Source: Pukyongia salina (GTDB lineage: Bacteria > Bacteroidota > Bacteroidia > Flavobacteriales > Flavobacteriaceae). Taken from it: DNA of 64,000 nucleotides. A program made the translations under genes and the position numbers. A model generated the notes under the pieces. The model was not told the origin of the DNA, did not search any database, and saw nothing but the letters and a program-made list of their open reading frames with translations. Where the stretch lies: positions 992,001-1,056,000 of the forward strand of contig NZ_CP027062.1 in assembly GCF_002966125.1 (NCBI RefSeq), read 5' to 3'. Positions 1 through 64,000 of this stretch are shown here, one piece after another (position 1 is the stretch's first letter; every line of letters begins with the position of its first letter).

Positions 1-1
1 C

Positions 2-2035
2 TTGATCGGCAAAGAACCTGGCGTGATAAGCGTAGACAAATTAAAAATCGTTGTAATAGATTCTGAAGGCAAAACGTATGATAGTGCCCAAGGAAAATCA
101 CTAATTCTTGACAATACAAAACAGGTGCCGGTTCTCAAGGTGCCTGAAACGAGTGAAAAATTGATCTATACAATCGACGGTATCGAATTCAGACCAAATA
201 TCCATTTAATCGAGTACAATTTATCCTATATCACGGCTAAAGAATACGGCAGTTTCAAAGCTGTTTCACAGCAAATGAATACCATCGAAATACCGGAAGG
301 AACCCCCAGGAACTTATCTGATTTCTTTCCAATGCGTGAACAATTCCCAGGTACCTACGGGATAGGAGAATATGGTCTCGCGTCTAACCTTCCACCACAA
401 CGATATGCGCAAGCCAAACAGCTAAAGGCCTTTCTCTTACCTATGGAGCAATGCATGCAGAATTTCCTCGCTCAGTTAACAAATTTGTATTCCCTGTATG
501 ATGTAGAAAGTGAGGAGGCTCGATCCTATTTTTATAAGCCGTTGGCCGATATGATGGAATTAAGTGAACTTATTCATACCCATGAATCTTCAGATATGAA
601 AGAGATGGAAGAGAAATGGGAGAGCATTTTACAATCACTAAACGATAAACAGGATTGTAAACATTTGGATCGCATGCATAGGCTAACAAACCACTTACTC
701 ATGAGATTTGGTGAAAGCTTTTATCCTAAAATGCTCAAGAATATAAACATCAATGCCTTTGGAAAAGAGGCCGATAATAGCAGGGCAGACTTACAGCTAC
801 TGAACTATAAAAAGAAACTCCTCGCTAATTACGGTTCGTTGAGCTATAACAGGTTTAGAGGCATTAATTATTCTGAAACCAATAATCCTTCCGTCTTTAA
901 AACACAGCCGGCACTCATAGAAAAGCTGGCCATTCTAATGGGAATAGAAAACAGGGAACTAAGGCTTGTTTCTGAAGTGATCAAGGATTCGGGTGTAAGA
1001 GTGGTACGAAGTGATACAGAATTTGAAACCTTTCAGGTTGTTTATGAAGAGGAAGGTGAAGAGATCGATATAGAAGGAACCGTAAGTATCGAATCCCCGA
1101 AGGATGATCTCGCATTAGGGTTTAGGTTTCCCGGAAATACGGAAACCATTTTCGACGATATCTTAAGGAACGGCGCGAAAAAAGAGAATTACCAAATAAA
1201 GGAGGTCTTCAGAGGTAATACTAAATTGTATGAAGTTCAATTTGCTAAAGAAAACAAACAGGTCGTTGTACACAGAGCGAATACGAGGAAAGATGCCATC
1301 AAGGCAGTAGAACGAGCAACAGTAAAACTGCAAAAACTGGGCACGGATAGCGAAGCCCTGTTTTTGGTTGAACATTTACAACTTTTACCCCCGCTTGAAG
1401 AGAAAAATTTTGGGTTTTCTTTCTCAATACGTTTAGAACGTGGCAAGACCATATCGTTTGAGCAGGCCACAACAGAAACATTGGTTAACCGCAACAAGAA
1501 TTTGAACCTAATTTTTGAGAATGAAACACAATTAAAAGTAGACCATATTCAAAAAGGAGATGCTTATATAATTAGACTTGGCCTAGAGTCTAACAAAACG
1601 CTTGCATATAGTACAATGGAGTTTGCAGACATGGATTCGGTAATATGTGAGATCGAAGCATTGAGAAATTTGATCGATTGTGGTTACTTTAATTTAAGCG
1701 TGAGGAAGCTAAAGAACTTTGCATACTACGGAAAGAATAAAGTAGACGAAGATTTCTATTCCTTCCAAATGAGCCTTGTGTTACCATCCTGGCCGGCCCG
1801 ATTTCAATTATCGAGTTTCAGGTCTAAGTTTGAAGGTATTCTATTAGAAAACTCCCCTGCACATATAGTGTCGCATTGTTTTTGGGTGGACTATCCACGA
1901 CTATACCAGTTTGAGCACACATATTTCGACTGGCTGAAATGTGGAGCATCCAATCCTGAAAAATCAAAGCTTTCATTCACTCTAATTCGCCTCCTGAAAG
2001 AATTCCGGCAGAGTAAAACCCTTCGATCCTCATGA
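2..2035 (+). CDS. eCIS baseplate-type protein, 5' end cut by window edge
   Basis: The reading frame is open at the left edge, so the N-terminus and true start lie outside the window; 677 residues are visible. It overlaps the next gene by 4 bases (ATGA), so the two are translationally linked. A recognisable block at about residues 110-165 (FPGTYGIGEYGL, then PQRYAQAKQLKAFLLPMEQ) resembles a block I associate with a baseplate (Afp12/PVC12-like) protein of Bacteroidota contractile injection systems. The remainder is charged, soluble and without membrane segments. The role is inferred mainly from position directly upstream of the tape-measure and AAA+ genes. It probably forms part of the baseplate wedge. 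It could instead be another baseplate-associated subunit; the family is not certain from sequence alone. Confidence 0.6.
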   Translation: MIGKEPGVISVDKLKIVVIDSEGKTYDSAQGKSLILDNTKQVPVLKVPETSEKLIYTIDGIEFRPNIHLIEYNLSYITAKEYGSFKAVSQQMNTIEIPEGTPRNLSDFFPMREQFPGTYGIGEYGLASNLPPQRYAQAKQLKAFLLPMEQCMQNFLAQLTNLYSLYDVESEEARSYFYKPLADMMELSELIHTHESSDMKEMEEKWESILQSLNDKQDCKHLDRMHRLTNHLLMRFGESFYPKMLKNININAFGKEADNSRADLQLLNYKKKLLANYGSLSYNRFRGINYSETNNPSVFKTQPALIEKLAILMGIENRELRLVSEVIKDSGVRVVRSDTEFETFQVVYEEEGEEIDIEGTVSIESPKDDLALGFRFPGNTETIFDDILRNGAKKENYQIKEVFRGNTKLYEVQFAKENKQVVVHRANTRKDAIKAVERATVKLQKLGTDSEALFLVEHLQLLPPLEEKNFGFSFSIRLERGKTISFEQATTETLVNRNKNLNLIFENETQLKVDHIQKGDAYIIRLGLESNKTLAYSTMEFADMDSVICEIEALRNLIDCGYFNLSVRKLKNFAYYGKNKVDEDFYSFQMSLVLPSWPARFQLSSFRSKFEGILLENSPAHIVSHCFWVDYPRLYQFEHTYFDWLKCGASNPEKSKLSFTLIRLLKEFRQSKTLRSS

Positions 2036-5000
2036 ACAAGCATATTATAAAAGGACAGGAATTCCAGATAGAGATTGGCGACAAGAAGGATGCTCACAAG
2101 ATTCAATCCAGTATCAGTGCATTGCAGTCCACACGAATAAATGCTTTAATAGATTCTATTCTCGATAGCTTCGACGATCCGGACTGTGTGTTTAGTTTCG
2201 ACAATGTGGAACTCGATCTGGGGACAGTTAGCAAATACAATTATGAGAATGAGATCATTTTTAAAATTGAAGAAGCGTTAACTAATTTTTTCAACAATGC
2301 CATTACCCGGAATGGTGTTATGCGTCTGGGGCGTAAAATTTCTAGGGAAGTTCAAGCGATAGATAGTTTAGAACATTATCTGTTAAAGGGGTATTTTGAT
2401 TGGAATATGAACATCACCCAGTCACCCTCTACCCTTTTACATAAAATAGTAAGTAAGGATAAGACTCAACTAATCACCCTTCTAAAAAGAATAGCAGGCA
2501 AGGAAGAGGTTCGTAGACGAATTGTTTATAATTTCAAAGAAGAGGACCTGGAAACAATTGTTATAGTCGCAGCCGGTAGTCATGGGGAATATATCCTGAA
2601 TCACAAACATAATATAATTAAAACCCAAGAAGACGAGCACATAGTAAATGCGACTTCGGGAGACTTCAATAAAGCAATATGGGAAATCATTATGGCCTAC
2701 TTATTTGCCGAAGGCAGAAGTTATTTCAGCAAAAAGAGCTATTTAGATTACCTCATACGTAAACTTGCACGTCGATATAATCTGCATTACACTGATCTTC
2801 TTTCTTCTCTTTCTGAAGGAATAAAACAAAAGATCACAAAATTTGGCAGAGAAGAGGAATTCGTTAAGATCATTACAGAACTAAGTCGGGATACACAAAT
2901 TGGAAAAGATACTAATCAAACGAAGCAAGACACGAAGCAGGTAGAAACGACTGAATTTTTAAAGCAGGTCGATCATTATCTTCAACATGGAGTTTTCTCC
3001 ACTTCCTTTAAACAGATCTCTAAAAATGAGTTGAATTTTAAGATAAAGGAACTAATTCGTAACGGTAGTCCACTGCTGCTTGATAGGATAGATTCCTGGT
3101 TATCGGTTAGAACAAATCGAGTTCGAATTTTAACTATCCTTGATTCACAAAACCAGTTGGCCTTTATCGAGCGATCTAAACTACCGTTGGTGCAGAGCGG
3201 ACTTGCATTTGTGAGTGTTTTACTTTCTCCTACCATCGCGTCGCTGAACGAAGCCAAGGACATGCTGAGAGTTCTCGATCATAGGAAAGGGGCATTGATC
3301 CTGGATGTGACCTTGTCCCGAAATTTTACCGAAGCAAGTCTATATCATCAGATCCTGCATAATTTATTTAAGTATTCTTCCAATAATGAACAAATCATGT
3401 TCCGGTTTTTGTTTGATTGTTGTGAAGGTCTTAGCGGAAACCAGAAAAAGGTCGTTGAAAAATTCCTCGTGAATTTCTATCAAAATATGGGCAATATAGC
3501 GTTAGATGAGATCGCAATGGAGATCCGGAAATTTTGTAAATCGAATCCGCAACAAAAATGGCTCCCATGGTATGAGTATCACCTGGTTCGTTGGACTAAA
3601 ATCACAGGGTTGAGTAAAACAACCTTATTACACTATCTGGACGCCCGATTAAAAAAGGAAGGAGAGCCGTATGGGATCCTGGACCTTACCAATTTGGAGA
3701 AAGAAACTTTGCAAGATGGGAGAATAACTTCTGAAGCGATCTCCCAACCAGACCTCGATACGATAAATTACATCATGGAATTTGGGCGTATCCCCTGGTG
3801 GAATTCGATATATTCCTATGACGATTTTAACACAGATATTCAAGTACTTTTATCTAAAACTTCAGGCAGATCCATTATAAAAAGAATGCTGCAAAACCCT
3901 TCGGCGTCATACAAATTCCTTGAAGTACTTAATCCTAAAGCTGAAGAAGAATTGTGGAAAGCCCTGGACGTGTCGTCCGGACATGCTAACTTCAGACTTG
4001 CTTTGCATTTACGAAGAGAAATGGAGGCCAATTTCGTGCTTTCCGGACTATTGAAAGCTTCAGAATTTCTTAGTCTTCGAAAAACCATCTTAAATTTATT
4101 AGTAAAGAATGAGGGATCCCAATTTAGCGCACAATTGATCGGCTATCTGGAAACTTGGAGTTCCTTAGCTACCATCTTAAAATATCCGAGTGCCTCCGAA
4201 AAATGTGCGTTAATATTAAGTTCCTTGTTTGGGTTCATTTCCAACCAGCAAACTTCTGTCCAGCTAAAACGGCTGATCGAGGCAATTAACATACATGAAC
4301 TTGAGATCACAAATAAATTAGTAGGTCCCAAGAAACTGTCGGAGATCCTGGCCGAATTTCAAATAGCGCTACCTTATAGCAATTACGGAATAATGGAGCA
4401 GCTACTTGGTAATAATGATGTAGCTTTCGATTCTTTATTGATGAAATCCGATTTCAGAACTGCCCTCCTTTCCGAATTGACTTCGGAAGAAGTTTGGAAA
4501 GTTATCACTACCCAACTGGGACACAGGCATCAGCGTGAGTTCGATCAGGCGACTACTTATCTAAGGCAAATACAAAGTATACTAAGTGAGCAGGCTTACA
4601 GGGCTTTATGCCGTTCCTTTTCAAATATTGTGCTATTTAAACTAACCAATACAGGATTCTCTACATGGCAGACCAAAGACTGGGTTAGATTATTATATGA
4701 AATTCTTCAACATCAACTTGGTGTTTCCAAGGCCGATAAAACTATTTATCAAATTAATACACGATATGCCGAAGGAGTGCCTATCTTTAATATTTTGCTA
4801 CAAGAAGAAACTGAAAAAAGTGCTTATCCAACCCCTCTTCCCGAGAACGATCCTGAGGTACGTAATGATTATGAAGATGAAAACTACAGAAAGCTTGGAG
4901 AGGAATCTAAATATCAGCTAATGAATCCAGTTTTTACTAACTACACCGGACTTATCATTCTATCACCTTACCTCGGAATTTTATTTCAGAAATGCGGACT

Positions 5001-5424
5001 CATGGAAGAAGGTAGTTTCAGAAATAAAGAAAGCAGAGCCAGAGCTGTTCAGTTACTGGATTATGCGGCAACAGCCGATACCAATTCGCAGGAGCATGAA
5101 TTGCTCATCCCAAAAGTGCTTTGCGGTATTCCTGTTTCAGAGCCCATTGATGTTTCCTATCAGCTATCAGAAGAACATAAACTAATTGTGGACGATCTGT
5201 TGCTGGCTGTGACTCGACAATGGCGTGGTATGGAGAATACTTCGATTACTGCTTTACGTGAATCCTTTCTTCAAAGGGATGGTAAACTAGAAGAGCTGGA
5301 CGAACATTTCTACATCAAGGTAGAACAGCGATCGTACGATGTCTTATTAGACAGGATTCCCTGGAATATATCAAAGATCAAATTAAGTTGGATGGATAAA
5401 TTAATAGAGGTAGAATGGAGATAA
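2032..5424 (+). CDS. contractile injection system tape measure protein
   Basis: This 1130-residue protein begins with the pattern typical of the CIS tape-measure family (CIS_TMP): an Ile/Gln-rich opening, then a helix ending in the FDNVELDLGTV box at about residues 57-67. Copies of the family's 'short helix, G-x-[FI]-P/S-W' element occur internally (for example LKGYFDW near residue 120 and FGRIPWW near 585). Known role: it runs inside the tube and helps set particle length and end assembly. It overlaps the upstream gene by 4 bases and the downstream ATPase by 10 bases, which marks a tightly coupled operon. At 1130 residues it is long for a simple eCIS. No membrane segments are visible. Confidence 0.85.
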   Translation: MNKHIIKGQEFQIEIGDKKDAHKIQSSISALQSTRINALIDSILDSFDDPDCVFSFDNVELDLGTVSKYNYENEIIFKIEEALTNFFNNAITRNGVMRLGRKISREVQAIDSLEHYLLKGYFDWNMNITQSPSTLLHKIVSKDKTQLITLLKRIAGKEEVRRRIVYNFKEEDLETIVIVAAGSHGEYILNHKHNIIKTQEDEHIVNATSGDFNKAIWEIIMAYLFAEGRSYFSKKSYLDYLIRKLARRYNLHYTDLLSSLSEGIKQKITKFGREEEFVKIITELSRDTQIGKDTNQTKQDTKQVETTEFLKQVDHYLQHGVFSTSFKQISKNELNFKIKELIRNGSPLLLDRIDSWLSVRTNRVRILTILDSQNQLAFIERSKLPLVQSGLAFVSVLLSPTIASLNEAKDMLRVLDHRKGALILDVTLSRNFTEASLYHQILHNLFKYSSNNEQIMFRFLFDCCEGLSGNQKKVVEKFLVNFYQNMGNIALDEIAMEIRKFCKSNPQQKWLPWYEYHLVRWTKITGLSKTTLLHYLDARLKKEGEPYGILDLTNLEKETLQDGRITSEAISQPDLDTINYIMEFGRIPWWNSIYSYDDFNTDIQVLLSKTSGRSIIKRMLQNPSASYKFLEVLNPKAEEELWKALDVSSGHANFRLALHLRREMEANFVLSGLLKASEFLSLRKTILNLLVKNEGSQFSAQLIGYLETWSSLATILKYPSASEKCALILSSLFGFISNQQTSVQLKRLIEAINIHELEITNKLVGPKKLSEILAEFQIALPYSNYGIMEQLLGNNDVAFDSLLMKSDFRTALLSELTSEEVWKVITTQLGHRHQREFDQATTYLRQIQSILSEQAYRALCRSFSNIVLFKLTNTGFSTWQTKDWVRLLYEILQHQLGVSKADKTIYQINTRYAEGVPIFNILLQEETEKSAYPTPLPENDPEVRNDYEDENYRKLGEESKYQLMNPVFTNYTGLIILSPYLGILFQKCGLMEEGSFRNKESRARAVQLLDYAATADTNSQEHELLIPKVLCGIPVSEPIDVSYQLSEEHKLIVDDLLLAVTRQWRGMENTSITALRESFLQRDGKLEELDEHFYIKVEQRSYDVLLDRIPWNISKIKLSWMDKLIEVEWR

Positions 5425-6755
5425 TTAAAGAAATTGCAAGATCTCTGGAGCGTGAGATCAAATGGTTTGAAACCGTGGCCAACACCTCTCTTTCCATCTA
5501 TTTTCAGAATGAGCATGGGGTGTCTAGTGTTTTCGATCACCAACCCCCCGATCTCGATAAAGACTCATCGGCCTTTGCTAAACTGATCAAAGAATTGAAG
5601 CTTGGCTTTGAGGATCGCATCTTACTAATTCTGGGGTTATTGCCTATAGTGAAGCCTCAGTCACTTGATGTTTTTCTAATAAAAAATCAGAATTTAAATA
5701 ATGAATTCTCCGAGTTTGGCGGTATAAAGGACGCCGGGATCTCGGGATTCATCCCCAGTTTGGAAACCGCCTGCTTTATCCTTTCTGGTAGCTCAATTGA
5801 AGAACGATTAAGGCTTATGAAGTTATTTCAGAAGGACCATATCCTTTATAAAAAAGGGATACTAGATTACGATGGCACCCAGGAGTTTGGTTTGCAACAG
5901 CGATTGATGGTATCCTACGAATACATGGGATTATTAACTGAAGGTAAAAAGAAATTACCCGAATATAGCTCGAGATTCCCGGCAAAAGAGATTGAAACTG
6001 AAATGGACTGGGACGATCTGGTAGTAGATCCGCAGGTTAGAACGAAGCTTGAAGAGATAAAAGACTGGTTGTTATACAGCGAACGTATCTTAGAAGAGTG
6101 GGGATTGCGAAAAAATTTGAAGAAAGGCTACAGGGCCTTGTTTTATGGCCCCCCTGGAACAGGAAAGACCTTTGCCGCCACCTTAATAGGTAAAGCTACC
6201 AAGCGACCGGTCTTCAGGATCGATCTGTCCCTGGTGGTCTCCAAATACATTGGTGAAACTGAAAAGAATCTGGGACAACTATTTAATGAAGCTGAGAATA
6301 AAGACTGGATACTTTTCTTCGACGAGGCCGATGCCTTATTCGGGAAGCGAACACAAACAAAATCGGCTAACGACAGGTATGCAAATCAGGAAGTAGCTTA
6401 TTTACTTCAACGTATCGAAGATTTTTCGGGATTGGTTATCCTCGCAACTAATTTACAAACCAATATAGATGAAGCCTTCGCACGAAGGTTCCAGATCATG
6501 GTTCATTTCCCAAAGCCACGCAAAGAACAGCGATTAATTTTATGGAAGCAATTGTTTGGAAACTCCTTCGATCTTACCAATGATATCGATCTTAATGCTC
6601 TGGCTGAGAACTATGAGCTAAGCGGAGGGGAAATGATTAACATATTGCGATACTGTGCCCTCACAGCAGCTCGCAGAGATAAGAAAATGATCGAACGCAG
6701 CGATATTATTTCCGGCATTCGAAGAGAATATAGTAAATCTAATAAAACCATTTAA
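5415..6755 (+). CDS. eCIS-associated AAA+ ATPase (Afp15/PVC15-like)
   Basis: The 446-residue protein has a roughly 190-residue N-terminal part followed by a classical AAA+ module. Walker A is GPPGTGKT at residues 245-252, Walker B is FFDEADALFG at 301-310 (D303, E304), and a sensor-1 ATN and an AFARRF arginine-finger segment follow. An ATPase of this kind is the standard last core gene of eCIS operons and is thought to act in assembly or cargo loading in the cytoplasm rather than being part of the released particle. Its start lies 10 bases inside the tape-measure gene and it is followed after 2 bases by the PAAR-like gene. Confidence 0.9.
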   Translation: MEIIKEIARSLEREIKWFETVANTSLSIYFQNEHGVSSVFDHQPPDLDKDSSAFAKLIKELKLGFEDRILLILGLLPIVKPQSLDVFLIKNQNLNNEFSEFGGIKDAGISGFIPSLETACFILSGSSIEERLRLMKLFQKDHILYKKGILDYDGTQEFGLQQRLMVSYEYMGLLTEGKKKLPEYSSRFPAKEIETEMDWDDLVVDPQVRTKLEEIKDWLLYSERILEEWGLRKNLKKGYRALFYGPPGTGKTFAATLIGKATKRPVFRIDLSLVVSKYIGETEKNLGQLFNEAENKDWILFFDEADALFGKRTQTKSANDRYANQEVAYLLQRIEDFSGLVILATNLQTNIDEAFARRFQIMVHFPKPRKEQRLILWKQLFGNSFDLTNDIDLNALAENYELSGGEMINILRYCALTAARRDKKMIERSDIISGIRREYSKSNKTI

Positions 6756-6757
6756 TT

Positions 6758-7147
6758 ATGCCACAACAAGTATGTATGGGAGCCATGATGACCTGCTCCT
6801 TTGGAGTGGCGCCATCTTCATTGATTGTGCTGCCACAGAACCGTGTAATGACCAGCAATATGCCGGCGGCCAATATTATGGATAATAAACCTATTGTAAA
6901 TATCCCGCCCTTTGGGATGTGTTCTTCCCTGGCTAATCCTACAGTTGCGGCAGCAACAACTGCGGCACTGGGAGTGCTTACCCCTATGCCCTGCGTTCCT
7001 GCAACGGTTACCCCTTGGGCACCCGGAAGCCCAACAGTTATGTTGGGTAATATGCCAACACTAAACAATACATGTACCCTTAACTGCATGTGGGGAGGGG
7101 TGATCACAATTTCACAGCCCGGGCAAACACAAACACAAGTTGCCTGA
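6758..7147 (+). CDS. PAAR-like tip protein, DUF4280 family
   Basis: This is a 129-residue Pro-, Thr- and Cys-rich protein of the DUF4280 PAAR-like family. The diagnostic pattern is visible: VCMGAMMTCSFG at the N-terminus, then an IPPFGMCSSLANP block near residues 49-61, PCVPATVTPW near 80-90, and a C-terminal LNCMWGGVITI followed by the sequence GQ. In known injection systems PAAR-like proteins cap the spike and can carry or recruit effectors. There is no extension domain, so this one looks like a bare tip. It follows the ATPase by 2 bases, which places it in the same operon. The antisense strand is also open across it, but only as a by-product of its composition. Confidence 0.85.
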   Translation: MPQQVCMGAMMTCSFGVAPSSLIVLPQNRVMTSNMPAANIMDNKPIVNIPPFGMCSSLANPTVAAATTAALGVLTPMPCVPATVTPWAPGSPTVMLGNMPTLNNTCTLNCMWGGVITISQPGQTQTQVA

Positions 7148-7152
7148 TACAA

Positions 7153-7419
7153 ATGAAAAAGTTATTTGCATTAGCGGATAGGATTCTAAAGAACCCGGTG
7201 ACAAATTTTCTCATTGCCATTATGTTGATCTACGGTGGAAGCAGCGAAATTTTTGAAGATTATAATAAGGCTAAAAATGCGATCACTGTGCATCACGGCA
7301 TTGCTTTATATGGAATGATCATGCTGGTAAAGGCAGGAATCGCCATCTTTAAGGCTATTTCTGGAATTGGAAGAATACATTCGGTGATAACCGATAAAAC
7401 TAAAAAGCCTCCCGAATAG
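7153..7419 (+). CDS. small two-helix membrane protein after the PAAR gene
   Basis: This is an 88-residue protein starting MKKLFALADR, 5 bases after the PAAR-like stop codon. Two hydrophobic segments are visible (about residues 17-35 and 50-68) separated by an acidic and histidine-containing loop, with a basic C-terminus. I do not recognise a family. The spacing suggests it is the last gene of the injection-system operon, where it could anchor the machine, act in release, or be an immunity-type protein; none of this can be read from the sequence. Its 3' end contains the hairpin that terminates ssb on the other strand. Confidence 0.65.
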   Translation: MKKLFALADRILKNPVTNFLIAIMLIYGGSSEIFEDYNKAKNAITVHHGIALYGMIMLVKAGIAIFKAISGIGRIHSVITDKTKKPPE

Positions 7420-7427
7420 GAAGGCTT
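7402..7427 (-). terminator. intrinsic terminator of ssb inside the 3' end of the small membrane protein gene
   Basis: AAGCCT (7405-7410) pairs with AGGCTT (7422-7427), with a mismatch and two further C-G pairs inside. Read on the minus strand the stem is followed by a short T run (7406-7402). It overlaps the stop codon of the plus-strand gene. Confidence 0.6.
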
Positions 7428-7451
7428 ATAATATATAGCATGAGCGAAGTA

Positions 7452-7784
7452 TTATTTCCCGAGTAACAACAATTCGTTACAAACCACTTCGGTTGAATAT
7501 CGCTTGATACCTTCCTTGTCTTCATAAGACCGATGGGTGAGTTTGCCTTCTACAGCGATCTCCTTTCCTTTGGTAACATAGTTCTCGATGATCTCTGCGG
7601 TTTTCCCCCATGCCACTACGTTGTGCCATTGGGTGTCTTCCACACGTTCTCCATTTGCGTTCTTATAGCTGTCGTTTGTAGCTACAGTGAATTTAGCGAG
7701 TTTCTTCCCGCTGTCAAGATTAATGATCTCCGGGTCCTGCCCAAGTCGGCCAATCAACTGTACTTTGTTTCTAAGTGCATTCAT
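7452..7784 (-). CDS. ssb: single-stranded DNA-binding protein, short tail-less form
   Basis: This 110-residue protein is a complete OB-fold SSB: LIGRLGQDPEI near the N-terminus, KFTVATND, TQWHNVVAWGKTAEI, and GKEIAVEGKL followed by RSYEDK. It ends immediately after the OB fold (VVCNELLLLGK). Canonical bacterial SSBs carry a disordered linker and an acidic DDDIPF-like tip that recruits partners such as RecO and Exo I; both are missing here. It is monocistronic with its own -7 box and terminator. The short form suggests an accessory SSB, with a full-length copy expected elsewhere in the genome. Confidence 0.92.
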   Translation of the reverse strand: MNALRNKVQLIGRLGQDPEIINLDSGKKLAKFTVATNDSYKNANGERVEDTQWHNVVAWGKTAEIIENYVTKGKEIAVEGKLTHRSYEDKEGIKRYSTEVVCNELLLLGK

Positions 7785-7842
7785 AATAATTAATTTAAGG
7801 GTTTAACAATTGATACTATCGAACGTCTTTCATTCGACAAGG

Positions 7843-7850
7843 CAAACATA
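7843..7850 (-). promoter_or_regulatory. -7 promoter element of ssb
   Basis: On the minus strand the sequence reads TATGTTTG, a match to the Bacteroidota TAnnTTTG element, about 59 bases before the ssb start. No clear -33 TTTG was found. Confidence 0.45.
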
Positions 7851-7892
7851 TAACCGACTTTTACATACATTCGGTATAGAAATAATTACTTT

Positions 7893-7922
7893 CGTTTATA
7901 GTCGTTTGTAAGCGTTTGTACG
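7893..7922 (+). repeat. three tandem 10-bp direct repeats, CGTTTrTAnn
   Basis: CGTTTATAGT, CGTTTGTAAG and CGTTTGTACG follow each other without gaps in the space between ssb and the CPBP protease gene. The 10-base period puts all three on the same face of the helix, which is typical of a multimeric protein-binding site. The CGTTTrT core is similar to half-sites bound by LytTR-type regulators. Which gene it controls cannot be told. Confidence 0.5.
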
Positions 7923-7977
7923 AGGCAACCATTTCCAGAGGAGTAACGTCTATACTAAAAACCTAAATATCTTCATA

Positions 7978-8763
7978 ATGAGCAAAACATTAAAGGTTAC
8001 GTTAATTACAGTGCTCGCTTTCGGCCTATATTTTTTTATTGACGAATTATTCTTCCGGGAGTTAAGAAAGTCCATCAATGACGGGATAAGCCAGATGGGG
8101 GTAAGTCATATTATAGCCTATACCATCGTGGGGATTCCTATTTTCACTGGGGTTCTGCTTTTACATGGGCGTAAGGACTTTTTTAAAAGCCTGGGGCTTC
8201 ATTCTTCGATTGTCAAGGGGTTTTTATTCGCCCTTCTCTGCACCTTGCCTATGTTCCTGGGATTTGCATTTGTGTTCGAATTAAATCGGGAGATTTCACT
8301 AAATACCTTTTTAATTTCAATAATTGCAGCTGCATTCTTCGAAGAGTTGTATTTCAGAAGTTTCCTGTTTGGGCAATTGTTTCGGTATACGCGATTAGGG
8401 TTTATCCCCTCTGTAATATTAGGTGCTTTGTTGTTTGGTGCCGTTCACTTATACCAGAGTACCGATCCTGGTGAATTGATAGGTATATTTCTTATTACTT
8501 TTTTGGGGGGATTACTGTTCTCGTGGGTCTATACGGAGTGGAAATTTAACCTCTGGACCGCTGTCTTCTTACATCTATTAATGAATTTTTCATGGGAACT
8601 GTTTTCGGTGAGTGATAATGCGTTTGGTGGTCTCTATTCAAATATTTTCAGAATCATAACCATTGCCATGATCATCATCCTCACCCTAGTTTATAAAAAA
8701 CGTCGTGGCGAGAAACTAATGATCAATAAACACACAATTTGGAAAAAACCTCTGCCCAATTAG
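7978..8763 (+). CDS. CPBP family intramembrane glutamic endopeptidase
   Basis: This 261-residue protein has about seven or eight hydrophobic segments and the full set of CPBP (CAAX protease and bacteriocin-processing) motifs. These are EELYFR with E122, E123 and R127, H157 in FGAVHLYQ, and H199 and N203 in HLLMN. The family cleaves substrates within the membrane; the bacterial substrates are mostly unknown and range from peptide maturation to stress functions. It stands alone, divergent from ssb, with three tandem CGTTTrTA repeats about 55 bases upstream. Confidence 0.85.
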   Translation: MSKTLKVTLITVLAFGLYFFIDELFFRELRKSINDGISQMGVSHIIAYTIVGIPIFTGVLLLHGRKDFFKSLGLHSSIVKGFLFALLCTLPMFLGFAFVFELNREISLNTFLISIIAAAFFEELYFRSFLFGQLFRYTRLGFIPSVILGALLFGAVHLYQSTDPGELIGIFLITFLGGLLFSWVYTEWKFNLWTAVFLHLLMNFSWELFSVSDNAFGGLYSNIFRIITIAMIIILTLVYKKRRGEKLMINKHTIWKKPLPN

Positions 8764-8807
8764 GCTTAAATTAAGAAACATACTTAATCACTTCGGCGCA
8801 ATCTTCT

Positions 8808-8815
8808 TATCTTTA
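8808..8815 (+). promoter_or_regulatory. -7-like element of the methyltransferase gene
   Basis: TATCTTTA lies 14 bases before the start codon. It is a one-base variant of TAnnTTTG that recurs before other genes in the window (15850-15857 minus, 34083-34090, 55685-55692). Confidence 0.35.
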
Positions 8816-8829
8816 ATTAAATTTATCAC

Positions 8830-9642
8830 ATGCCGAAAGAAACAACAGCTTATATCCTGGGTACCGATAAGCAGGAACTTATCCGTCTTGGTATACAACA
8901 CCAGGTTTGGGCGGAAGAAGCGCAACGCGGATGGGCCGTAGCAGGATTTACCGCCGGGAACACATTGCTTGATCTTGGATGCGGGCCGGGATACTGCACT
9001 CGAGAACTTGCCTTTATTGCCGGTCAATCCGGCAAGGTTATCGGCGTCGATAAATCTGAAGGGTATATCCATCACCTCAAGGAGATAAGTAGTTTACAAC
9101 ACCTCAACATAGAAGCTGAATGTGCAGATTTTAACGAAATGCATCTCCAACCCAATTCGCTGGATGGAATGTATTGCCGCTGGGCGCTGGCGTGGCTACC
9201 TAATCCCAGGGAGATCTTGGAGAAGGTATACCATGCTCTGAAACCGGGTGGTAAAATGGTGATCCACGAATATTACGATTGGACCACTCACCAAACACAA
9301 CCTGCCAAAGAGGGGCTTTCGGTCGCAATTGCAGCCGCTATGAAAAGCTTCCAGGATTCGAATGGGGAAATAAACATTGGAAAGCTGCTGCCGGGGATAC
9401 TGTCTGGTTTTGGAATGAAGATCACTGGGATCAGGCCCATGGCAAAAATTGCAACGCCTGATAATCTTAACTGGCAATGGCCGAAAACCTTTTATCATAG
9501 CTATTTTCCCAGGCTTGTTGAAGCCGGATATCTTTCCGAAGAAAATAAAGAGAAAGCATTCACAGATCTAATAGAACTTGAAAACACAACTGGTTCGAGT
9601 ATCTTTTGCCCCGTAATGACCGAGGTAATAGCCATAAAATAA
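8830..9642 (+). CDS. class I SAM-dependent methyltransferase
   Basis: This 270-residue cytosolic protein has the SAM-binding motif I LLDLGCGPG at about residues 46-54, an acidic residue after the second strand (VIGVDKSEGY), a motif around CADFNEMHL, and the post-motif stretch LKPGGKMVIHEYYDW. The pattern is that of the Methyltransf_11/25 group, often UbiE-like, that acts on small molecules. No substrate can be assigned. It stands between unrelated genes with its own -7-like element; the following gene starts 25 bases later and may be cotranscribed. Confidence 0.8.
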   Translation: MPKETTAYILGTDKQELIRLGIQHQVWAEEAQRGWAVAGFTAGNTLLDLGCGPGYCTRELAFIAGQSGKVIGVDKSEGYIHHLKEISSLQHLNIEAECADFNEMHLQPNSLDGMYCRWALAWLPNPREILEKVYHALKPGGKMVIHEYYDWTTHQTQPAKEGLSVAIAAAMKSFQDSNGEINIGKLLPGILSGFGMKITGIRPMAKIATPDNLNWQWPKTFYHSYFPRLVEAGYLSEENKEKAFTDLIELENTTGSSIFCPVMTEVIAIK

Positions 9643-9667
9643 ATTCCTTCGATTAAACAGATACACC

Positions 9668-10063
9668 ATGACCAACGAGAAACAAATAAGAATAATTGGG
9701 ATCGCTCATAACAGCGCAATTGCCATTTTACTAATAATAGGAATTCTACTTTTTATTTTTTCCTTGATCTCGGGATCTGAAACTTATGGAGGGGGCTTAA
9801 CAGGTTTAACAAAAAACAGTGCGAACAGTATCCCATGGATCATCCTTTTGGTTCTGGTCATCATTGCGAGGAAGAATTACGCCTGGGGCGGATTTCTGCT
9901 GTTGATCTTTGGGGGTATGATCACCTATTACTTCAATTTCAGAGGAGGGAACTTCTTTATCAGTACCTTTATTTTCTGTCTTACGGTGGTCTTCCTTTCT
10001 CTTGTGATCTTGTTTACAGGAGCCGCCATTTCAAAATACAACAAGGACAATGAATTGTTGTGA
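9668..10063 (+). CDS. four-helix membrane protein of unknown function
   Basis: This 131-residue protein has four hydrophobic segments (about residues 17-37, 54-66, 70-88 and 96-118), short loops and a short charged C-terminus (KYNKDNELL). I recognise no motif. It lies 25 bases after the methyltransferase and 28 bases before acs on the same strand, so the three could be cotranscribed, but nothing ties it to either function. Confidence 0.65.
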   Translation: MTNEKQIRIIGIAHNSAIAILLIIGILLFIFSLISGSETYGGGLTGLTKNSANSIPWIILLVLVIIARKNYAWGGFLLLIFGGMITYYFNFRGGNFFISTFIFCLTVVFLSLVILFTGAAISKYNKDNELL

Positions 10064-10091
10064 GTTACTTCCGTTTAAAACAATAGATTAA

Positions 10092-11999
10092 ATGAGTCAG
10101 TTTCACATTAAGAATTTAGAAGAATATTTTCAAGTTTATCGTAAATCTGTTCGCCACCCGGAGATTTTTTGGGAGGAGATCGCCGAAGAACATTTTCTCT
10201 GGAGAAAACGCTGGGATAAGGTATTAGAATGGGACTTTAACAAACCGGAGATAAAATGGTTTGAAGGAGCTCAATTAAATATCACCGAAAATTGTATCGA
10301 CAGGCATCTGGCTGCTAAAGGTGATAAAACTGCTATTGTTTTCGAGCCTAATAACCCTGAAGAAAGCGCACAACATATTAGCTATACTGAGCTTTATCAG
10401 CGGGTAAACCGTATGGCAAACGTATTAAAGGCCAAGGGAATTGGCAAAGGTGACAGGGTGTGTATTTATTTACCTATGATCCCCGAGCTGGCCATTTCTG
10501 TGCTTGCCTGTGCTCGTATTGGTGCTATTCATTCGGTGGTGTTCGCCGGATTTTCAGCCACCGCACTCGCTACGCGAATAAACGACAGTGATTGTAAATT
10601 GGTCATCACCAGCGACGGATCCTTCAGAGGTGCTAAGACCATCGATCTTAAAAGTATCGTAGACGAGGCCCTAACCTCCTGCGACTGTGTAAAAACTGTT
10701 CTGGTGGTGAAAAGAATTCATTCCGAAATTGATATGCGTGAAGGGCGTGATCTGTGGCTGCAGCCACTTTTGGACACTGCAGATTCCAATTGTCCTCCGG
10801 AAATAATGAATTCCGAAGACCCACTTTTCATCCTTTACACATCCGGATCGACCGGGAAACCGAAAGGGATGGTTCATACCATAGCAGGATACATGGTCTA
10901 CACCGCCTATACCTTTAAAAATATATTCCAGTACAACGATGACGATATCTATTGGTGTACGGCAGATATTGGGTGGATCACAGGACATAGTTATATCGTT
11001 TACGGCCCCCTGGCCAATGGTGCTACCACGGTGATGTTCGAAGGCGTCCCATCATACCCGGACATTGGCCGTTTTTGGCAAGTAGTGGAAAAACATCGTA
11101 TTACCCAATTTTATACGGCCCCTACTGCTATTAGAGCTCTCGCGAAAGAACCATTGTCCTTTGTTGAGAATTACGACCTTTCTTCTCTAAAAGTACTCGG
11201 CACTGTTGGTGAACCAATCAATGAAGAAGCCTGGCATTGGTATAACGAAAATATTGGCAAAACCAGGAGTCCGATCGTGGATACATGGTGGCAAACAGAG
11301 ACCGGCGGAATCATGATCTCCCCTATTCCATTTGCAACTCCTACCATCCCAACTTTTGCCACCTTACCCTTTCCGGGAATTCAACCCTGCCTGATGAATG
11401 AAGCATCGGAGGAAATAACCGGAAACCCTGCCGAGGGACGATTGTGTATAAAGTTTCCCTGGCCGGCGATTGCCAGGACCATCTGGGGTGATCACCAGCG
11501 GTATAAGGACACCTACTTCTCTGCTTTTCAGAATAAATATTTCACGGGAGATGGCGCCTTGCGTAACCATACCGGTTATTACAGGATTACGGGCAGAGTG
11601 GATGATGTGATCATTGTATCGGGTCATAATCTTGGTACTGCTCCAATAGAGGATGCTGTGAACGAACATCCGGCCGTCTCTGAAAGTGCCATCGTAGGTT
11701 TCCCACACGATGTAAAAGGAAACGCCTTGTATGGGTATGTTATATTAAAAGAGACAGGAGAAGAAAGAAACCAGGATAATTTAAGAAAAGAGATCAATCA
11801 ATTGATCACCGAACGTATTGGTCCTATCGCTAAACTGGAAAAGATACAGTTCACACCGGGCTTACCCAAAACAAGGTCTGGCAAGATCATGCGAAGGATA
11901 CTTCGGAAGATCGCTTCAGGAGATACCTCCAACCTTGGTGATACCAGCACGCTACTAAATCCGGAAGTGGTGCAGGATATCATGGATAACGTACTTTAA
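10092..11999 (+). CDS. acs: acetyl-CoA synthetase (AMP-forming)
   Basis: This 635-residue enzyme activates acetate to acetyl-CoA through acetyl-AMP. It has the adenylate-forming motif YTSGSTGKPKG at residues 249-259, the TWWQTETGG substrate/adenylate motif, GRVDDVIIVSGHNLGT before the C-terminal subdomain, and the C-terminal TRSGKIMRR whose lysine is the residue controlled by acetylation in well-studied homologues. The length is normal for Acs. The neighbouring propionyl/acyl-CoA carboxylase and PEP carboxylase genes suggest a chromosomal zone for short-chain acyl-CoA use and replenishing oxaloacetate, although they are transcribed separately. Confidence 0.95.
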   Translation: MSQFHIKNLEEYFQVYRKSVRHPEIFWEEIAEEHFLWRKRWDKVLEWDFNKPEIKWFEGAQLNITENCIDRHLAAKGDKTAIVFEPNNPEESAQHISYTELYQRVNRMANVLKAKGIGKGDRVCIYLPMIPELAISVLACARIGAIHSVVFAGFSATALATRINDSDCKLVITSDGSFRGAKTIDLKSIVDEALTSCDCVKTVLVVKRIHSEIDMREGRDLWLQPLLDTADSNCPPEIMNSEDPLFILYTSGSTGKPKGMVHTIAGYMVYTAYTFKNIFQYNDDDIYWCTADIGWITGHSYIVYGPLANGATTVMFEGVPSYPDIGRFWQVVEKHRITQFYTAPTAIRALAKEPLSFVENYDLSSLKVLGTVGEPINEEAWHWYNENIGKTRSPIVDTWWQTETGGIMISPIPFATPTIPTFATLPFPGIQPCLMNEASEEITGNPAEGRLCIKFPWPAIARTIWGDHQRYKDTYFSAFQNKYFTGDGALRNHTGYYRITGRVDDVIIVSGHNLGTAPIEDAVNEHPAVSESAIVGFPHDVKGNALYGYVILKETGEERNQDNLRKEINQLITERIGPIAKLEKIQFTPGLPKTRSGKIMRRILRKIASGDTSNLGDTSTLLNPEVVQDIMDNVL

Positions 12000-12003
12000 A
12001 GAA

Positions 12004-12025
12004 CCGTCCCGCAAAAGCGGGACGG
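12004..12025 (+). terminator. strong hairpin after acs
   Basis: CCGTCCCGC and GCGGGACGG form a perfect 9-bp GC-rich stem around an AAAA loop, starting 4 bases after the acs stop codon. There is no T run after it on the plus strand, so it may stabilise the acs transcript end or need Rho rather than act as a classical intrinsic terminator. Confidence 0.55.
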
Positions 12026-12337
12026 CAACTGGTTTCTGGCCAATACGTAAATTGGGGAATTATTCTTAGATTATATTCTAATACTATGTTTACTTTTTCT
12101 ATTATTTAATCAGGACTTAGGTAGATCTTTATAATAGTCCGAACAATTCAATAGAAACATAATGCAGTAAGTAAAAAACGGGGACTTGTTACATTAATTA
12201 AACACAAATATAGGACTCTGATTATTTCCCAAACTAAGTGAAAACACTTAATTTTCAGCCAGATAGGTTAATGCCATAGAATTACCTACATACTTAATTG
12301 CGTAAATAGTAAAGACATTGTAGAGGATACTTATTTA
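12026..12337. other. 312-base AT-rich gap between two convergent genes
   Basis: No open frame, tRNA or strong promoter is visible. Near its right end TAGTAAA (around 12306) can pair with TTTACTA (around 12334), a weak stem with a long loop that could mark the end of the carboxylase operon. The gap is longer than a convergent junction needs, so a small RNA cannot be excluded. Confidence 0.4.
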
Positions 12338-13879
12338 CTATAACGGAATATTTCCGTGTTTTTTCTTCGGAATTTTAGCCTTCTTACCTTCCAGCATAGA
12401 GAAAGCCTTCATGAGTTTTCTACGCGTGTTTTCCGGAAGGATCACCTCATCGATAAACCCGCGTTCCGCAGCTCGATATGGGTTTGCGAATTTCTCGGCA
12501 TATTCCTTCTCTTTCTCGGCTAGTTTCTTCTCGGGATCTGCGGCTTCCTTTATCTCTTTTCTGAAAATAATTTCACTAGCGCCTTTCGCTCCCATTACCG
12601 CGATCTCTGCAGTTGGCCAGGCGAAATTCATATCGGCTCCAATATGCTTCGAATTCATTACATCGTAGGCGCCTCCATACGCTTTGCGGGTAATCACAGT
12701 TACCCTGGGCACAGTAGCCTCGCTAAGTGCATACAATAATTTGGCCCCATGCATGATAATGCCATTCCATTCCTGATCTGTTCCCGGAAGGAATCCGGGC
12801 ACATCCACCAGGACCAGCAAGGGAATATTGAAACAATCACAGAAACGAGTAAAACGCGCTGCTTTTTTAGAACTATCCACATCCAGAACTCCTGCAAGAA
12901 ACATTGGGTTATTTGCAACGATCCCTATACTCTTACCACCTAACCTTGCAAATCCCACAACAATATTCTCTGCGTAATCCTTATGTATCTCAAAGAACGA
13001 ATCTTCGTCTATTATTCCTTTGATTACGTTGTGCATACTGTAAGGAGTGGTGGTACTATCGGGAATGATATTTGCAAGCTGCATCCGGATCTCATCTCCT
13101 GTTTCATAAGGAATGGCCACAGGTTTTTCTTTGTTATTCTGCGGAAGGTAACTAAGCAACCTCTTTAAATCTGCCAGACATTGCACATCATTGGCTGAGG
13201 TAACATGAGCAACTCCCGATTTCTGCGAATGTGTACTTGCTCCACCCAATTCTTCGGAAGTTACTTCTTCATTCGTAACAGTCTTTACCACATTAGGACC
13301 GGTAACGAACATATAACTGGTACCTTCAACCATCATGGTAAAATCTGTCATAGCTGGCGAATAAACTGCTCCTCCGGCACAAGGGCCCATGATAGCAGAA
13401 AGTTGTGGAATCACTCCCGAAGCCATTACATTGCGATAAAAAATATCTGCATATCCACCCAGGGATCTCACCCCTTCCTGGATTCGTGCACCGCCCGAAT
13501 CGTTCAATCCGATCACAGGCGCCCCTACCTTCATCGCCAGGTCCATCACCTTACAGATCTTCTCGGCATGAGTTTCAGAAAGAGCCCCTCCAAACACAGT
13601 AAAATCCTGTGCATAGACATAGACCAGCCTGCCGTCTATGGTGCCATAACCGGTTACAACTCCATCTCCGTAATACTTCTCCTTATCCATCCCAAAATCG
13701 GTGGTTCGATGAGTTACCAGGATTCCGGTTTCTTCGAATGAATTATCATCCAATAAATAATGAATTCGCTCCCTGGCAGTGAGTTTGTTCTTTTTGTGCT
13801 GTTTATCGATCCTGGCCTGTCCTCCTCCTAAGTAGGCCTTCGCTAAACGTTCGTTAAGTTCTTCTATTTTCGAATTCAT
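12338..13879 (-). CDS. acyl-CoA carboxylase carboxyltransferase subunit (propionyl-CoA carboxylase beta type)
   Basis: This 513-residue carboxyltransferase transfers CO2 from carboxybiotin to an acyl-CoA. Typical signs are the N-terminal [15 protein letters not shown], the oxyanion and acyl-CoA loops [15 protein letters not shown] and [12 protein letters not shown], and the C-terminal [13 protein letters not shown] and [10 protein letters not shown] motifs. It is the last gene of a three-gene operon, 3 bases after the biotin carboxylase. The length fits PccB/MmdA-like proteins and rules out the split AccA/AccD form. Propionyl-CoA is the most likely substrate, giving methylmalonyl-CoA, but acetyl-CoA or longer acyl-CoAs cannot be excluded. 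Confidence 0.9.
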
Positions 13880-13882
13880 ATG

Positions 13883-15325
13883 TTACGAATTTGGTAATCT
13901 AAGTTTACTTTTATCTTTCAGGTAATGTTTTAATGCAATAAGAGCAGCGAGCTTCTCCTCTTCCTTCGTGCCTTTTTTTAGGGCATCTCCGCTGAAATAA
14001 TTCTTCACAAAATGAGTGTCGAAATCACCCGACCGAAAGGCTGGATGTTCACACACGAATTTCCCAAAAGCTAAGGTTGTTTCAACACCTTCCACCTTGT
14101 AGTTTTCGATCGCCTGGATCATCTTATCGATCGCCAGTTCACGGTTTCTTCCGAAGGTAATAAGTTTAGAGAGCATAGGATCGTAATAAATGGGTATCTC
14201 CATCCCTTCTTCAAAACCATTGTCTACTCTTATTCCATCACCCTCCGGCAAACGATATGTTTCTAAAGTTCCCACACTTGGCAGAAAATCGTTTGTAGGA
14301 TCTTCTGCATAAACTCTAAGCTCCAGAGCGTGGCCTTCTATTTTCAAATCGGATTGCTTAAGTTTTAACTTTTCACCTCTCGCAACTTCTATTTGTAATC
14401 GAACAAGGTCTACGCCTGTAATTAATTCTGTGACCGGATGTTCTACCTGTAACCGGGTATTCATTTCCAGGAAATAGAAATTATGATCAGCATCCAGGAG
14501 AAATTCTACGGTTCCGGCTCCCACATAATCACAGGCCCTCGCTACGTTTACCGCGGCTTCTCCCATGGCGTTGCGCATTTCCGGTGTTAACACAGAAGAG
14601 GGAGCTTCTTCTACAACCTTCTGATGCCTTCTCTGAACACTGCACTCTCGTTCGAAGAAATGAAGAATAGTTCCGTGCTTATCGGCCAAAATCTGAATCT
14701 CAATATGTCTTGGGGAAGTGACATATTTCTCAATGAATACAGATCCATCTCCAAAGGCTGCTGTCGCTTCCCCAATGGCCATTTTCATCTGTGATTCCAG
14801 GTCTTTTTCTCGCTCAACGATGCGCATACCTTTACCTCCTCCTCCGGCCGATGCCTTTATTAGTATGGGGAATCCTATAGAAGCTGCAATTATCTTTGCC
14901 TGTTCGATATCGGTTATTGCCTTATCGATCCCAGGTACCATGGGGATATCGTATTTTTTCACTGCTTCCTTGGCCGCCAGTTTAGAACCCATGATCCTGA
15001 TCGCCTTAGAACCCGGCCCGATAAAAGTTATGTTGTTATTCTCTACTTCTTCGGCAAATTCGGCATTTTCACTTAAAAAACCGTACCCGGGATGAATTCC
15101 ATCTACTCCCAGTTTTTTTGCTTCGGAAATTATCTTAGATCCCAGCAAATAAGACTCGGCCGAAGGTGGCGGACCCACACATACCGCCTCATCTGCATAG
15201 CGCACATGGGGTGCATTTCTATCTGCTTCCGAAAAAATAGCAACGGTTTTAATGCCCATCTTCTTTGCCGTTCGCATTACACGAATGGCGATCTCTCCTC
15301 GATTTGCTACAAGTATTTTTTTCAT
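13883..15325 (-). CDS. biotin carboxylase subunit of acyl-CoA carboxylase
   Basis: This 480-residue ATP-grasp enzyme carboxylates biotin using ATP and bicarbonate. It has KKILVANRGEIAIRV at the start, the glycine-rich ATP loop SAGGGGKGMR, the ERECSVQRRHQKVVEEAP block, and FLEMNTRLQVEHPVTE in the active site. It carries no biotinyl domain itself, since that is encoded by the gene 11 bases upstream, so this is a three-part enzyme. The length exceeds a minimal AccC (about 450) by a C-terminal tail rich in lysine and leucine. Confidence 0.92.
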   Translation of the reverse strand: MKKILVANRGEIAIRVMRTAKKMGIKTVAIFSEADRNAPHVRYADEAVCVGPPPSAESYLLGSKIISEAKKLGVDGIHPGYGFLSENAEFAEEVENNNITFIGPGSKAIRIMGSKLAAKEAVKKYDIPMVPGIDKAITDIEQAKIIAASIGFPILIKASAGGGGKGMRIVEREKDLESQMKMAIGEATAAFGDGSVFIEKYVTSPRHIEIQILADKHGTILHFFERECSVQRRHQKVVEEAPSSVLTPEMRNAMGEAAVNVARACDYVGAGTVEFLLDADHNFYFLEMNTRLQVEHPVTELITGVDLVRLQIEVARGEKLKLKQSDLKIEGHALELRVYAEDPTNDFLPSVGTLETYRLPEGDGIRVDNGFEEGMEIPIYYDPMLSKLITFGRNRELAIDKMIQAIENYKVEGVETTLAFGKFVCEHPAFRSGDFDTHFVKNYFSGDALKKGTKEEEKLAALIALKHYLKDKSKLRLPNS

Positions 15326-15336
15326 CTGGTCACTAT

Positions 15337-15825
15337 TTAGGCTTCGAACTCGATTAATAACTGCCCCTTGTCGATCGCATCATTTTTAGCTACATGCACT
15401 GTTCGTATCACCCCATCCCTGGGTGATAGAATACTATTCTCCATTTTCATCGCACTTAGAATGAGCAGCGTGTCTCCTTCTTTTACTGCTTCTCCGGCAC
15501 CAACTTGTACGTCCAAAATTAATCCCGGCATAGGAGCTTCCAGGGAGTTGACAAGTTTAGACTGCCCTATGGAGAATCCCATTTTCCTGATCAATTGATC
15601 CACCTCATCCAGTAGTACTACTCGGTAGGAATTATTTCCTACTCTTATGTTGTATATCTTATGGGTGAGATCGGCAGATGTTATGGTTACCGTGGTTGAT
15701 CTCTTATCCTGAATTACGTGATAAGTATCTTCATTCACCGAGATCACATCTAATTGAGATATGGCTTTTGGGCTAACCTCATATTCGGAAGAATCGTTTA
15801 CCGAAGCTACGTACGAGTTGCTCAT
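15337..15825 (-). CDS. biotin carboxyl carrier subunit of acyl-CoA carboxylase
   Basis: This 162-residue protein ends in a biotinyl/lipoyl domain with the invariant AMKM motif; the biotinylated lysine is K127. The 90 residues before it hold an N-terminal beta-rich part and a proline-poor linker as in the carrier subunits of propionyl-CoA carboxylase-type complexes. It is the first gene of the carboxylase operon, divergent from ppc; a TATCTTTA -7-like element lies 24 bases before its start at 15850-15857 on the minus strand. Confidence 0.9.
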   Translation of the reverse strand: MSNSYVASVNDSSEYEVSPKAISQLDVISVNEDTYHVIQDKRSTTVTITSADLTHKIYNIRVGNNSYRVVLLDEVDQLIRKMGFSIGQSKLVNSLEAPMPGLILDVQVGAGEAVKEGDTLLILSAMKMENSILSPRDGVIRTVHVAKNDAIDKGQLLIEFEA

Positions 15826-15977
15826 AATATGATATTGTTTTTGGAAACGTAAAGATACATATTGCTACTTTGCTATTTGTGATGAAAGTCATTGTAAGCT
15901 GTTTGACAATATTAGAATCCTGTTGGTTGGCATTACTCGTTATAATGTATTAAATTTAATTTTCGTATAAAATTGCT

Positions 15978-18545
15978 ATGAAACATACTAAAGAAGAACG
16001 TTTTAATAAACATGTCCTCTCCCGATATCAGATATACAACAGTATATTCATGACCTTGCCGTTCGATGCTATCACCAGAACAGGAGTAATGTTACCCCTG
16101 TTCCAGGAGGTTTGTAAAAATGGATTTAAAGAAAATAAGAACCCTACCGAGATCGTAGCATCCTTCTTTTCAAAATATACAGATAATCCCACCCCTGAGG
16201 AACGCATAAATCTACTTTTCAGATTTATACAATACATAGAAAGACAAGTGGTACTGTTCGACGCCATTGAAGATGCAGCGTTTACAACTATCAATAATAT
16301 GGACGGAAGGGGAACGCTAAGGAATAGCAAAGAAGAAGCCGAAGACAAGAATAAGAAAGAGGAACTAAAAGCGTACCTGCATCGTTTTAAGATACGGCCT
16401 GTGCTTACGGCTCACCCTACCCAGTTTTATCCCGGGGCAGTTCTGGGCATCATAACAGATCTGGCTAAGGCTATTGAGGCCACCGACCTCGAACTTATCA
16501 AGAAATTACTGGCACAGTTAGGAAAAACGCCTTTCTTTAAGAAACAGAAACCTACGCCTTATGACGAAGCAGTTAGGCTTATCTGGTATCTTGAAAACGT
16601 CTTCTATCATTCGGTAAGCGATATCTACGCCTATATTCGGAATAATATTTTTGAAGGCGAATTACCGGGCAACGAAGTGATCCAGCTGGGATTCTGGCCG
16701 GGAGGTGACAGAGACGGGAATCCGTTTGTAACCACCGAAACAACCCTGCAAGTTGCCTATCGTTTACGCTCAACTTTACTGAAAAGTTACTATCGCGACT
16801 TGCGCTCGCTGCGGCGCCGGGTTACTTTCGAGGGGGTAGATGTCCTGGTGGAACGGCTGGAGACCGAGGTATATGCTAACATTTCTCTTCAACATGGTAA
16901 AATAACGCTCAATGCCGAAACTATCCTTGAACAACTTAGTGCGATAAAAGATATTCTCGTTCGAGACCACCAGTCGCTATTCGTTGATATGGTAGATGAT
17001 ATGATCAATAAGGTGAATCTCTTCGGAATGCATTTTGCCGTGCTCGATATCAGGCAGGATTCGAGAATACATACCCAGGTGATGATGGCCATTGCAAAGG
17101 CCAAACCTGAATTATTTCCGAAGGAATACATGGAAATGTCGACAGCCGAAAGAATCGATTTTCTTGTTCGGCTGAAAGGTGATATAGATCCTCGCTCTGT
17201 AGGTGACGAACTAGCAGAAAAAACCCTTGGCTCAATCAGGGCTATGCAGATCATCCAGGAAAATAATGGAGAAACCGGGTGCAATCGATATATTATCAGT
17301 AATAATCAAACGGCCGAAAATGTATTAGAGGTCTTTGCTATGCTCAGGCTATCTGGATGGAACGAACCTACTGTGGACGTAGTTCCATTATTCGAAACTG
17401 TGGACGATCTTCGGGCGGCAAGTGATGTCATGGAAGTTTTATATTCCAACCCCGAATACGCTGCTCACCTAAAACGTAGAGGTAAAAACCAGTCTGTTAT
17501 GCTTGGTTTCAGCGATGGAACAAAAGATGGAGGCTACCTGATGGCAAACTGGAGCATATTTACAGCTAAGGAGCGTCTTACAGAGGTGTCGAGAAAATAT
17601 GGCATTAGTGTGATCTTTTTCGATGGGCGTGGAGGTCCTCCGGCAAGAGGTGGAGGAAAAACCCATCAATTCTACGCATCTCTGGGCCCTACAATTGAAA
17701 AAGAAGAAGTACAGCTTACCATACAAGGGCAAACAATAAGTTCTAATTTCGGAACTCGGGAATCTTGTCAATACAATCTCGAACAATTATTAAGTTCGGG
17801 AATTTCAAATGCAGTATTCACAGACGATAGTGCCAGCCTGAATGGGGAGCAACGGGAAACCATGACAAGACTGGCCAATTTAAGTTATGAGGCCTATTCA
17901 GATTTCAAACAACACCCCAAATTCTTGGCATATCTAGAGCAGATGAGCACCTTAAAATATTACGCTATGACGAATATTGGGAGTCGGCCTTCAAAGAGAG
18001 GAAAGAGTAGTGAATTAGTTTTCAGCGACCTTAGGGCGATTCCCTTTGTAGGTAGCTGGAGTCAGCTAAAACAAAATGTCCCCGGATTTTATGGCGTAGG
18101 TTATGCTTTGCAAAAATATAAAGAGGAAGGAGCCTTTGATAAGGTGCGCGCATTATATTCGCATTCCATGTTCTTCAGAACCTTATTAGAAAATAGTATG
18201 ATGAGCCTTACCAAGTCTTTCTTCCCTCTAACCGCCTATATGAAGGATGATCCCGAATTTGGAGAATTCTGGACCCTTGTTCATGAGGAGTACCTTCGGT
18301 CTAAAGAACTATTACTAGAGCTAAGTGGCCAATCGCAGTTAATGGAAGAAAGTAAGGCAATGAGAGCATCCATCGCGGTAAGGGAGGAAATTGTTTTACC
18401 TCTGCTTACCATACAACAATACGCGCTGCGGGAGATTCAGAAATTAAAAAAAGAAAACGCCCCGGAAGCAGAGCTGGCCGTATGGGAAAAGATGGTTACG
18501 CGAAGTTTATTTGGTAATATTAACGCCAGCCGCAATAGTGCGTAA
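15978..18545 (+). CDS. ppc: phosphoenolpyruvate carboxylase, divergent type
   Basis: This 855-residue protein converts PEP and bicarbonate to oxaloacetate, feeding the TCA cycle. The catalytic His is present in VLTAHPTQ (H146), GGDRDGNPFVT binds PEP/Mg, and the GRGG loop is present at about residues 550-553. Three signature positions differ from the well-studied E. coli/plant enzymes: HPTE is HPTQ, the FHGRGG histidine is Asp (D549), and the C-terminal RNTG is RNSA. These differences may be normal for the Bacteroidota branch. It is monocistronic with a hairpin terminator, and divergent from the acyl-CoA carboxylase operon with a 152-base gap. Confidence 0.92.
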   Translation: MKHTKEERFNKHVLSRYQIYNSIFMTLPFDAITRTGVMLPLFQEVCKNGFKENKNPTEIVASFFSKYTDNPTPEERINLLFRFIQYIERQVVLFDAIEDAAFTTINNMDGRGTLRNSKEEAEDKNKKEELKAYLHRFKIRPVLTAHPTQFYPGAVLGIITDLAKAIEATDLELIKKLLAQLGKTPFFKKQKPTPYDEAVRLIWYLENVFYHSVSDIYAYIRNNIFEGELPGNEVIQLGFWPGGDRDGNPFVTTETTLQVAYRLRSTLLKSYYRDLRSLRRRVTFEGVDVLVERLETEVYANISLQHGKITLNAETILEQLSAIKDILVRDHQSLFVDMVDDMINKVNLFGMHFAVLDIRQDSRIHTQVMMAIAKAKPELFPKEYMEMSTAERIDFLVRLKGDIDPRSVGDELAEKTLGSIRAMQIIQENNGETGCNRYIISNNQTAENVLEVFAMLRLSGWNEPTVDVVPLFETVDDLRAASDVMEVLYSNPEYAAHLKRRGKNQSVMLGFSDGTKDGGYLMANWSIFTAKERLTEVSRKYGISVIFFDGRGGPPARGGGKTHQFYASLGPTIEKEEVQLTIQGQTISSNFGTRESCQYNLEQLLSSGISNAVFTDDSASLNGEQRETMTRLANLSYEAYSDFKQHPKFLAYLEQMSTLKYYAMTNIGSRPSKRGKSSELVFSDLRAIPFVGSWSQLKQNVPGFYGVGYALQKYKEEGAFDKVRALYSHSMFFRTLLENSMMSLTKSFFPLTAYMKDDPEFGEFWTLVHEEYLRSKELLLELSGQSQLMEESKAMRASIAVREEIVLPLLTIQQYALREIQKLKKENAPEAELAVWEKMVTRSLFGNINASRNSA

Positions 18546-18553
18546 AAACATCA

Positions 18554-18580
18554 AACCCACAGAATCTATCTCTGTGGGTT
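18554..18580. terminator. hairpin between convergent ppc and a lipoprotein gene
   Basis: AACCCACAGA (18554-18563) pairs perfectly with TCTGTGGGTT (18571-18580) around a 7-base loop. It probably ends both genes, although the T run after it is poor. Confidence 0.65.
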
Positions 18581-18600
18581 ACTTGTACTTCAGAATATAT

Positions 18601-19035
18601 TTAAAATTCTACCGTCATCGGCCTTGAGCCATTCGATCCTTTTACCGTTACCGTCACTTTCCCCTTAGGTCTCGGTTCGGAGTTCACTCGCTGGCGTGCC
18701 GTAGCCTTACCTGTAGAATCTGTCTTGATCTTAATTGCCTTTTTCACCCAACTCCACTTTACCTTAAGTTCTGCCTTGTCTACCGGCTCTCCCATACAGG
18801 TAATAGTAGCTTCAACATTTACAAACCAACGCCGGGTATTACCACTTATCGTCACTTTTGGCGTCATCACCAGATTCTCCAGGGGACAATCTGTAACTTC
18901 AATAATTAGCTCTGGAAGGTCGTCATCTGTTATCACACCATCATCATCGCTAGAGCAGGACATCATTATAGTACAAACCAGCATCAGCATGATTAATTTA
19001 GTTAGCGCGTAGAAATTCAATTGTGTTTTCATCAT
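18601..19035 (-). CDS. small lipoprotein, Ig-like domain probable
   Basis: This 144-residue protein has a signal peptide with the lipobox MMSC followed by SSDDD, a charge pattern characteristic of Bacteroidota lipoproteins sent to the outer membrane. The mature part has two cysteines (VTDCP and TITCMGEP) and repeated short beta-strand patterns ending in GKVTVTVKGSNG, as in an Ig-like or bacterial big domain. The function is unknown. It is divergent from the next gene with a 219-base gap and shares a hairpin with ppc. Confidence 0.7.
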   Translation of the reverse strand: MMKTQLNFYALTKLIMLMLVCTIMMSCSSDDDGVITDDDLPELIIEVTDCPLENLVMTPKVTISGNTRRWFVNVEATITCMGEPVDKAELKVKWSWVKKAIKIKTDSTGKATARQRVNSEPRPKGKVTVTVKGSNGSRPMTVEF

Positions 19036-19254
19036 TTCTCAAATTTTGATTATAAGCCAAATATTATGTAAATCATTGTTTTTAAGTACTTTAATGTGAA
19101 TTATAGACTTCTCAATGAGTAAAAACCCACAACGGTTTAGAATTCGAAATGCAAGGAATTCAATCACTTCGGTTACATTTTGTCAAGAGACTCGTCTTCT
19201 TCCTAGACAACCATCCCTGCCCAACTTGCGTCTTTATAAAAAACCATTATCCCA

Positions 19255-20736
19255 ATGAAATCTATATTCCACACTCTTTGTTACTTTATTTGCTCCATTA
19301 CAGTAGCTCAAAATTTTACGGCTAAGGTGGTAGACAGCAGTACGGGCGAAGCTATTCCGTTTGCTACCGTTATAACCTCAGAAAACAATGGTGTGATCAC
19401 CAATGAGGAAGGGATCTTTAGTCTCACTCCCGGGATGATCCAATCGATACAAGATTCATTGTACATCTCCTCTATGGGATATGAAAAAAAATCGGTCTGG
19501 TTACCAGCGCAGAAGACTGAGGTAATTTCCCTCGACCCTAAGACCTTCGAGTTGGGTAGCGTTTATATTGATGGCCTTCAACTTGATGTAGAAGAGATCG
19601 TTGAACGAATTAAGGAAAATATAGATTCCAACTATAAGATGTCGCTGAGTGAAAAGAGCATATTCTTTCGTGAGAGTAATTTTAGTACCATGGATAAAGT
19701 GGATTTCCAGTTTAAAAAATCCTCTATCCCCGAACTAAATGAAGAACTAATCCAGAATCTGGCGTCTAAAATTCCTCGTGAATCTTCTTATTACAGAGAG
19801 GTTGCCGGAGACTTTTACGGTGATTATCGCTCTCATAAATTTAATATCCATAAAGCCGCCGAATTATATGATAAAAACAAGGATGTTTCGGTGGATGGGC
19901 TTACCGAAAAGTTGGAGAAAATTTTTACAGATAATGTGAAGAAGGATTCCTACATCAAGATCAGATCTGGTATTTTCAGCACAAAAATGCAGCTGGATTC
20001 GGCTGCGGCTGCCAATGAAGAGGAGTCTAAGGCAATAAAAGTGGAGGTAAAGAATACCGATAATGAGCTATTTCAGGAAAGAGTAAAGGATCATATTTCA
20101 GAGCTGTATTCCCAATTATTCTTCCATGATGGTACCGAACTTGACTTTCTGGAAAAATCCAATCGCTACCAATTCAAATTAACAGATTATTCCTTTATTA
20201 ATGAGGACCCGGTGTATGTGATCGAATTTAGCCCAAAAGGTAACAAAGATTTCGAAGGAGTAATGTATGTAAATACCAACGATTACGCTATCGTTAGACT
20301 AGAATTCGACAATGTTCGACCACTAAAAAAATTCGGGCTTCTGGGTATAACATACAGACATTCGGTGTATCGTGGGAAGATGCTTTTCAGTAAAGATGCC
20401 GGTGGAACCTATAGTCCCAGGTACATCGAACTGGAAAATGGTCACCAAACCGGAATAGACAGGCCTCTCAATGTAATTGAAAAAAATAAGTTCGTAAAGG
20501 GTAGGAGGAAACAAAACGAACTGGCAATCCACATGAATATTAAGGCCTCTAACCTAAAGAAGTATGAATTTGTAGTATTTAACAGTGTCTCTATTTCGGA
20601 ATCGGAATTTTCCAATGCAAGTGAAAATCTGAAAGTAAAAGCCACCTATCTATCTAAATACGATCCCAATTTCTGGGCGGGCTACACCATAATGGAACCT
20701 AATGCGGCTATACAGGAATTTAAGGTAATTGAGTAA
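19255..20736 (+). CDS. carboxypeptidase-like regulatory domain protein, envelope
   Basis: This 493-residue exported protein has a signal peptide ending near TVAQ, followed by a CarboxypepD_reg-like beta-sandwich (residues about 20-100: AKVVDSSTGEAIPFATVITSENNG). The rest is a mixed alpha/beta region with a long charged helix (ENIDSNYKMSLSEKS to KKDSYIKIRS) and late beta strands such as YVNTNDYAIVRLEF. Proteins with this layout are common in Bacteroidota, lack a TonB barrel and have no assigned function. Here the first domain can be named but the rest cannot. It is monocistronic. Confidence 0.7.
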   Translation: MKSIFHTLCYFICSITVAQNFTAKVVDSSTGEAIPFATVITSENNGVITNEEGIFSLTPGMIQSIQDSLYISSMGYEKKSVWLPAQKTEVISLDPKTFELGSVYIDGLQLDVEEIVERIKENIDSNYKMSLSEKSIFFRESNFSTMDKVDFQFKKSSIPELNEELIQNLASKIPRESSYYREVAGDFYGDYRSHKFNIHKAAELYDKNKDVSVDGLTEKLEKIFTDNVKKDSYIKIRSGIFSTKMQLDSAAAANEEESKAIKVEVKNTDNELFQERVKDHISELYSQLFFHDGTELDFLEKSNRYQFKLTDYSFINEDPVYVIEFSPKGNKDFEGVMYVNTNDYAIVRLEFDNVRPLKKFGLLGITYRHSVYRGKMLFSKDAGGTYSPRYIELENGHQTGIDRPLNVIEKNKFVKGRRKQNELAIHMNIKASNLKKYEFVVFNSVSISESEFSNASENLKVKATYLSKYDPNFWAGYTIMEPNAAIQEFKVIE

Positions 20737-20878
20737 GAAGCAAACAACGCTACCTGAACTAAAGAAGAGAATATTTACTTCTAATTGCAGCTTTCGCAGA
20801 TCAAGGAGTCACGAGTTCCCCACCAACATCGAATTATCAAACTGCATCAGTAAACACCGGCAAACACCAATATTATTA

Positions 20879-23284
20879 TCAGAACTCTAAAGAAGCTGCA
20901 ACGATCAAATTGGTGCCCGGAGCGGCGATCCCAGAAGAATAGGGTCTGTAACGCTGGTTTGTAATATTCTCCAGCACTGCATTTAGAGTGATAGCTTCGG
21001 TGATCTCGTATTGCCCGCCAAAGTTTAGTGTATACCATTTGGGCGAATAGGGATTTCCATTCTCATCTTTTGCGTACAGATAACTATTGTTCTGTTGTGA
21101 GGGCGCCAGGTCTTCATAATCAAACTGCCCATTGTACTCGGCAAAGGCGTCCAGTTTTAATTTTCCGTGTTTCCATATTAGATGAGAATTCCCAAACTGG
21201 GGAGCGGCATGCCGTATTGGGTTGATATTTCCCGCATCGTCCTCTTCGAATCCATCGGTGATATTGTATTGAGAAGTTAATTGAAGCGCTTCACAAAAAT
21301 TTACTTCCAGCCCGGCTTCGAAACCATAAACCTCGGCTTTTGCCGCATTTTGTATCGCCTGAACCTTGCTCAATTCTCCCTGGTAAATGATCTCGGTTTG
21401 TCCATCCAATTCGAAATCACGACGAACAAGAGCATCTTTGAGTTGGGTAATATAACCGGCTAATTCAAGCTTTACAACATCGTCGAAATTTAAATTTGCC
21501 CCTAGCTCGTAGTTATAAGCATATTCTGCCTCAAGATCGGGATTAGGGACTACCACACTACCCGGTTCACTGTCGAATATCTTCCCTACATCATCAACAT
21601 TGGGAGCCCTGAAGGCGGTTCCGAAATTCAATTTCCATCCAAGTATCTCACTCGCCTGCCAGGCAAAGCCCGCACTTCCGGTTAGGGCCCCGGTATTTAT
21701 GTTCGCCTCGGTAAACGGAAAATCGTAAAAAGGCCCAACAAAGGAAGCATCAACTAGCACATGGTTATAACGCAACCCACCCTGAAAGGAGAGACCATCG
21801 CTTAGTTTATACTGCAAGCTGCTGTAAGCTGCCATACTTTGCCATGTGGCACCATCGGGATATCGGGATAGATCTGCGACCGAATTTCCGGTATTGATAT
21901 TAGTTTGTTTTCCTTCTGAATTAACTTTATTAAAGACATATTCCAGTCCGTAAAACAAAGTAGCTTTATTAAATTTTTTAGTAAAATCCCAACCCCCGGT
22001 ATAGGCATTCACCTTCTCATTTGTTTCGAAAAGGATCTCCTCTCCAAAATCACGATCGTTTCTACTCTCTTTGAATTGCTGATAACTTAGCGTTATTATG
22101 TTCTCATCATAAAGGAAGGTATCAGCCTTATTCGAGATCTGTAAATTCCCACTCATCCATTCCTGGGGACCATAATACCATTCTGCCGATTCCAAATTTC
22201 CTTCATCATCTTTTAAATACAACCTGTCATAACGCGAATAATCACTGGTGGTAGTATAGAACAATCCCAACTCGAAATCCCAATTGGTGTCCGGCATGAA
22301 CCTGATCTTTTGCATAGTATTGATCTGGTCGTAACCCGTGGGTACTTGTACACGTGGATCTGGATTACTAATCACAACATCTTCTCCGTTAATTCTATTG
22401 GTATATTCGGTCCTTAAATACTCATCCGGGCCGTGTTTTCCCATTTTGAGGTCGTCGAAATCACTATAGGTAACAGAAGTTAAAAAGGCCCACTCTTTCA
22501 GGCCTATATTTAGGTCGATATGACCAGTTTTTTCTGAATTTGCCGTAGCATACCTTCCCGTAACATTTCCCGAAATTGCCACTCCATCCTCCAGAGAGAA
22601 TTTAGGGTTCTTGGTATAAAAGTTCATAACTCCTCCTACTGCATCACTACCGTAGACCACCGATCCGGGGCCAAGTATCACTTCGGTGCGTTCTACCGCA
22701 AAAGGATCGATGGAAATAACGTTTTGTACATTTCCGCTTCTATAGATGGCCGTATTAAATCGTACCCCATCCACTGTAATAAGCAATCGGTTGGTGCTAA
22801 ATCCTCTAATTAAGGGGCTACCGCCGCCTAGCTGACTCTTCTGTACATATACCTGACCGCTGCTTTCAAGGAGATCGGCTGCAGTTTGAGGATTACCGAA
22901 AAGGACATCTTCAGAAGTAACACTTACGATATGTTGAGGAATATCGCGTTTCTGTTGACCAAATTTTGAAACCGAAACTACCACTTCTTCTAACTGACTG
23001 GCATCGGTGTGCATCTCAACTGTGTTCCCGGCCGCGATTATTTCGGCTTTGGTAAAAGACAGGTCCAGATGAGAGATATGTTTAAAATTGATATTTTCTT
23101 CCTGAGAAAATTCAGAAATATCTACCAAGCCATCGAAATCTGTAATCCCATTTTTGGTGGCATCATCGTTAAAAACGGCAACCCCTGAAATGGGTTGGCG
23201 GTTGGTGGCATCGATTACTTTAATTTGTTGGGCTGATAGAGAGAATGAGAGTAATACAATTACAATTAGTAAGTGGTTTCGCAT
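20879..23284 (-). CDS. TonB-dependent outer membrane receptor
   Basis: This 801-residue receptor has a signal peptide ending in SLSAQ, a CarboxypepD_reg-like domain (about residues 20-90), then the plug with LLESSGQVYVQKSQLGGGSPLIRGF and VEVILGPGSVVYGSDAVGG-like signatures, and a 22-strand-type barrel ending in the aromatic VAASLEF. The plug pattern SPLIRGFSTNRLLITVDGVR resembles the heme/siderophore group rather than SusC, and no SusD gene is next to it. The substrate is likely iron-related but unproved. It is the last gene of the porZ-recO operon, starting 2 bases after recO. Confidence 0.88.
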   Translation of the reverse strand: MRNHLLIVIVLLSFSLSAQQIKVIDATNRQPISGVAVFNDDATKNGITDFDGLVDISEFSQEENINFKHISHLDLSFTKAEIIAAGNTVEMHTDASQLEEVVVSVSKFGQQKRDIPQHIVSVTSEDVLFGNPQTAADLLESSGQVYVQKSQLGGGSPLIRGFSTNRLLITVDGVRFNTAIYRSGNVQNVISIDPFAVERTEVILGPGSVVYGSDAVGGVMNFYTKNPKFSLEDGVAISGNVTGRYATANSEKTGHIDLNIGLKEWAFLTSVTYSDFDDLKMGKHGPDEYLRTEYTNRINGEDVVISNPDPRVQVPTGYDQINTMQKIRFMPDTNWDFELGLFYTTTSDYSRYDRLYLKDDEGNLESAEWYYGPQEWMSGNLQISNKADTFLYDENIITLSYQQFKESRNDRDFGEEILFETNEKVNAYTGGWDFTKKFNKATLFYGLEYVFNKVNSEGKQTNINTGNSVADLSRYPDGATWQSMAAYSSLQYKLSDGLSFQGGLRYNHVLVDASFVGPFYDFPFTEANINTGALTGSAGFAWQASEILGWKLNFGTAFRAPNVDDVGKIFDSEPGSVVVPNPDLEAEYAYNYELGANLNFDDVVKLELAGYITQLKDALVRRDFELDGQTEIIYQGELSKVQAIQNAAKAEVYGFEAGLEVNFCEALQLTSQYNITDGFEEDDAGNINPIRHAAPQFGNSHLIWKHGKLKLDAFAEYNGQFDYEDLAPSQQNNSYLYAKDENGNPYSPKWYTLNFGGQYEITEAITLNAVLENITNQRYRPYSSGIAAPGTNLIVAASLEF

Positions 23285-23286
23285 CG

Positions 23287-24006
23287 TTAACTGAAAAGTT
23301 GATTTAGAACCAAAAGTGACTTCGGTTTTTTATAGGCCTGCAAATGTAATTGATAATAATTCAATAACAAATTGAGCACCTCCGAACGTACTTTTTTGGT
23401 TAGTTTAATTCCGTCAAGTGCATCAAAATCTATGCCGAACAACCCTTTCAAAACCTCAATATTTTCACCTTCTTCACATGCCATTCCACCGGGTGTATCC
23501 TCAAAATATCCTTCCTCCAGATTGAAGTATTTTTTCCCCAGGGTAGATTCATCCGGATAGAAACCCAGATAAGCGGTTAATTTTAAGAGGAATAACAAAT
23601 GAAAATTGGCTACAGCGTCGTGCGTATCCAGCCAGAACAGGGATTGTTGCAGATAACGAAACAAATCTGCATTAGCCTCCTCTTCCCTGATAGAGGTTCT
23701 TAGTATTTCAGCCAGGAACATAACTATTCCACTTTTTACAACATCTGTGTGCAAACTGCGATAAGGTTCCAGTATTTTGGCCTCCTGAATCCGTTCTAAT
23801 GTTCCTTTATCCCTGTGGACGGCGGTGATCTCGAGCTGTGTTAATGGTTGAAAATAGGAAGCTCTCAGTTTTCCTTTCCGAGACTTTAACACATTACGGA
23901 GAAGATAACTTTTAAGTCCGGAAGTCTCGGTAAAGCAGCTTACAATAAGGTCTGCTTCGGCGTATTTAACAGATGAGAATACAATGGCAGGGGTAGTGAT
24001 CACCAT
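23287..24006 (-). CDS. recO: DNA repair protein RecO
   Basis: This 239-residue protein fits RecO: an N-terminal OB-fold (IVFSSVKYAEADLIVSCFTE, then GLKSYLLRNVLKSRKGKLRASYFQPLT) and a helical C-terminal half with AKILEPYRSL and LKLTAYLGFYPD. RecO loads RecA onto SSB-coated single strands in RecFOR repair. The zinc-binding cysteines found in some RecO proteins are absent, as in many Bacteroidota versions. Its start codon overlaps the stop codon of porZ by one base (TAATG), and the TonB receptor follows after 2 bases. Confidence 0.88.
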   Translation of the reverse strand: MVITTPAIVFSSVKYAEADLIVSCFTETSGLKSYLLRNVLKSRKGKLRASYFQPLTQLEITAVHRDKGTLERIQEAKILEPYRSLHTDVVKSGIVMFLAEILRTSIREEEANADLFRYLQQSLFWLDTHDAVANFHLLFLLKLTAYLGFYPDESTLGKKYFNLEEGYFEDTPGGMACEEGENIEVLKGLFGIDFDALDGIKLTKKVRSEVLNLLLNYYQLHLQAYKKPKSLLVLNQLFS

Positions 24007-26285
24007 TAGCGAATCACCATTATTTTGTGAACTTTGGTTTCCAGCGCATCCTCGGTGGTGATAAGCACCAGATATACTCCGGAGGCTACTTTATAGCGTC
24101 CAAAGGCAGTAGTGTCCCATAATATACTCCCTCCCTGGCTGGTTTCCTCGTATACCAGATTACCTTCAATATCGGTGATCTTCACGTTAGCCCTGGCGGT
24201 TAACCCATCTATGGTAACATTCCCGTCGAATCCGGGCCGAACCGGATTAGGGTAAGAATATACATCTTCAAGGTTTTCCCTGGGTGCAGTTGAAGATCCG
24301 TTGTAAGCAACCAAGCCATTAATGGTAGCGAAGTACACTACACCGGTAAAAGGATCGACAGCGATATCCTGTACATTATTGGAAGGCAAAGGCGAATTGT
24401 CCTTGGTAAATCGCAACAAGGTTTCCTGTCCATTTGAAGACAGGTAGAAAACACCCGAAGTAGCCGTAGATATCCATTTGTTGTTGGATCCGTCTACTTC
24501 TATATCGGTAACAGTAAGCTCGAAAAGTAATTCCTGAGGTACTCCATCCTCCAAAATTATTATAGGGGAAGTATCCACATCGGCACCTTCTTCAAAAAAT
24601 CCCCCCACATTGAATAGCACCCGAAGCCCCATTAGGCTTCCAATCCACAAACGATTCTGATTGTCGAATTCTATAGCGCGCACGTTGTTATCGGGAAGAT
24701 TTCCGCTTCCTATACCTTCTGAAATAAGATTGAATTGCCCGGTAGCAGGGTTGTAACCCACCAGACCGTCCTGATCGTAAGTGAAAAACACATACCCTTC
24801 CCTGCTTATACGCAGCTCTCCCAAAGCTCCCGTAGATCCTGCATTGGCGATAATTCCGGTTACATCAATTTTCTGAAAAGACTGAGACGGAGTGACCTTA
24901 ATTAGTCCTTCATCTTCGCGGCTTTGTGTGATCCAGAGGTTACCATCTCTGTCGAAATCGGCGCCGTAAATTCGCACATCTGTACCATTTGGATCGATAG
25001 AATTTAGATTAGTATTGGTATTATCATACCGAAACAAAGGTTGACCGTCTACAATACGTAACAATCCCTTATTATATGATGCCATGTACACCTCTCCGGT
25101 ATTATTAGGATTGATGGCAACGTTCACAATATCGTTGGTGCTTAACGCCTCCTCAAAATCGAAATTGTTCCAGCTCCCTTCCTTTAAATGGCTTATACCT
25201 TTATTGGTAAGTGGAAAAGGGTTGAAATTTACATCCACATCTCCAAAGGCCACCCATAATTCTCCGGGCGCCACATCAAGTGAAAACGGATGATTATCTA
25301 TTGGTCCATCCGGAAGGATCTGCAATGCCTGGTTAGTACCAAACGGAATGGCCAGTAAGCCATCTTCCTCTGTTCCGTAGTAGAAGGTGCTGTTGAAATT
25401 ATATCCTGATTGCCCAACTACGTCAAAACCTGGTATATTCTGCACCATCGCTTGCAAGACAAAGCCCTCGGAATAAGCCTCAATCCCTGCCACAGTAGTT
25501 ATAGTTAACAAGTTGTCGTTAACCCCAAAATCCACAACTTCGCTCGTAAATGAGGTAACGGGCACAAAACCAACTCCCGGAATATATTCTGAAAGCCTAC
25601 TGTCTGTACGCATGGCATATACTTCCTCGCCAAGAGTTTGAACTCCTATCCAGTTCACACCTGCATTGAAGGTGGTCCATTCCTGAAAATTTATCAGGTT
25701 AGGGTTATCGACCAAGGCTCGACGAATTCCCCCTTCCCTTGAAGATGCAAAGATAAATTCTCCGCTAATGGTGGTTTGTGTAATTTCTATCTGAGCGCCC
25801 AGATCCCCAATAAAATAAGAGTCGCCAAACTCCAACCTGTCCAGATCGTAGACCGAAATTCCAAAACCGGTGGAGATATAAAGATTACCATTGTATTCGG
25901 TGAAATGATTAATTCGTTTTCTGTCGGCCGGAATAGTGGGTTTTTCCAGGATATCCACTACTTTTAAAATATCCTCATTTCCGTCCCTTACAATATCCAT
26001 AAGCCCGTTTTCATACCCAATGACAAGAAGGTTGAAATTAGAACTGTAATAAATGGATGAGATAGGTTCGCCGGAGAGTCCATTTACCGAAGAAATTGTG
26101 TTTATCTCTAGGGTTGAGAGATCGTAGGAAAAAACCGCGTTTTCTGCACCCACAAATACCCGATCGTTACCCTGAGTAATATCCTTTACCGATACGTAGG
26201 AAAAATAACCTGTCCATTCATTCTCAAAATTCTGAGCTGTGACTGCACAGGACAAGAAAAATAGAGCGGTAATAAGCAGTTTCAT
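24006..26285 (-). CDS. porZ: type IX secretion system protein PorZ
   Basis: This 759-residue exported protein has a signal peptide ending in AVTAQ and the N-terminal pattern W-x-x-Y-F-S-Y-x-x-V-x-D-I of PorZ. Two beta-propeller regions built from GLRVLF-, WIGSLMG- and LWITQSRED-type blades follow, then a T9SS type A C-terminal domain (SYPNPVRPGFDGNVTIDG near residue 680 to the end). In Porphyromonas PorZ sits at the cell surface, is retained with its C-terminal domain, and delivers anionic LPS to the sortase PorU. The 1506-residue cargo protein further along uses the same kind of signal. It is the first gene of the porZ-recO-receptor operon. Confidence 0.85.
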   Translation of the reverse strand: MKLLITALFFLSCAVTAQNFENEWTGYFSYVSVKDITQGNDRVFVGAENAVFSYDLSTLEINTISSVNGLSGEPISSIYYSSNFNLLVIGYENGLMDIVRDGNEDILKVVDILEKPTIPADRKRINHFTEYNGNLYISTGFGISVYDLDRLEFGDSYFIGDLGAQIEITQTTISGEFIFASSREGGIRRALVDNPNLINFQEWTTFNAGVNWIGVQTLGEEVYAMRTDSRLSEYIPGVGFVPVTSFTSEVVDFGVNDNLLTITTVAGIEAYSEGFVLQAMVQNIPGFDVVGQSGYNFNSTFYYGTEEDGLLAIPFGTNQALQILPDGPIDNHPFSLDVAPGELWVAFGDVDVNFNPFPLTNKGISHLKEGSWNNFDFEEALSTNDIVNVAINPNNTGEVYMASYNKGLLRIVDGQPLFRYDNTNTNLNSIDPNGTDVRIYGADFDRDGNLWITQSREDEGLIKVTPSQSFQKIDVTGIIANAGSTGALGELRISREGYVFFTYDQDGLVGYNPATGQFNLISEGIGSGNLPDNNVRAIEFDNQNRLWIGSLMGLRVLFNVGGFFEEGADVDTSPIIILEDGVPQELLFELTVTDIEVDGSNNKWISTATSGVFYLSSNGQETLLRFTKDNSPLPSNNVQDIAVDPFTGVVYFATINGLVAYNGSSTAPRENLEDVYSYPNPVRPGFDGNVTIDGLTARANVKITDIEGNLVYEETSQGGSILWDTTAFGRYKVASGVYLVLITTEDALETKVHKIMVIR

Positions 26286-26344
26286 TCAGTTTTTGTTTGT
26301 GTATAATAACACGCTAAAATACTATTTATTGCTGGATACAAATG

Positions 26345-26375
26345 AAAAAAGGTTGCTTCTGCGAGCAACCTTTTT
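26345..26375 (-). terminator. intrinsic terminator of gdhA
   Basis: GGTTGCT (26351-26357) pairs with AGCAACC (26364-26370) and is flanked by A and T runs, so the stem extends by A-T pairs. On the minus strand, after gdhA, it is followed by a T run. It separates gdhA from porZ. Confidence 0.85.
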
Positions 26376-26394
26376 ATATTCGTGGGAATTATAA

Positions 26395-27738
26395 TTATAC
26401 TATTCCTTGGGCTAGCATTGCGTCGGCAATTTTTACAAATCCGGCAATATTGGCTCCTCGTACATAATCTACGTAACCATCCCCGTTTTTGCCATATTTT
26501 ACGCAGGCAGCGTGTATATCGTTCATTATTCCATGAAGTTTCTGATCTACCTCTTCAGCGCTCCAGCTAAGGCGTAAAGAGTTTTGCGACATCTCCAACC
26601 CCGAAGTGGCTACCCCTCCGGCATTAGACGCCTTTCCGGGTGAGAATAATATTTTTGCGTTGTGGAAAACTTCAATTGCTTCAGGTGTTGATGGCATATT
26701 TGCCCCTTCAGCTACGCAGATCGTACCATTGTTTACAAGGGTTTCTGCTTCTTCCTTGTTCAATTCGTTCTGAGTAGCACATGGTAGTGCCACATCGCAT
26801 TGAATGCTCCATGGACGTTCACCTTCACTATACGAAGCCGCCGGATATTTATCTACATATTCCTTAATTCGTCCTCGTTTTACATTCTTCAACTCCATGA
26901 TAAAGGCTAGTTTTTCTTCATTTATTCCTTCCTCATCGTATATAAATCCGCCGGAATCGGACATGGTTACAACTTTTCCGCCAAATTCCGTAGCTTTTTT
27001 TACTGCGAATTGAGCAACGTTACCCGATCCAGAAACGACTACAGTTTTACCTTGAAAGCTTTGACCCATTGTTTCCAGCATGTTCTGAGCAAAATATACG
27101 GTTCCGAAGCCGGTAGCTTCAGGTCTAATAAGCGATCCCCCGTATTCAAGACCTTTTCCGGTTAAAACCCCGGTAAATTCGTTTCGCAGACGCTTATACT
27201 GCCCAAACAGATAGCCGATCTCTCGACCGCCTACCCCAATATCCCCGGCAGGGACGTCGGTATTGGGCCCTATATGGCGCTGAAGTTCGGTCATGAAGCT
27301 TTGGCAAAAGCGCATAACTTCCGAATCACTTTTTCCCTTCGGATTAAAATCACTTCCTCCTTTACCACCACCCATTGGTAATGTGGTAAGGCTATTCTTG
27401 AAAACTTGTTCAAACCCAAGAAATTTAAGAATACTCAGGTTTACACTTGGATGAAAACGAAGGCCTCCTTTGTAAGGGCCGATAGCCGAATTGAACTCAA
27501 CACGGTATCCGCGATTAACCTGCGTATTTCCTTTATCATCTTGCCAGGGTACTCGAAATATAATGGTTCGTTCCGGCTCTGCCATACGCTCCAGTAACAT
27601 CTTACCCTGATACTTTTCATTCTCTTCTATAAATGGAATTACAGTTTCGGCAACCTCTGTTACCGCCTGAATGAACTCTGGTTCATTAGGATTTCTACTT
27701 TCAACATAGGCGATGAAATCTTTTATACTTTGCTTCAC
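26395..27738 (-). CDS. gdhA: glutamate dehydrogenase (NADP-type)
   Basis: This 447-residue enzyme reductively aminates 2-oxoglutarate to glutamate. Motifs are GPYKGGLRFHPSVN, LTTLPMGGGKGGSDF with the catalytic lysine, TDVPAGDIGVGGREI, and the nucleotide fold VVSGSGNVAQFA. The length and MGGGKGG/DIGVGGRE pattern fit the hexameric NADP-specific anabolic class. It has its own terminator. The promoter region contains a -7 box (27841-27848) and, directly downstream of it, the palindrome GAAAACGTTTTC, so a LacI-type repressor could block transcription. Confidence 0.95.
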   Translation of the reverse strand: MKQSIKDFIAYVESRNPNEPEFIQAVTEVAETVIPFIEENEKYQGKMLLERMAEPERTIIFRVPWQDDKGNTQVNRGYRVEFNSAIGPYKGGLRFHPSVNLSILKFLGFEQVFKNSLTTLPMGGGKGGSDFNPKGKSDSEVMRFCQSFMTELQRHIGPNTDVPAGDIGVGGREIGYLFGQYKRLRNEFTGVLTGKGLEYGGSLIRPEATGFGTVYFAQNMLETMGQSFQGKTVVVSGSGNVAQFAVKKATEFGGKVVTMSDSGGFIYDEEGINEEKLAFIMELKNVKRGRIKEYVDKYPAASYSEGERPWSIQCDVALPCATQNELNKEEAETLVNNGTICVAEGANMPSTPEAIEVFHNAKILFSPGKASNAGGVATSGLEMSQNSLRLSWSAEEVDQKLHGIMNDIHAACVKYGKNGDGYVDYVRGANIAGFVKIADAMLAQGIV

Positions 27739-27817
27739 TGGTATAAAATTTAAATTTAAATGATTGAGAAATTTATGGTTTCAGAAAAAAAAGTAAAAGG
27801 TGTAATTTTTGTTCTCT

Positions 27818-27829
27818 GAAAACGTTTTC
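27818..27829. promoter_or_regulatory. LacI-type palindromic operator at the gdhA promoter
   Basis: GAAAACGTTTTC is a perfect 12-bp palindrome with the central CG step typical of LacI/GalR-family sites. It lies 12-23 bases beyond the -7 box in the direction of transcription, so it would cover the early transcribed region. The same core occurs at 39067-39078. Confidence 0.6.
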
Positions 27830-27840
27830 GTAACAAGGAG

Positions 27841-27848
27841 CAAATATA
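27841..27848 (-). promoter_or_regulatory. -7 promoter element of gdhA
   Basis: On the minus strand the sequence is TATATTTG, an exact TAnnTTTG match, about 100 bases before the gdhA start. No convincing -33 element was seen. Confidence 0.55.
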
Positions 27849-27930
27849 AGTTATCTACCAAAAATGAAACGCATAAAATGCTGAAATAGCTAAAAATATC
27901 CTTTAAATTTCTCTGTTAGATATGTTTTTA

Positions 27931-27938
27931 TATATTTG
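27931..27938 (+). promoter_or_regulatory. -7 promoter element of the THC0290_0291-type gene
   Basis: TATATTTG is an exact TAnnTTTG match 24 bases before ATG 27963. It overlaps an earlier in-frame TTG at 27936, which argues that translation starts at 27963 and not there. Confidence 0.5.
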
Positions 27939-27962
27939 TTACGTCTCAATCTAAACCATTAT

Positions 27963-28769
27963 ATGATGAATGCCAGATCATTGCTATTGGTGTTTTTCCT
28001 CTTAGTTTTCGCTAAAGAGGACATTCACAGCCAATTTGGATTCTCCCATGAAGTAGGAGTGATTACCGGTCCAGTCGCGTTCTATTCGGACTTTGGAGTG
28101 CGTAATGACTTCGAAACCAATAAAGGAAATGTTGGTATTGGAGTGGGGCTAATACATTACATTAACTTCTCTTATCGGGCGGATTGTAATTGTTACACCC
28201 GAGATGTTTATTTCAACGACCACTTTAAGATCAGGAACGAAATAGACTATCACGTTACTAATTTCGATCACTTTGGAAAATGGGTAGATCCCGATAGAAC
28301 CAGTGAAACCGCAAATCAATTGCGCGCCATGAAGGGGAAAAGTCGTGTTTTCGATATTGGGACACAATTAGAATATTTTCCATTGAGTATACGGGATTTT
28401 GCCGCCGGAGGATACAAAATAGCACCATTTGGCGCTGTTGGAGTTCACTGGGTAAGTTTCGACCCTGAAGTATATTCGGAATTAGGTCCGCTTAACACTC
28501 CTGTTTCTACACCTCTACCTAAATACCGAAATGCATTTCAGCAGGAAGGAGACAGTACCTGGTCTATAGTGATGAGTGTTGGTATTCGTTATAAACTTTC
28601 CGAATTGAGCGATCTTATGCTCGATAGTCGCTGGCAGTATTATTTCAGCAACTGGGTGGATGGATTAAACCCTTCCGAAGAAAACAATAATGAATTGCCT
28701 GTTCCCGAAAATAAAGCCAACGACTGGATCTACTGGCTGAATATTGGGTACATCTATTACCTCGACTAG
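27963..28769 (+). CDS. THC0290_0291 family outer membrane protein
   Basis: The protein is 268 residues from ATG 27963 (a second ATG follows at once). It has a signal peptide (RSLLLVFFLLVFAK) and a beta-rich mature part beginning FGFSHEVGVITGPVAFYSDFG, with GIGVGLIHYIN and an aromatic C-terminus (WIYWLNIGYIYYLD), as expected of a small outer membrane barrel. The pattern, including the DCNCY segment and the NEIDYH block, is the one annotated as THC0290_0291 family in Flavobacteriaceae. Its function is unknown. It is monocistronic with a strong terminator. Confidence 0.75.
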   Translation: MMNARSLLLVFFLLVFAKEDIHSQFGFSHEVGVITGPVAFYSDFGVRNDFETNKGNVGIGVGLIHYINFSYRADCNCYTRDVYFNDHFKIRNEIDYHVTNFDHFGKWVDPDRTSETANQLRAMKGKSRVFDIGTQLEYFPLSIRDFAAGGYKIAPFGAVGVHWVSFDPEVYSELGPLNTPVSTPLPKYRNAFQQEGDSTWSIVMSVGIRYKLSELSDLMLDSRWQYYFSNWVDGLNPSEENNNELPVPENKANDWIYWLNIGYIYYLD

Positions 28770-28790
28770 CAATTAAATTAAAATATAAAG

Positions 28791-28824
28791 AAACCCCTGA
28801 GTTTATTAGCACTCAGGGGTTTTT
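28791..28824. terminator. bidirectional intrinsic terminator
   Basis: AACCCCTGAG (28791-28800) pairs perfectly with CTCAGGGGTT (28811-28820) and is followed by a T run to 28824. It serves the outer membrane protein gene and probably the convergent trans-sulfuration gene. Confidence 0.88.
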
Positions 28825-28842
28825 TATATGTAAGATCTATTC

Positions 28843-29985
28843 TTAACCTATAGCCTGCTCCAGATCCTCAATTAAATCCTTCACATCTTCAATTCCAACA
28901 CTCAACCGAATAAGAGCATCTACAACACCTGTTTTCTCCCGTTCTTCCTTAGGGATACTGGCATGCGTCATACTAGCAGGGTGCCCGGCCAGGCTTTCCA
29001 CTCCTCCCAGACTTTCGGCAAGGGTAAAGATCTTTAGATTTTCCACTATTCGTACAGCCTCATCATAATTGTTACCCTTGGTGACAAAGGAGATCATTCC
29101 TCCAAAATCGCGCATCTGATCTCTGGCAATTACATGATTAGGATGCGATTCGAAGCCGGGCCAATAGACTTTTTCAATTTTAGGGTGATCGAGCAAGTAT
29201 TCTGCAATCGCCTTACCATTTTCACAATGACGCTGCATACGCACATGTAAGGTTTTCAGTCCGCGTAGCACCAGAAAACTATCCTGAGGGCCACAAACTG
29301 CACCGCTCGCATTCTGGATGAAATATAATTTTTCGGCCAGATTGTCGTCATTTACCACAAGTGCACCCATTACCACATCACTATGGCCGCCCAGATACTT
29401 TGTAGCGCTGTGCATAACGATATCGGCACCCAGGTCTAATGGTTGTTGTAAATAAGGCGTAGCAAAGGTATTATCTACGGCAAGCAGCAAATCATGTTTC
29501 CGCGCCACGGCAGCACACGCCTTTATATCGATAATGTTCATCATGGGGTTGGTGGGTGTTTCCACCCAGATAAGCCTGGTATTATCGTTCACATATTTTT
29601 CAACATTTGCGGCATTCTCCATCCCGATAAAGTGAAACTTTACCCCAAATTGCTCAAAAACTTTGGTAAAAAGCCTGTAGGTTCCTCCATACAGGTCGTT
29701 TGTAGAGATCACTTCGTCACCCGGCTTGAGCAATTTGATCACGGCATCTATCGCCGCCAGCCCACTGGCAAACGCCAACCCGTGTTTCCCATTCTCAATG
29801 CTGGCAAAGGCACGTTCCAGTGCGGCTCGAGTAGGATTTCCACTTCGCGAATACTCATAGCCTTTGTGCCCCCCTGGTGTTGATTGAGCATACGTACTGG
29901 TTTGATATATAGGCGGCATAACAGACCCGTATGCGGGATCTACATCATGCTGGCCGCCGTGTATTGTTTTGGTGTTGAATTTCAT
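28843..29985 (-). CDS. trans-sulfuration PLP enzyme (cystathionine gamma-synthase/lyase family)
   Basis: From ATG 29985 the protein is 380 residues, starting MKFNTKTIHGGQ. It has YEYSRSGNPTRAALE, the PLP-stacking GLAFASGLAAID, VETPTNPMM, the PLP-binding SATKYLGGHSDV and the C-terminal RLSVGIEDVKDLI. This family makes or cleaves cystathionine in methionine/cysteine exchange; synthase and lyase cannot be separated by eye. An upstream in-frame start at 30015 would add ten residues, but a -7 box overlaps it, so 29985 is preferred. Confidence 0.9.
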   Translation of the reverse strand: MKFNTKTIHGGQHDVDPAYGSVMPPIYQTSTYAQSTPGGHKGYEYSRSGNPTRAALERAFASIENGKHGLAFASGLAAIDAVIKLLKPGDEVISTNDLYGGTYRLFTKVFEQFGVKFHFIGMENAANVEKYVNDNTRLIWVETPTNPMMNIIDIKACAAVARKHDLLLAVDNTFATPYLQQPLDLGADIVMHSATKYLGGHSDVVMGALVVNDDNLAEKLYFIQNASGAVCGPQDSFLVLRGLKTLHVRMQRHCENGKAIAEYLLDHPKIEKVYWPGFESHPNHVIARDQMRDFGGMISFVTKGNNYDEAVRIVENLKIFTLAESLGGVESLAGHPASMTHASIPKEEREKTGVVDALIRLSVGIEDVKDLIEDLEQAIG

Positions 29986-30012
29986 GGAATTGTTTCTGAA
30001 TTTTTTGAAAAA

Positions 30013-30020
30013 CAAAAGTA
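30013..30020 (-). promoter_or_regulatory. -7 promoter element of the trans-sulfuration gene
   Basis: On the minus strand the sequence is TACTTTTG, an exact TAnnTTTG match, placing transcription start near 30006 and excluding the start codon at 30015. Confidence 0.5.
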
Positions 30021-30063
30021 ATACATTACTTCGTGAAAGCGAATTCTGTTGTATTTTTAACGA

Positions 30064-30828
30064 ATGATTAGAATCTGCGTATACACTTTCATTCTGGCAA
30101 GTCTTTTAATCGCTTGCAAAAAGGAACAACCCTTGTCCATCACAGCTCAAAACTTCACCGAAAAAGAACTATCCATCTGCGATACAGGCTGTCCCGAGAT
30201 CACAGTTAATTATATACAAATTGAAGGGGATGGGGAACGTGCTAACAATATCAATTCGAGAGTAAAGGAATTCATTATTGATGCGCTTTACCTGGGCGAA
30301 GAAACTTCGTCTCCTTCTGCTACATCGATCGCCGAGGCAGGGACACAATTTGTAAAAACCTACCAAACCCACACCGCCGAATTTCCCGATATGGAACTCG
30401 AATATTTTGTCGAGATAAATATCCGGGAAACCTATAACAGTCCACAATTATTGTCGCTTGAAATGCATCAGTACCTGTTTACCGGAGGTGCACACGGTTA
30501 TGGTGCCACTTTCTTCGAAAATTTCGATGCTCAAACCGGCCAGCCCTTAACCATAGATGAATTATTCAAGGATAAAAAATCCCTTGTCAAGTTAGTTGAA
30601 AAAGAATTCAGAAAAGCCTTTGAGATCCCAGAGAACGAATCTATCAATGCAACGGGATTCTGGTTTGAAGATGATCGCTTCCATTTGCCCGAGTCGATCG
30701 GGTTTAGCGGTTCTAATTTAGTAATGATCTATAATCAATACGATATCGCCAGTTATGCGGCCGGGCCCATCGAGCTTGAGATTCCGTTAAAAAAAGTTGA
30801 ATCTTACTTATCCTTTTCCATACAATGA
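30064..30828 (+). CDS. DUF4163/DUF3298 domain lipoprotein
   Basis: This 254-residue lipoprotein has a signal peptide with lipobox LIAC at Cys18 and then KKEQP. A DUF4163-like domain covers about residues 25-125 and a DUF3298 domain (RsiV-like) covers about 130-250, with the signature EMHQYLFTGGAHGYGATFFENFD. RsiV-like proteins can bind lysozyme, but this copy has no anti-sigma part, so only an envelope binding role can be suggested. It overlaps the ArsC-like gene by 4 bases, the first link of a three-gene chain. Confidence 0.8.
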   Translation: MIRICVYTFILASLLIACKKEQPLSITAQNFTEKELSICDTGCPEITVNYIQIEGDGERANNINSRVKEFIIDALYLGEETSSPSATSIAEAGTQFVKTYQTHTAEFPDMELEYFVEINIRETYNSPQLLSLEMHQYLFTGGAHGYGATFFENFDAQTGQPLTIDELFKDKKSLVKLVEKEFRKAFEIPENESINATGFWFEDDRFHLPESIGFSGSNLVMIYNQYDIASYAAGPIELEIPLKKVESYLSFSIQ

Positions 30829-31184
30829 ACCTCTTCTATTATTTAGATAGCTGTGATACTTGCAAACGCATCATGAAGTTTCTCAACTTGCCCGATTCGG
30901 TAAATTTACGCGAGATTAAAAGCGATCCTGTTTCAGAAAAAGAATTAGAGAAACTGAAAGAATTAGCCGGCAGCTATGAAGCTTTGTTTAGTAAAAGGGC
31001 GCGCTTATATAAAGAACGAAATCTCAAAGAAGTTAATTTGCAGGAGGCGGATTATAAAGATCTGCTTTTAGAACATTACACCTTCTTAAAACGGCCTGTT
31101 TTGGTGTACAAGGATGAAATTTATATTGGGAACAGCAAGAAGACGACCGAGGCAGCTTCGCTTGCATTGAGACAAGGCTTATGA
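30825..31184 (+). CDS. ArsC/Spx family protein (thioredoxin fold)
   Basis: This 119-residue protein has the ArsC-family layout: FYYLDSCDTCKR with a CxxC pair (C10, C13), a helix-rich middle, and the cis-proline region KRPVLVYKDEIYIG. The family includes arsenate reductases and redox regulators (Spx, MgsR). The single catalytic-type Cys plus CxxC does not decide between them, and no ars genes are nearby, so an arsenate role is unproved. It overlaps both neighbours by 4 bases (ATGA). Confidence 0.75.
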   Translation: MNLFYYLDSCDTCKRIMKFLNLPDSVNLREIKSDPVSEKELEKLKELAGSYEALFSKRARLYKERNLKEVNLQEADYKDLLLEHYTFLKRPVLVYKDEIYIGNSKKTTEAASLALRQGL

Positions 31185-32083
31185 ATAAAAGGGTTCTTGC
31201 ATTAGCTGCGGCTACAGGAGCCAGTGCGATCTATGGTATTAATCATACTATAGCAAAAGGTCTTATGCCAGATATTATCGGACCTTTTGGGTTTATTCTT
31301 CTTAGAGTAGGCGGTGCAGCCGTACTTTTTTGGCTTATAAGCTTCTTCTATCGCTCCGAAAAGATCGATAAGAAAGACTGGTTACGAATAATAGGTTGTG
31401 CCTTTTTCGGGATGGTGCTTAACATGAATATGTTCTTTAAGGGCCTCGAATTATCCACTCCCATAAACAGCTCGGTGGTGATCACCTTGTCCCCTGTACT
31501 ATTACTGGTACTTTCGGCATTTTTTCTGAAGGAGCGTATCACGTGGCTGAAATCTGTAGGAATTGGAATTGGCTTAGCGGGAGCCTTGCTACTCATCCTT
31601 TTTGGATTAAAATCTCAACCAAATGCCCCTAACATTCCTCTGGGAAATATTCTCTTTATTGTAAATGCGGCTTCGTATTCCTTCTATCTTATTTTCGTTA
31701 AGCCCCTGGTATCAAAATACAGTTCAATTACCTTAATGAAGATTTTTTTCCTATTCGCCCTTGTTATGAATCTACCAATAGGTTTTGGCGAATTCTCCCA
31801 GGTTAGCTGGTTTAACCTGGATATGGATACAATATGGAAACTGGTCTTTGTGGTTGTTGGAACCACCGTGATGACCTATTTGCTAAACATATATGCGCTT
31901 AAACAACTAAGCCCGTCCACTATCGGTGCGTTTATCTATTTACAGCCGGTAATTGCGGCAACATTCGCTATTCTGGCAGGAGCAGATACACTTACTCCCT
32001 TACGGGTACTGGCAGCCATACTGATCTTTACCGGGGTGTTTCTCTCTACCAGGAAACCGAAAGCTAAAACTGAAGGTTCTTAG
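31181..32083 (+). CDS. EamA/DMT superfamily transporter
   Basis: This 300-residue inner membrane protein has about ten hydrophobic segments in two homologous halves, each an EamA unit (first half to about residue 140, second starting near NAASYSFYLIFVKPLV). Typical EamA features include SSVVITLSPVLLLVLSAFFLKERITW and LSPSTIGAFIYLQPVIAATFAIL. The substrate is unknown; family members export amino acids or small metabolites. It overlaps the ArsC-like gene by 4 bases and its 3' end overlaps the convergent thioesterase gene by 20 bases. Confidence 0.88.
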   Translation: MNKRVLALAAATGASAIYGINHTIAKGLMPDIIGPFGFILLRVGGAAVLFWLISFFYRSEKIDKKDWLRIIGCAFFGMVLNMNMFFKGLELSTPINSSVVITLSPVLLLVLSAFFLKERITWLKSVGIGIGLAGALLLILFGLKSQPNAPNIPLGNILFIVNAASYSFYLIFVKPLVSKYSSITLMKIFFLFALVMNLPIGFGEFSQVSWFNLDMDTIWKLVFVVVGTTVMTYLLNIYALKQLSPSTIGAFIYLQPVIAATFAILAGADTLTPLRVLAAILIFTGVFLSTRKPKAKTEGS

Positions 32084-32540
32084 GTTTCCTGCCAAATGCG
32101 CGCATATCTTCTTTAGTGAGTATTTTAAAATCAGCTGTGTGAGGTGATAGTTTAATTTTTTCGATCAATTCTGGAGGGAGTGCTGTGAGTTTCCGCGATG
32201 AAAGATCCATCCACCCTCCCTGCATATCGCAACTAGCTAGATTCTCTCCTTTATCATTGTAGAAATTGTGAACGAATTTGAAGAATTTACCGTCCTCGCT
32301 TATCCCTCCAAGTTCGAAACTAACTTTAATCTTTCCTCCCAGGGATTCTTTGAAAAAGTATAGATGTTCATGAAATACCACCGGGCCAATATTGTATTTG
32401 TCCATCGTTTGGGCGTCGAAGCCGTGCTCGTTCAGGAAGCTCATACGGGTATGGCTCATATACATTACATACGAGCTATTTGCGAGATGCCTGTTGGCAT
32501 CCAGGTCGTTCCATCGTATTTCAAATTCTTTCAAGTACAT
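32064..32540 (-). CDS. acyl-CoA thioesterase, hotdog fold
   Basis: From ATG 32540 the protein is 158 residues, starting MYLKEFEIRWNDLDANRHL. The WNDLDxNxHL pattern followed by SYVMYMSHTR is the catalytic and dimer region of 4HBT-type hotdog thioesterases. The start at 32540 gives a 20-base overlap with the end of the alpha/beta hydrolase gene; an upstream start at 32567 is possible. It is cotranscribed with that hydrolase and therefore probably under the TetR operator at 33396. Its 3' end overlaps the EamA gene. Confidence 0.82.
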   Translation of the reverse strand: MYLKEFEIRWNDLDANRHLANSSYVMYMSHTRMSFLNEHGFDAQTMDKYNIGPVVFHEHLYFFKESLGGKIKVSFELGGISEDGKFFKFVHNFYNDKGENLASCDMQGGWMDLSSRKLTALPPELIEKIKLSPHTADFKILTKEDMRAFGRKPKNLQF

Positions 32541-33387
32541 GTCTACCTTTTTTAGTTTGTGTTTCAATAAATTCTAACACCAGATTCAATACTTCATCAC
32601 TCTTTAGGGTATGATCAAGCCCGTTGGTATAATGGTATTCTATATTCTTTGCTTCTGAAGCGGCCTCTTTTATCGGCCCGATGGGGGTAACGGTGTCTGT
32701 TTCCTCATGAATGAGAAATAAGGGCTTATCCAACTTCCGAAAAAAATGCTTCATAGTGATATCACTATGTGGAAGCTTTAAAACTTCATTGAACCGCACA
32801 CCGAGATTGTTAATCATCCCGGGAGAAAGGTCCATCTTTTCTCTGCAATACCCAAATACGGGCTCTAATCCTTCGATCGATCCCATTATCACATAATTCT
32901 TTACCGCCACTGAAGGACTATACAGATATTGATAGCCGGCTACCAAATTGCCAAAGGAATGCCCAACCACCACATCTACTTCTCCTATCGTCCGGATTGC
33001 CTGTTCATATGCCTGTCGAAAGATCTCTATGTTCATGTAATTCGAGTAGGAGTCTCCATGTCCCGGTGCATCCAGCGCATAACAGCTATATTGCTCTGGA
33101 TCCAGGGATTCTACATATTTCTTCCATCGCTGGGAATTACTCATCCAGCCATGTAAAAAGAGTACCTTCACCGGGCCCTTACCCCATCGATGTAAGGCAG
33201 TATTAATGCCGGCAATATCCATCCAGATAGTTTCGCCCACATCAAAAAATTTTCTTCCCGTTTCAGTAACTGGGATGTGTTTGATCCTGCATAATAGGTC
33301 GAAAGCACGGTTTCGTGTATACTTTGGGAATACCGGTGCCAATAAGTTGAATGTTCGCCCGATGATTTTTGGTAGTAACTGCTTCAT
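32521..33387 (-). CDS. alpha/beta hydrolase
   Basis: This 288-residue hydrolase has an oxyanion HGWMSNSQRW motif near residue 79, the nucleophile elbow VVGHSFGN (Ser144), an EETD acidic segment, and a late DHTL histidine. There is no signal peptide, so it is cytosolic or membrane-associated. The substrate is likely a small ester or thioester. Its start lies 8 bases from the 18-bp TetR palindrome, and it is followed by the thioesterase gene overlapping it by 20 bases, so the two form a controlled unit for acyl-chain or ester processing. Confidence 0.82.
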   Translation of the reverse strand: MKQLLPKIIGRTFNLLAPVFPKYTRNRAFDLLCRIKHIPVTETGRKFFDVGETIWMDIAGINTALHRWGKGPVKVLFLHGWMSNSQRWKKYVESLDPEQYSCYALDAPGHGDSYSNYMNIEIFRQAYEQAIRTIGEVDVVVGHSFGNLVAGYQYLYSPSVAVKNYVIMGSIEGLEPVFGYCREKMDLSPGMINNLGVRFNEVLKLPHSDITMKHFFRKLDKPLFLIHEETDTVTPIGPIKEAASEAKNIEYHYTNGLDHTLKSDEVLNLVLEFIETQTKKGRHVLERI

Positions 33388-33395
33388 AATGATTG

Positions 33396-33413
33396 AGATA
33401 CCAATTGGTATCT
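33396..33413. promoter_or_regulatory. 18-bp palindromic TetR-type operator, copy 1
   Basis: AGATACCAATTGGTATCT is a perfect 18-bp palindrome ending 8 bases before the hydrolase start codon. An identical copy precedes the TetR gene at 34028-34045. Confidence 0.85.
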
Positions 33414-33429
33414 ATAATTTTAAATTTTT

Positions 33430-34020
33430 TTATATAGACAATTCTTTTACCAGGCTTCTTAGGTGATGTATGGTGTGTTGTATCGCTTCATCATTACGTT
33501 CCAGCTTACTCATCATGATCCCTCCTTCCAGGCCGGCAATAAAGATGGTGCTGTAAAACGAAACATCTATATCCGGTTTTACCTGCCCGTTTTTAATCCC
33601 GTTCGCCAGTAATTTTGCCATAGATGCCCTTAAATGTGCAAGCATATTATAGGCCTGTTGCCTTAGTACAGGATTTGTATCATCTGTTTCAACAGCAGCA
33701 TTCATTAATGGACAACCACCTTCATATAGTGGCGCATTCATATAATTTTCAAAGAAAGTAAAGATGGCTTCAAATTTTGTTTGAAATGAATTTGCCTTCC
33801 TGATCAAATCACCAATCTCCTCGAACATTAGTTTAGACAAGCGACGGAGCGCATGCTGTTCAAGGTCCTGTTTGTTTTCAAAATGCCTGTATATAGCACC
33901 CTTGGTTAAGCCCGTAGCCCTGGTAATATCACTTATAGAAGTTGCCTTATAACCTTGTGTATTAAAAAGGTTTGCACTTTCGTTTATAATACGGTTTTTA
34001 GTGGCTTCGGAATTTCTCAT
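33430..34020 (-). CDS. TetR/AcrR family transcriptional regulator
   Basis: This 196-residue repressor has an N-terminal helix-turn-helix (about residues 8-55: ESANLFNTQGYKATSISDI, then TKGAIYRHFENKQDL) and a variable ligand-binding domain ending in IHHLRSLVKEL. The sequence shows its own binding site twice: an identical 18-bp palindrome sits 7 bases before its start (34028-34045) and 8 bases before the downstream hydrolase start (33396-33413). It therefore most likely represses itself and the hydrolase-thioesterase pair. The ligand is probably hydrophobic, such as an acyl compound, judging by the target genes. Confidence 0.9.
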   Translation of the reverse strand: MRNSEATKNRIINESANLFNTQGYKATSISDITRATGLTKGAIYRHFENKQDLEQHALRRLSKLMFEEIGDLIRKANSFQTKFEAIFTFFENYMNAPLYEGGCPLMNAAVETDDTNPVLRQQAYNMLAHLRASMAKLLANGIKNGQVKPDIDVSFYSTIFIAGLEGGIMMSKLERNDEAIQHTIHHLRSLVKELSI

Positions 34021-34027
34021 GCGCCAA

Positions 34028-34045
34028 AGATACCAATTGGTATCT
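34028..34045. promoter_or_regulatory. 18-bp palindromic TetR-type operator, copy 2
   Basis: AGATACCAATTGGTATCT here is identical to copy 1 and lies 7 bases before the TetR start codon. The same site is 71 bases before the divergent YheT-like gene, so it could also act there. Confidence 0.85.
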
Positions 34046-34116
34046 AATTTAGCAAATTTCTTTCTATTTCACTTTATTCCTCTATCTTTACAACCTCTGG
34101 ACCATACAACACACGA

Positions 34117-35079
34117 ATGCCATTAGTAACTTCCTCCTATCGTGCAAAGGGATTATTTAAAAACGCACATTTTTCCACCATTTATTCGGCAAAGATCAGG
34201 CAAGCTCCCAGGCTGGTTCAAACAAGAGAACGTGTTACCCTTAGTGATTCAGATTTTATCGACCTCGACTTTAGTTTTACGCCCGGGGGGTCAACCAAAA
34301 TCGCCATTTTATTACACGGCCTGGAAGGTAATGCTCAACGCAGCTATATAAAAGGGCAGGCGAGAGTGCTCACGGAAAATAGCTGGAATGTATGTGCTGT
34401 GAACTATCGTGGTTGCAGTGGAGAACCTAACCGGTTATACAAGTCGTATAACGCAGGTAAAACAGACGATCTGGATGAGATCATTCATTATATCTTGCAA
34501 AAGGATTCCTATACGGAGATCGCTCTTATTGGTTTTAGTCTCGGTGGAAATCTCTTATTGAAATATCTCGGGGAACGGGAGTCTGTTCCGAAGGAGATCA
34601 AAAAAAGCATTGCTGTTTCGGCACCCTTGAGTTTGGAAGGGTCGCTCAATTCTCTAACGAGATTTCACAATTGGATCTACCGAACTTCTTTTTTGTATGA
34701 CCTTCGGAAGAAATATGTACAAAAAGTTAAGCTATTCCCCGAACTGGCTTCGGCTTCAGAAAGTAAAAAGATAAGATCCCTGCTGGATTTTGATAATATT
34801 TATACGGCCCCGGCACACGGATTTAAAGACGCTTACGATTATTACCACAAAAACAGTAGTGGGCAATTCTTAAAACAAATCAAAATCCCGATTTTAATTC
34901 TCAATGCCGAAAACGATAGTTTTTTAAGTGATCGATGTTATCCGAGAGAACTTGCATCAGAATTAAAAAACATTTATCTTGAAACTCCAAAGTACGGAGG
35001 ACATGTGGGCTTTGTAGGCCCTAATAACATCTATTATAATGAGACCCGTGCCCTGGAGTTTTTAAATTCTAATCACTAA
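34117..35079 (+). CDS. YheT-like alpha/beta hydrolase
   Basis: This 320-residue protein belongs to the YheT/ABHD family (UPF0017 type). It has LLHGLEGNAQRSYIKG, then NYRGCSGEPNR, and the nucleophile elbow IGFSLGGN with Ser141, followed by a late acidic residue (NAENDSFL) and histidine (GGHVGF). Family members are esterases acting on acyl lipids. It diverges from the TetR gene, whose operator lies 71 bases upstream; a TATCTTTA -7-like element at 34083-34090 lies between. The azurin gene follows by 10 bases. Confidence 0.85.
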   Translation: MPLVTSSYRAKGLFKNAHFSTIYSAKIRQAPRLVQTRERVTLSDSDFIDLDFSFTPGGSTKIAILLHGLEGNAQRSYIKGQARVLTENSWNVCAVNYRGCSGEPNRLYKSYNAGKTDDLDEIIHYILQKDSYTEIALIGFSLGGNLLLKYLGERESVPKEIKKSIAVSAPLSLEGSLNSLTRFHNWIYRTSFLYDLRKKYVQKVKLFPELASASESKKIRSLLDFDNIYTAPAHGFKDAYDYYHKNSSGQFLKQIKIPILILNAENDSFLSDRCYPRELASELKNIYLETPKYGGHVGFVGPNNIYYNETRALEFLNSNH

Positions 35080-35089
35080 TTAAGAAAGC

Positions 35090-35602
35090 ATGAAAATATT
35101 AAGATTTACGATACTCCTTCTAATGTTGGGCCTTATTTACAACTGCGGTGGTGAAAAAGAGAAAAAGGAAGAAAAGGAAGAAATCAAGATAGGTAATAAG
35201 AAAGAAGCTGTTACCGAAAAATCCAATAGTGTGAACATTGGCCTTACCGGAAATGATCTCATGCAGTTCGACAAGAACGAGATCAAAGTAAAAGCAGGCC
35301 AGGAAGTTACTTTAACCCTCCGGCATATAGGAAAGCTCGATTTAAAGGTAATGGGACATAATTTTGTTCTACTCAAGCCTGGAGTCTCTATTCCCGAATT
35401 TTCTATTAAAGCTGGTGAAGCTGGTGAAGCTTTAGATTGGATCCCGGAAAATTCTGATGATGTAATTGTACATACCAAAATGATAGGTGGAGGACAAACC
35501 ACCTCCATTACCTTTACCGCTCCAGCTGCTGGGACTTACGATTTTATTTGCAGTTTCCCCGGGCATTCGGGCCTTATGAAAGGTAAATTTATTGTAGAAT
35601 AG
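35090..35602 (+). CDS. azurin, lipoprotein form
   Basis: This 170-residue lipoprotein (lipobox YNC at Cys19) has a charged KE-rich linker of about 25 residues and then a complete azurin fold. The copper ligands are visible as H90 (MGHNF), C154, H159 and M163, with the diagnostic spacing C-x4-H-x3-M. Azurins carry single electrons in the periplasm or on the envelope. It follows the YheT-like gene by 10 bases and converges with the sugar-oxidation operon, whose dehydrogenase needs an electron acceptor; that partnership is only an inference. Confidence 0.9.
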   Translation: MKILRFTILLLMLGLIYNCGGEKEKKEEKEEIKIGNKKEAVTEKSNSVNIGLTGNDLMQFDKNEIKVKAGQEVTLTLRHIGKLDLKVMGHNFVLLKPGVSIPEFSIKAGEAGEALDWIPENSDDVIVHTKMIGGGQTTSITFTAPAAGTYDFICSFPGHSGLMKGKFIVE

Positions 35603-35608
35603 TCGGCC

Positions 35609-36535
35609 TTATAAAAAACTATCGGCCTCTTTATAGGCATTAATTACCTGTTGTTCCCCCTCTATCCCCTTAATAGAGTTCCCGTGTTCCATTCCCAGGA
35701 TTCCGGTAAATCCTTTTTTGTGAATAAAGCGAAAGATATTCTTATAATTGATCTCGCCCGTGCCGGGTTCGTTTCTTCCCGGGTTATCACCCATCTGAAA
35801 ATAAGCGATCTCATCCCAGCAGGCCTCTATATTTGGAATTAGATTCCCCTCCTGGATCTGTTGATGATACACATCAAAAAGTATCTTGCAGGACGGACTG
35901 CCCACAGCCTTGCAAATTTCGAATGCCTGTGGTGATTCGCTTAGAAACATGCCCGGATGATTCCTGAAATTAAGCGGCTCGAGTACCATGGTAAGGCCAT
36001 GTGGTTCGAGAATTTCACTGGCTTGTTTTAGGGTCTCTATCACGTTGGCCATCTGGTAGTTCATGTTTAATTTCAAATCTACATGCCCCGGCACCACTGT
36101 CATCCATTTTGCATTTACACGTTTGGCAACCTCTACAGATCTTTTTATTTCTGAAATGAATTCTTCTCTTTTTTCCTTATTCCCACTTGCAAGATTGGGT
36201 TCCTTCCAATAAATAGTGTGTGCAACAAATACTCCCATTTCCATGCTAAGGCGCTGCATAGCCGATGCCATTCGTTCTTGTTCTTCCACAGGGCGTTTTT
36301 GCATTTCATTATCTTCGAAGGCCTTAAATCCCTGCGCCGCCATAAACTCCAGCTGACTCACCACATCATTTCCCGCATGTTCTTTAAACATACCAATATG
36401 AGGTGCATATTTTAAATTAAACGAATGTGCCTGAGAGTATGATTGAGGCCATAGCTCGCTGGCTAGTGCACTTCCTCCTAAAGAGAACAGGGAACCCGCA
36501 AGAGCTCCCTGTTTTATAAATTGACGTCTTTCCAT
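35609..36535 (-). CDS. Tat-exported TIM-barrel sugar isomerase/epimerase
   Basis: This 308-residue protein starts MERRQFIKQGALAG, a twin-arginine signal, and has a xylose-isomerase-like TIM barrel close to hydroxypyruvate isomerase (GMFKEHAGND, LVLEPLNFRNHPGM, FDVYHQQI, MGDNPGRNEPGTGEINY, GMEHGNS). Metal ligands Glu, Asp, His and Glu are present in the expected order. It is exported folded, so it acts in the periplasm. It is the third gene of the minus-strand GMC operon, 9 bases after the small subunit. A role on 3-keto sugars is an inference from context. Confidence 0.85.
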   Translation of the reverse strand: MERRQFIKQGALAGSLFSLGGSALASELWPQSYSQAHSFNLKYAPHIGMFKEHAGNDVVSQLEFMAAQGFKAFEDNEMQKRPVEEQERMASAMQRLSMEMGVFVAHTIYWKEPNLASGNKEKREEFISEIKRSVEVAKRVNAKWMTVVPGHVDLKLNMNYQMANVIETLKQASEILEPHGLTMVLEPLNFRNHPGMFLSESPQAFEICKAVGSPSCKILFDVYHQQIQEGNLIPNIEACWDEIAYFQMGDNPGRNEPGTGEINYKNIFRFIHKKGFTGILGMEHGNSIKGIEGEQQVINAYKEADSFL

Positions 36536-36544
36536 TTTAAAAAA

Positions 36545-37228
36545 TTATAAAGCCATCGCATTTCCATTGCCGGCTTCGCTTAAAGGTATACATCCCTTCT
36601 GTTGTCCTGGTACAGGATCATACCACAGTACGTTCTTGCCAATCTCCTCGCTGGATTTCCATGCCCAGATGCTCATCCCTCTAATTCCGGCGACCAGGCT
36701 AAAAACTGCTGCGTCTGGATCGGGCGAAGTAGTTGGATCGGCATCATAAGCTTCGTAAAACTCGGACATCTTTATATACTTAGCGCGTTGCTCTTCCTCA
36801 CTCGACTTTAGATATTTGGCCAGAATCTGGTCATACTCGGTGGCTTCTCCATCCTCAAGTTCTTTATTGAAAGTGGTTCGGAATTCATCTGCGAGTAATT
36901 TAAGAAATGTCTTTATGTTCGCCTGTAACGGCTCATATCTTTCTGCCCAGATCTTTCCCTGAGTTGTTGGCGTTACCTCTTGCCAATACGAATCGATAAA
37001 CTGAGGCACTCCTACATCCACCGCCCCCGGTACCGTCTCATCTGAAGGGATCATAAGATCCACCATGGTTGTTAGTGCATGAAATTCACCGGCTGTAGTG
37101 AAAACCGGAACATAGGCCGGTTTATCAGCTTCAGTTTTACAGCTCTGTAACAGACTGATAACTGTAGGCGTGGCAACCATTACTCCGGCTCCAAATCCTA
37201 TATTACGTAGTGCTTGTCTTCTATCCAT
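36545..37228 (-). CDS. gluconate 2-dehydrogenase subunit 3-like small subunit
   Basis: This 227-residue protein has a Tat signal (MDRRQALRNIGFGAG) and a four-helix body (TTMVDLMIPSDETVPGAVDVGVPQFID) typical of the gluconate 2-dehydrogenase subunit 3 family. In known FAD-dependent sugar dehydrogenases the small subunit carries the Tat signal and brings the signal-less GMC subunit across the membrane. Its start overlaps the GMC stop by one base (TAATG). Together they make a two-subunit periplasmic glycoside dehydrogenase. Confidence 0.88.
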   Translation of the reverse strand: MDRRQALRNIGFGAGVMVATPTVISLLQSCKTEADKPAYVPVFTTAGEFHALTTMVDLMIPSDETVPGAVDVGVPQFIDSYWQEVTPTTQGKIWAERYEPLQANIKTFLKLLADEFRTTFNKELEDGEATEYDQILAKYLKSSEEEQRAKYIKMSEFYEAYDADPTTSPDPDAAVFSLVAGIRGMSIWAWKSSEEIGKNVLWYDPVPGQQKGCIPLSEAGNGNAMAL

Positions 37229-38925
37229 TATGCTTCTTTTTTAATTTGTTGAGCTGCGTGATTCGCTGCTCTGGCACTAAAGGCCATATACGAAAGTGAC
37301 GGATTTACACAACTGGCGGAGGTCATAAATGCTCCATCGGTTACATAAACATTAGGAACCGCATGTAATTGATTGTTTCCGTTACACACAGAGGTCTTTG
37401 GGTCCCGGCCCATTCTGGCAGTTCCCATTTCATGAATTCCCAATCCCGGAGCACCCGGATCGTCCCAGGGTTCTATATCCTCATATCCTGCATTACTAAG
37501 CATCTCTACCGCCTGTTGTACCATATCCTTCCGCATTTCGTATTCGTTCTCTTTCCATTCGGCATCGAAGGTTACTGTTGGTAATCCCCATTGATCGAGG
37601 TTATCGTAATCAAGGGTCATTTTATTTTCATGATATGGCAGACATTCCCCGAAGCCTAATAACAACATTCGCCATTTTCCGGGTTTTACCACAGATTCCT
37701 TGAGGTTTTGTCCGTAGGCCAACTCGGCAACCATTTCGTTGTAATGGCTCCTGCTGGCACCTCCCTGGTAACCATATCCTCTTTTAAAGGTTTTCTGGTC
37801 TGTCTTTCCACCTAGATTCCTGAATCTGGGAACATAGATCCCGTTGGGTCTGCGTCCTTTATAATGTTTGTCTTCAAAACCGGGAACATTTGCCCAGGCT
37901 CCGGCTTTGAAATGGTGGTCCATAATATTATGTCCCAACTCACCACTGTCGTTCCCCATACCATTAGGAAAACGTTTACTTTTAGACTGCATCAGGATAC
38001 TGGCAGACGCTATTGCCGAAGCACACAGGAAGATCACTTTCGCATTAAAAACGATCTCTTCCTTAGACTCTGCATCTATAACTTTAACTCCCGAAGCTTT
38101 TCCTGTTGCCTCATCGTATAAAACTTCTGCTACAATTGAATGTGGACGGATCGTTAGATTCCCGGTTCGTTCGGCTGCAGGTAGTGTAGAAGAATTACTG
38201 CTGAAATAGCCGCCAAACGGACAACCCCTCATACAGCGATTTCTAAATTGACAATTGGAACGTCCCTGAAAAGTTTGAGTCCCGGTAATATGAGCAGCAC
38301 GACCGATGGTTAGTACCCGACCGTCGTCATAATTTTTAGCTATTTTGTCTTTCAAATCGGTCTCTGCACAATTTAATTCCATGGGAGGGCAAAATTTACC
38401 GTCCGGTAGATGTGGAAGACCAAGGTTCTCTCCACTTACCCCTATAAATTCCTCAACTTTATCGTACCAGGGTGCAATATCTTTGTATCGAACCGGCCAG
38501 TCTACAGCAATTCCTTCCTTCTTATTCGCGCTAAAATCGATATCACTCAATCTGTAACTCTGTCTACCCCAAACTAAAGAACGTCCACCAACGTGATATC
38601 CGCGAAGCCAATCGAATCGCTTCTTTTCGTTATAAGGGTGTTCCAGGTCGTTCACAAAGAAATGTCGGTGAGCTTCATCTGTAGTATATCCGGATCTGGC
38701 TTGTTTTAATTGTTTGTCCTGTTCACTTTTTGGCAGTTGTCCTTTGAATTCGAATTCCCACGGATCCATATTCATGGTGTGGTAATCTTTAATATGTTCT
38801 ACCATTCTTCCTCGTTCCAGAACGAGGGTCTTTAGACCGTTTTCACACAGTTCTTTGGCGGCCCATCCGCCACTAATACCAGAGCCTACAACTATGGCAT
38901 CGTAATTTTCATTAGGGTTAATCAT
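37228..38925 (-). CDS. GMC oxidoreductase, FAD glycoside 3-dehydrogenase-type catalytic subunit with Fe-S motif
   Basis: This 565-residue flavoprotein has the dinucleotide motif GSGISGGWAA near residue 16, a glycine-rich loop after it, and the catalytic pair H498 (GLGIHEMG) and N541 (SCVNPSL). It carries C225-x5-C231-x3-C235 followed by Pro, the same spacing that binds a 3Fe-4S cluster in bacterial FAD glucose dehydrogenases; I infer that electrons leave through this cluster. There is no signal peptide, which fits piggy-back export by the Tat-borne small subunit. It is the first gene of the minus operon facing the LacI-type palindrome at 39065-39080. Confidence 0.88.
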   Translation of the reverse strand: MINPNENYDAIVVGSGISGGWAAKELCENGLKTLVLERGRMVEHIKDYHTMNMDPWEFEFKGQLPKSEQDKQLKQARSGYTTDEAHRHFFVNDLEHPYNEKKRFDWLRGYHVGGRSLVWGRQSYRLSDIDFSANKKEGIAVDWPVRYKDIAPWYDKVEEFIGVSGENLGLPHLPDGKFCPPMELNCAETDLKDKIAKNYDDGRVLTIGRAAHITGTQTFQGRSNCQFRNRCMRGCPFGGYFSSNSSTLPAAERTGNLTIRPHSIVAEVLYDEATGKASGVKVIDAESKEEIVFNAKVIFLCASAIASASILMQSKSKRFPNGMGNDSGELGHNIMDHHFKAGAWANVPGFEDKHYKGRRPNGIYVPRFRNLGGKTDQKTFKRGYGYQGGASRSHYNEMVAELAYGQNLKESVVKPGKWRMLLLGFGECLPYHENKMTLDYDNLDQWGLPTVTFDAEWKENEYEMRKDMVQQAVEMLSNAGYEDIEPWDDPGAPGLGIHEMGTARMGRDPKTSVCNGNNQLHAVPNVYVTDGAFMTSASCVNPSLSYMAFSARAANHAAQQIKKEA

Positions 38926-39064
38926 TGTGGAGTTATTGGTTTAGATTGAAATAAGAGGTTGTTTTATTTTTATATGGAATTAATTTCTCAACAAGCGAAC
39001 AACTAATGTCATGTTTTTTTGTTGATTTTACAAGAAACTGCACCGTAAATAAGAACATGTTCAG

Positions 39065-39080
39065 TCGAAAACGTTTTCGA
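39065..39080. promoter_or_regulatory. LacI-type operator between the divergent sugar operons
   Basis: TCGAAAACGTTTTCGA is a perfect 16-bp palindrome in the 270-base divergent region, 139 bases before the GMC start and 115 before the plus-strand operon. It shares its GAAAACGTTTTC core with the gdhA site. A CAAATAT sequence lies 5 bases beyond it, a near -7 box for the minus strand. Confidence 0.65.
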
Positions 39081-39195
39081 TTGCAAATATCCTATCAGAA
39101 CACACATTCTTATCCATTTCTTTCAAAAAAAAACTAACTTAGAACTCCTTAAAAATGGACCATCATATTTACAGTATTCTCAAAAAACATCCTCA

Positions 39196-40164
39196 ATGAA
39201 AAAATTCTTCACCTTATTCGTCTTATCCTCAGTGATTCTCTCATGTGGTAATAAGACTGAATCAAATTCAGAAGTTGCCGAAATAGACCAGAACACAGAA
39301 GTGAAATCTCCGGATCCAGAAGTAAAATTATCATTGGCACAATGGTCCTTACACCGTCGTTACAAAGCTAAGGATGGCAATCCATTTAATTTTGCCCGGG
39401 ATGCTAAAGAACTAGGTTTCGATGCAGTGGAATTTGTTACACAACTTTATACAAAACAGATTGAGGAGTTAGGGCACGATGCCGTTGTAGATTCCTTGTT
39501 GGCAGAGAACAAGCGACACGGTGTAAAATGTGTCCTTATCATGGTAGACGACGAAGGTGACCTAGCCGATCCTGATGAAAAAGCACGAGATCTCGCCGTG
39601 GAAAACCATAAGAAATGGGTAGATGCGGCTGCAAAATTAGGAGGCCATGCAATTCGCGTTAATACATTTGGAACCAACGACCCCAAGGTTTGGAGCGAAA
39701 CCGTAGTGGATGGATTAAAAAAACTTTCCGAATACGCCGCTACTAAAAACATCAATGTCCTGGCAGAAAATCATGGATGGTTATCTTCAGACGCAGATAA
39801 ACTAATGGCCGCTATCGAAAAGGTGAACTTGCCTAATTGTGGTACCTTACCCGATTTCGGGAATTGGTGTATAAAACGTGAAAACAACGAACGATGGGGA
39901 AAATGCGTAGAGGAATATCCCGATTACTACCGAGGGATCGAACTTATGATGCCGGCCGCTAAAGCAGTGAGCGCAAAAGCGAATACATTCGATGAAAACG
40001 GAAATGAGTCCAGGATAGACTATTATCGCATGATGCAGATCGTAAAGGACGCCGGATATGATGGACATATTGGAGTAGAATTCGAATCGGAGGAAATCGA
40101 TGAGCCGGAAGGGATTATAAAAACGAAGAAACTAATAGAAAAGGCAGCTGCCAAAGCTAATTAA
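39196..40164 (+). CDS. lipoprotein TIM-barrel sugar isomerase/epimerase
   Basis: This 322-residue lipoprotein (lipobox LSC at Cys17) has a spacer rich in Glu and Asn and then an AP endonuclease family 2/xylose-isomerase-like barrel: LSLAQWSLHRRYK, LGFDAVEFVTQLY, VLAENHGWLSSD and the terminal YDGHIGVEFESEE. It is anchored in the envelope, unlike the Tat-exported and cytosolic paralogues in the locus. It is the first gene of the plus-strand sugar operon, 10 bases before the MFS transporter. Confidence 0.82.
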   Translation: MKKFFTLFVLSSVILSCGNKTESNSEVAEIDQNTEVKSPDPEVKLSLAQWSLHRRYKAKDGNPFNFARDAKELGFDAVEFVTQLYTKQIEELGHDAVVDSLLAENKRHGVKCVLIMVDDEGDLADPDEKARDLAVENHKKWVDAAAKLGGHAIRVNTFGTNDPKVWSETVVDGLKKLSEYAATKNINVLAENHGWLSSDADKLMAAIEKVNLPNCGTLPDFGNWCIKRENNERWGKCVEEYPDYYRGIELMMPAAKAVSAKANTFDENGNESRIDYYRMMQIVKDAGYDGHIGVEFESEEIDEPEGIIKTKKLIEKAAAKAN

Positions 40165-40174
40165 TATAGGACCT

Positions 40175-41404
40175 ATGAAAGCAATTACTCGAATTCAATT
40201 ATCGATTATGATGTTCCTGGAATTCTTTATCTGGGGTGGCTGGTTTGTTACAATGGGAACATTTTTGGGCAACAACCTGTCTGCAACGGGTGCAGAAACC
40301 GGCATGGCATATTCAACGCAGTCGTGGGGAGCCATCATCGCCCCATTTATTATAGGACTTATCGCCGACCGATTTTTTAATGCGGAGAAGATCTTAGCCG
40401 TATTACATCTCATTGGTGCCTTCCTGATGTACCAAATGTCGCAAGCGACAGATTTCAACGTATTTTATCCCTATGTTCTTGGGTATATGATCGCCTATAT
40501 GCCTACCCTGGCTTTGGTTAATTCTGTTTCCTTCAATCAAATGAAAGATCCCGCGAAAGAATTTCCCTTTATCAGGGTTTGGGGTACAGTGGGCTGGATA
40601 GTGGCTGGCCTTCTAATAAGCTTCGCGTTTAAATGGGATTCTCTGGATAATATTGCCGAAGGAATGTTGGCCAAAACTTTTTTAATGACAGCAATTGCCT
40701 CGGGACTACTTGGATTATTTAGTTTCTTCCTTCCCAAAACACCTCCAAGTGTGGCAAAAGGCGAAAAGGTGCGTATTGGAGATATTCTAGGACTTGATGC
40801 GTTAAAATTATTAAAGGACAGAAACTTTTTGGTATTCTTTTTATCCTCAGTACTTATATGCATTCCTCTGGCATTCTACTATCAAAATTTAAGTCCGTTC
40901 CTAACCGAATCGGGCGTGGAGAATTCTACTGCCTGGGCTTCGGCTGGACAGTTCTCGGAAGTGGTGTTCATGTTGCTTCTTCCGTTCTTCTTCAAGAAAT
41001 ATGGATTTAAAATGACCATTTTGGTAGGTATGTTGGCATGGGGGATCCGTTACCTTCTATTTGCATTTGGTGATGCAGGCGAGTTATTCTTTATGCTCGT
41101 TACCGGGATCATTCTACATGGGATTTGTTATGATTTCTTCTTTGTTTCCGGCCAGATCTATACCGATAGCAAAGCAGGTGAAAAAGCAAAAAGTGCAGCA
41201 CAAGGTCTTATCACCTTAGCGACCTATGGAGTGGGTATGCTAATAGGGTTCTATGTGGCCGGAAAAGTAACAGACGCTAACCTGGTTTCGGAAGGTGTTC
41301 ACGCATGGAAGGACATTTGGTTCTTCCCTGCCATTTTTGCCGCAGTTGTATTTGTGATCTTTGGATTGCTATTTAAAAATGAAAAAATAGAATATAAAAC
41401 TTAA
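40175..41404 (+). CDS. NHS-family MFS transporter (NupG-like)
   Basis: This 409-residue inner membrane protein has about 12 hydrophobic segments and the nucleoside:H+ symporter signatures FLEFFIWGGWFVTMGTFL and FPFIRVWGTVGWI. Relatives move nucleosides or sugar-like solutes. In this locus a keto-sugar or glycoside product made in the periplasm is a more natural substrate, but this is inference. It sits between the lipoprotein TIM barrel and the Gfo/Idh gene, with gaps of 10 and 1 bases. Confidence 0.85.
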   Translation: MKAITRIQLSIMMFLEFFIWGGWFVTMGTFLGNNLSATGAETGMAYSTQSWGAIIAPFIIGLIADRFFNAEKILAVLHLIGAFLMYQMSQATDFNVFYPYVLGYMIAYMPTLALVNSVSFNQMKDPAKEFPFIRVWGTVGWIVAGLLISFAFKWDSLDNIAEGMLAKTFLMTAIASGLLGLFSFFLPKTPPSVAKGEKVRIGDILGLDALKLLKDRNFLVFFLSSVLICIPLAFYYQNLSPFLTESGVENSTAWASAGQFSEVVFMLLLPFFFKKYGFKMTILVGMLAWGIRYLLFAFGDAGELFFMLVTGIILHGICYDFFFVSGQIYTDSKAGEKAKSAAQGLITLATYGVGMLIGFYVAGKVTDANLVSEGVHAWKDIWFFPAIFAAVVFVIFGLLFKNEKIEYKT

Positions 41405-41405
41405 T

Positions 41406-42539
41406 ATGAGTAAAAAACTGAAATGGGGCGTGCTAGGCGGCGGAGGTGATTCCTTAATTGGTGTACTTCACCGTGTTGCGGCCAGTATGTTTGATAGCTA
41501 TCAGCTCACCGGAGCGGTCTTTAATCCCGATCATGAGAAAAGCATAGAATTTGCAAACGAAATTGGTATCCCTACAGACCGCATTTATCCCGATTTTGAT
41601 ACTATGGTGGATGCAGAACTTTCCCTGCCGGAAAGTGAACGTATCCAGGTATTTTCGGTGCTTACACCTAATTTTCTGCATTTTCCCATGGCGAAGAAAT
41701 TGCTGGAGTCCGGCTTTCACGTGATCTGTGAAAAACCTATGACCATGAATTACCAGGAAGCTTTGGAGCTTAAGGAGATTCAGAAGAAAAAAAATAATGT
41801 GTTTGCGTTAACCCATACCTACACTGGGTATCCTATGGTTCGGCAAATGAAAAAAATGATTGCTGAAGGGGCCATAGGTGAGGTTCAGAAAGTAGACGCT
41901 CAATACTACCAGGGGTGGATCAACCCCATTATCCACGATCCGAAACTAAGGGCAACCACCTGGAGATTAGACCCGGAAAAATCGGGAATCAGCTGCTGTA
42001 TGGGTGATATTGGTGTCCATGCCTACCAAATGCTCGAATATATGACGGGGATAGAAATAAGGTCTGTACTTGCCGATCTTAATTATCTATACGAAGATAA
42101 TAAGATGGATATAGACGGTACGGTCTTACTTCGCCTTGGCGACCAGGCGAAAGGTGTTCTACGTGCTAGCCAGATTGCTACGGCAGAGGAGAATAATTTT
42201 TCGGTTGCTGTATTTGGAAGAGAAGGCACGTTGAAATGGGAACAGGAAAATCCCAATTATCTGTATCTTTTAAAAGACGGAAAGCCTATTCAAACTCTAA
42301 AGCCGGGTAATATTTATAACAGCGCGTTGTCCTTAGATGGAACCAAACTTCCTCCAGGGCATCCCGAAGGTATTTTCGATGCGATGGGAAATATATACAA
42401 AGGAGTTGCAAAAGCCATTCGGGGACAAGATTACGACCCCGCAGAATTTCCCGGGATACGAGATGGTGTGCGTGGAATGAAATTTATCGAAACAGTCGTT
42501 GCCTCTCACGCCGAAGGCAATGTGTGGAAGAAACTATAA
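41406..42539 (+). CDS. Gfo/Idh/MocA family oxidoreductase
   Basis: This 377-residue cytosolic NAD(P)-dependent enzyme has an N-terminal nucleotide fold (GVLGGGGDSLIGVLHR near residue 8), the catalytic E109-K110-P111 motif (CEKPMTMN), and a C-terminal domain with MGDIGVHAYQM carrying the DxxxH active site. Family members oxidise or reduce sugar ring hydroxyls, including reducing 3-keto sugars. In this operon it is a good candidate to reduce an imported keto sugar to a normal hexose. Confidence 0.88.
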   Translation: MSKKLKWGVLGGGGDSLIGVLHRVAASMFDSYQLTGAVFNPDHEKSIEFANEIGIPTDRIYPDFDTMVDAELSLPESERIQVFSVLTPNFLHFPMAKKLLESGFHVICEKPMTMNYQEALELKEIQKKKNNVFALTHTYTGYPMVRQMKKMIAEGAIGEVQKVDAQYYQGWINPIIHDPKLRATTWRLDPEKSGISCCMGDIGVHAYQMLEYMTGIEIRSVLADLNYLYEDNKMDIDGTVLLRLGDQAKGVLRASQIATAEENNFSVAVFGREGTLKWEQENPNYLYLLKDGKPIQTLKPGNIYNSALSLDGTKLPPGHPEGIFDAMGNIYKGVAKAIRGQDYDPAEFPGIRDGVRGMKFIETVVASHAEGNVWKKL

Positions 42540-42551
42540 TATAATTCTGAA

Positions 42552-43604
42552 ATGAAAACAATAAAAGGTCCTGCAGTATTCTTAGCTCAGTTCATGGACG
42601 ATAAGGCTCCTTTTAACTCCCTTGACGGTTTGTGTAAATGGGCGGCCGATCTGGGGTACAAAGGTATACAGATACCTACCTGGGAAAGCCGATTGATTGA
42701 TCTTACCCTGGCCGGTGAAAGTAAGATGTATTGCGACGAACTAAAAGGAAAGATCGCCGAATACGGACTGGAGATCACCGAGTTATCCACCCATCTTCAG
42801 GGACAGCTGGTGGCAGTTCATCCTGCTTACGATATAATGTTCGACAATTTTGCGCCGGACGACTGCAAGAACAATCCTAAAAAACGTACCGAATGGGCGA
42901 GACAGCAAGTAATTAGCGCAGCCCGGGCCAGCAAGCATTTAGGATTAAAGGCGCATGCTACCTTTAGCGGTGCCTTGTTATGGCATACGTGGCATCCCTG
43001 GCCTCAACGTCCTGCCGGACTTGTTGAAATGGGGTTTGAAGAACTCGCAAAACGCTGGTTGCCCCTTCTCAATGAATATGAAGAAAATGGAGTTGCGGTT
43101 TGTTATGAGATTCATCCGGGAGAAGACTTACACGACGGGGTGACTTTCGAACGATTTCTGAAAGCCACTGGCAATCACAAGGCAGTGAATATTCTCTATG
43201 ATCCTAGTCATTTTGTATTACAACAACTGGATTATATAGAATACATAGACCATTATCACGAGTTCATCAAGGCATTCCATGTAAAAGATTCGGAGTTTAA
43301 TCCCACTGGGAAAAAGGGAGCATTTGGTGGATATGGTGATTGGAAAGACCGGGCCGGGCGTTACAGATCTCTGGGTGACGGGCAGATCGACTTTAAGACT
43401 GTATTTAGCAAACTTTCTGAATACGGTTGTGATGTATGGGCTGTAATGGAATGGGAATGTGTTATAAAAAGTCCGGAGCAAGGTGCCAGAGAAGGCGCTA
43501 AGTTTATAAGCGACCATATTATCGAAGTAACACAAAAACGATTCGATGACTTCGCCGGATCTGAAATAGACAAAGAAAAATTGAAGAGAATACTAGGACT
43601 ATAA
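42552..43604 (+). CDS. cytosolic TIM-barrel sugar isomerase/epimerase
   Basis: This 350-residue protein without a signal peptide is an AP endonuclease family 2-type barrel: LGYKGIQIPTWESRLIDL, GLEITELSTHLQGQ, CYEIHPGEDLHDG, LYDPSHFVLQQ, FHVKDSEF and a final VMEWECV. It usually accompanies Gfo/Idh oxidoreductases in sugar-use loci; an epimerisation, isomerisation or C-O bond cleavage role is likely but undefined. It starts 12 bases after the Gfo/Idh gene. Confidence 0.85.
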   Translation: MKTIKGPAVFLAQFMDDKAPFNSLDGLCKWAADLGYKGIQIPTWESRLIDLTLAGESKMYCDELKGKIAEYGLEITELSTHLQGQLVAVHPAYDIMFDNFAPDDCKNNPKKRTEWARQQVISAARASKHLGLKAHATFSGALLWHTWHPWPQRPAGLVEMGFEELAKRWLPLLNEYEENGVAVCYEIHPGEDLHDGVTFERFLKATGNHKAVNILYDPSHFVLQQLDYIEYIDHYHEFIKAFHVKDSEFNPTGKKGAFGGYGDWKDRAGRYRSLGDGQIDFKTVFSKLSEYGCDVWAVMEWECVIKSPEQGAREGAKFISDHIIEVTQKRFDDFAGSEIDKEKLKRILGL

Positions 43605-43621
43605 TTTAAATTTAAAATAAA

Positions 43622-44374
43622 ATGAAGAAGATTTTATTGTTTGCTTTTACCGCAGTAATTATGTTTAGTTGTAAAGAAAAAACAAAGGAGGAAAGCCTGA
43701 ATATGGACGAAAACATGGAAATGACCGAAGAGGAAAATACCGACGATAATAGTGAATGGATCGTATTGTTCGATGGTACTTCCTTCGATAACTGGAGGGG
43801 TTATTTATCTGAAACCATGTACGACAACTGGACTATTGAAGATGGTGCCATGGCGTTTACACCGGGAGAAGAAGGCGGTAAGAACATCATTACAAAAGAC
43901 CAGTATACCAACTTTGTACTATCGCTAGAATGGAAAATATCTGAGGCAGGAAATAGTGGGATATTTTGGGGTGTTCATGAAGATGAGAAATACCCGGAGG
44001 CCTACCAAACAGGCCCAGAGATCCAGGTGTTAGACAATGAAAAACATCCCGACGCCAAGGTAGGAGATGGAGTCCATACTGCCGGATCTCTTTACGATAT
44101 GATAAAACCCTCTAAAGATGTCACCAAACCGGTAGGGGAATGGAACCACTGTGTGATCGAGATCGATCATAAAACCAATAAAGGAAAAGTAACCCTTAAC
44201 GGTACAGAGATCGTAAGCTTCCCAGTACATGGTGACGAATGGGATGCCATGGTGGCAAACTCGAAATTTAAAGATTGGGAAGGCTTCGGAAAATACCAAA
44301 CCGGACACATTGGTCTACAGGATCATAGTGATAAGGTGTGGTTTAGAAATATAAAGATCAGGAGGCTCGATTAA
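43622..44374 (+). CDS. DUF1080 lipoprotein (3-keto-disaccharide hydrolase family)
   Basis: This 250-residue lipoprotein (lipobox FSC at Cys17) has a DUF1080 concanavalin-like sandwich: WIVLFDGTSFDNWRGY, AGNSGIFWGVHEDEKYPEAYQTGPEIQVLDN and GHIGLQDHSDKVWFRNIKI. Members of this family hydrolyse or cleave 3-keto-glycosides. It is the last gene of the plus operon, and it fits as the outer step that releases a keto sugar. The mature N-terminus is followed by an acidic Glu/Asn-rich spacer. Confidence 0.88.
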   Translation: MKKILLFAFTAVIMFSCKEKTKEESLNMDENMEMTEEENTDDNSEWIVLFDGTSFDNWRGYLSETMYDNWTIEDGAMAFTPGEEGGKNIITKDQYTNFVLSLEWKISEAGNSGIFWGVHEDEKYPEAYQTGPEIQVLDNEKHPDAKVGDGVHTAGSLYDMIKPSKDVTKPVGEWNHCVIEIDHKTNKGKVTLNGTEIVSFPVHGDEWDAMVANSKFKDWEGFGKYQTGHIGLQDHSDKVWFRNIKIRRLD

Positions 44375-44386
44375 AATCTTCACTTT

Positions 44387-44749
44387 ATGGGATCGATGAG
44401 TGATACAGGCCAACTTTGGTGGGCCCTGGGATATTGTGGATTTATGATGCTACTGGCGTTTATCATAAAAAGATATCCCCCTAAAAAAATCAATCCCTTC
44501 TATGGCTACCGAACAAAAAGGTCTATGAAAAATCCAAAGACCTGGGAAGCGGCCAATAAATATGCTGCTCAATTAATGTTGCAGTTTTGCCTTTACAGCT
44601 TTCTTATCCCGGCTGTAACTTATTTACTGATCCCCGGTTGGAATTTACTTATTACCGTTATTGGTAATACCATCCTGATACTTCTGGTAATTTTTTATAC
44701 AGAAAAACATCTATCCAACCTCTTCGATGAGAATGGTGATCTTATATAA
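44387..44749 (+). CDS. SdpI family membrane protein
   Basis: This 120-residue protein has three hydrophobic segments and the SdpI signature FYGYRTKRSMKNPKTWEAANKYAA between the first two. In Bacillus, SdpI is an immunity protein for the SdpC toxin, but most members are of unknown role. It lies 12 bases after the DUF1080 gene, which may be read-through, and 57 bases before yicC. Confidence 0.82.
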   Translation: MGSMSDTGQLWWALGYCGFMMLLAFIIKRYPPKKINPFYGYRTKRSMKNPKTWEAANKYAAQLMLQFCLYSFLIPAVTYLLIPGWNLLITVIGNTILILLVIFYTEKHLSNLFDENGDLI

Positions 44750-44779
44750 GGTGATTCTCTGCCAAATGCCTAAAATGTG

Positions 44780-44787
44780 TACCTTTG
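44780..44787 (+). promoter_or_regulatory. -7 promoter element of yicC
   Basis: TACCTTTG is an exact TAnnTTTG match 19 bases before ATG 44807. It overlaps the upstream in-frame GTG at 44777, which supports 44807 as the start. Confidence 0.5.
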
Positions 44788-44806
44788 CTCGCATAAACAA
44801 AAGGGT

Positions 44807-45664
44807 ATGATAAAGTCCATGACCGGTTACGGTAAAAGTGTAATAGAATTACCTACAAAGAAAATTACCGTAGAAATAAAATCACTGAATAGTAAAAATA
44901 TGGACCTCAACGCAAGAGTTCCATCTGCCTATCGTGAGAAAGAATTAATGCTGCGTAATCGAATTTCAAAATCGCTTTCCAGGGGAAAAGTGGATTTCAA
45001 CTTATACGTAGAATTAACCGGCGAATCTACCAATTCTGTAGTAAACGAATCTGTGGTTAAGCAATATATGGGCCAACTTTCTGAAATAGCCGACGGGGAC
45101 GCAACAGACCTGCTGAAAATGGCTATCCGTCTACCCGATGCATTAAAAACCGAAAGAGAAGAGATAGACGAAACCGAATTCAATAAAATAGTAGAAGCGG
45201 TCGATCAGGCCCTTGAAGCTATTAACAAATATCGTGCAAGTGAAGGTAATGCGCTCGAAACCGAATTTCTCCAGAGAGTAGTAAATATTGATGCTCTTTT
45301 GGCAGAAGTGATCGAGATGGACCCACAGCGAATAGAGAACGTAAAGGATAGGTTACGGAAAGCGATTTCCGAATTAAAGGAAAGTGTGGATGAGAATAGA
45401 TTTGAGCAGGAACTTATCTACTATCTCGAAAAATACGATATCACCGAAGAGCAGGTGAGGCTGAAAAATCATTTAGACTATTTTAAGGAAACCTTAGAGA
45501 ACCATACGTCGAACGGAAAAAAACTAGGGTTTATTTCCCAGGAAATTGGACGTGAGATCAATACAATTGGAAGCAAAGCGAACTATGCTCCTATGCAGCA
45601 GCTGGTCGTTCAGATGAAGGACGAATTGGAAAAGATCAAGGAACAAGCGTTAAATGTGCTGTAA
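44807..45664 (+). CDS. YicC/YloC family endoribonuclease
   Basis: From ATG 44807 the protein is 285 residues, opening IKSMTGYGK, the family hallmark, with EIKSLNSKNMDLNARVPS and the C-terminal DUF1732 part (SQEIGREINTIGSKANYAPMQQLVVQMKDELEKIKEQALNVL). YicC-type proteins are single-strand endoribonucleases that act on small RNAs and mRNAs. Its stop codon overlaps the gmk start by one base (TAATG), so yicC-gmk-nadD form one unit. Confidence 0.9.
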   Translation: MIKSMTGYGKSVIELPTKKITVEIKSLNSKNMDLNARVPSAYREKELMLRNRISKSLSRGKVDFNLYVELTGESTNSVVNESVVKQYMGQLSEIADGDATDLLKMAIRLPDALKTEREEIDETEFNKIVEAVDQALEAINKYRASEGNALETEFLQRVVNIDALLAEVIEMDPQRIENVKDRLRKAISELKESVDENRFEQELIYYLEKYDITEEQVRLKNHLDYFKETLENHTSNGKKLGFISQEIGREINTIGSKANYAPMQQLVVQMKDELEKIKEQALNVL

Positions 45665-46275
45665 TGAAAGGCGGAAAACTCATAGTGTTTTCGGCACCCT
45701 CCGGAAGTGGTAAGACAACCATCGTGAGGCATTTACTCAAGCAGGATCATTTAAATCTTGCTTTTTCAGTTTCTGCTACATCCAGGCAGCCAAGAGGTGC
45801 CGAAAAAGAAGGAGAAGATTATTATTTCATTTCTACTGAAGAGTTCAAAAAACATATAAAAAACAACGATTTTCTCGAGTGGGAAGAGGTGTACCGGGAT
45901 AATTTCTACGGAACCTTGCAATCTGAAGTTAACAGATTATGGGCGATGGGCAAGAACGTGATCTTCGATATAGATGTGGTTGGCGGGCTTCGTATTAAGA
46001 AAAAATATCCCGAAAAGACCCTGGCAGTATTTGTAGAGCCCCCAAGTGTTGAGGAATTAAAGATCCGTCTAAAAAAAAGAAAGACTGAAGACGACCAAAA
46101 GATAAATATGAGGATCGCCAAGGCTTCCATTGAAATGGCCACGGCTCCACAATTTGATCATGTGATCGTGAATGATAATCTGGATGACGCCCTAAAACAA
46201 GCCGAAACTCTGGTGTTGAAACATATCTCGTCTAATACAGATCCTGAAACAGTTAAAGAAGATTCAGAAGAATAA
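45664..46275 (+). CDS. gmk: guanylate kinase
   Basis: This 203-residue enzyme converts GMP to GDP. It has the P-loop APSGSGKTTI at residues 10-19, the GMP-binding TSRQPRGAEKEGEDYYFIS, EWEEVYRDNFYGT, and FDIDVVGG. It overlaps yicC by one base and precedes nadD by 3 bases. Confidence 0.95.
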   Translation: MKGGKLIVFSAPSGSGKTTIVRHLLKQDHLNLAFSVSATSRQPRGAEKEGEDYYFISTEEFKKHIKNNDFLEWEEVYRDNFYGTLQSEVNRLWAMGKNVIFDIDVVGGLRIKKKYPEKTLAVFVEPPSVEELKIRLKKRKTEDDQKINMRIAKASIEMATAPQFDHVIVNDNLDDALKQAETLVLKHISSNTDPETVKEDSEE

Positions 46276-46278
46276 ATA

Positions 46279-46869
46279 ATGAGGGGAAGCAAGAAAATCG
46301 GATTGTACTTCGGAACTTTTAACCCTATTCATGTTGGCCATCTTACCATTGCCAATTATATGGTGGAATTTAGCGATCTGGACGAAGTCTGGTTAGTGGT
46401 CACGCCCCACAATCCACACAAAAAGAAAAACTCCCTCCTGGACGACGTTCATCGTCTTACCATGGTGCGCATTGCAGTAGAGGATTATCCTAAACTTAAA
46501 GCGAGTTCTATCGAATTCGATCTGCCCCAGCCCAATTATACGGTCAATACACTTGCCCATTTGGAAGAAAAGTATCCAGAATATAATTTCTGCCTAATCA
46601 TGGGAGAAGATAACTTGAAGAGTTTTCATAAGTGGAAAAACTACGAAGTAATTTTGGATCGATATGCTATTTATGTCTATCCGCGTATTTCGGAAGGCAG
46701 GACAGAATCCCAATTTATAGATCATCCCGCCATATCCCTGGTCGAGGCACCTATAATGGAACTTTCATCTACTTTTATTAGAAACGCCATTAAGAAAAAT
46801 AAGAATATCCGACCCATGTTGCCGGATGCGGTCTGGAAATATCTGGACGAGATGAATTTCTACCGATAA
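46279..46869 (+). CDS. nadD: nicotinate-nucleotide adenylyltransferase
   Basis: This 196-residue enzyme makes deamido-NAD from nicotinate mononucleotide and ATP. It has the nucleotidyltransferase motif GTFNPIHVGH (HxGH) at residues 11-20, MGEDNLKSFHKWKNY, and the ATP-binding SSTFIRNAIKKNKNIRPMLP. It is the last gene of the yicC-gmk-nadD unit and is followed by a hairpin. Confidence 0.93.
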   Translation: MRGSKKIGLYFGTFNPIHVGHLTIANYMVEFSDLDEVWLVVTPHNPHKKKNSLLDDVHRLTMVRIAVEDYPKLKASSIEFDLPQPNYTVNTLAHLEEKYPEYNFCLIMGEDNLKSFHKWKNYEVILDRYAIYVYPRISEGRTESQFIDHPAISLVEAPIMELSSTFIRNAIKKNKNIRPMLPDAVWKYLDEMNFYR

Positions 46870-46874
46870 AGAAA

Positions 46875-46913
46875 AACCGCCCCAACAACCCGAAGAATGG
46901 GTGCGAGGCGGTT
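46875..46913 (+). terminator. long-loop hairpin after nadD
   Basis: AACCGCC (46875-46881) pairs with GGCGGTT (46907-46913), with a possible inner CCC/GGG pairing. There is no T run after the stem, so terminator function is uncertain. Confidence 0.4.
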
Positions 46914-46965
46914 CATAACCAACCAAAAAAATCGTTGTTCCGGCTCTTGGTGAGCCTATATTGAT

Positions 46966-47883
46966 TTAAAACTTACTAATCTTTATCATTTCCTTTTCGA
47001 TATCTTTTTTCGATTTACGCAGCTTTCCATCCGTATTCTTATACTGAATATATCCTTTTCCTGTAAATCGATAAACGGTTCCTGAAAACTCGTGAAACAG
47101 TTCTATCGTATGATCATTAATAACGGTCAATTGGAAGTATTCATTGCCCATAAAATCATAATCAAGTGTTAAATATTTCAGGTAAGGATCCCCCGGCACG
47201 TCATCCACATTATAGATCCCGGTATAATCCCAGTATATAGAATTAATATTCATTCCATTAGGGTCTTCCGAACTTTGGAAATTCCCATTTCCACCACCCG
47301 GCAGGAACTGCAGGTAGTTTTCATAATCGAATTCGTTAGGCTCACCATACGGACTCGTATAGGTCTTTTCCCATGCTACATATTCTTGTATAAAATAATG
47401 TATGTTATCGTAGAATAAAGCATCATAGTTAAAGGTGTTTCTCTGATATCCAACCAGTATATACGAAAGCTGTAAGGGCGGGTAATACAATTCGATCTCG
47501 TTGTTATTGAGCTGAGTCACTTCGAAGGAGTAAAATCCGTCGATATCATGCGAGATGTCTAACTCAATATTATGCGTGTTATAAAACCCTACATCAATTC
47601 CGAAGCCATATCCCTGAGCACCTATGCCAACCAGGTTATTATTGGCATACATTGTTCCATTCTGAAAGGAAACAGTAAATGCCTTCTGCATAAATGGAAT
47701 ATATCCGTTACCCGAACTGCGATCTATATCCACATACCATAATTCGTAAGAGGAAACTAGTTCACCCAACGTAATAGATGGTACAGGATCCACATACGGA
47801 TCTTCTACAACTACTTCGGTATAACACGAAGTAAACATCAGCGCCACAATGGCTGCTCCTAAAAATAGTTTTACTTTCTTCAT
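46966..47883 (-). CDS. lipoprotein of unknown function (not NadD)
   Basis: This 305-residue lipoprotein has lipobox FTSC at Cys20 and a mature part of aromatic and Asn-rich beta strands (for example SYELWYVDIDRSSGNGYIPF, NDHTIELFHEFSGTVYRFTGKG), ending in a basic tail. Such proteins sit next to nadD in related genomes and, to my recollection, are sometimes mislabelled as nicotinate mononucleotide adenylyltransferase; there is no HxGH motif here. The function is unknown. It converges with nadD and diverges from gpsA. Confidence 0.7.
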   Translation of the reverse strand: MKKVKLFLGAAIVALMFTSCYTEVVVEDPYVDPVPSITLGELVSSYELWYVDIDRSSGNGYIPFMQKAFTVSFQNGTMYANNNLVGIGAQGYGFGIDVGFYNTHNIELDISHDIDGFYSFEVTQLNNNEIELYYPPLQLSYILVGYQRNTFNYDALFYDNIHYFIQEYVAWEKTYTSPYGEPNEFDYENYLQFLPGGGNGNFQSSEDPNGMNINSIYWDYTGIYNVDDVPGDPYLKYLTLDYDFMGNEYFQLTVINDHTIELFHEFSGTVYRFTGKGYIQYKNTDGKLRKSKKDIEKEMIKISKF

Positions 47884-47981
47884 AACTTCGGGTTTTAATA
47901 ATTCTCTTAGGAAAACTCTAAAAGCATGCCAAAGTTGTAACTATCTGTTTTCCTGCTATTTACAATGTGTTTATAATTCTG

Positions 47982-47989
47982 TACTTTTG
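47982..47989 (+). promoter_or_regulatory. -7 promoter element of gpsA
   Basis: TACTTTTG, an exact TAnnTTTG match, lies 19 bases before ATG 48009. Confidence 0.45.
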
Positions 47990-48008
47990 AAATCACTAAT
48001 AATCTCAG

Positions 48009-49013
48009 ATGTCTGATACACCTAAATTTGCTGTTTTTGGAGGAGGAAGCTGGGCTACGGCCATCGTGAAAATGCTTTGCGAAAACCTCGCTGAAGTTGG
48101 CTGGTATATGCGTAGCGTTTATGCGTTGGAACACATTAAAAAGGAGCAGCATAATCCTAATTATTTAAGCTCGATCGAGTTCAATACAGACCAGCTTAGA
48201 TTGAGTAATGATATCAACGAAATGGTAACATATGCGGATTACCTCATCTTTGTGATCCCATCCGCCTTTGTAGAGAACGAACTAAAGAAATTAAAGGTTT
48301 CTCTGGAAGGAAAGATTATTTTTTCAGCAATAAAAGGAATTGTTCCTGAAAGTAGCCTCATTGTTGGAGATCATTTTTTCACTCATTATAACATCCCCTT
48401 TAAAGATATAGGTGTTATTACCGGACCATGTCATGCAGAAGAAGTAGCCATGGAAAGGCTTTCCTATCTAACTATAGCCTGTGCAGATGAAGAAAAGGCC
48501 GAACTTGTAGCGTCAAAATTACGCTGCGAATATATTAAGACCACCACCAGTGACGATATCATTGGGACCGAATACGCTGCCATGCTCAAGAATATCTACG
48601 CGCTTGCTGCCGGTATCGCCCATGGCCTGGGATATGGTGATAATTTCCAAAGCGTTTTAATGAGTAACGCCATTAGGGAAATGAAACGCTATGTAAAAAA
48701 GGTCCATAAAATGAAACGTGATATTAACGGTTCGGCTTATTTGGGAGATCTGTTGGTAACCGGCTATTCAATTTTTAGCAGGAACAGGATGTTTGGTAAT
48801 ATGATAGGGAAAGGATATACAGTAAAAAGTGCGATGATGGAAATGAGTATGGTAGCCGAAGGATATTACGCGACTAAAAGTGCGTACCTGTTAAACCAGA
48901 AAAAAGGGAAAAAGAAAGCCAAAACACCTATTATAGATGCGGTTTACGAGATCCTTTATGAAGCCAAAAACCCGAAAAAGGTCTTTAAGAAACTTACCGA
49001 AAAATTAAACTGA
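48009..49013 (+). CDS. gpsA: glycerol-3-phosphate dehydrogenase, NAD(P)+
   Basis: This 334-residue enzyme makes glycerol-3-phosphate for phospholipid synthesis. It has the nucleotide loop FAVFGGGSWATAIVK, the IFSAIKGI and ITGPCHAEEVA motifs with the catalytic lysine region EYAAMLKNIYALAAGIAHGLGYGDN, and GSAYLGDLLVT. It is monocistronic with its own -7 box. Confidence 0.92.
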   Translation: MSDTPKFAVFGGGSWATAIVKMLCENLAEVGWYMRSVYALEHIKKEQHNPNYLSSIEFNTDQLRLSNDINEMVTYADYLIFVIPSAFVENELKKLKVSLEGKIIFSAIKGIVPESSLIVGDHFFTHYNIPFKDIGVITGPCHAEEVAMERLSYLTIACADEEKAELVASKLRCEYIKTTTSDDIIGTEYAAMLKNIYALAAGIAHGLGYGDNFQSVLMSNAIREMKRYVKKVHKMKRDINGSAYLGDLLVTGYSIFSRNRMFGNMIGKGYTVKSAMMEMSMVAEGYYATKSAYLLNQKKGKKKAKTPIIDAVYEILYEAKNPKKVFKKLTEKLN

Positions 49014-49136
49014 TCCCGAAATTAATCGTTTTCATCCCCCGAAATTGGCATTTTCTCTATTTACAATTTGAAAATCGACGTGATTTGTTGCCCTTTTAAC
49101 GAATCGTCCCGTAATTACTATGCTTTTCAATATTTT

Positions 49137-49156
49137 TTATGTTATTTTTAACATAA
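49137..49156 (+). repeat. AT-rich palindromic stem before the large cargo protein gene
   Basis: TTATGTTA (49137-49144) pairs perfectly with TAACATAA (49149-49156) around a TTTT loop, ending 31 bases before the start codon. It is a candidate operator or mRNA hairpin; it could equally be chance in an AT-rich spacer. Confidence 0.35.
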
Positions 49157-49187
49157 TCATATCAATTATAAATTTAAACGGAAGAAT

Positions 49188-52100
49188 ATGAAAAAAGTTA
49201 CTTTCTCGAACTGGAGAATGTTAATAACCTCACTGTTATTTGCATCCTTCGGTTTATTTATGCAAACGGAGGCGACGGGTCAAAATCCCGGCTGTGCTCC
49301 AACTGTTGGATTTCCCGATCCTCCGGCAGGTTTAGCTTGTCCAGGGGTAATGACCCCAGCGGTGATCTGGGAAGAAACCTTCGATTCAGGATTCGGAGTA
49401 TTTACCGAAGATCCGGTACCAGTGGGTGCAAATGATCTAACTATCAGTACCAACGGAGATACTCCGTCTTCCGGTACTGGTTCTGAATGTAATCCGGAAG
49501 GAATGTCCGGCCCGGAATATGTATTTCTTGAAGGGTCCTTTACACTCGCCGGAGAAACTCATTGTATGAGTACAACTGTCGACCTAACGGCCGAAGCTGC
49601 ACCTTTATACCTATCTTTCTGGTACTACATGTTTGGAGACAACATTGGAGACCTGATTATCAATGTAAATGGAACTCAGGAGTTTATCGCTACTGGACAA
49701 ATGCAAACAAGCCAGACCGATCCTTGGTTACAAGGCGAAGTAGACCTTAGCGCTTACGCAGGCTTGATGGTAACAATTCAGGTATGTATGACCGAAGGTA
49801 ATGGAGCTATCTCTACTTTCGAATCTGATACTTCCATTGACCATATGCAGATCTTTAATTGTGCTCTGCCTCCTCCAATTATCAACTGTCCAATGGATGT
49901 TGTGACAAGTAACGATCCGGGGCTGTGTACAGCTCAGGTTTCATTCTCCGACGCTGTTGCGATAGATCCGGATGGCGGACCGGTAACTGTGATGCAAACC
50001 ATGGGGCCACCATCAGGAAGTGATTTCCCGGTAGGGGTTACCGTTATAGAATTTACAGCTACTGATGATGAGGGAGATACTTCCACTTGTCAATTCACTA
50101 TTACAGTAGAAGATAACGAAATTCCTATAGTAACCTGTCCTGCAGATATAGTAACGGATAACGATCCGGGTATTTGTGGTGCGGTTGTTACCTACCCTAA
50201 TCCAACAGTAATGGATAACTGTTTTATGGGCGGTGGAATTGTTGTGGATGAACTTTCAACCCTATATGCAGGAGGAAATGGTCTGGGAGCGAACGCTACC
50301 GTTTATTTCGATGCAACCGTTGCTGGAAATTCGCTCACGTTGAATGAGATCGATATAAATACCGATGCTGCCGCAGGAGTGACAGTGAACGCAGATATCT
50401 ACCTCATCGCCGGCGGTACTTACTCTGGTAACGAAACGAATCCAGGAGCATGGGGTGCCGTTGCATCTACTGCATCCGGACCCTCAGCAGACACAAACAA
50501 TCCTACAACACTGGTATTAACAACACCTCTTACATTAAACGCTAACACTACGTATGCAGTGGCAGTGTTTATGGATCAGTCTGTTAATTATACTAACGGT
50601 AATGGTACTAACGAGCAATATTCTAATGCCGATATTACCTTAGATCTTGGATCTGCTACTTCTGGTTTATTTACAGGATCTGTTTTCAGCCCACGGGTAT
50701 GGAACGGAGCAGTTCGATATGAGTATAATGCGTCTAATGCGCCTTACACGGTCATCACCGGATTCCCTTCTGGAGATGTATTCCCTGTGGGAACAACTCT
50801 TACGACGCTGGAGTACACAGATGCAGGTGGAAACGCTGTACAATGTACTTTCAATGTTACTGTAAACGACGTAGAAGCGCCAACTGTAACTTGCGTAGGT
50901 TCTGCTGGCACAGTTAATGTTTCTGAAGATTTCGACGCCGGATTACCAGCCGGATGGAGTACTGTGATCAACACAGGTACCTGCGACTGGGAAAATGGAA
51001 CCGATCTTCCAACTGGAGACGACTTTACTACACCGGCCATGTTCTTTGATGATGATGCCTGTGGTTCAGGAGCTCCGGCGAGTAATGTGTCTCTACTATC
51101 CGATGTATATGATACTTCGGGGGGTGCTACCGTAACTCTGGGTTATGATGTTGCCTTCCAGGAAGCTGGAGGTGGATCGACCGGAACAGTAGAAGTTTGG
51201 GACGGAGCTGCATGGCAACAAGTTGCCCTATATAATGTAGATCTTGATCCGGATATTCAAACCGAATCTATCGATATTACTGCATATTCTAATGCTGCCC
51301 TTCAGGTTCGTTGGACTTTCGACGACAACGGCGGCGCATGGGGATGGCACTATGGAGTAGATAATTTCTCATTAGACTATGATATAGCTGCTGCACCATT
51401 TGACGTTGTTCTTGATGCCAATGGTATGGCTTCAGTTCCTGCAACAGACCTTGTAATAGGATGGGATGATAACTGTGGCGCTGGTGGTGTAACAATTTCC
51501 GGTGGCGGTGGCGGCATGCCATCAACTCTTGCTACTACATTAGCAGGTGGTAATGGAAACTTCGGAAACATGTTCGATATCAACGCCTTGAACGAGGTGA
51601 CAATCCAGTCCTTCGATATTCATGGTGATACGGGTGCGACTTTCGATGTGGAAGTATATGCCAAGTCCGGAACATGGGTTGGATCTGAAGATAATCCTGG
51701 AGCATGGACCTTAATTGGAACAGCCCCCGGAGTTGTATCTAATGGTGATGGAGTTGTTACTCCATTAAACCTCACACTTAATTATGTTATCCCGGCTGGA
51801 GAAACTCATGCGTTCTATGTAACGCCAACAGATTTCTCAACCGGTGGATTTAATTATACCAATGGAACAGCAACCGGTAATGTCTTTGCATCCGATGCCA
51901 ACATCGAGTTCTTAGAAGGAGCGGGTAAAAATTATCCGTTTACGGGTACTACATTCCAGCCTCGTGTATTCAACGGAAACATTCTGTATGAAACAGGATC
52001 TGGTGGTGGTGGAATGGTGATAGACTTCACCTGTGATGACCTTGGAATAACAGAGGTAACCATCTTTGCTACAGATGCTGCTGGAAACGAATCGTCATGT

Positions 52101-53708
52101 ACGGCAATTGTAAATGTTATAGACGAAACTCCTCCGGTATTAGTATGCCAGGACGTAACGATAGAACTAGGACCAGACGGTACTGCCGATATCAACCCGG
52201 AAGACCTGTTGGCTAACTCACCATCTACTTATGATGTAGTGACTATTAGTAGTGATAACCAATCCGGTACGGAAGGATTTACAGATCTTACTGTTCCTGT
52301 TACAGCTGCTGAGGTTGTAAGTTTCGATTGGGATTATACTACGCCTGACGGCCCGGCTTTCGATAGCTTTGGATACTTATTGAATGGTGTCTATACAGAG
52401 CTTACCGATCCTCTTGGTGCCTTACAACAAAGTGGAAACAGTGGCCCGATCAATCTGGCCCCTGGAGATGTGTTCGGTTTCCGATCGTACTCTCTTGACG
52501 GACTCTTTGGAGCCTGTACCACTACAGTAAGTAACTTTGTACCTGGATTCAACGGACAGTTCGATCCGGCTAACTGGACAGTAACCCTTACCAACTCTGA
52601 TGGAGATGCATTCTTCGTAGAGATCCCTGGAGGACCACTATCCTTTGACGCCTGTGGTATTACAGTACTAGCGGTAGATATCACCGAGGTAACTTGTGAC
52701 GACATCGGAACAGATTACGATGAGACGATCACGATCACTAACCCTGCCTTGATGTCTTCTAACGTATTCTCTTTCACCGGAACACCCACAGGAGCTACAG
52801 CAGATGCTGTCCTTGAGGTAATGACCTTTGGTGATATTGATGGAACAGGAGCTAACGAGGAGATGTGGACTATCACCGACGAGGACTCTAACGTTACAGG
52901 TACTATTGGTGCCACTGGTTCATTTGCCGATCAGTGTAATACAACCCTTACAGAGACCTTTATGATCCCTGCAGCCATGATCGATGCCTGGGCAGCAGAC
53001 GGACAGATAGATTTCACCGGTACCGATGTAGCCGGAAACATAAACACCGTACTTTGTGGTGGCGACTTCCTATCATTACGATTAATGTATTCAACTGGAG
53101 GAAACCTAACCGCAACGGTATTTGCTTCCGATGCTAGTGGTAACCTGGCGGCTTGTCAGTCTATGATCACGGTAGTTGATGCCCTGGCACCAGAGGTGAC
53201 CTGTCCGGCAGACCAAACCGTAGATCCAGGACCAGGTAACCTGTTCTACACCGTTCCAGATTACTGGGCAGGTGGAGATGCAACAGCAGCAGACAACTGT
53301 ACCGATCCGGTAACAGTCTTCTCACAAGATCCTCCAGCTGGTTCACAGCTTCCTGACGGGGTGTACACAGTAACACTATGTGCTACCGACGAATATGGAA
53401 ACGAAGGATGTTGTACATTCGAGCTCACCGTAGAGAGTATTCTTGGTGCAGCAGACAATGAACTGGGAAGCGCCATTAGTATGTATCCAAATCCAGCAGC
53501 AGAGCAAGTAACTCTTGCCAATGGATCGAACATCCTACTGGATAGCGCAGTGATCTATGATATGAATGGCAAACTGGTAAATACCATCGACCTTCGCAAT
53601 ATGGGAAGTGAAATGGTGATCGATGTATCTCAACTGGCATCTGGAGTCTATATGGTTCAGATAGCAGGTGAAGAATCGACAACAGTGAAGCGATTGATAA
53701 AAGAATAA
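49188..53708 (+). CDS. giant HYR-domain surface protein with T9SS type A sorting signal
   Basis: This 1506-residue exported protein has a signal peptide (to about residue 32), then a MAM/jelly-roll-like domain (about 40-225), HYR beta-sandwiches with the VTCPADI-xDNDPGICGAVVTYPNPTVMDNC pattern, a second jelly-roll-like domain near 580-730, more HYR modules, and a final T9SS type A domain (MYPNPAAEQVTLANGS to VKRLIKE, from about residue 1425). Two similar modules of about 160 residues (around 350-510 and 775-930; NPGAW, then PRV[WF]NG) are inserted inside HYR domains. Such proteins are secreted by the type IX system and act as adhesins or surface fibres; no catalytic motif is seen. The porZ gene in this window serves the same system. 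Confidence 0.88.
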   Translation: MKKVTFSNWRMLITSLLFASFGLFMQTEATGQNPGCAPTVGFPDPPAGLACPGVMTPAVIWEETFDSGFGVFTEDPVPVGANDLTISTNGDTPSSGTGSECNPEGMSGPEYVFLEGSFTLAGETHCMSTTVDLTAEAAPLYLSFWYYMFGDNIGDLIINVNGTQEFIATGQMQTSQTDPWLQGEVDLSAYAGLMVTIQVCMTEGNGAISTFESDTSIDHMQIFNCALPPPIINCPMDVVTSNDPGLCTAQVSFSDAVAIDPDGGPVTVMQTMGPPSGSDFPVGVTVIEFTATDDEGDTSTCQFTITVEDNEIPIVTCPADIVTDNDPGICGAVVTYPNPTVMDNCFMGGGIVVDELSTLYAGGNGLGANATVYFDATVAGNSLTLNEIDINTDAAAGVTVNADIYLIAGGTYSGNETNPGAWGAVASTASGPSADTNNPTTLVLTTPLTLNANTTYAVAVFMDQSVNYTNGNGTNEQYSNADITLDLGSATSGLFTGSVFSPRVWNGAVRYEYNASNAPYTVITGFPSGDVFPVGTTLTTLEYTDAGGNAVQCTFNVTVNDVEAPTVTCVGSAGTVNVSEDFDAGLPAGWSTVINTGTCDWENGTDLPTGDDFTTPAMFFDDDACGSGAPASNVSLLSDVYDTSGGATVTLGYDVAFQEAGGGSTGTVEVWDGAAWQQVALYNVDLDPDIQTESIDITAYSNAALQVRWTFDDNGGAWGWHYGVDNFSLDYDIAAAPFDVVLDANGMASVPATDLVIGWDDNCGAGGVTISGGGGGMPSTLATTLAGGNGNFGNMFDINALNEVTIQSFDIHGDTGATFDVEVYAKSGTWVGSEDNPGAWTLIGTAPGVVSNGDGVVTPLNLTLNYVIPAGETHAFYVTPTDFSTGGFNYTNGTATGNVFASDANIEFLEGAGKNYPFTGTTFQPRVFNGNILYETGSGGGGMVIDFTCDDLGITEVTIFATDAAGNESSCTAIVNVIDETPPVLVCQDVTIELGPDGTADINPEDLLANSPSTYDVVTISSDNQSGTEGFTDLTVPVTAAEVVSFDWDYTTPDGPAFDSFGYLLNGVYTELTDPLGALQQSGNSGPINLAPGDVFGFRSYSLDGLFGACTTTVSNFVPGFNGQFDPANWTVTLTNSDGDAFFVEIPGGPLSFDACGITVLAVDITEVTCDDIGTDYDETITITNPALMSSNVFSFTGTPTGATADAVLEVMTFGDIDGTGANEEMWTITDEDSNVTGTIGATGSFADQCNTTLTETFMIPAAMIDAWAADGQIDFTGTDVAGNINTVLCGGDFLSLRLMYSTGGNLTATVFASDASGNLAACQSMITVVDALAPEVTCPADQTVDPGPGNLFYTVPDYWAGGDATAADNCTDPVTVFSQDPPAGSQLPDGVYTVTLCATDEYGNEGCCTFELTVESILGAADNELGSAISMYPNPAAEQVTLANGSNILLDSAVIYDMNGKLVNTIDLRNMGSEMVIDVSQLASGVYMVQIAGEESTTVKRLIKE

Positions 53709-53735
53709 TCGAAAGATTATTTAACCAACCAAAAG

Positions 53736-53766
53736 AAAACCCCTTCCGTTTCCGGAAGGGGTTTTT
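53736..53766. terminator. bidirectional intrinsic terminator
   Basis: CCCCTTCCG (53740-53748) pairs with CGGAAGGGG (53753-53761) around a TTTC loop, extended by AAAA/TTTT, with a T run to 53766. It separates the cargo protein gene from the convergent minus-strand gene. Confidence 0.92.
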
Positions 53767-53785
53767 GATTTATATGTTTCTTTAA

Positions 53786-54181
53786 TTACCTGGCAAGGAC
53801 ACCCTGTTTATCCATAACAGGTAACTTCACACTATTGTCCTCAATAACCGAATGTGCCGGTAGCTCAAAACGCTTGTCGTAAAGTTTATTCCCGATGAAA
53901 TAAGTGATCGTAAAAAAATTATTCAATCGAAGTACACTGTCCTCAAGGAATTCGATCTTCGCATAAGCCTTAGAAGGCAACAGCGCTAAAGAGTGTCTCA
54001 TTGGAGCTGTTAGATCTTTGTCGTCGAATCCCTGAGAAACAATGAGTACAGATTCTAACGGCATCGAACCATCATTGATGATATAGGCGTTCCAATCGTT
54101 AGTATTGAAGTCCTGATTGAACTCTAGTACAGCAGCAATGTAGACGTCCTTAACTACGGGGATGTCTATGTCTTTACGCAT
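53786..54181 (-). CDS. conserved hypothetical protein after pheS
   Basis: This 131-residue cytosolic-looking protein starts MRKDIDIPVVKDVYIAAVLEFN and consists of predicted beta strands (DWNAYIINDGSMPLESVLIVSQG, AYAKIEFLEDSVLRLNNFFTITYFI). No motif is recognised. It begins 3 bases after pheS and is cotranscribed with it, but has no synthetase feature itself. Confidence 0.65.
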   Translation of the reverse strand: MRKDIDIPVVKDVYIAAVLEFNQDFNTNDWNAYIINDGSMPLESVLIVSQGFDDKDLTAPMRHSLALLPSKAYAKIEFLEDSVLRLNNFFTITYFIGNKLYDKRFELPAHSVIEDNSVKLPVMDKQGVLAR

Positions 54182-54184
54182 TTT

Positions 54185-55204
54185 TTATAGAGAGCTTTTA
54201 AATTGCTCCAGAAAACGGATATCATTCTCACTCAGCATTCTGATGTCCGGGATCTGATGTAGTAAAAGTGCCACACGATCGATCCCCATTCCAAAGGCAA
54301 AACCCGAATAAATTTCAGGGTCGATCCCACAATTAGAAAGTACATTAGGGTCTACCATCCCACATCCCATGATCTCCAGCCAACCGGTTCCTTTGGTCAT
54401 CTTATAATCGGTCTCTGTTTCCAGACCCCAATACACATCAACCTCGGCGCTGGGTTCTGTAAACGGGAAATAAGAAGGCCTTAATCGTATCCTGGATTTC
54501 CCGAACATTTCGGTAGTAAAGTATTGTAGGGTTTGTTTTAAATCGGCAAAACTTACTCCTTTGTCCACATAAAGACCTTCCACCTGATGGAAGAAACAGT
54601 GCGAACGCGCCGAAATGGCCTCATTCCTATACACCCTCCCTGGAGATATTGTTCTAATAGGTGGTTTATTATTTTCCATGTAACGCACCTGCACAGAAGA
54701 GGTATGTGTTCGAAGAAGGATATCGGGATCTGTTTGAATAAAAAAGGTATCCTGCATATCCCTTGCCGGGTGGTATTCGGGAAGGTTAAGTGCTGTGAAA
54801 TTATGCCAGTCGTCTTCAATTTCGGGCCCTTCAGAAACATTAAACCCAATTCGCGAAAATATATCGACTATCTTATTCTTTACAATAGAGACAGGATGCC
54901 GCGAGCCAAGTTTAATAGGTTCTCCGGGTCTTGACAGATCGCCATAGACCCCTGATCTTTCTTCAGTAGATACCAAAGCGCTCTTCAATGTATTCACCTT
55001 TTCCTGGGCAAGTGATTTTAAGGTATTAACTACCTGGCCGTATTCCTTCTTTTCTTCCTTAGATACGTTTTTAAATTCGGCAAAGAATTCATTCAACAGT
55101 CCTTTCTTTCCCAGGTACTTTATTCGGAAAGTCTCAACTTCTTCTTTCGATTTTGCAGAAAAGGCTTCTACTTCGGCTATATGCGCTTTTATCTTATCTA
55201 TCAT
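54185..55204 (-). CDS. pheS: phenylalanine--tRNA ligase alpha subunit
   Basis: From ATG 55204 the protein is 339 residues; a TTG two codons earlier is possible but less likely. It has the N-terminal coiled coil, the class II motif [15 protein letters not shown], motif 2 [12 protein letters not shown], and motif 3 [22 protein letters not shown]. It attaches Phe to tRNA-Phe with PheT, whose gene is elsewhere. The 55240-55596 gene lies 35 bases upstream on the same strand. Confidence 0.93.
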
Positions 55205-55239
55205 GATCAAAACTATTCGATCGCAAAACTACATAATTT

Positions 55240-55596
55240 CTATTCAATCACTTCTTTTTCCAGGAAGTATTGCACTATGGCTTCTTTCATTAAAATACTT
55301 TGCTCACCGGCTTTGAGAGAAGGTAATTGGGCTTCAACTTTATAATGCGGCCATCCCTCTTCGTCGAAATAATCGAAGGAATAATACCCATATGGCTCGA
55401 GCAACCGGCATATAGCAATATGCATAAGGTTGATCTTCTCATCCTTTTTAAATTTCCTGTGCAACTGTCCCAATTCCTGAACTCCTACCAGATAAATTAC
55501 GGCGTCCAGGTCCAGGTTCTCACCTTCAGCGAAGCGATCACTTAAGAGCTTCACCAGGTCTTCCCATCGTTTTTTTAATACTTCGTCTCTTGCCAT
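55240..55596 (-). CDS. conserved hypothetical protein upstream of pheS
   Basis: This 118-residue acidic protein starts MARDEVLKKRWEDLVKLLSDRF and contains ELGQLHRKFKKDEKINLMHIAICRLLEPYGYY, a helical part and then a strand-rich end with WPHYKVEAQLP. I know no function. It has a consensus -7 box 12 bases before its start and probably leads the pheS transcript. Confidence 0.65.
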   Translation of the reverse strand: MARDEVLKKRWEDLVKLLSDRFAEGENLDLDAVIYLVGVQELGQLHRKFKKDEKINLMHIAICRLLEPYGYYSFDYFDEEGWPHYKVEAQLPSLKAGEQSILMKEAIVQYFLEKEVIE

Positions 55597-55607
55597 AAAA
55601 TGAACTG

Positions 55608-55615
55608 CAAAGATA
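55608..55615 (-). promoter_or_regulatory. -7 promoter element of the pheS transcript
   Basis: On the minus strand the sequence is TATCTTTG, an exact TAnnTTTG match 12 bases before the start, implying a very short leader. Confidence 0.55.
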
Positions 55616-55706
55616 CTTCAATAAAATTCCAAAAACCATATTTTGTCACTGCCCCATTGATTTATGTCCTTAAAACATAAATGCTATCTTTACGTTAAAC
55701 CTTAAT

Positions 55707-56249
55707 ATGAACCTCATTGATATTGTAATAGGAGTTATTCTTCTCATCGCTTTTTACGTTGGGTATAAAAAAGGCTTATTTGTAGCTTTGGCAGGCCTTG
55801 TTGGACTAATTGCAGGTGTTTACGGCGCTATTTATTTTTCAGATTACGCGGCCCGATATATTTCTGCATGGTTCGACTGGAGTGAGCAAACGGTCAATCT
55901 AGTGGCCTTTGCCATTACCTTTCTCACCATTGTTTTTATAATTTCGGCAGCAGGCAAGTTTTTTACCAAGATAGCCGATTTCGCAATGCTTGGTATACTC
56001 AACAAATTACTGGGAGGTGTTTTCAACGCCTTAAAATATGCATTTATAATAAGTGTGATCTTTATGTTTGTGAATGCTTCTGAAACCTATAGTATCATGT
56101 CTGAAGAAAAACGGGAAGAATCTGTACTCTACGAACCTGTAGCATCACTTGGACCCATGATACTTCCTCATATCCTGAAAGAGGTTGATAATTTCAGAAA
56201 TGAAAATAATTCTGAAACAATAGAAGAGGATCCCACCGCCGGAAATTAA
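55707..56249 (+). CDS. CvpA family membrane protein
   Basis: This 180-residue protein has four hydrophobic segments and the CvpA pattern NLIDIVIGVILLIAFYVGYKKGLF, followed by a long helix and an acidic C-terminal tail (NNSETIEEDPTAGN). CvpA is needed for colicin V export and for resistance to bile-type stress in enterobacteria; the role here is unknown. TATCTTTA at 55685-55692 is a possible -7 element. Confidence 0.85.
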   Translation: MNLIDIVIGVILLIAFYVGYKKGLFVALAGLVGLIAGVYGAIYFSDYAARYISAWFDWSEQTVNLVAFAITFLTIVFIISAAGKFFTKIADFAMLGILNKLLGGVFNALKYAFIISVIFMFVNASETYSIMSEEKREESVLYEPVASLGPMILPHILKEVDNFRNENNSETIEEDPTAGN

Positions 56250-56256
56250 CCCCGGA

Positions 56257-58110
56257 CTACTGCACCGTATCCTCTACATTTTCTTTGATATAAGCTAATA
56301 CCTCGTCGAAATCATTGAAAATATGTTCCTGTGGGATCAAGTCTGGAATGATATCGATAGATTCCATCATTACCCGTGGCTGTGTCTCTAAATGGACGAG
56401 AATTACTGTAATGTTGTCCTTGCTAAACCTGTACAAGGCTTCTTCCATTGCATATAATCCCGATTGGTCCATATAGGGTACCTTATCCATTCTAATAATA
56501 ACATGAGAAGCTGTTTTAGGGATTCCTCTCGCCATTTCCTGAAAATCATTTGTATTTCCAAAGAACATAGGGCCATCAAGGTGCTTGATGAAAACCTCCT
56601 GCTGTAATTCCTTCGGAAAGTTTAGCTCGTCCTTCCATGGCATCCCATGGCCGTTAGCATCGGAAAGCGGAATGATTTGAGATCGGGCGGCGGTAGCATC
56701 GCCAATTTTCTTCATAAATATTAGAGAGGCTAATACAAGGCCGATCCCCACTGCATAGATCAAATTCCAGAATACCGATAGCACTAGCACGACCAGCATC
56801 ACAACGATCTCTGTTTTAGGCATGTTAGGGATAGCCTTTAATCCTTTATAATCCATTACACCAATTCCTACGGTCACCAGAATTCCAGCAAGAACTGCCG
56901 CGGGAATCTGAGAGGCCAATGGGCCGAGAGCTAGCAGCACAACTAGCAATAGCGTTGCCGCGATCATTCCGGAAAGTTTAGTGGTCCCTCCCGAACTAAT
57001 ATTAACAACTGTACGTATTGTTGCTCCTGCTCCTGGTATCCCTCCAAATATAGCAGCAATACTGTTCCCAATTCCCTGGCCAATTAACTCCTGATTTGGC
57101 TTATGCTTTGTCTTGGTCATATTATCGGCTACCACAGAGGTGAGCAACGAGTCGATCGCACCCAGGAATGCCAGCGTTATAGCCGTAAATACATAAGGCG
57201 AAATCTGGGACAGGCGGAAATTAGCAAACATCTCGAAATGAGGAATTGGAAATCCTGTAGGAATCTCTTCGATAGGACGATAATCCAGTTTTAGAAAATA
57301 GGCTCCTAATGTAACCACCAGAAGCGCCACCAAAGTACTGGGGATCTTTGTCGTAATACGTTTAAACCCATAGATGATAAATATGGTTAGAAGCCCCAGC
57401 ATCACCTCCAGCCAGTTAATATTGTTGAGAGCTCTAGGCAGTGTGTTTAACGAACCAATAACTCCTGAGCTGTTATTCTTAGCTAGGGTGGTTGCTTCTC
57501 TTAAGATCTCACTTTCCTCTATTTTTTCGGCACGGCTTACAGTCTCCCTGAAATCTTCCAATACCAATATGCCCTCCCCGGCTTCTTCCTTCAAAATCTT
57601 GTCGAGCAGTACTTCTTCCGCCTCTGGTTTGAATTCGTTGATGTATGCGGTATCATCCTCGGTGTAGTAGCCCAGCATAGGCAATATCTGGGTTACTAAT
57701 ATAATAACCCCGATCGCCGTCATAAAACCGGACACTACAGGATATGGGATGTATTTTATATATTTTCCTAACCCCACTACTCCCAGAACGACCTGGATTA
57801 AACCAGCAAGTAGGAAGACCATGAGAATAAACGGTAATGCCGCAGATACGTCTCCCTCGTTAGCAGCTATTATCCCTGCTATTACCACCATGGATAAAGC
57901 GGTCATCGGAGCCGTTGGCCCGGAGATCTGTGTGTTGGTTCCTCCAAATAAGGAGGCAAAGAATCCTATGAAAATGGCGCCGTATAAACCAGCATCTGGT
58001 CCTAGCCCGGATTGAACCCCAAAAGCAAGAGCTAGTGGTAATGCAACAATTCCGGCTGTGATTCCGCCGAAAAGATTCCCACGGATATTGGTAAAGATAT
58101 TTTTAAACAT
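56257..58110 (-). CDS. SulP family anion transporter with STAS domain
   Basis: This 617-residue inner membrane protein has the SulP core: a first segment with GGITAGIVALPLALAFGV, SGPTAPMTALSMVV, QELIGQGIGNSIAAIFGGIPGAGATIRT, and a C-terminal STAS domain (about residues 500-600: DGPMFFGNTNDF, MDKVPYMDQSGL). An extra soluble insert of about 85 residues (about 150-235) sits between membrane segments. Substrate is sulfate, bicarbonate or another anion. It lies 92 bases after the bat operon and has its own -7 box and inverted repeat. Confidence 0.9.
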   Translation of the reverse strand: MFKNIFTNIRGNLFGGITAGIVALPLALAFGVQSGLGPDAGLYGAIFIGFFASLFGGTNTQISGPTAPMTALSMVVIAGIIAANEGDVSAALPFILMVFLLAGLIQVVLGVVGLGKYIKYIPYPVVSGFMTAIGVIILVTQILPMLGYYTEDDTAYINEFKPEAEEVLLDKILKEEAGEGILVLEDFRETVSRAEKIEESEILREATTLAKNNSSGVIGSLNTLPRALNNINWLEVMLGLLTIFIIYGFKRITTKIPSTLVALLVVTLGAYFLKLDYRPIEEIPTGFPIPHFEMFANFRLSQISPYVFTAITLAFLGAIDSLLTSVVADNMTKTKHKPNQELIGQGIGNSIAAIFGGIPGAGATIRTVVNISSGGTTKLSGMIAATLLLVVLLALGPLASQIPAAVLAGILVTVGIGVMDYKGLKAIPNMPKTEIVVMLVVLVLSVFWNLIYAVGIGLVLASLIFMKKIGDATAARSQIIPLSDANGHGMPWKDELNFPKELQQEVFIKHLDGPMFFGNTNDFQEMARGIPKTASHVIIRMDKVPYMDQSGLYAMEEALYRFSKDNITVILVHLETQPRVMMESIDIIPDLIPQEHIFNDFDEVLAYIKENVEDTVQ

Positions 58111-58127
58111 ATGGTTGGTAGTGGTTT

Positions 58128-58154
58128 ATTGTTTTAACAAAAACGTTAAACAAT
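58128..58154. repeat. inverted repeat at the sulP-type gene promoter
   Basis: ATTGTTTTAAC (58128-58138) faces GTTAAACAAT (58145-58154), a 10-bp arm with a single extra T, directly downstream of the -7 box and so over the transcription start: an operator-like position. Confidence 0.4.
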
Positions 58155-58162
58155 CAAAAATA
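58155..58162 (-). promoter_or_regulatory. -7 promoter element of the SulP gene
   Basis: On the minus strand the sequence is TATTTTTG, an exact TAnnTTTG match about 45 bases before the start codon. It shows the transporter has a promoter separate from the bat operon. Confidence 0.45.
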
Positions 58163-58202
58163 GAAATCCGGTGAGAACTTCGTGTTAAATATATACTAAA
58201 AA

Positions 58203-58958
58203 CTACAATTCTTTAATATCTGCGGAAGGAATCCATCCATCTTTTCCATCTGCCAGCCTAATTCTAACCCAATTTGTTTCCCGGTCCAATACCTGAACCT
58301 TGGTCCCTTCATGGATCACAAAACTTACTTCTCCGCCAACTGAGGGGGCATCTTTAACCTCAACTTTTTCCGAGAAAACAATAGCGGGATTGTCACTTTG
58401 AAAATCGGAATAGGTTGTAAATGCCATGGATACGCTCGCTATCAATAGAAAAAGTGATACCACTGAAGTAGCGAATAGTATTCTCTTTCTTCTTTCTGAA
58501 GCCGAAAAATAATAGGCTAGAAAAAGAAGCACAAAGCAAAATGAAAAAATTACGCCGGTAGTCGCCCATCCATCGAAGTCGGTAACCCCAGAAATGCGCT
58601 TATACCAGGTTTTAAACACGGTTTGTGGTAAGGGTTCGATTACATCTATTCTGGCGTTTTCGGCGAAAGCCAGATTATTCTTTATATCATTATCATTTGG
58701 ATCCAGTATTCTTGCCTTCTCATAATAGTATATACTAGGGCCAATTTTATTGAGTTTATAATGCGCATTACCCAGGTTAAAATACAATTCGGGCGATTCT
58801 TCTCCGTTTTCAATGATCTGCTTCCAGGTATCGATCGCCTCTTGATAATTCTCTGCTTTGTATGCCTCCTTACCAGCGTTGAACATAGCATCAGACTGGG
58901 CCATTACCGGCAACATTACTAAAAATAAACCTGTTAATATCAAGAACTTCATCTTCAT
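58203..58958 (-). CDS. batE: BatE, TPR and SH3 domain protein
   Basis: This 251-residue protein has a signal peptide, TPR repeats (about residues 25-100: AYKAENYQEAIDTWKQIIENG, SPELYFNLGNAHYKL), two hydrophobic segments near residues 135-195, and a C-terminal bacterial SH3 domain ending in GKDGWIPSADIKEL. The overlap with batD is 4 bases. It is the last gene of the bat operon. Confidence 0.88.
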   Translation of the reverse strand: MKMKFLILTGLFLVMLPVMAQSDAMFNAGKEAYKAENYQEAIDTWKQIIENGEESPELYFNLGNAHYKLNKIGPSIYYYEKARILDPNDNDIKNNLAFAENARIDVIEPLPQTVFKTWYKRISGVTDFDGWATTGVIFSFCFVLLFLAYYFSASERRKRILFATSVVSLFLLIASVSMAFTTYSDFQSDNPAIVFSEKVEVKDAPSVGGEVSFVIHEGTKVQVLDRETNWVRIRLADGKDGWIPSADIKEL

Positions 58959-60736
58959 CGTACAAGTTGTTTATCTATAGTTGAAATAACCGATACTGCC
59001 TTATCGTAATCCTGTTGAATAGTTACGTTAGACGCCGGAGTATAACGGGCGTATTCGCAACTCTTCAGGATACTAATAAAGGTATCTATAGTGGATTGTT
59101 CCGCTCCTTTTTGCTGAAGAAAGGTACTTATTTTTTCTTTACTGAATTCGCTGGTCTCTATAGCGAGTTTGGCTTTTAAATAATTGTGCAGCGCTCGTTC
59201 CATCGCTTCATAAAAGACTACCTTATCGCCCATCGATCTTTTTGCTTCTGAAAGATATTTCCTGGCCAGTCTATCCGCCTTCCGAAGTTTATTTCCCTGA
59301 ATGTCCGCCAGGTGTTGCTTGCGTTTTCTGCCGGCAAAAATAAATATTGGGATAAGTAGTATTGGTCCCCCAAGAAGACTCCAGAATAAAGCCGACTTAA
59401 AAAACGGTGTTTGAGTTATCGGTACGAGATTTGTTTTCAGCTTGATATACTTAAACTGATCTTCGTTAAAAACCACCACTGGATTCTTGCTGGTGGATGT
59501 AGTTTCACTACCGCTGCTATTAGTAACCGGGCCATTGATAACATTGAGCACGATCTCATTAGAGCTAAGGGTTTTATAGGTCTCCGACTTTGGATCGAAA
59601 TACGAAAAAGTTATAGGACGGATTGGATAGTCTCCCTTAAATTGAGGCACAATTGTATAATTTTCTGAAATTGATCCTCGCATCCCATCTGCCTGAGTAT
59701 TTACATTATTGGTCCGCTCCGGCTCATAGACTTCCAAAGCACTTGGTAATTTAACCGAAGGTAGATCGAATAATTTCAAATTACCCTTTCCACTTACTTT
59801 AACGCTTAACTGCAAGGCTTCGTTAGCATCAAGACTAGTTTTATCTGTGGTCACATCGAAGGTGAAATCTCCAACCGCACCATTGAAATTGTCTGGTCGC
59901 CCTTCCGCCGGTAATGGCTTTACATCTATGGTCCTGTTTCCCGCCGATATAGTTTTGTTCACGCGGGTCATCAATCTGCGTCCAAACAGATCCCGTTTGT
60001 TTGTTTCCACATCGATGGGAACATCCAGCGTTAAAGGCTCTATACTTAGTTTCCCGGTTTTTTGAGGATATAACACCGTGGTTTGTACGATGATATAGCG
60101 ATAATCTGTTCTCCCGTTATATTCCCCTTCATAAACAGTAAAATTGCCGCGATTGGAAATCGTCTGACTCCAGAAATCGGCGTATTTAGGAGTGTCGATC
60201 TCTCTGAACCCCCTGGTTAGATTAACATCGTTAGATACATACAACCTGTACTGAATAGTGATCGCCTCATTGAGGTATGGGTTTGTATTGGAGATATTCG
60301 CCACCAGATGTACATTTTCACTGGCAACATATTCGGCATTATCGCCGTCCTTTGGTCGTTCAACAGCTGCGGTTACCTCAACTTTAACCGGGGTTGTTTT
60401 GTAGGTTTCCCCATCAATCAGGATGGTGGCCTGGCCTATAGTAAAAGTTCCTCTGGACAAAGGTGTAAGATAATACGAGTATGTCTTGGAGTAACTGCGT
60501 TTTCCATTGATGTACGAATTACTAATGGCCTGGTTAGGACCTCCAACCACCCGAAATCCTTCAAAAGACGGGGGATTGAAATTATCGCCATCCTGATTCA
60601 TTTCAAAATCAACTCTCAGACGTTCGTTCACTCCAAGTTTATTCTTACTCACTTTAGCCTCAAACTGAACCTGGGCATGAACACCTCCAAATCCAATGAA
60701 TAGGAATAATATGAATATGAAATACGAGCGTTTCAT
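58955..60736 (-). CDS. batD: BatD
   Basis: This 593-residue protein has a signal peptide ending near GGVHAQ, beta-sandwich domains (for example FEAKVSKNKLGVNERLRVDFEMN), a membrane segment at about residues 447-465 (LFWSLLGGPILLIPIFIF), and a cytosolic helical tail. The layout matches BatD of Bacteroidota, a periplasmic scaffold of the aerotolerance complex. It starts 3 bases after batC. Confidence 0.9.
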   Translation of the reverse strand: MKRSYFIFILFLFIGFGGVHAQVQFEAKVSKNKLGVNERLRVDFEMNQDGDNFNPPSFEGFRVVGGPNQAISNSYINGKRSYSKTYSYYLTPLSRGTFTIGQATILIDGETYKTTPVKVEVTAAVERPKDGDNAEYVASENVHLVANISNTNPYLNEAITIQYRLYVSNDVNLTRGFREIDTPKYADFWSQTISNRGNFTVYEGEYNGRTDYRYIIVQTTVLYPQKTGKLSIEPLTLDVPIDVETNKRDLFGRRLMTRVNKTISAGNRTIDVKPLPAEGRPDNFNGAVGDFTFDVTTDKTSLDANEALQLSVKVSGKGNLKLFDLPSVKLPSALEVYEPERTNNVNTQADGMRGSISENYTIVPQFKGDYPIRPITFSYFDPKSETYKTLSSNEIVLNVINGPVTNSSGSETTSTSKNPVVVFNEDQFKYIKLKTNLVPITQTPFFKSALFWSLLGGPILLIPIFIFAGRKRKQHLADIQGNKLRKADRLARKYLSEAKRSMGDKVVFYEAMERALHNYLKAKLAIETSEFSKEKISTFLQQKGAEQSTIDTFISILKSCEYARYTPASNVTIQQDYDKAVSVISTIDKQLVR

Positions 60737-60739
60737 CGT

Positions 60740-61618
60740 TTACCAGTCTTTATTCGATTTAACTTTTGCTCCCTTTTGCTTGCGCGCATTGATCTTGTCC
60801 TGTACTTTCTTTTCTTCATTGTTCATGGCCTCTAACAGGTTCTGTACCTGTTGCGGAGACAATTGGCCAGGAACCGGTTTCTGTTGCTGTGGACTGTCCT
60901 TTTCGCCCTCCTTCTGGTCTTTGGGATCCTTAGGATTTCCACGATCATCTTTATTCTCGCCATCTTTGTTCTCATCTTTTTCATCGCCCTTATCCTCGTT
61001 CTCCTTTTCGTCTCCTTCATCTCCTTCCTTATCCTTTCCGTTATCGTCCTTATTTTCGTTCTCATCTTTATTCTCCTCATTATCCTTATTCTCCTCATCC
61101 TTGTTGTCGTCGCCTCCCTGTGGCGGATTCTTCTCGAGCATTTCCTTCGCCAAGGCGAGATTGTAACGCGTTTCTTCGTCGGTAGGATTATTTCGTAATG
61201 CATTTTTATAGGCTTCAACCGCTTCCTGGTATTTCTTTGCATTCATAAAGGTGTTCCCCAAATTATGATAGGCTTTATGCTTTTCAGGTTTCGACACGGC
61301 TACTTCGGCGGCCTGAACATAGCGTCGCATTGCTTCATCGTTAAGGGCCTTATTATAATATGCATTTCCCAGGTTGTATTTTCCTGTTTCGTTTGAAGGT
61401 AATAAAGCGATCGCCTTCCGCAGGTCTACTTCGGCATCTATGAAATCATCCGATTTCAATTCGGAGCTCGCAGAGCGTAACAAATTTGTGGCTTTCTTCT
61501 CTATCTTTTGCTGTTCCTTATCATTCTGGGCTACCAATATTGTAGTCATTAAGAAACACAATGGTACAAACCATCGTTTCAAATTAATCCCGAAATATTT
61601 ATTTAATCGTCTTTCCAT
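60740..61618 (-). CDS. batC: BatC, TPR protein with acidic-lysine repeat tail
   Basis: From ATG 61618 it is 292 residues with a signal-type segment (WFVPLCFLMTTILVAQ), two or three TPRs (GKYNLGNAYYNKALNDEAMRRYV, HNLGNTFMNAKKYQEAVEAY, then ETRYNLALAKEM), and a long low-complexity Asp/Glu/Lys/Asn region (about 165-240) before a KVQDKINARKQKG tail. An upstream start at 61636 would overlap batB by 14 bases. TPRs bind partners in the bat complex. Confidence 0.85.
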   Translation of the reverse strand: MERRLNKYFGINLKRWFVPLCFLMTTILVAQNDKEQQKIEKKATNLLRSASSELKSDDFIDAEVDLRKAIALLPSNETGKYNLGNAYYNKALNDEAMRRYVQAAEVAVSKPEKHKAYHNLGNTFMNAKKYQEAVEAYKNALRNNPTDEETRYNLALAKEMLEKNPPQGGDDNKDEENKDNEENKDENENKDDNGKDKEGDEGDEKENEDKGDEKDENKDGENKDDRGNPKDPKDQKEGEKDSPQQQKPVPGQLSPQQVQNLLEAMNNEEKKVQDKINARKQKGAKVKSNKDW

Positions 61619-61622
61619 GTCA

Positions 61623-62660
61623 CTATTCCTTTTCATTAAATAAATTTAATTTTCGCACCCAGGCAGTTTTCCGTTCTAATAGTAATATATCAACTATCAG
61701 CAAAAATAATGCAGCCGCCAGAAACCATTGAAACTGATCCTTAAAATCTGTAAACTGCTTGGCATCGAATTCCTTTTTATCCATACCATTTAAAATAGCG
61801 GTGACTTCTTCTACCACCTCCTTGGTATTATTACCCTCGATATACTTGCCGTTGGCCTGAGACGCTATCTCTTGTAATCTGTCTTCTCCTAATCTGGTGA
61901 TCACCTGCTCGTTATTCTCATCCCTTTTATAATACTGCAACACCCCGTTTCGTTTAATGGGAATAGGCCCTCCGGCGGCTGTTCCCACTCCTATGGTATA
62001 GATCCTTATTCCTTCCGAAGCTGCCTCTTCGGCGATCTCGGAAAGGTTACCTTCGTGGTCCTCTCCATCGGAAATTATAAATAAAACCCGGTTGGTCTGC
62101 TCCTCATCATCGTAATAGGTCTTAGCCATGGCAATGGCTTCGGTGATAGCGGTCCCCTGAGAGGACACCATATCGGTGTTCATGCCGTTCAGAAACAATT
62201 TTGCCGAAGAGAAATCGGTAGTGATGGGAACCTGTGGAAACGCACTTCCTGCATAACCAATAATCCCAATCCGATCCCCTGCCAGACTATTAATGATCTG
62301 TGTCACTAACTGCTTGGATTTCTCCAGCCTGTTAGGCGCAATATCTTCAGCAAGCATACTCTTTGAAACATCAAGGGCAAAAACCACATCCACACCTTCA
62401 CGTTTCACTGTTTCAAGTTTCGTGCCTATTTTTGGGTTAACCAGGGCAAAAGAAAGAGCAGCCAGAGCCAGACAAAACACAGATATTTTTAATATCGATT
62501 TAAACGTTGACCTGTCCGGGCTTAGTTTCCGAAGCAAATTACTATCTGCAAATTTCTTCTGTGTGCGATGTTTCCAAAACAGTACCAACAGGAACAGCAC
62601 GGCCACCACCGGGATGGCGAACAGCAGATAAAAATATATGGGTTCCTCTAATTGATACAT
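61623..62660 (-). CDS. batB: BatB, von Willebrand factor A protein
   Basis: This 345-residue membrane protein has two N-terminal hydrophobic segments, then a vWA domain with the MIDAS motif DVSKSML (about residue 97), the conserved threonine and the ISDGEDHEGN motif near residue 190, and a C-terminal membrane helix. BatB and BatA are paralogues forming the vWA pair of the operon. Gap to batA is 18 bases. Confidence 0.9.
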   Translation of the reverse strand: MYQLEEPIYFYLLFAIPVVAVLFLLVLFWKHRTQKKFADSNLLRKLSPDRSTFKSILKISVFCLALAALSFALVNPKIGTKLETVKREGVDVVFALDVSKSMLAEDIAPNRLEKSKQLVTQIINSLAGDRIGIIGYAGSAFPQVPITTDFSSAKLFLNGMNTDMVSSQGTAITEAIAMAKTYYDDEEQTNRVLFIISDGEDHEGNLSEIAEEAASEGIRIYTIGVGTAAGGPIPIKRNGVLQYYKRDENNEQVITRLGEDRLQEIASQANGKYIEGNNTKEVVEEVTAILNGMDKKEFDAKQFTDFKDQFQWFLAAALFLLIVDILLLERKTAWVRKLNLFNEKE

Positions 62661-62678
62661 AGTTGTTAACTCTTTGTT

Positions 62679-63683
62679 TTAAATAAAACTTCTAAATATT
62701 GTAAATCTCAATAAAAACTCCAATCCTAGTAATACCAAGGCCAGCAGCACCAGAGGCCGAAATTTTTCTTCGTAATTGGTATATTTGAATTCTTCAATAT
62801 CTGTCTTCTCAAGCTTGTTTATCTCGTCATAGATCTCATTGAGTTTGGTGGTACTTGTAGCCCTGAAATATTGCCCCCCGGTCGTTGCGGCAATCTCTTT
62901 TAACAGCTCCTCGTCGATCTCTACCTGTATGCTGCCGTACTGAAAACTTCCATCTGGCCTGATCCCAATTGGAGACTGTGCCATGCCGTTGGTTCCCAGA
63001 CCGATCGTATACACTTTGATTCCAAATTCTACTGCCAATTCGCTGGCAATCTTCGGGTCGATAAATCCGGTGTTGTTCACACCATCGGTTAACAAGATGA
63101 TAACTTTGCTTTTCGCCCTACTTTCCTTTAGCCTGTTAACCGCTGTTGCCAGACCCATCCCTATAGCGGTCCCGGGATCGATAACAGTGTTATATCGCAG
63201 GCTTTTTAAAGACGAAAGAACAATACTCTTGTCGCTGGTTAGTGGTGTTTTTGTATAACTTTCACCAGCATATTCCACCAAGCCAATCCTATCGTTAGGC
63301 CGGGCGTTTATAAAACGTGCAGCAACAGTTTTTAAGGCTTCCAACCTGCTAGGCCTTAGATCGCGGGCCAGCATACTTGCCGAAACGTCTATTGCCATTA
63401 CTATATCGATCCCTTTCGTAGTTTTAATTCGCGTAGACTCGTCCACGGTTCGAGGTCTGGCCAGTGCCACAATGATCGCGGCCAAAGCCAATAATCTAAG
63501 TACAAATAAAAACGGACGCAGCTTGGACAGCCAGTTCTTACTGGTCTTAAATCCCTTTAAACTTGAAATAGACAAGCTAGCAGTTTGCCGATGGCGTTTC
63601 CAGATATACCAAACAACAAGGAGAGGCAGCAATAATAGCAGCCAGAAAAACTCGGGATTTACATATTCAAATCTGTTCATCAC
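62679..63683 (-). CDS. batA: BatA, von Willebrand factor A protein
   Basis: This 334-residue membrane protein has two N-terminal hydrophobic segments, a vWA domain with DVSASML (MIDAS, about residue 97) and LLTDGVNNTGFI, and a C-terminal membrane helix (RPLVLLALVLLGLEFLL). In Bacteroides the bat operon aids oxygen tolerance. Its start overlaps the upstream partial gene by 4 bases. Confidence 0.9.
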   Translation of the reverse strand: MMNRFEYVNPEFFWLLLLLPLLVVWYIWKRHRQTASLSISSLKGFKTSKNWLSKLRPFLFVLRLLALAAIIVALARPRTVDESTRIKTTKGIDIVMAIDVSASMLARDLRPSRLEALKTVAARFINARPNDRIGLVEYAGESYTKTPLTSDKSIVLSSLKSLRYNTVIDPGTAIGMGLATAVNRLKESRAKSKVIILLTDGVNNTGFIDPKIASELAVEFGIKVYTIGLGTNGMAQSPIGIRPDGSFQYGSIQVEIDEELLKEIAATTGGQYFRATSTTKLNEIYDEINKLEKTDIEEFKYTNYEEKFRPLVLLALVLLGLEFLLRFTIFRSFI

Positions 63684-64000
63684 TTCGTCGCTTGTTGTGC
63701 GGGTTGTTGTACTTCCAGTTCTATAGAATTACGAATCCTATCCACCAGCTGTTCGGCGTATGGATCGGAGTCCAGGGAAGCGATTATCACCTGTTGTAGG
63801 GCTCCTTTCTGCCCAAACACCAGCATTTCATAGTTCTGGGTATCGTTTCCTTTCACAAATGGGTTATCGCTTTCAAAGCTTCCGTAGGCTTTTAAGCCTT
63901 TTATTCCTTTTTCGGTTTCAAAGCTTTCGGTTTTAACAACCATATTCTTAGCTCCCTGTGCTTCGAAAGCTGCAAGGGAAGATTCGAGAATCTTTTCAAG
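63680..64000 (-). CDS. protein upstream of batA, 5' end outside window
   Basis: The frame is open to the window edge: before an internal Met at 63943 it continues as LEKILESSLAAFEAQGAKN. The visible C-terminal 106 residues include GLKAYGSFESDNPFVKGNDTQNYEMLVFGQKG and a Gln-rich end. It overlaps batA by 4 bases, so it belongs to the bat operon, where a moxR and a DUF58 gene normally lie further upstream. I do not recognise a family. Confidence 0.65.
   Translation of the reverse strand, partial: LEKILESSLAAFEAQGAKNMVVKTESFETEKGIKGLKAYGSFESDNPFVKGNDTQNYEMLVFGQKGALQQVIIASLDSDPYAEQLVDRIRNSIELEVQQPAQQATK

Follow-up and report, generated by a model that had tools for sequence, protein, structure and literature searches.

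The closest described systems belong to the NemR type of TetR repressors. In Escherichia coli NemR, Cys106 is the residue sufficient for bleach sensing (PMC8748444, PMC3739934). NemR with this single cysteine suffices for hypohalous-acid sensing, and the sulfenamide model for its Cys106-Lys175 pair is disputed (PMC8748444). AltR of Pantoea ananatis, a NemR-related repressor, responds to thiosulfinates and needs its one conserved cysteine for de-repression (PMC13178969). Closest of all to the repressor described here, by both sequence and fold, are two solved structures, 3qbm (Caur_2221, Chloroflexus) and 3eup (Cytophaga hutchinsonii), which share a GGCP motif. Both are uncharacterised, and we know of no operator, ligand or target for either.

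A locus of Pukyongia salina, lying in a 64-kb stretch of DNA that was analysed as a whole (the window), carries a tetR gene of this kind. Comparative analysis makes it highly probable that the gene forms an autorepressed operon with genes for an alpha/beta hydrolase and a hotdog thioesterase, controlled via two predicted operators, O1 and O2.

Locus layout and operator copies

The minus strand reads, in order, O1, tetR, O2, hydrolase and thioesterase (Table 1). By this arrangement the three genes make up one predicted operon, with one site at its head and one in its first gap. O1 ends 7 nt ahead of the tetR ATG (34020), and O2 begins 16 nt past the tetR stop (33430) and ends 8 nt ahead of the hydrolase ATG (33387). 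The first-pass annotation had described two identical 18-bp sites at just these distances from the two starts, and the coordinates bear this out: the perfect 18-mer AGATACCAATTGGTATCT occurs exactly twice.

Table 1. Genes and predicted regulatory elements of the tetR locus (window coordinates)
Feature	Coordinates	Strand	Description
Predicted -33 element TTTG	34053..34056	-	20 nt upstream of -7 box; match to TTTGN{18,20}TANNTTTGN{3,5}ATG
O1, predicted 18-bp palindromic operator AGATACCAATTGGTATCT	34028..34045	-	in tetR promoter; conserved in 71/71 Bacteroidota loci (at least 10/12)
Predicted -7 box TATCTTTG (TAnnTTTG)	34025..34032	-	overlaps O1; 4 nt, then ATG
tetR	33430..34020	-	196-aa TetR family repressor; TetR_N + TetR_C_13 (PF16925); single cysteine Cys103
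A/T tract TAAAAAAATTT	33422..33432	-	begins inside tetR stop codon, precedes O2; co-occurs with O2 in relatives
O2, second identical predicted operator AGATACCAATTGGTATCT	33396..33413	-	tetR-hydrolase gap; 56/71 Bacteroidota loci
Alpha/beta hydrolase gene	32521..33387	-	288 aa; likely catalytic triad Ser144 in GHSFG, Asp231, His259
Hotdog thioesterase gene (4HBT_2, PF13279)	32064..32540	-	ORF overlaps hydrolase end by 20 bp
YheT-like hydrolase gene	34117..35079		divergent from tetR operon

The genome search for further palindrome copies that had been proposed with this description returned only the two known sites. At up to three mismatches, no other copy lies in the window, where shuffled sequence gives 0, and no third copy exists in the whole genome (3,182,272 bp). 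Matching the core pattern GATACC-N4-GGTATC at two mismatches yielded 141 genome matches vs 100 for the reversed control, a count inflated by a repeat elsewhere in the genome; none of the matches listed has only one mismatch. A wider regulon in this genome was considered and rejected, with no third operator copy and no additional target standing out. The repeat lies outside the window, at about 286322-291983 of C1, where regularly repeated matches 297 and 594 bp apart carry TATACTCGAAGGTATC / GGTACTCGAAGGTATC; it is probably a gene for a long repeat protein.

Conservation of the operators among relatives

Eighty homologous loci were compared, 71 of them from Bacteroidota and spread over Flavobacteriaceae, Cyclobacteriaceae and other Cytophagales, and Saprospiraceae. 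Each of the 71 carries a GATACC-N4-GGTATC-like site ahead of tetR (at least 10 of 12 bases). With at least 11 of 12 bases matching, the site is present in 70 of the 71 tetR-upstream segments vs 0 of 16,375 random 60-bp segments from the same loci. The O1 columns are 90-100% conserved in these loci, most flanking intergenic columns about 35-60%, and the 18-mer ends 6-7 nt ahead of the tetR start codon in nearly all of them. A second site, O2, lies between tetR and the next gene, an alpha/beta hydrolase, in 56 of the 71.

This comparison supports the pairing of regulator and site, and the autoregulation, that had been suggested from the window. The perfect identity and equal spacing of the two copies, which that suggestion stressed, are true in the window but incidental: the central 4 bp are the same at O1 and O2 in only about 9 of 56 relatives, and the distance from O2 to the hydrolase start ranges from 2 to 42 nt. 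Across loci L003-L077 the operator centres are mirror-biased around tetR, O1 having mostly AATC and O2 mostly its reverse complement GATT; at O1 and O2 alike, the half bearing ACCG is usually the one turned towards tetR.

A survey of 397 genomes of the family gave 20 clear tetR orthologs (E below 1e-60). Exact GATACC-N4-GGTATC stands at the gene in 18 of them, and the remaining two have the near-matches AATACCAAGCGGTATC and TATACCTATTGGTATC there. Around the inspected sites away from tetR orthologs, none of the four proteins has a homolog, and most of these sites fall inside coding sequence; the reversed control pattern is also present in dozens of the 397 genomes. In a sample of the phylum, sites fused to TATCTTTG turned up in 4 of 395 genomes, and in one of these four the two matches lie within genes and are due to chance; such low numbers point to a patchy distribution. 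Literature searches gave no relevant record of this motif in connection with TetR proteins. Four loci (L087, L097, L099 and L100) have a second TetR-like gene (23-29% identity) near the tetR locus. As judged from this conservation, the tetR system is probably real and conserved, and of an ordinary kind.

A predicted operator fused to the tetR promoter

What the first-pass annotation missed is that O1 is an integral part of the promoter. The right arm of O1 (GGTATCT) together with TTG reads TATCTTTG, which is the Bacteroidota -7 box TAnnTTTG; this arm, the one closer to tetR, contributes the box's first half (TATC+TTTG). Among the Bacteroidota loci, O1 is followed by TTTG in 58 of 71, by TTTA in 6 and by TTCG in 6; no relative with an O2 has TTTG after it. 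Because TTTG follows O1 and never O2, it is a feature of the promoter rather than of the palindrome. The window promoter, TTTG-N20-TATCTTTG, conforms to the Bacteroidota primary sigma pattern of TTTG, about 19-20 nt and TAnnTTTG, and a TTG stands 17-21 nt from the -7 box in 53 of the 71 relatives, mostly at 19-20 nt.

The distance from the -7 box to the tetR start codon is 3 nt in 35 loci and 4 nt in 33, which together make 68 of the 71. O1-to-tetR spacing is thus rigid, whereas O2-to-hydrolase spacing is not. In Flavobacterium johnsoniae, where the -7 consensus is TAHHTTTG, 4-5 nt separate the box from the transcription start (PMC6847099). Under this rule, a box-to-ATG distance of 3-4 nt predicts a tetR transcript that begins at or next to its ATG, and the tetR mRNA is predicted to be leaderless and self-repressed. 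Counting against this best explanation, only a minority of flavobacterial transcripts lack a leader (5.5% of the mRNAs mapped in F. psychrophilum; PMC9723704), and in loci with 3-nt spacing the start would need to fall slightly nearer the box than usual. A leaderless layout kept across several families would be notable, while still a prediction. One point new in this analysis is the fusion of the predicted O1 operator to the -7 box. With almost no leader, this fusion would make a compact, phylum-adapted repressible promoter, and it could serve as a flavobacterial genetic tool.

The second predicted operator and its A/T tract

In most relatives O2 lies 16-19 nt past the tetR stop. Ahead of it, at a fixed distance, stands an A/T tract of the TAAAAAAATTTAA or TAATTTTTTTAACC type, composed of a 7-base A or T run plus TTT; the TTT occupies positions -12..-10 relative to O2 in 96% of relatives. 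The tract is found in 53 of 56 loci with O2 vs 1 of 15 without it (Fisher p about 4e-11, relatedness of the loci not corrected for). Where O2 is missing, the hydrolase start is usually nearer to, or overlaps, the tetR stop. The absence of O2 from 15 of the 71 relatives counts against the best explanation and indicates that O2 is not essential to the system.

The conserved TTT sits near where the -33 element is placed relative to O1, which suggests a degenerate internal promoter. O2 would then be the operator of a second hydrolase promoter, TTTR - 20 nt - TATCT, with O1-like geometry, and the enzymes would have a repressible promoter of their own. The presence or absence of tract and O2 together also speaks for this arrangement, which we regard as a serious possibility, somewhat short of probable: its -7 half lacks TTTG (TATCTTAA/TATCTAAA), which should weaken it strongly, and the tract occurs both as A-runs and as T-runs. 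The missing full -7 box is what one would expect if O2, about 631 bp away from O1, were no more than a roadblock or an auxiliary (looping) site that lowers read-through or helps to keep O1 occupied. We entertain this role tentatively. The O1-O2 distance is nearly constant (630-634 bp in 52 of 56 relatives), but that follows from constant gene length, and looping would need no conserved A/T tract. The palindrome in the gap is also part of the transcript, where it can fold into a 6-bp stem closed by a 4-nt loop, and this might act as an RNA hairpin in processing or attenuation instead of as an operator. Conservation of the same sequence at O1, upstream of the predicted start and outside the tetR mRNA, makes this reading very improbable.

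Probable target genes

In nearly all Bacteroidota loci tetR is followed by a hydrolase homolog, often no more than 20-60 nt away. Its Ser144 (GHSFG), Asp231 and His259 are invariant in 53 of 53 sequences and its structure model has a pLDDT of 94.9, so that the enzyme is probably active, judging from alignment and model. The nearest folds, at TM about 0.6, belong to a varied set of esterases, dehalogenases and lipases and do not narrow the substrate. The thioesterase gene occurs only in Flavobacteriaceae-type loci and is missing from loci of other families that keep the operator. Comparative genomics supports the earlier proposal that both enzymes are targets, their genes lying in the same predicted minus-strand operon as tetR.

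A third enzyme on the same switch, the product of the divergent YheT-like gene, had also been proposed; as a shared target it is rejected for this window. The gene has its own -7-like box, TATCTTTA, about 37-40 bp beyond O1, and O1 in the window lies upstream of where the corresponding -33 element would be. Most divergent relatives have similar promoter elements; at L020 and L024 the YheT -33 element would overlap O1. Adjacency is not conserved either: only some Flavobacteriaceae have YheT close by in divergent orientation, and in many relatives with an intact O1 it is kilobases away or missing from the locus. Downstream of the YheT-like gene, at 35090-35602 of the window, lies a gene for an azurin-like small copper protein, recognised from its translation only.

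The repressor and its possible inducer

The TetR protein matches TetR_N (PF00440) with 53.4 bits vs a cut-off of 24 and TetR_C_13 (PF16925) with 89.5 bits vs a cut-off of 27; NemR itself scores 40.7 with the latter. Its structure model is an all-helical TetR fold (pLDDT 93.5) that best matches 3qbm (TM 0.95), then 3eup, with NemR (4yze) among the next matches. The NCBIfam equivalog cut-offs for AcuR (61 vs 247), ScbR (87 vs 150) and CurR (31 vs 300) are not reached. By domain content, the protein belongs to the NemR-type (TetR_C_13) branch.

Cys103, the only cysteine, lies in the conserved GGCP motif, is present in 51 of 51 relatives and aligns with NemR Cys106 in all of them. Lys172 aligns with NemR Lys175, being K in 45 relatives and R in 6. 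NemR Cys21 and Cys116, with which NemR responds to electrophiles, have no equivalents; all relatives have Phe19 and Asp113 instead. More distant TetR homologs also have the cysteine; their residue 172 is K, R or Y, and their operators are different. Cys103 was rejected as proof of redox sensing on this ground: its invariance in distant homologs marks it as a branch-wide trait and hence weak evidence for redox sensing by this protein. Five of the distant homologs (L153-L156 and L158) have ATATACC-N4-GGTATAT or TATGACC-N4-GGTCATA near their own start. ACC-N4-GGT is probably the core of a wider operator family, within which the outer three bases would set specificity.

The relationship to NemR and the invariant single Cys103 suggest that the inducer might be a thiol-reactive oxidant or electrophile, an assignment that we make with some reserve. 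It would also point to a class of inducers for a subfamily that is uncharacterised even though structures from it, 3qbm and 3eup, are solved. An acyl ligand, as the first-pass annotation had in mind, is one of two reasonable guesses; the subfamily gives no less reason to expect a thiol-reactive signal, and induction by such a signal is a fair hypothesis, no less plausible than induction by acyl-CoA. For an acyl-chain sensor, in which acyl hydrolases are induced when the C-terminal pocket takes up a fatty acid or acyl-CoA, one can cite the predicted co-transcription with an alpha/beta hydrolase that has esterase-fold catalytic residues and with a 4HBT_2 thioesterase, as well as low-score matches to FadR-type TetR proteins. 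Such a sensor seems unlikely, with a branch that is TetR_C_13, with AcuR/NemR/AvaR-type relatives and not FadR/FasR, and with the thioesterase missing from the non-Flavobacteriaceae loci, which indicates that acyl-CoA handling is not the constant part.

Taken further, the thiol-reactive alternative would describe a stress operon shared by several families of Bacteroidota. Its NemR-like repressor, naturally limited to one cysteine, made from a leaderless mRNA and controlled through a -7-fused operator, would respond to oxidants or electrophiles by turning on a lipid/ester hydrolase. We consider this extended picture doubtful. To our knowledge, a lipid/ester hydrolase is not known as the output of a NemR-type sensor.

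Proposed mechanism

The sequences show the palindrome, how widely it is kept among relatives, how it merges with the -7 consensus, and the order of the genes. On this footing, the autorepressed operon may work as follows. A TetR dimer would bind O1, which fills the spacer and the first half of the tetR -7 box, and the bound repressor would exclude RNA polymerase. The tetR transcript would start at, or about 1 base from, the A of the tetR ATG, as its spacing suggests. A second dimer on O2 would keep transcription out of the enzyme genes, whether it reads through from upstream or starts at a weaker internal promoter. An inducer would then free the repressor, and the enzymes would be made. For this branch of Bacteroidota, the analysis thus offers a regulator, a predicted operator, a promoter and a target operon from sequence alone, together with about 70 natural variants for testing.

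Comparison with known systems

E. coli NemR has the same TetR_N + TetR_C_13 architecture, aligns over its full length to a profile of this TetR family (E 8e-17), matches it in fold (4yze) and has Cys106 and Lys175 where the alignment places Cys103 and Lys172 here. The region upstream of E. coli nemR contains TAGACCGACTGGTCTA, an operator-like palindrome of the same 6+4+6 layout with an ACC-N4-GGT core. The nemRA-gloA operon likewise has a palindrome close before its own regulatory gene and enzymes downstream in one operon. However, NemR is only about 16-17% identical to the TetR protein described here, it has the two additional cysteines without equivalents, and its outer operator bases are TAG/CTA as opposed to GAT/ATC. 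The enzymes of nemRA-gloA are a reductase and a glyoxalase, whereas here they are a hydrolase and a thioesterase. Only the present system has a Bacteroidota -7 promoter and a predicted leaderless mRNA.

AltR is similar in that an inverted repeat overlaps the -10 box of its own gene, further repeats lie in its cluster and one cysteine is conserved. It differs in its operator, CAATCTAC-N6-GTAGATTG, in its target genes and in its response to thiosulfinates (PMC13178969). Set beside these systems, the tetR locus is, by sequence comparison, a known kind of switch in a new and well-conserved instance.
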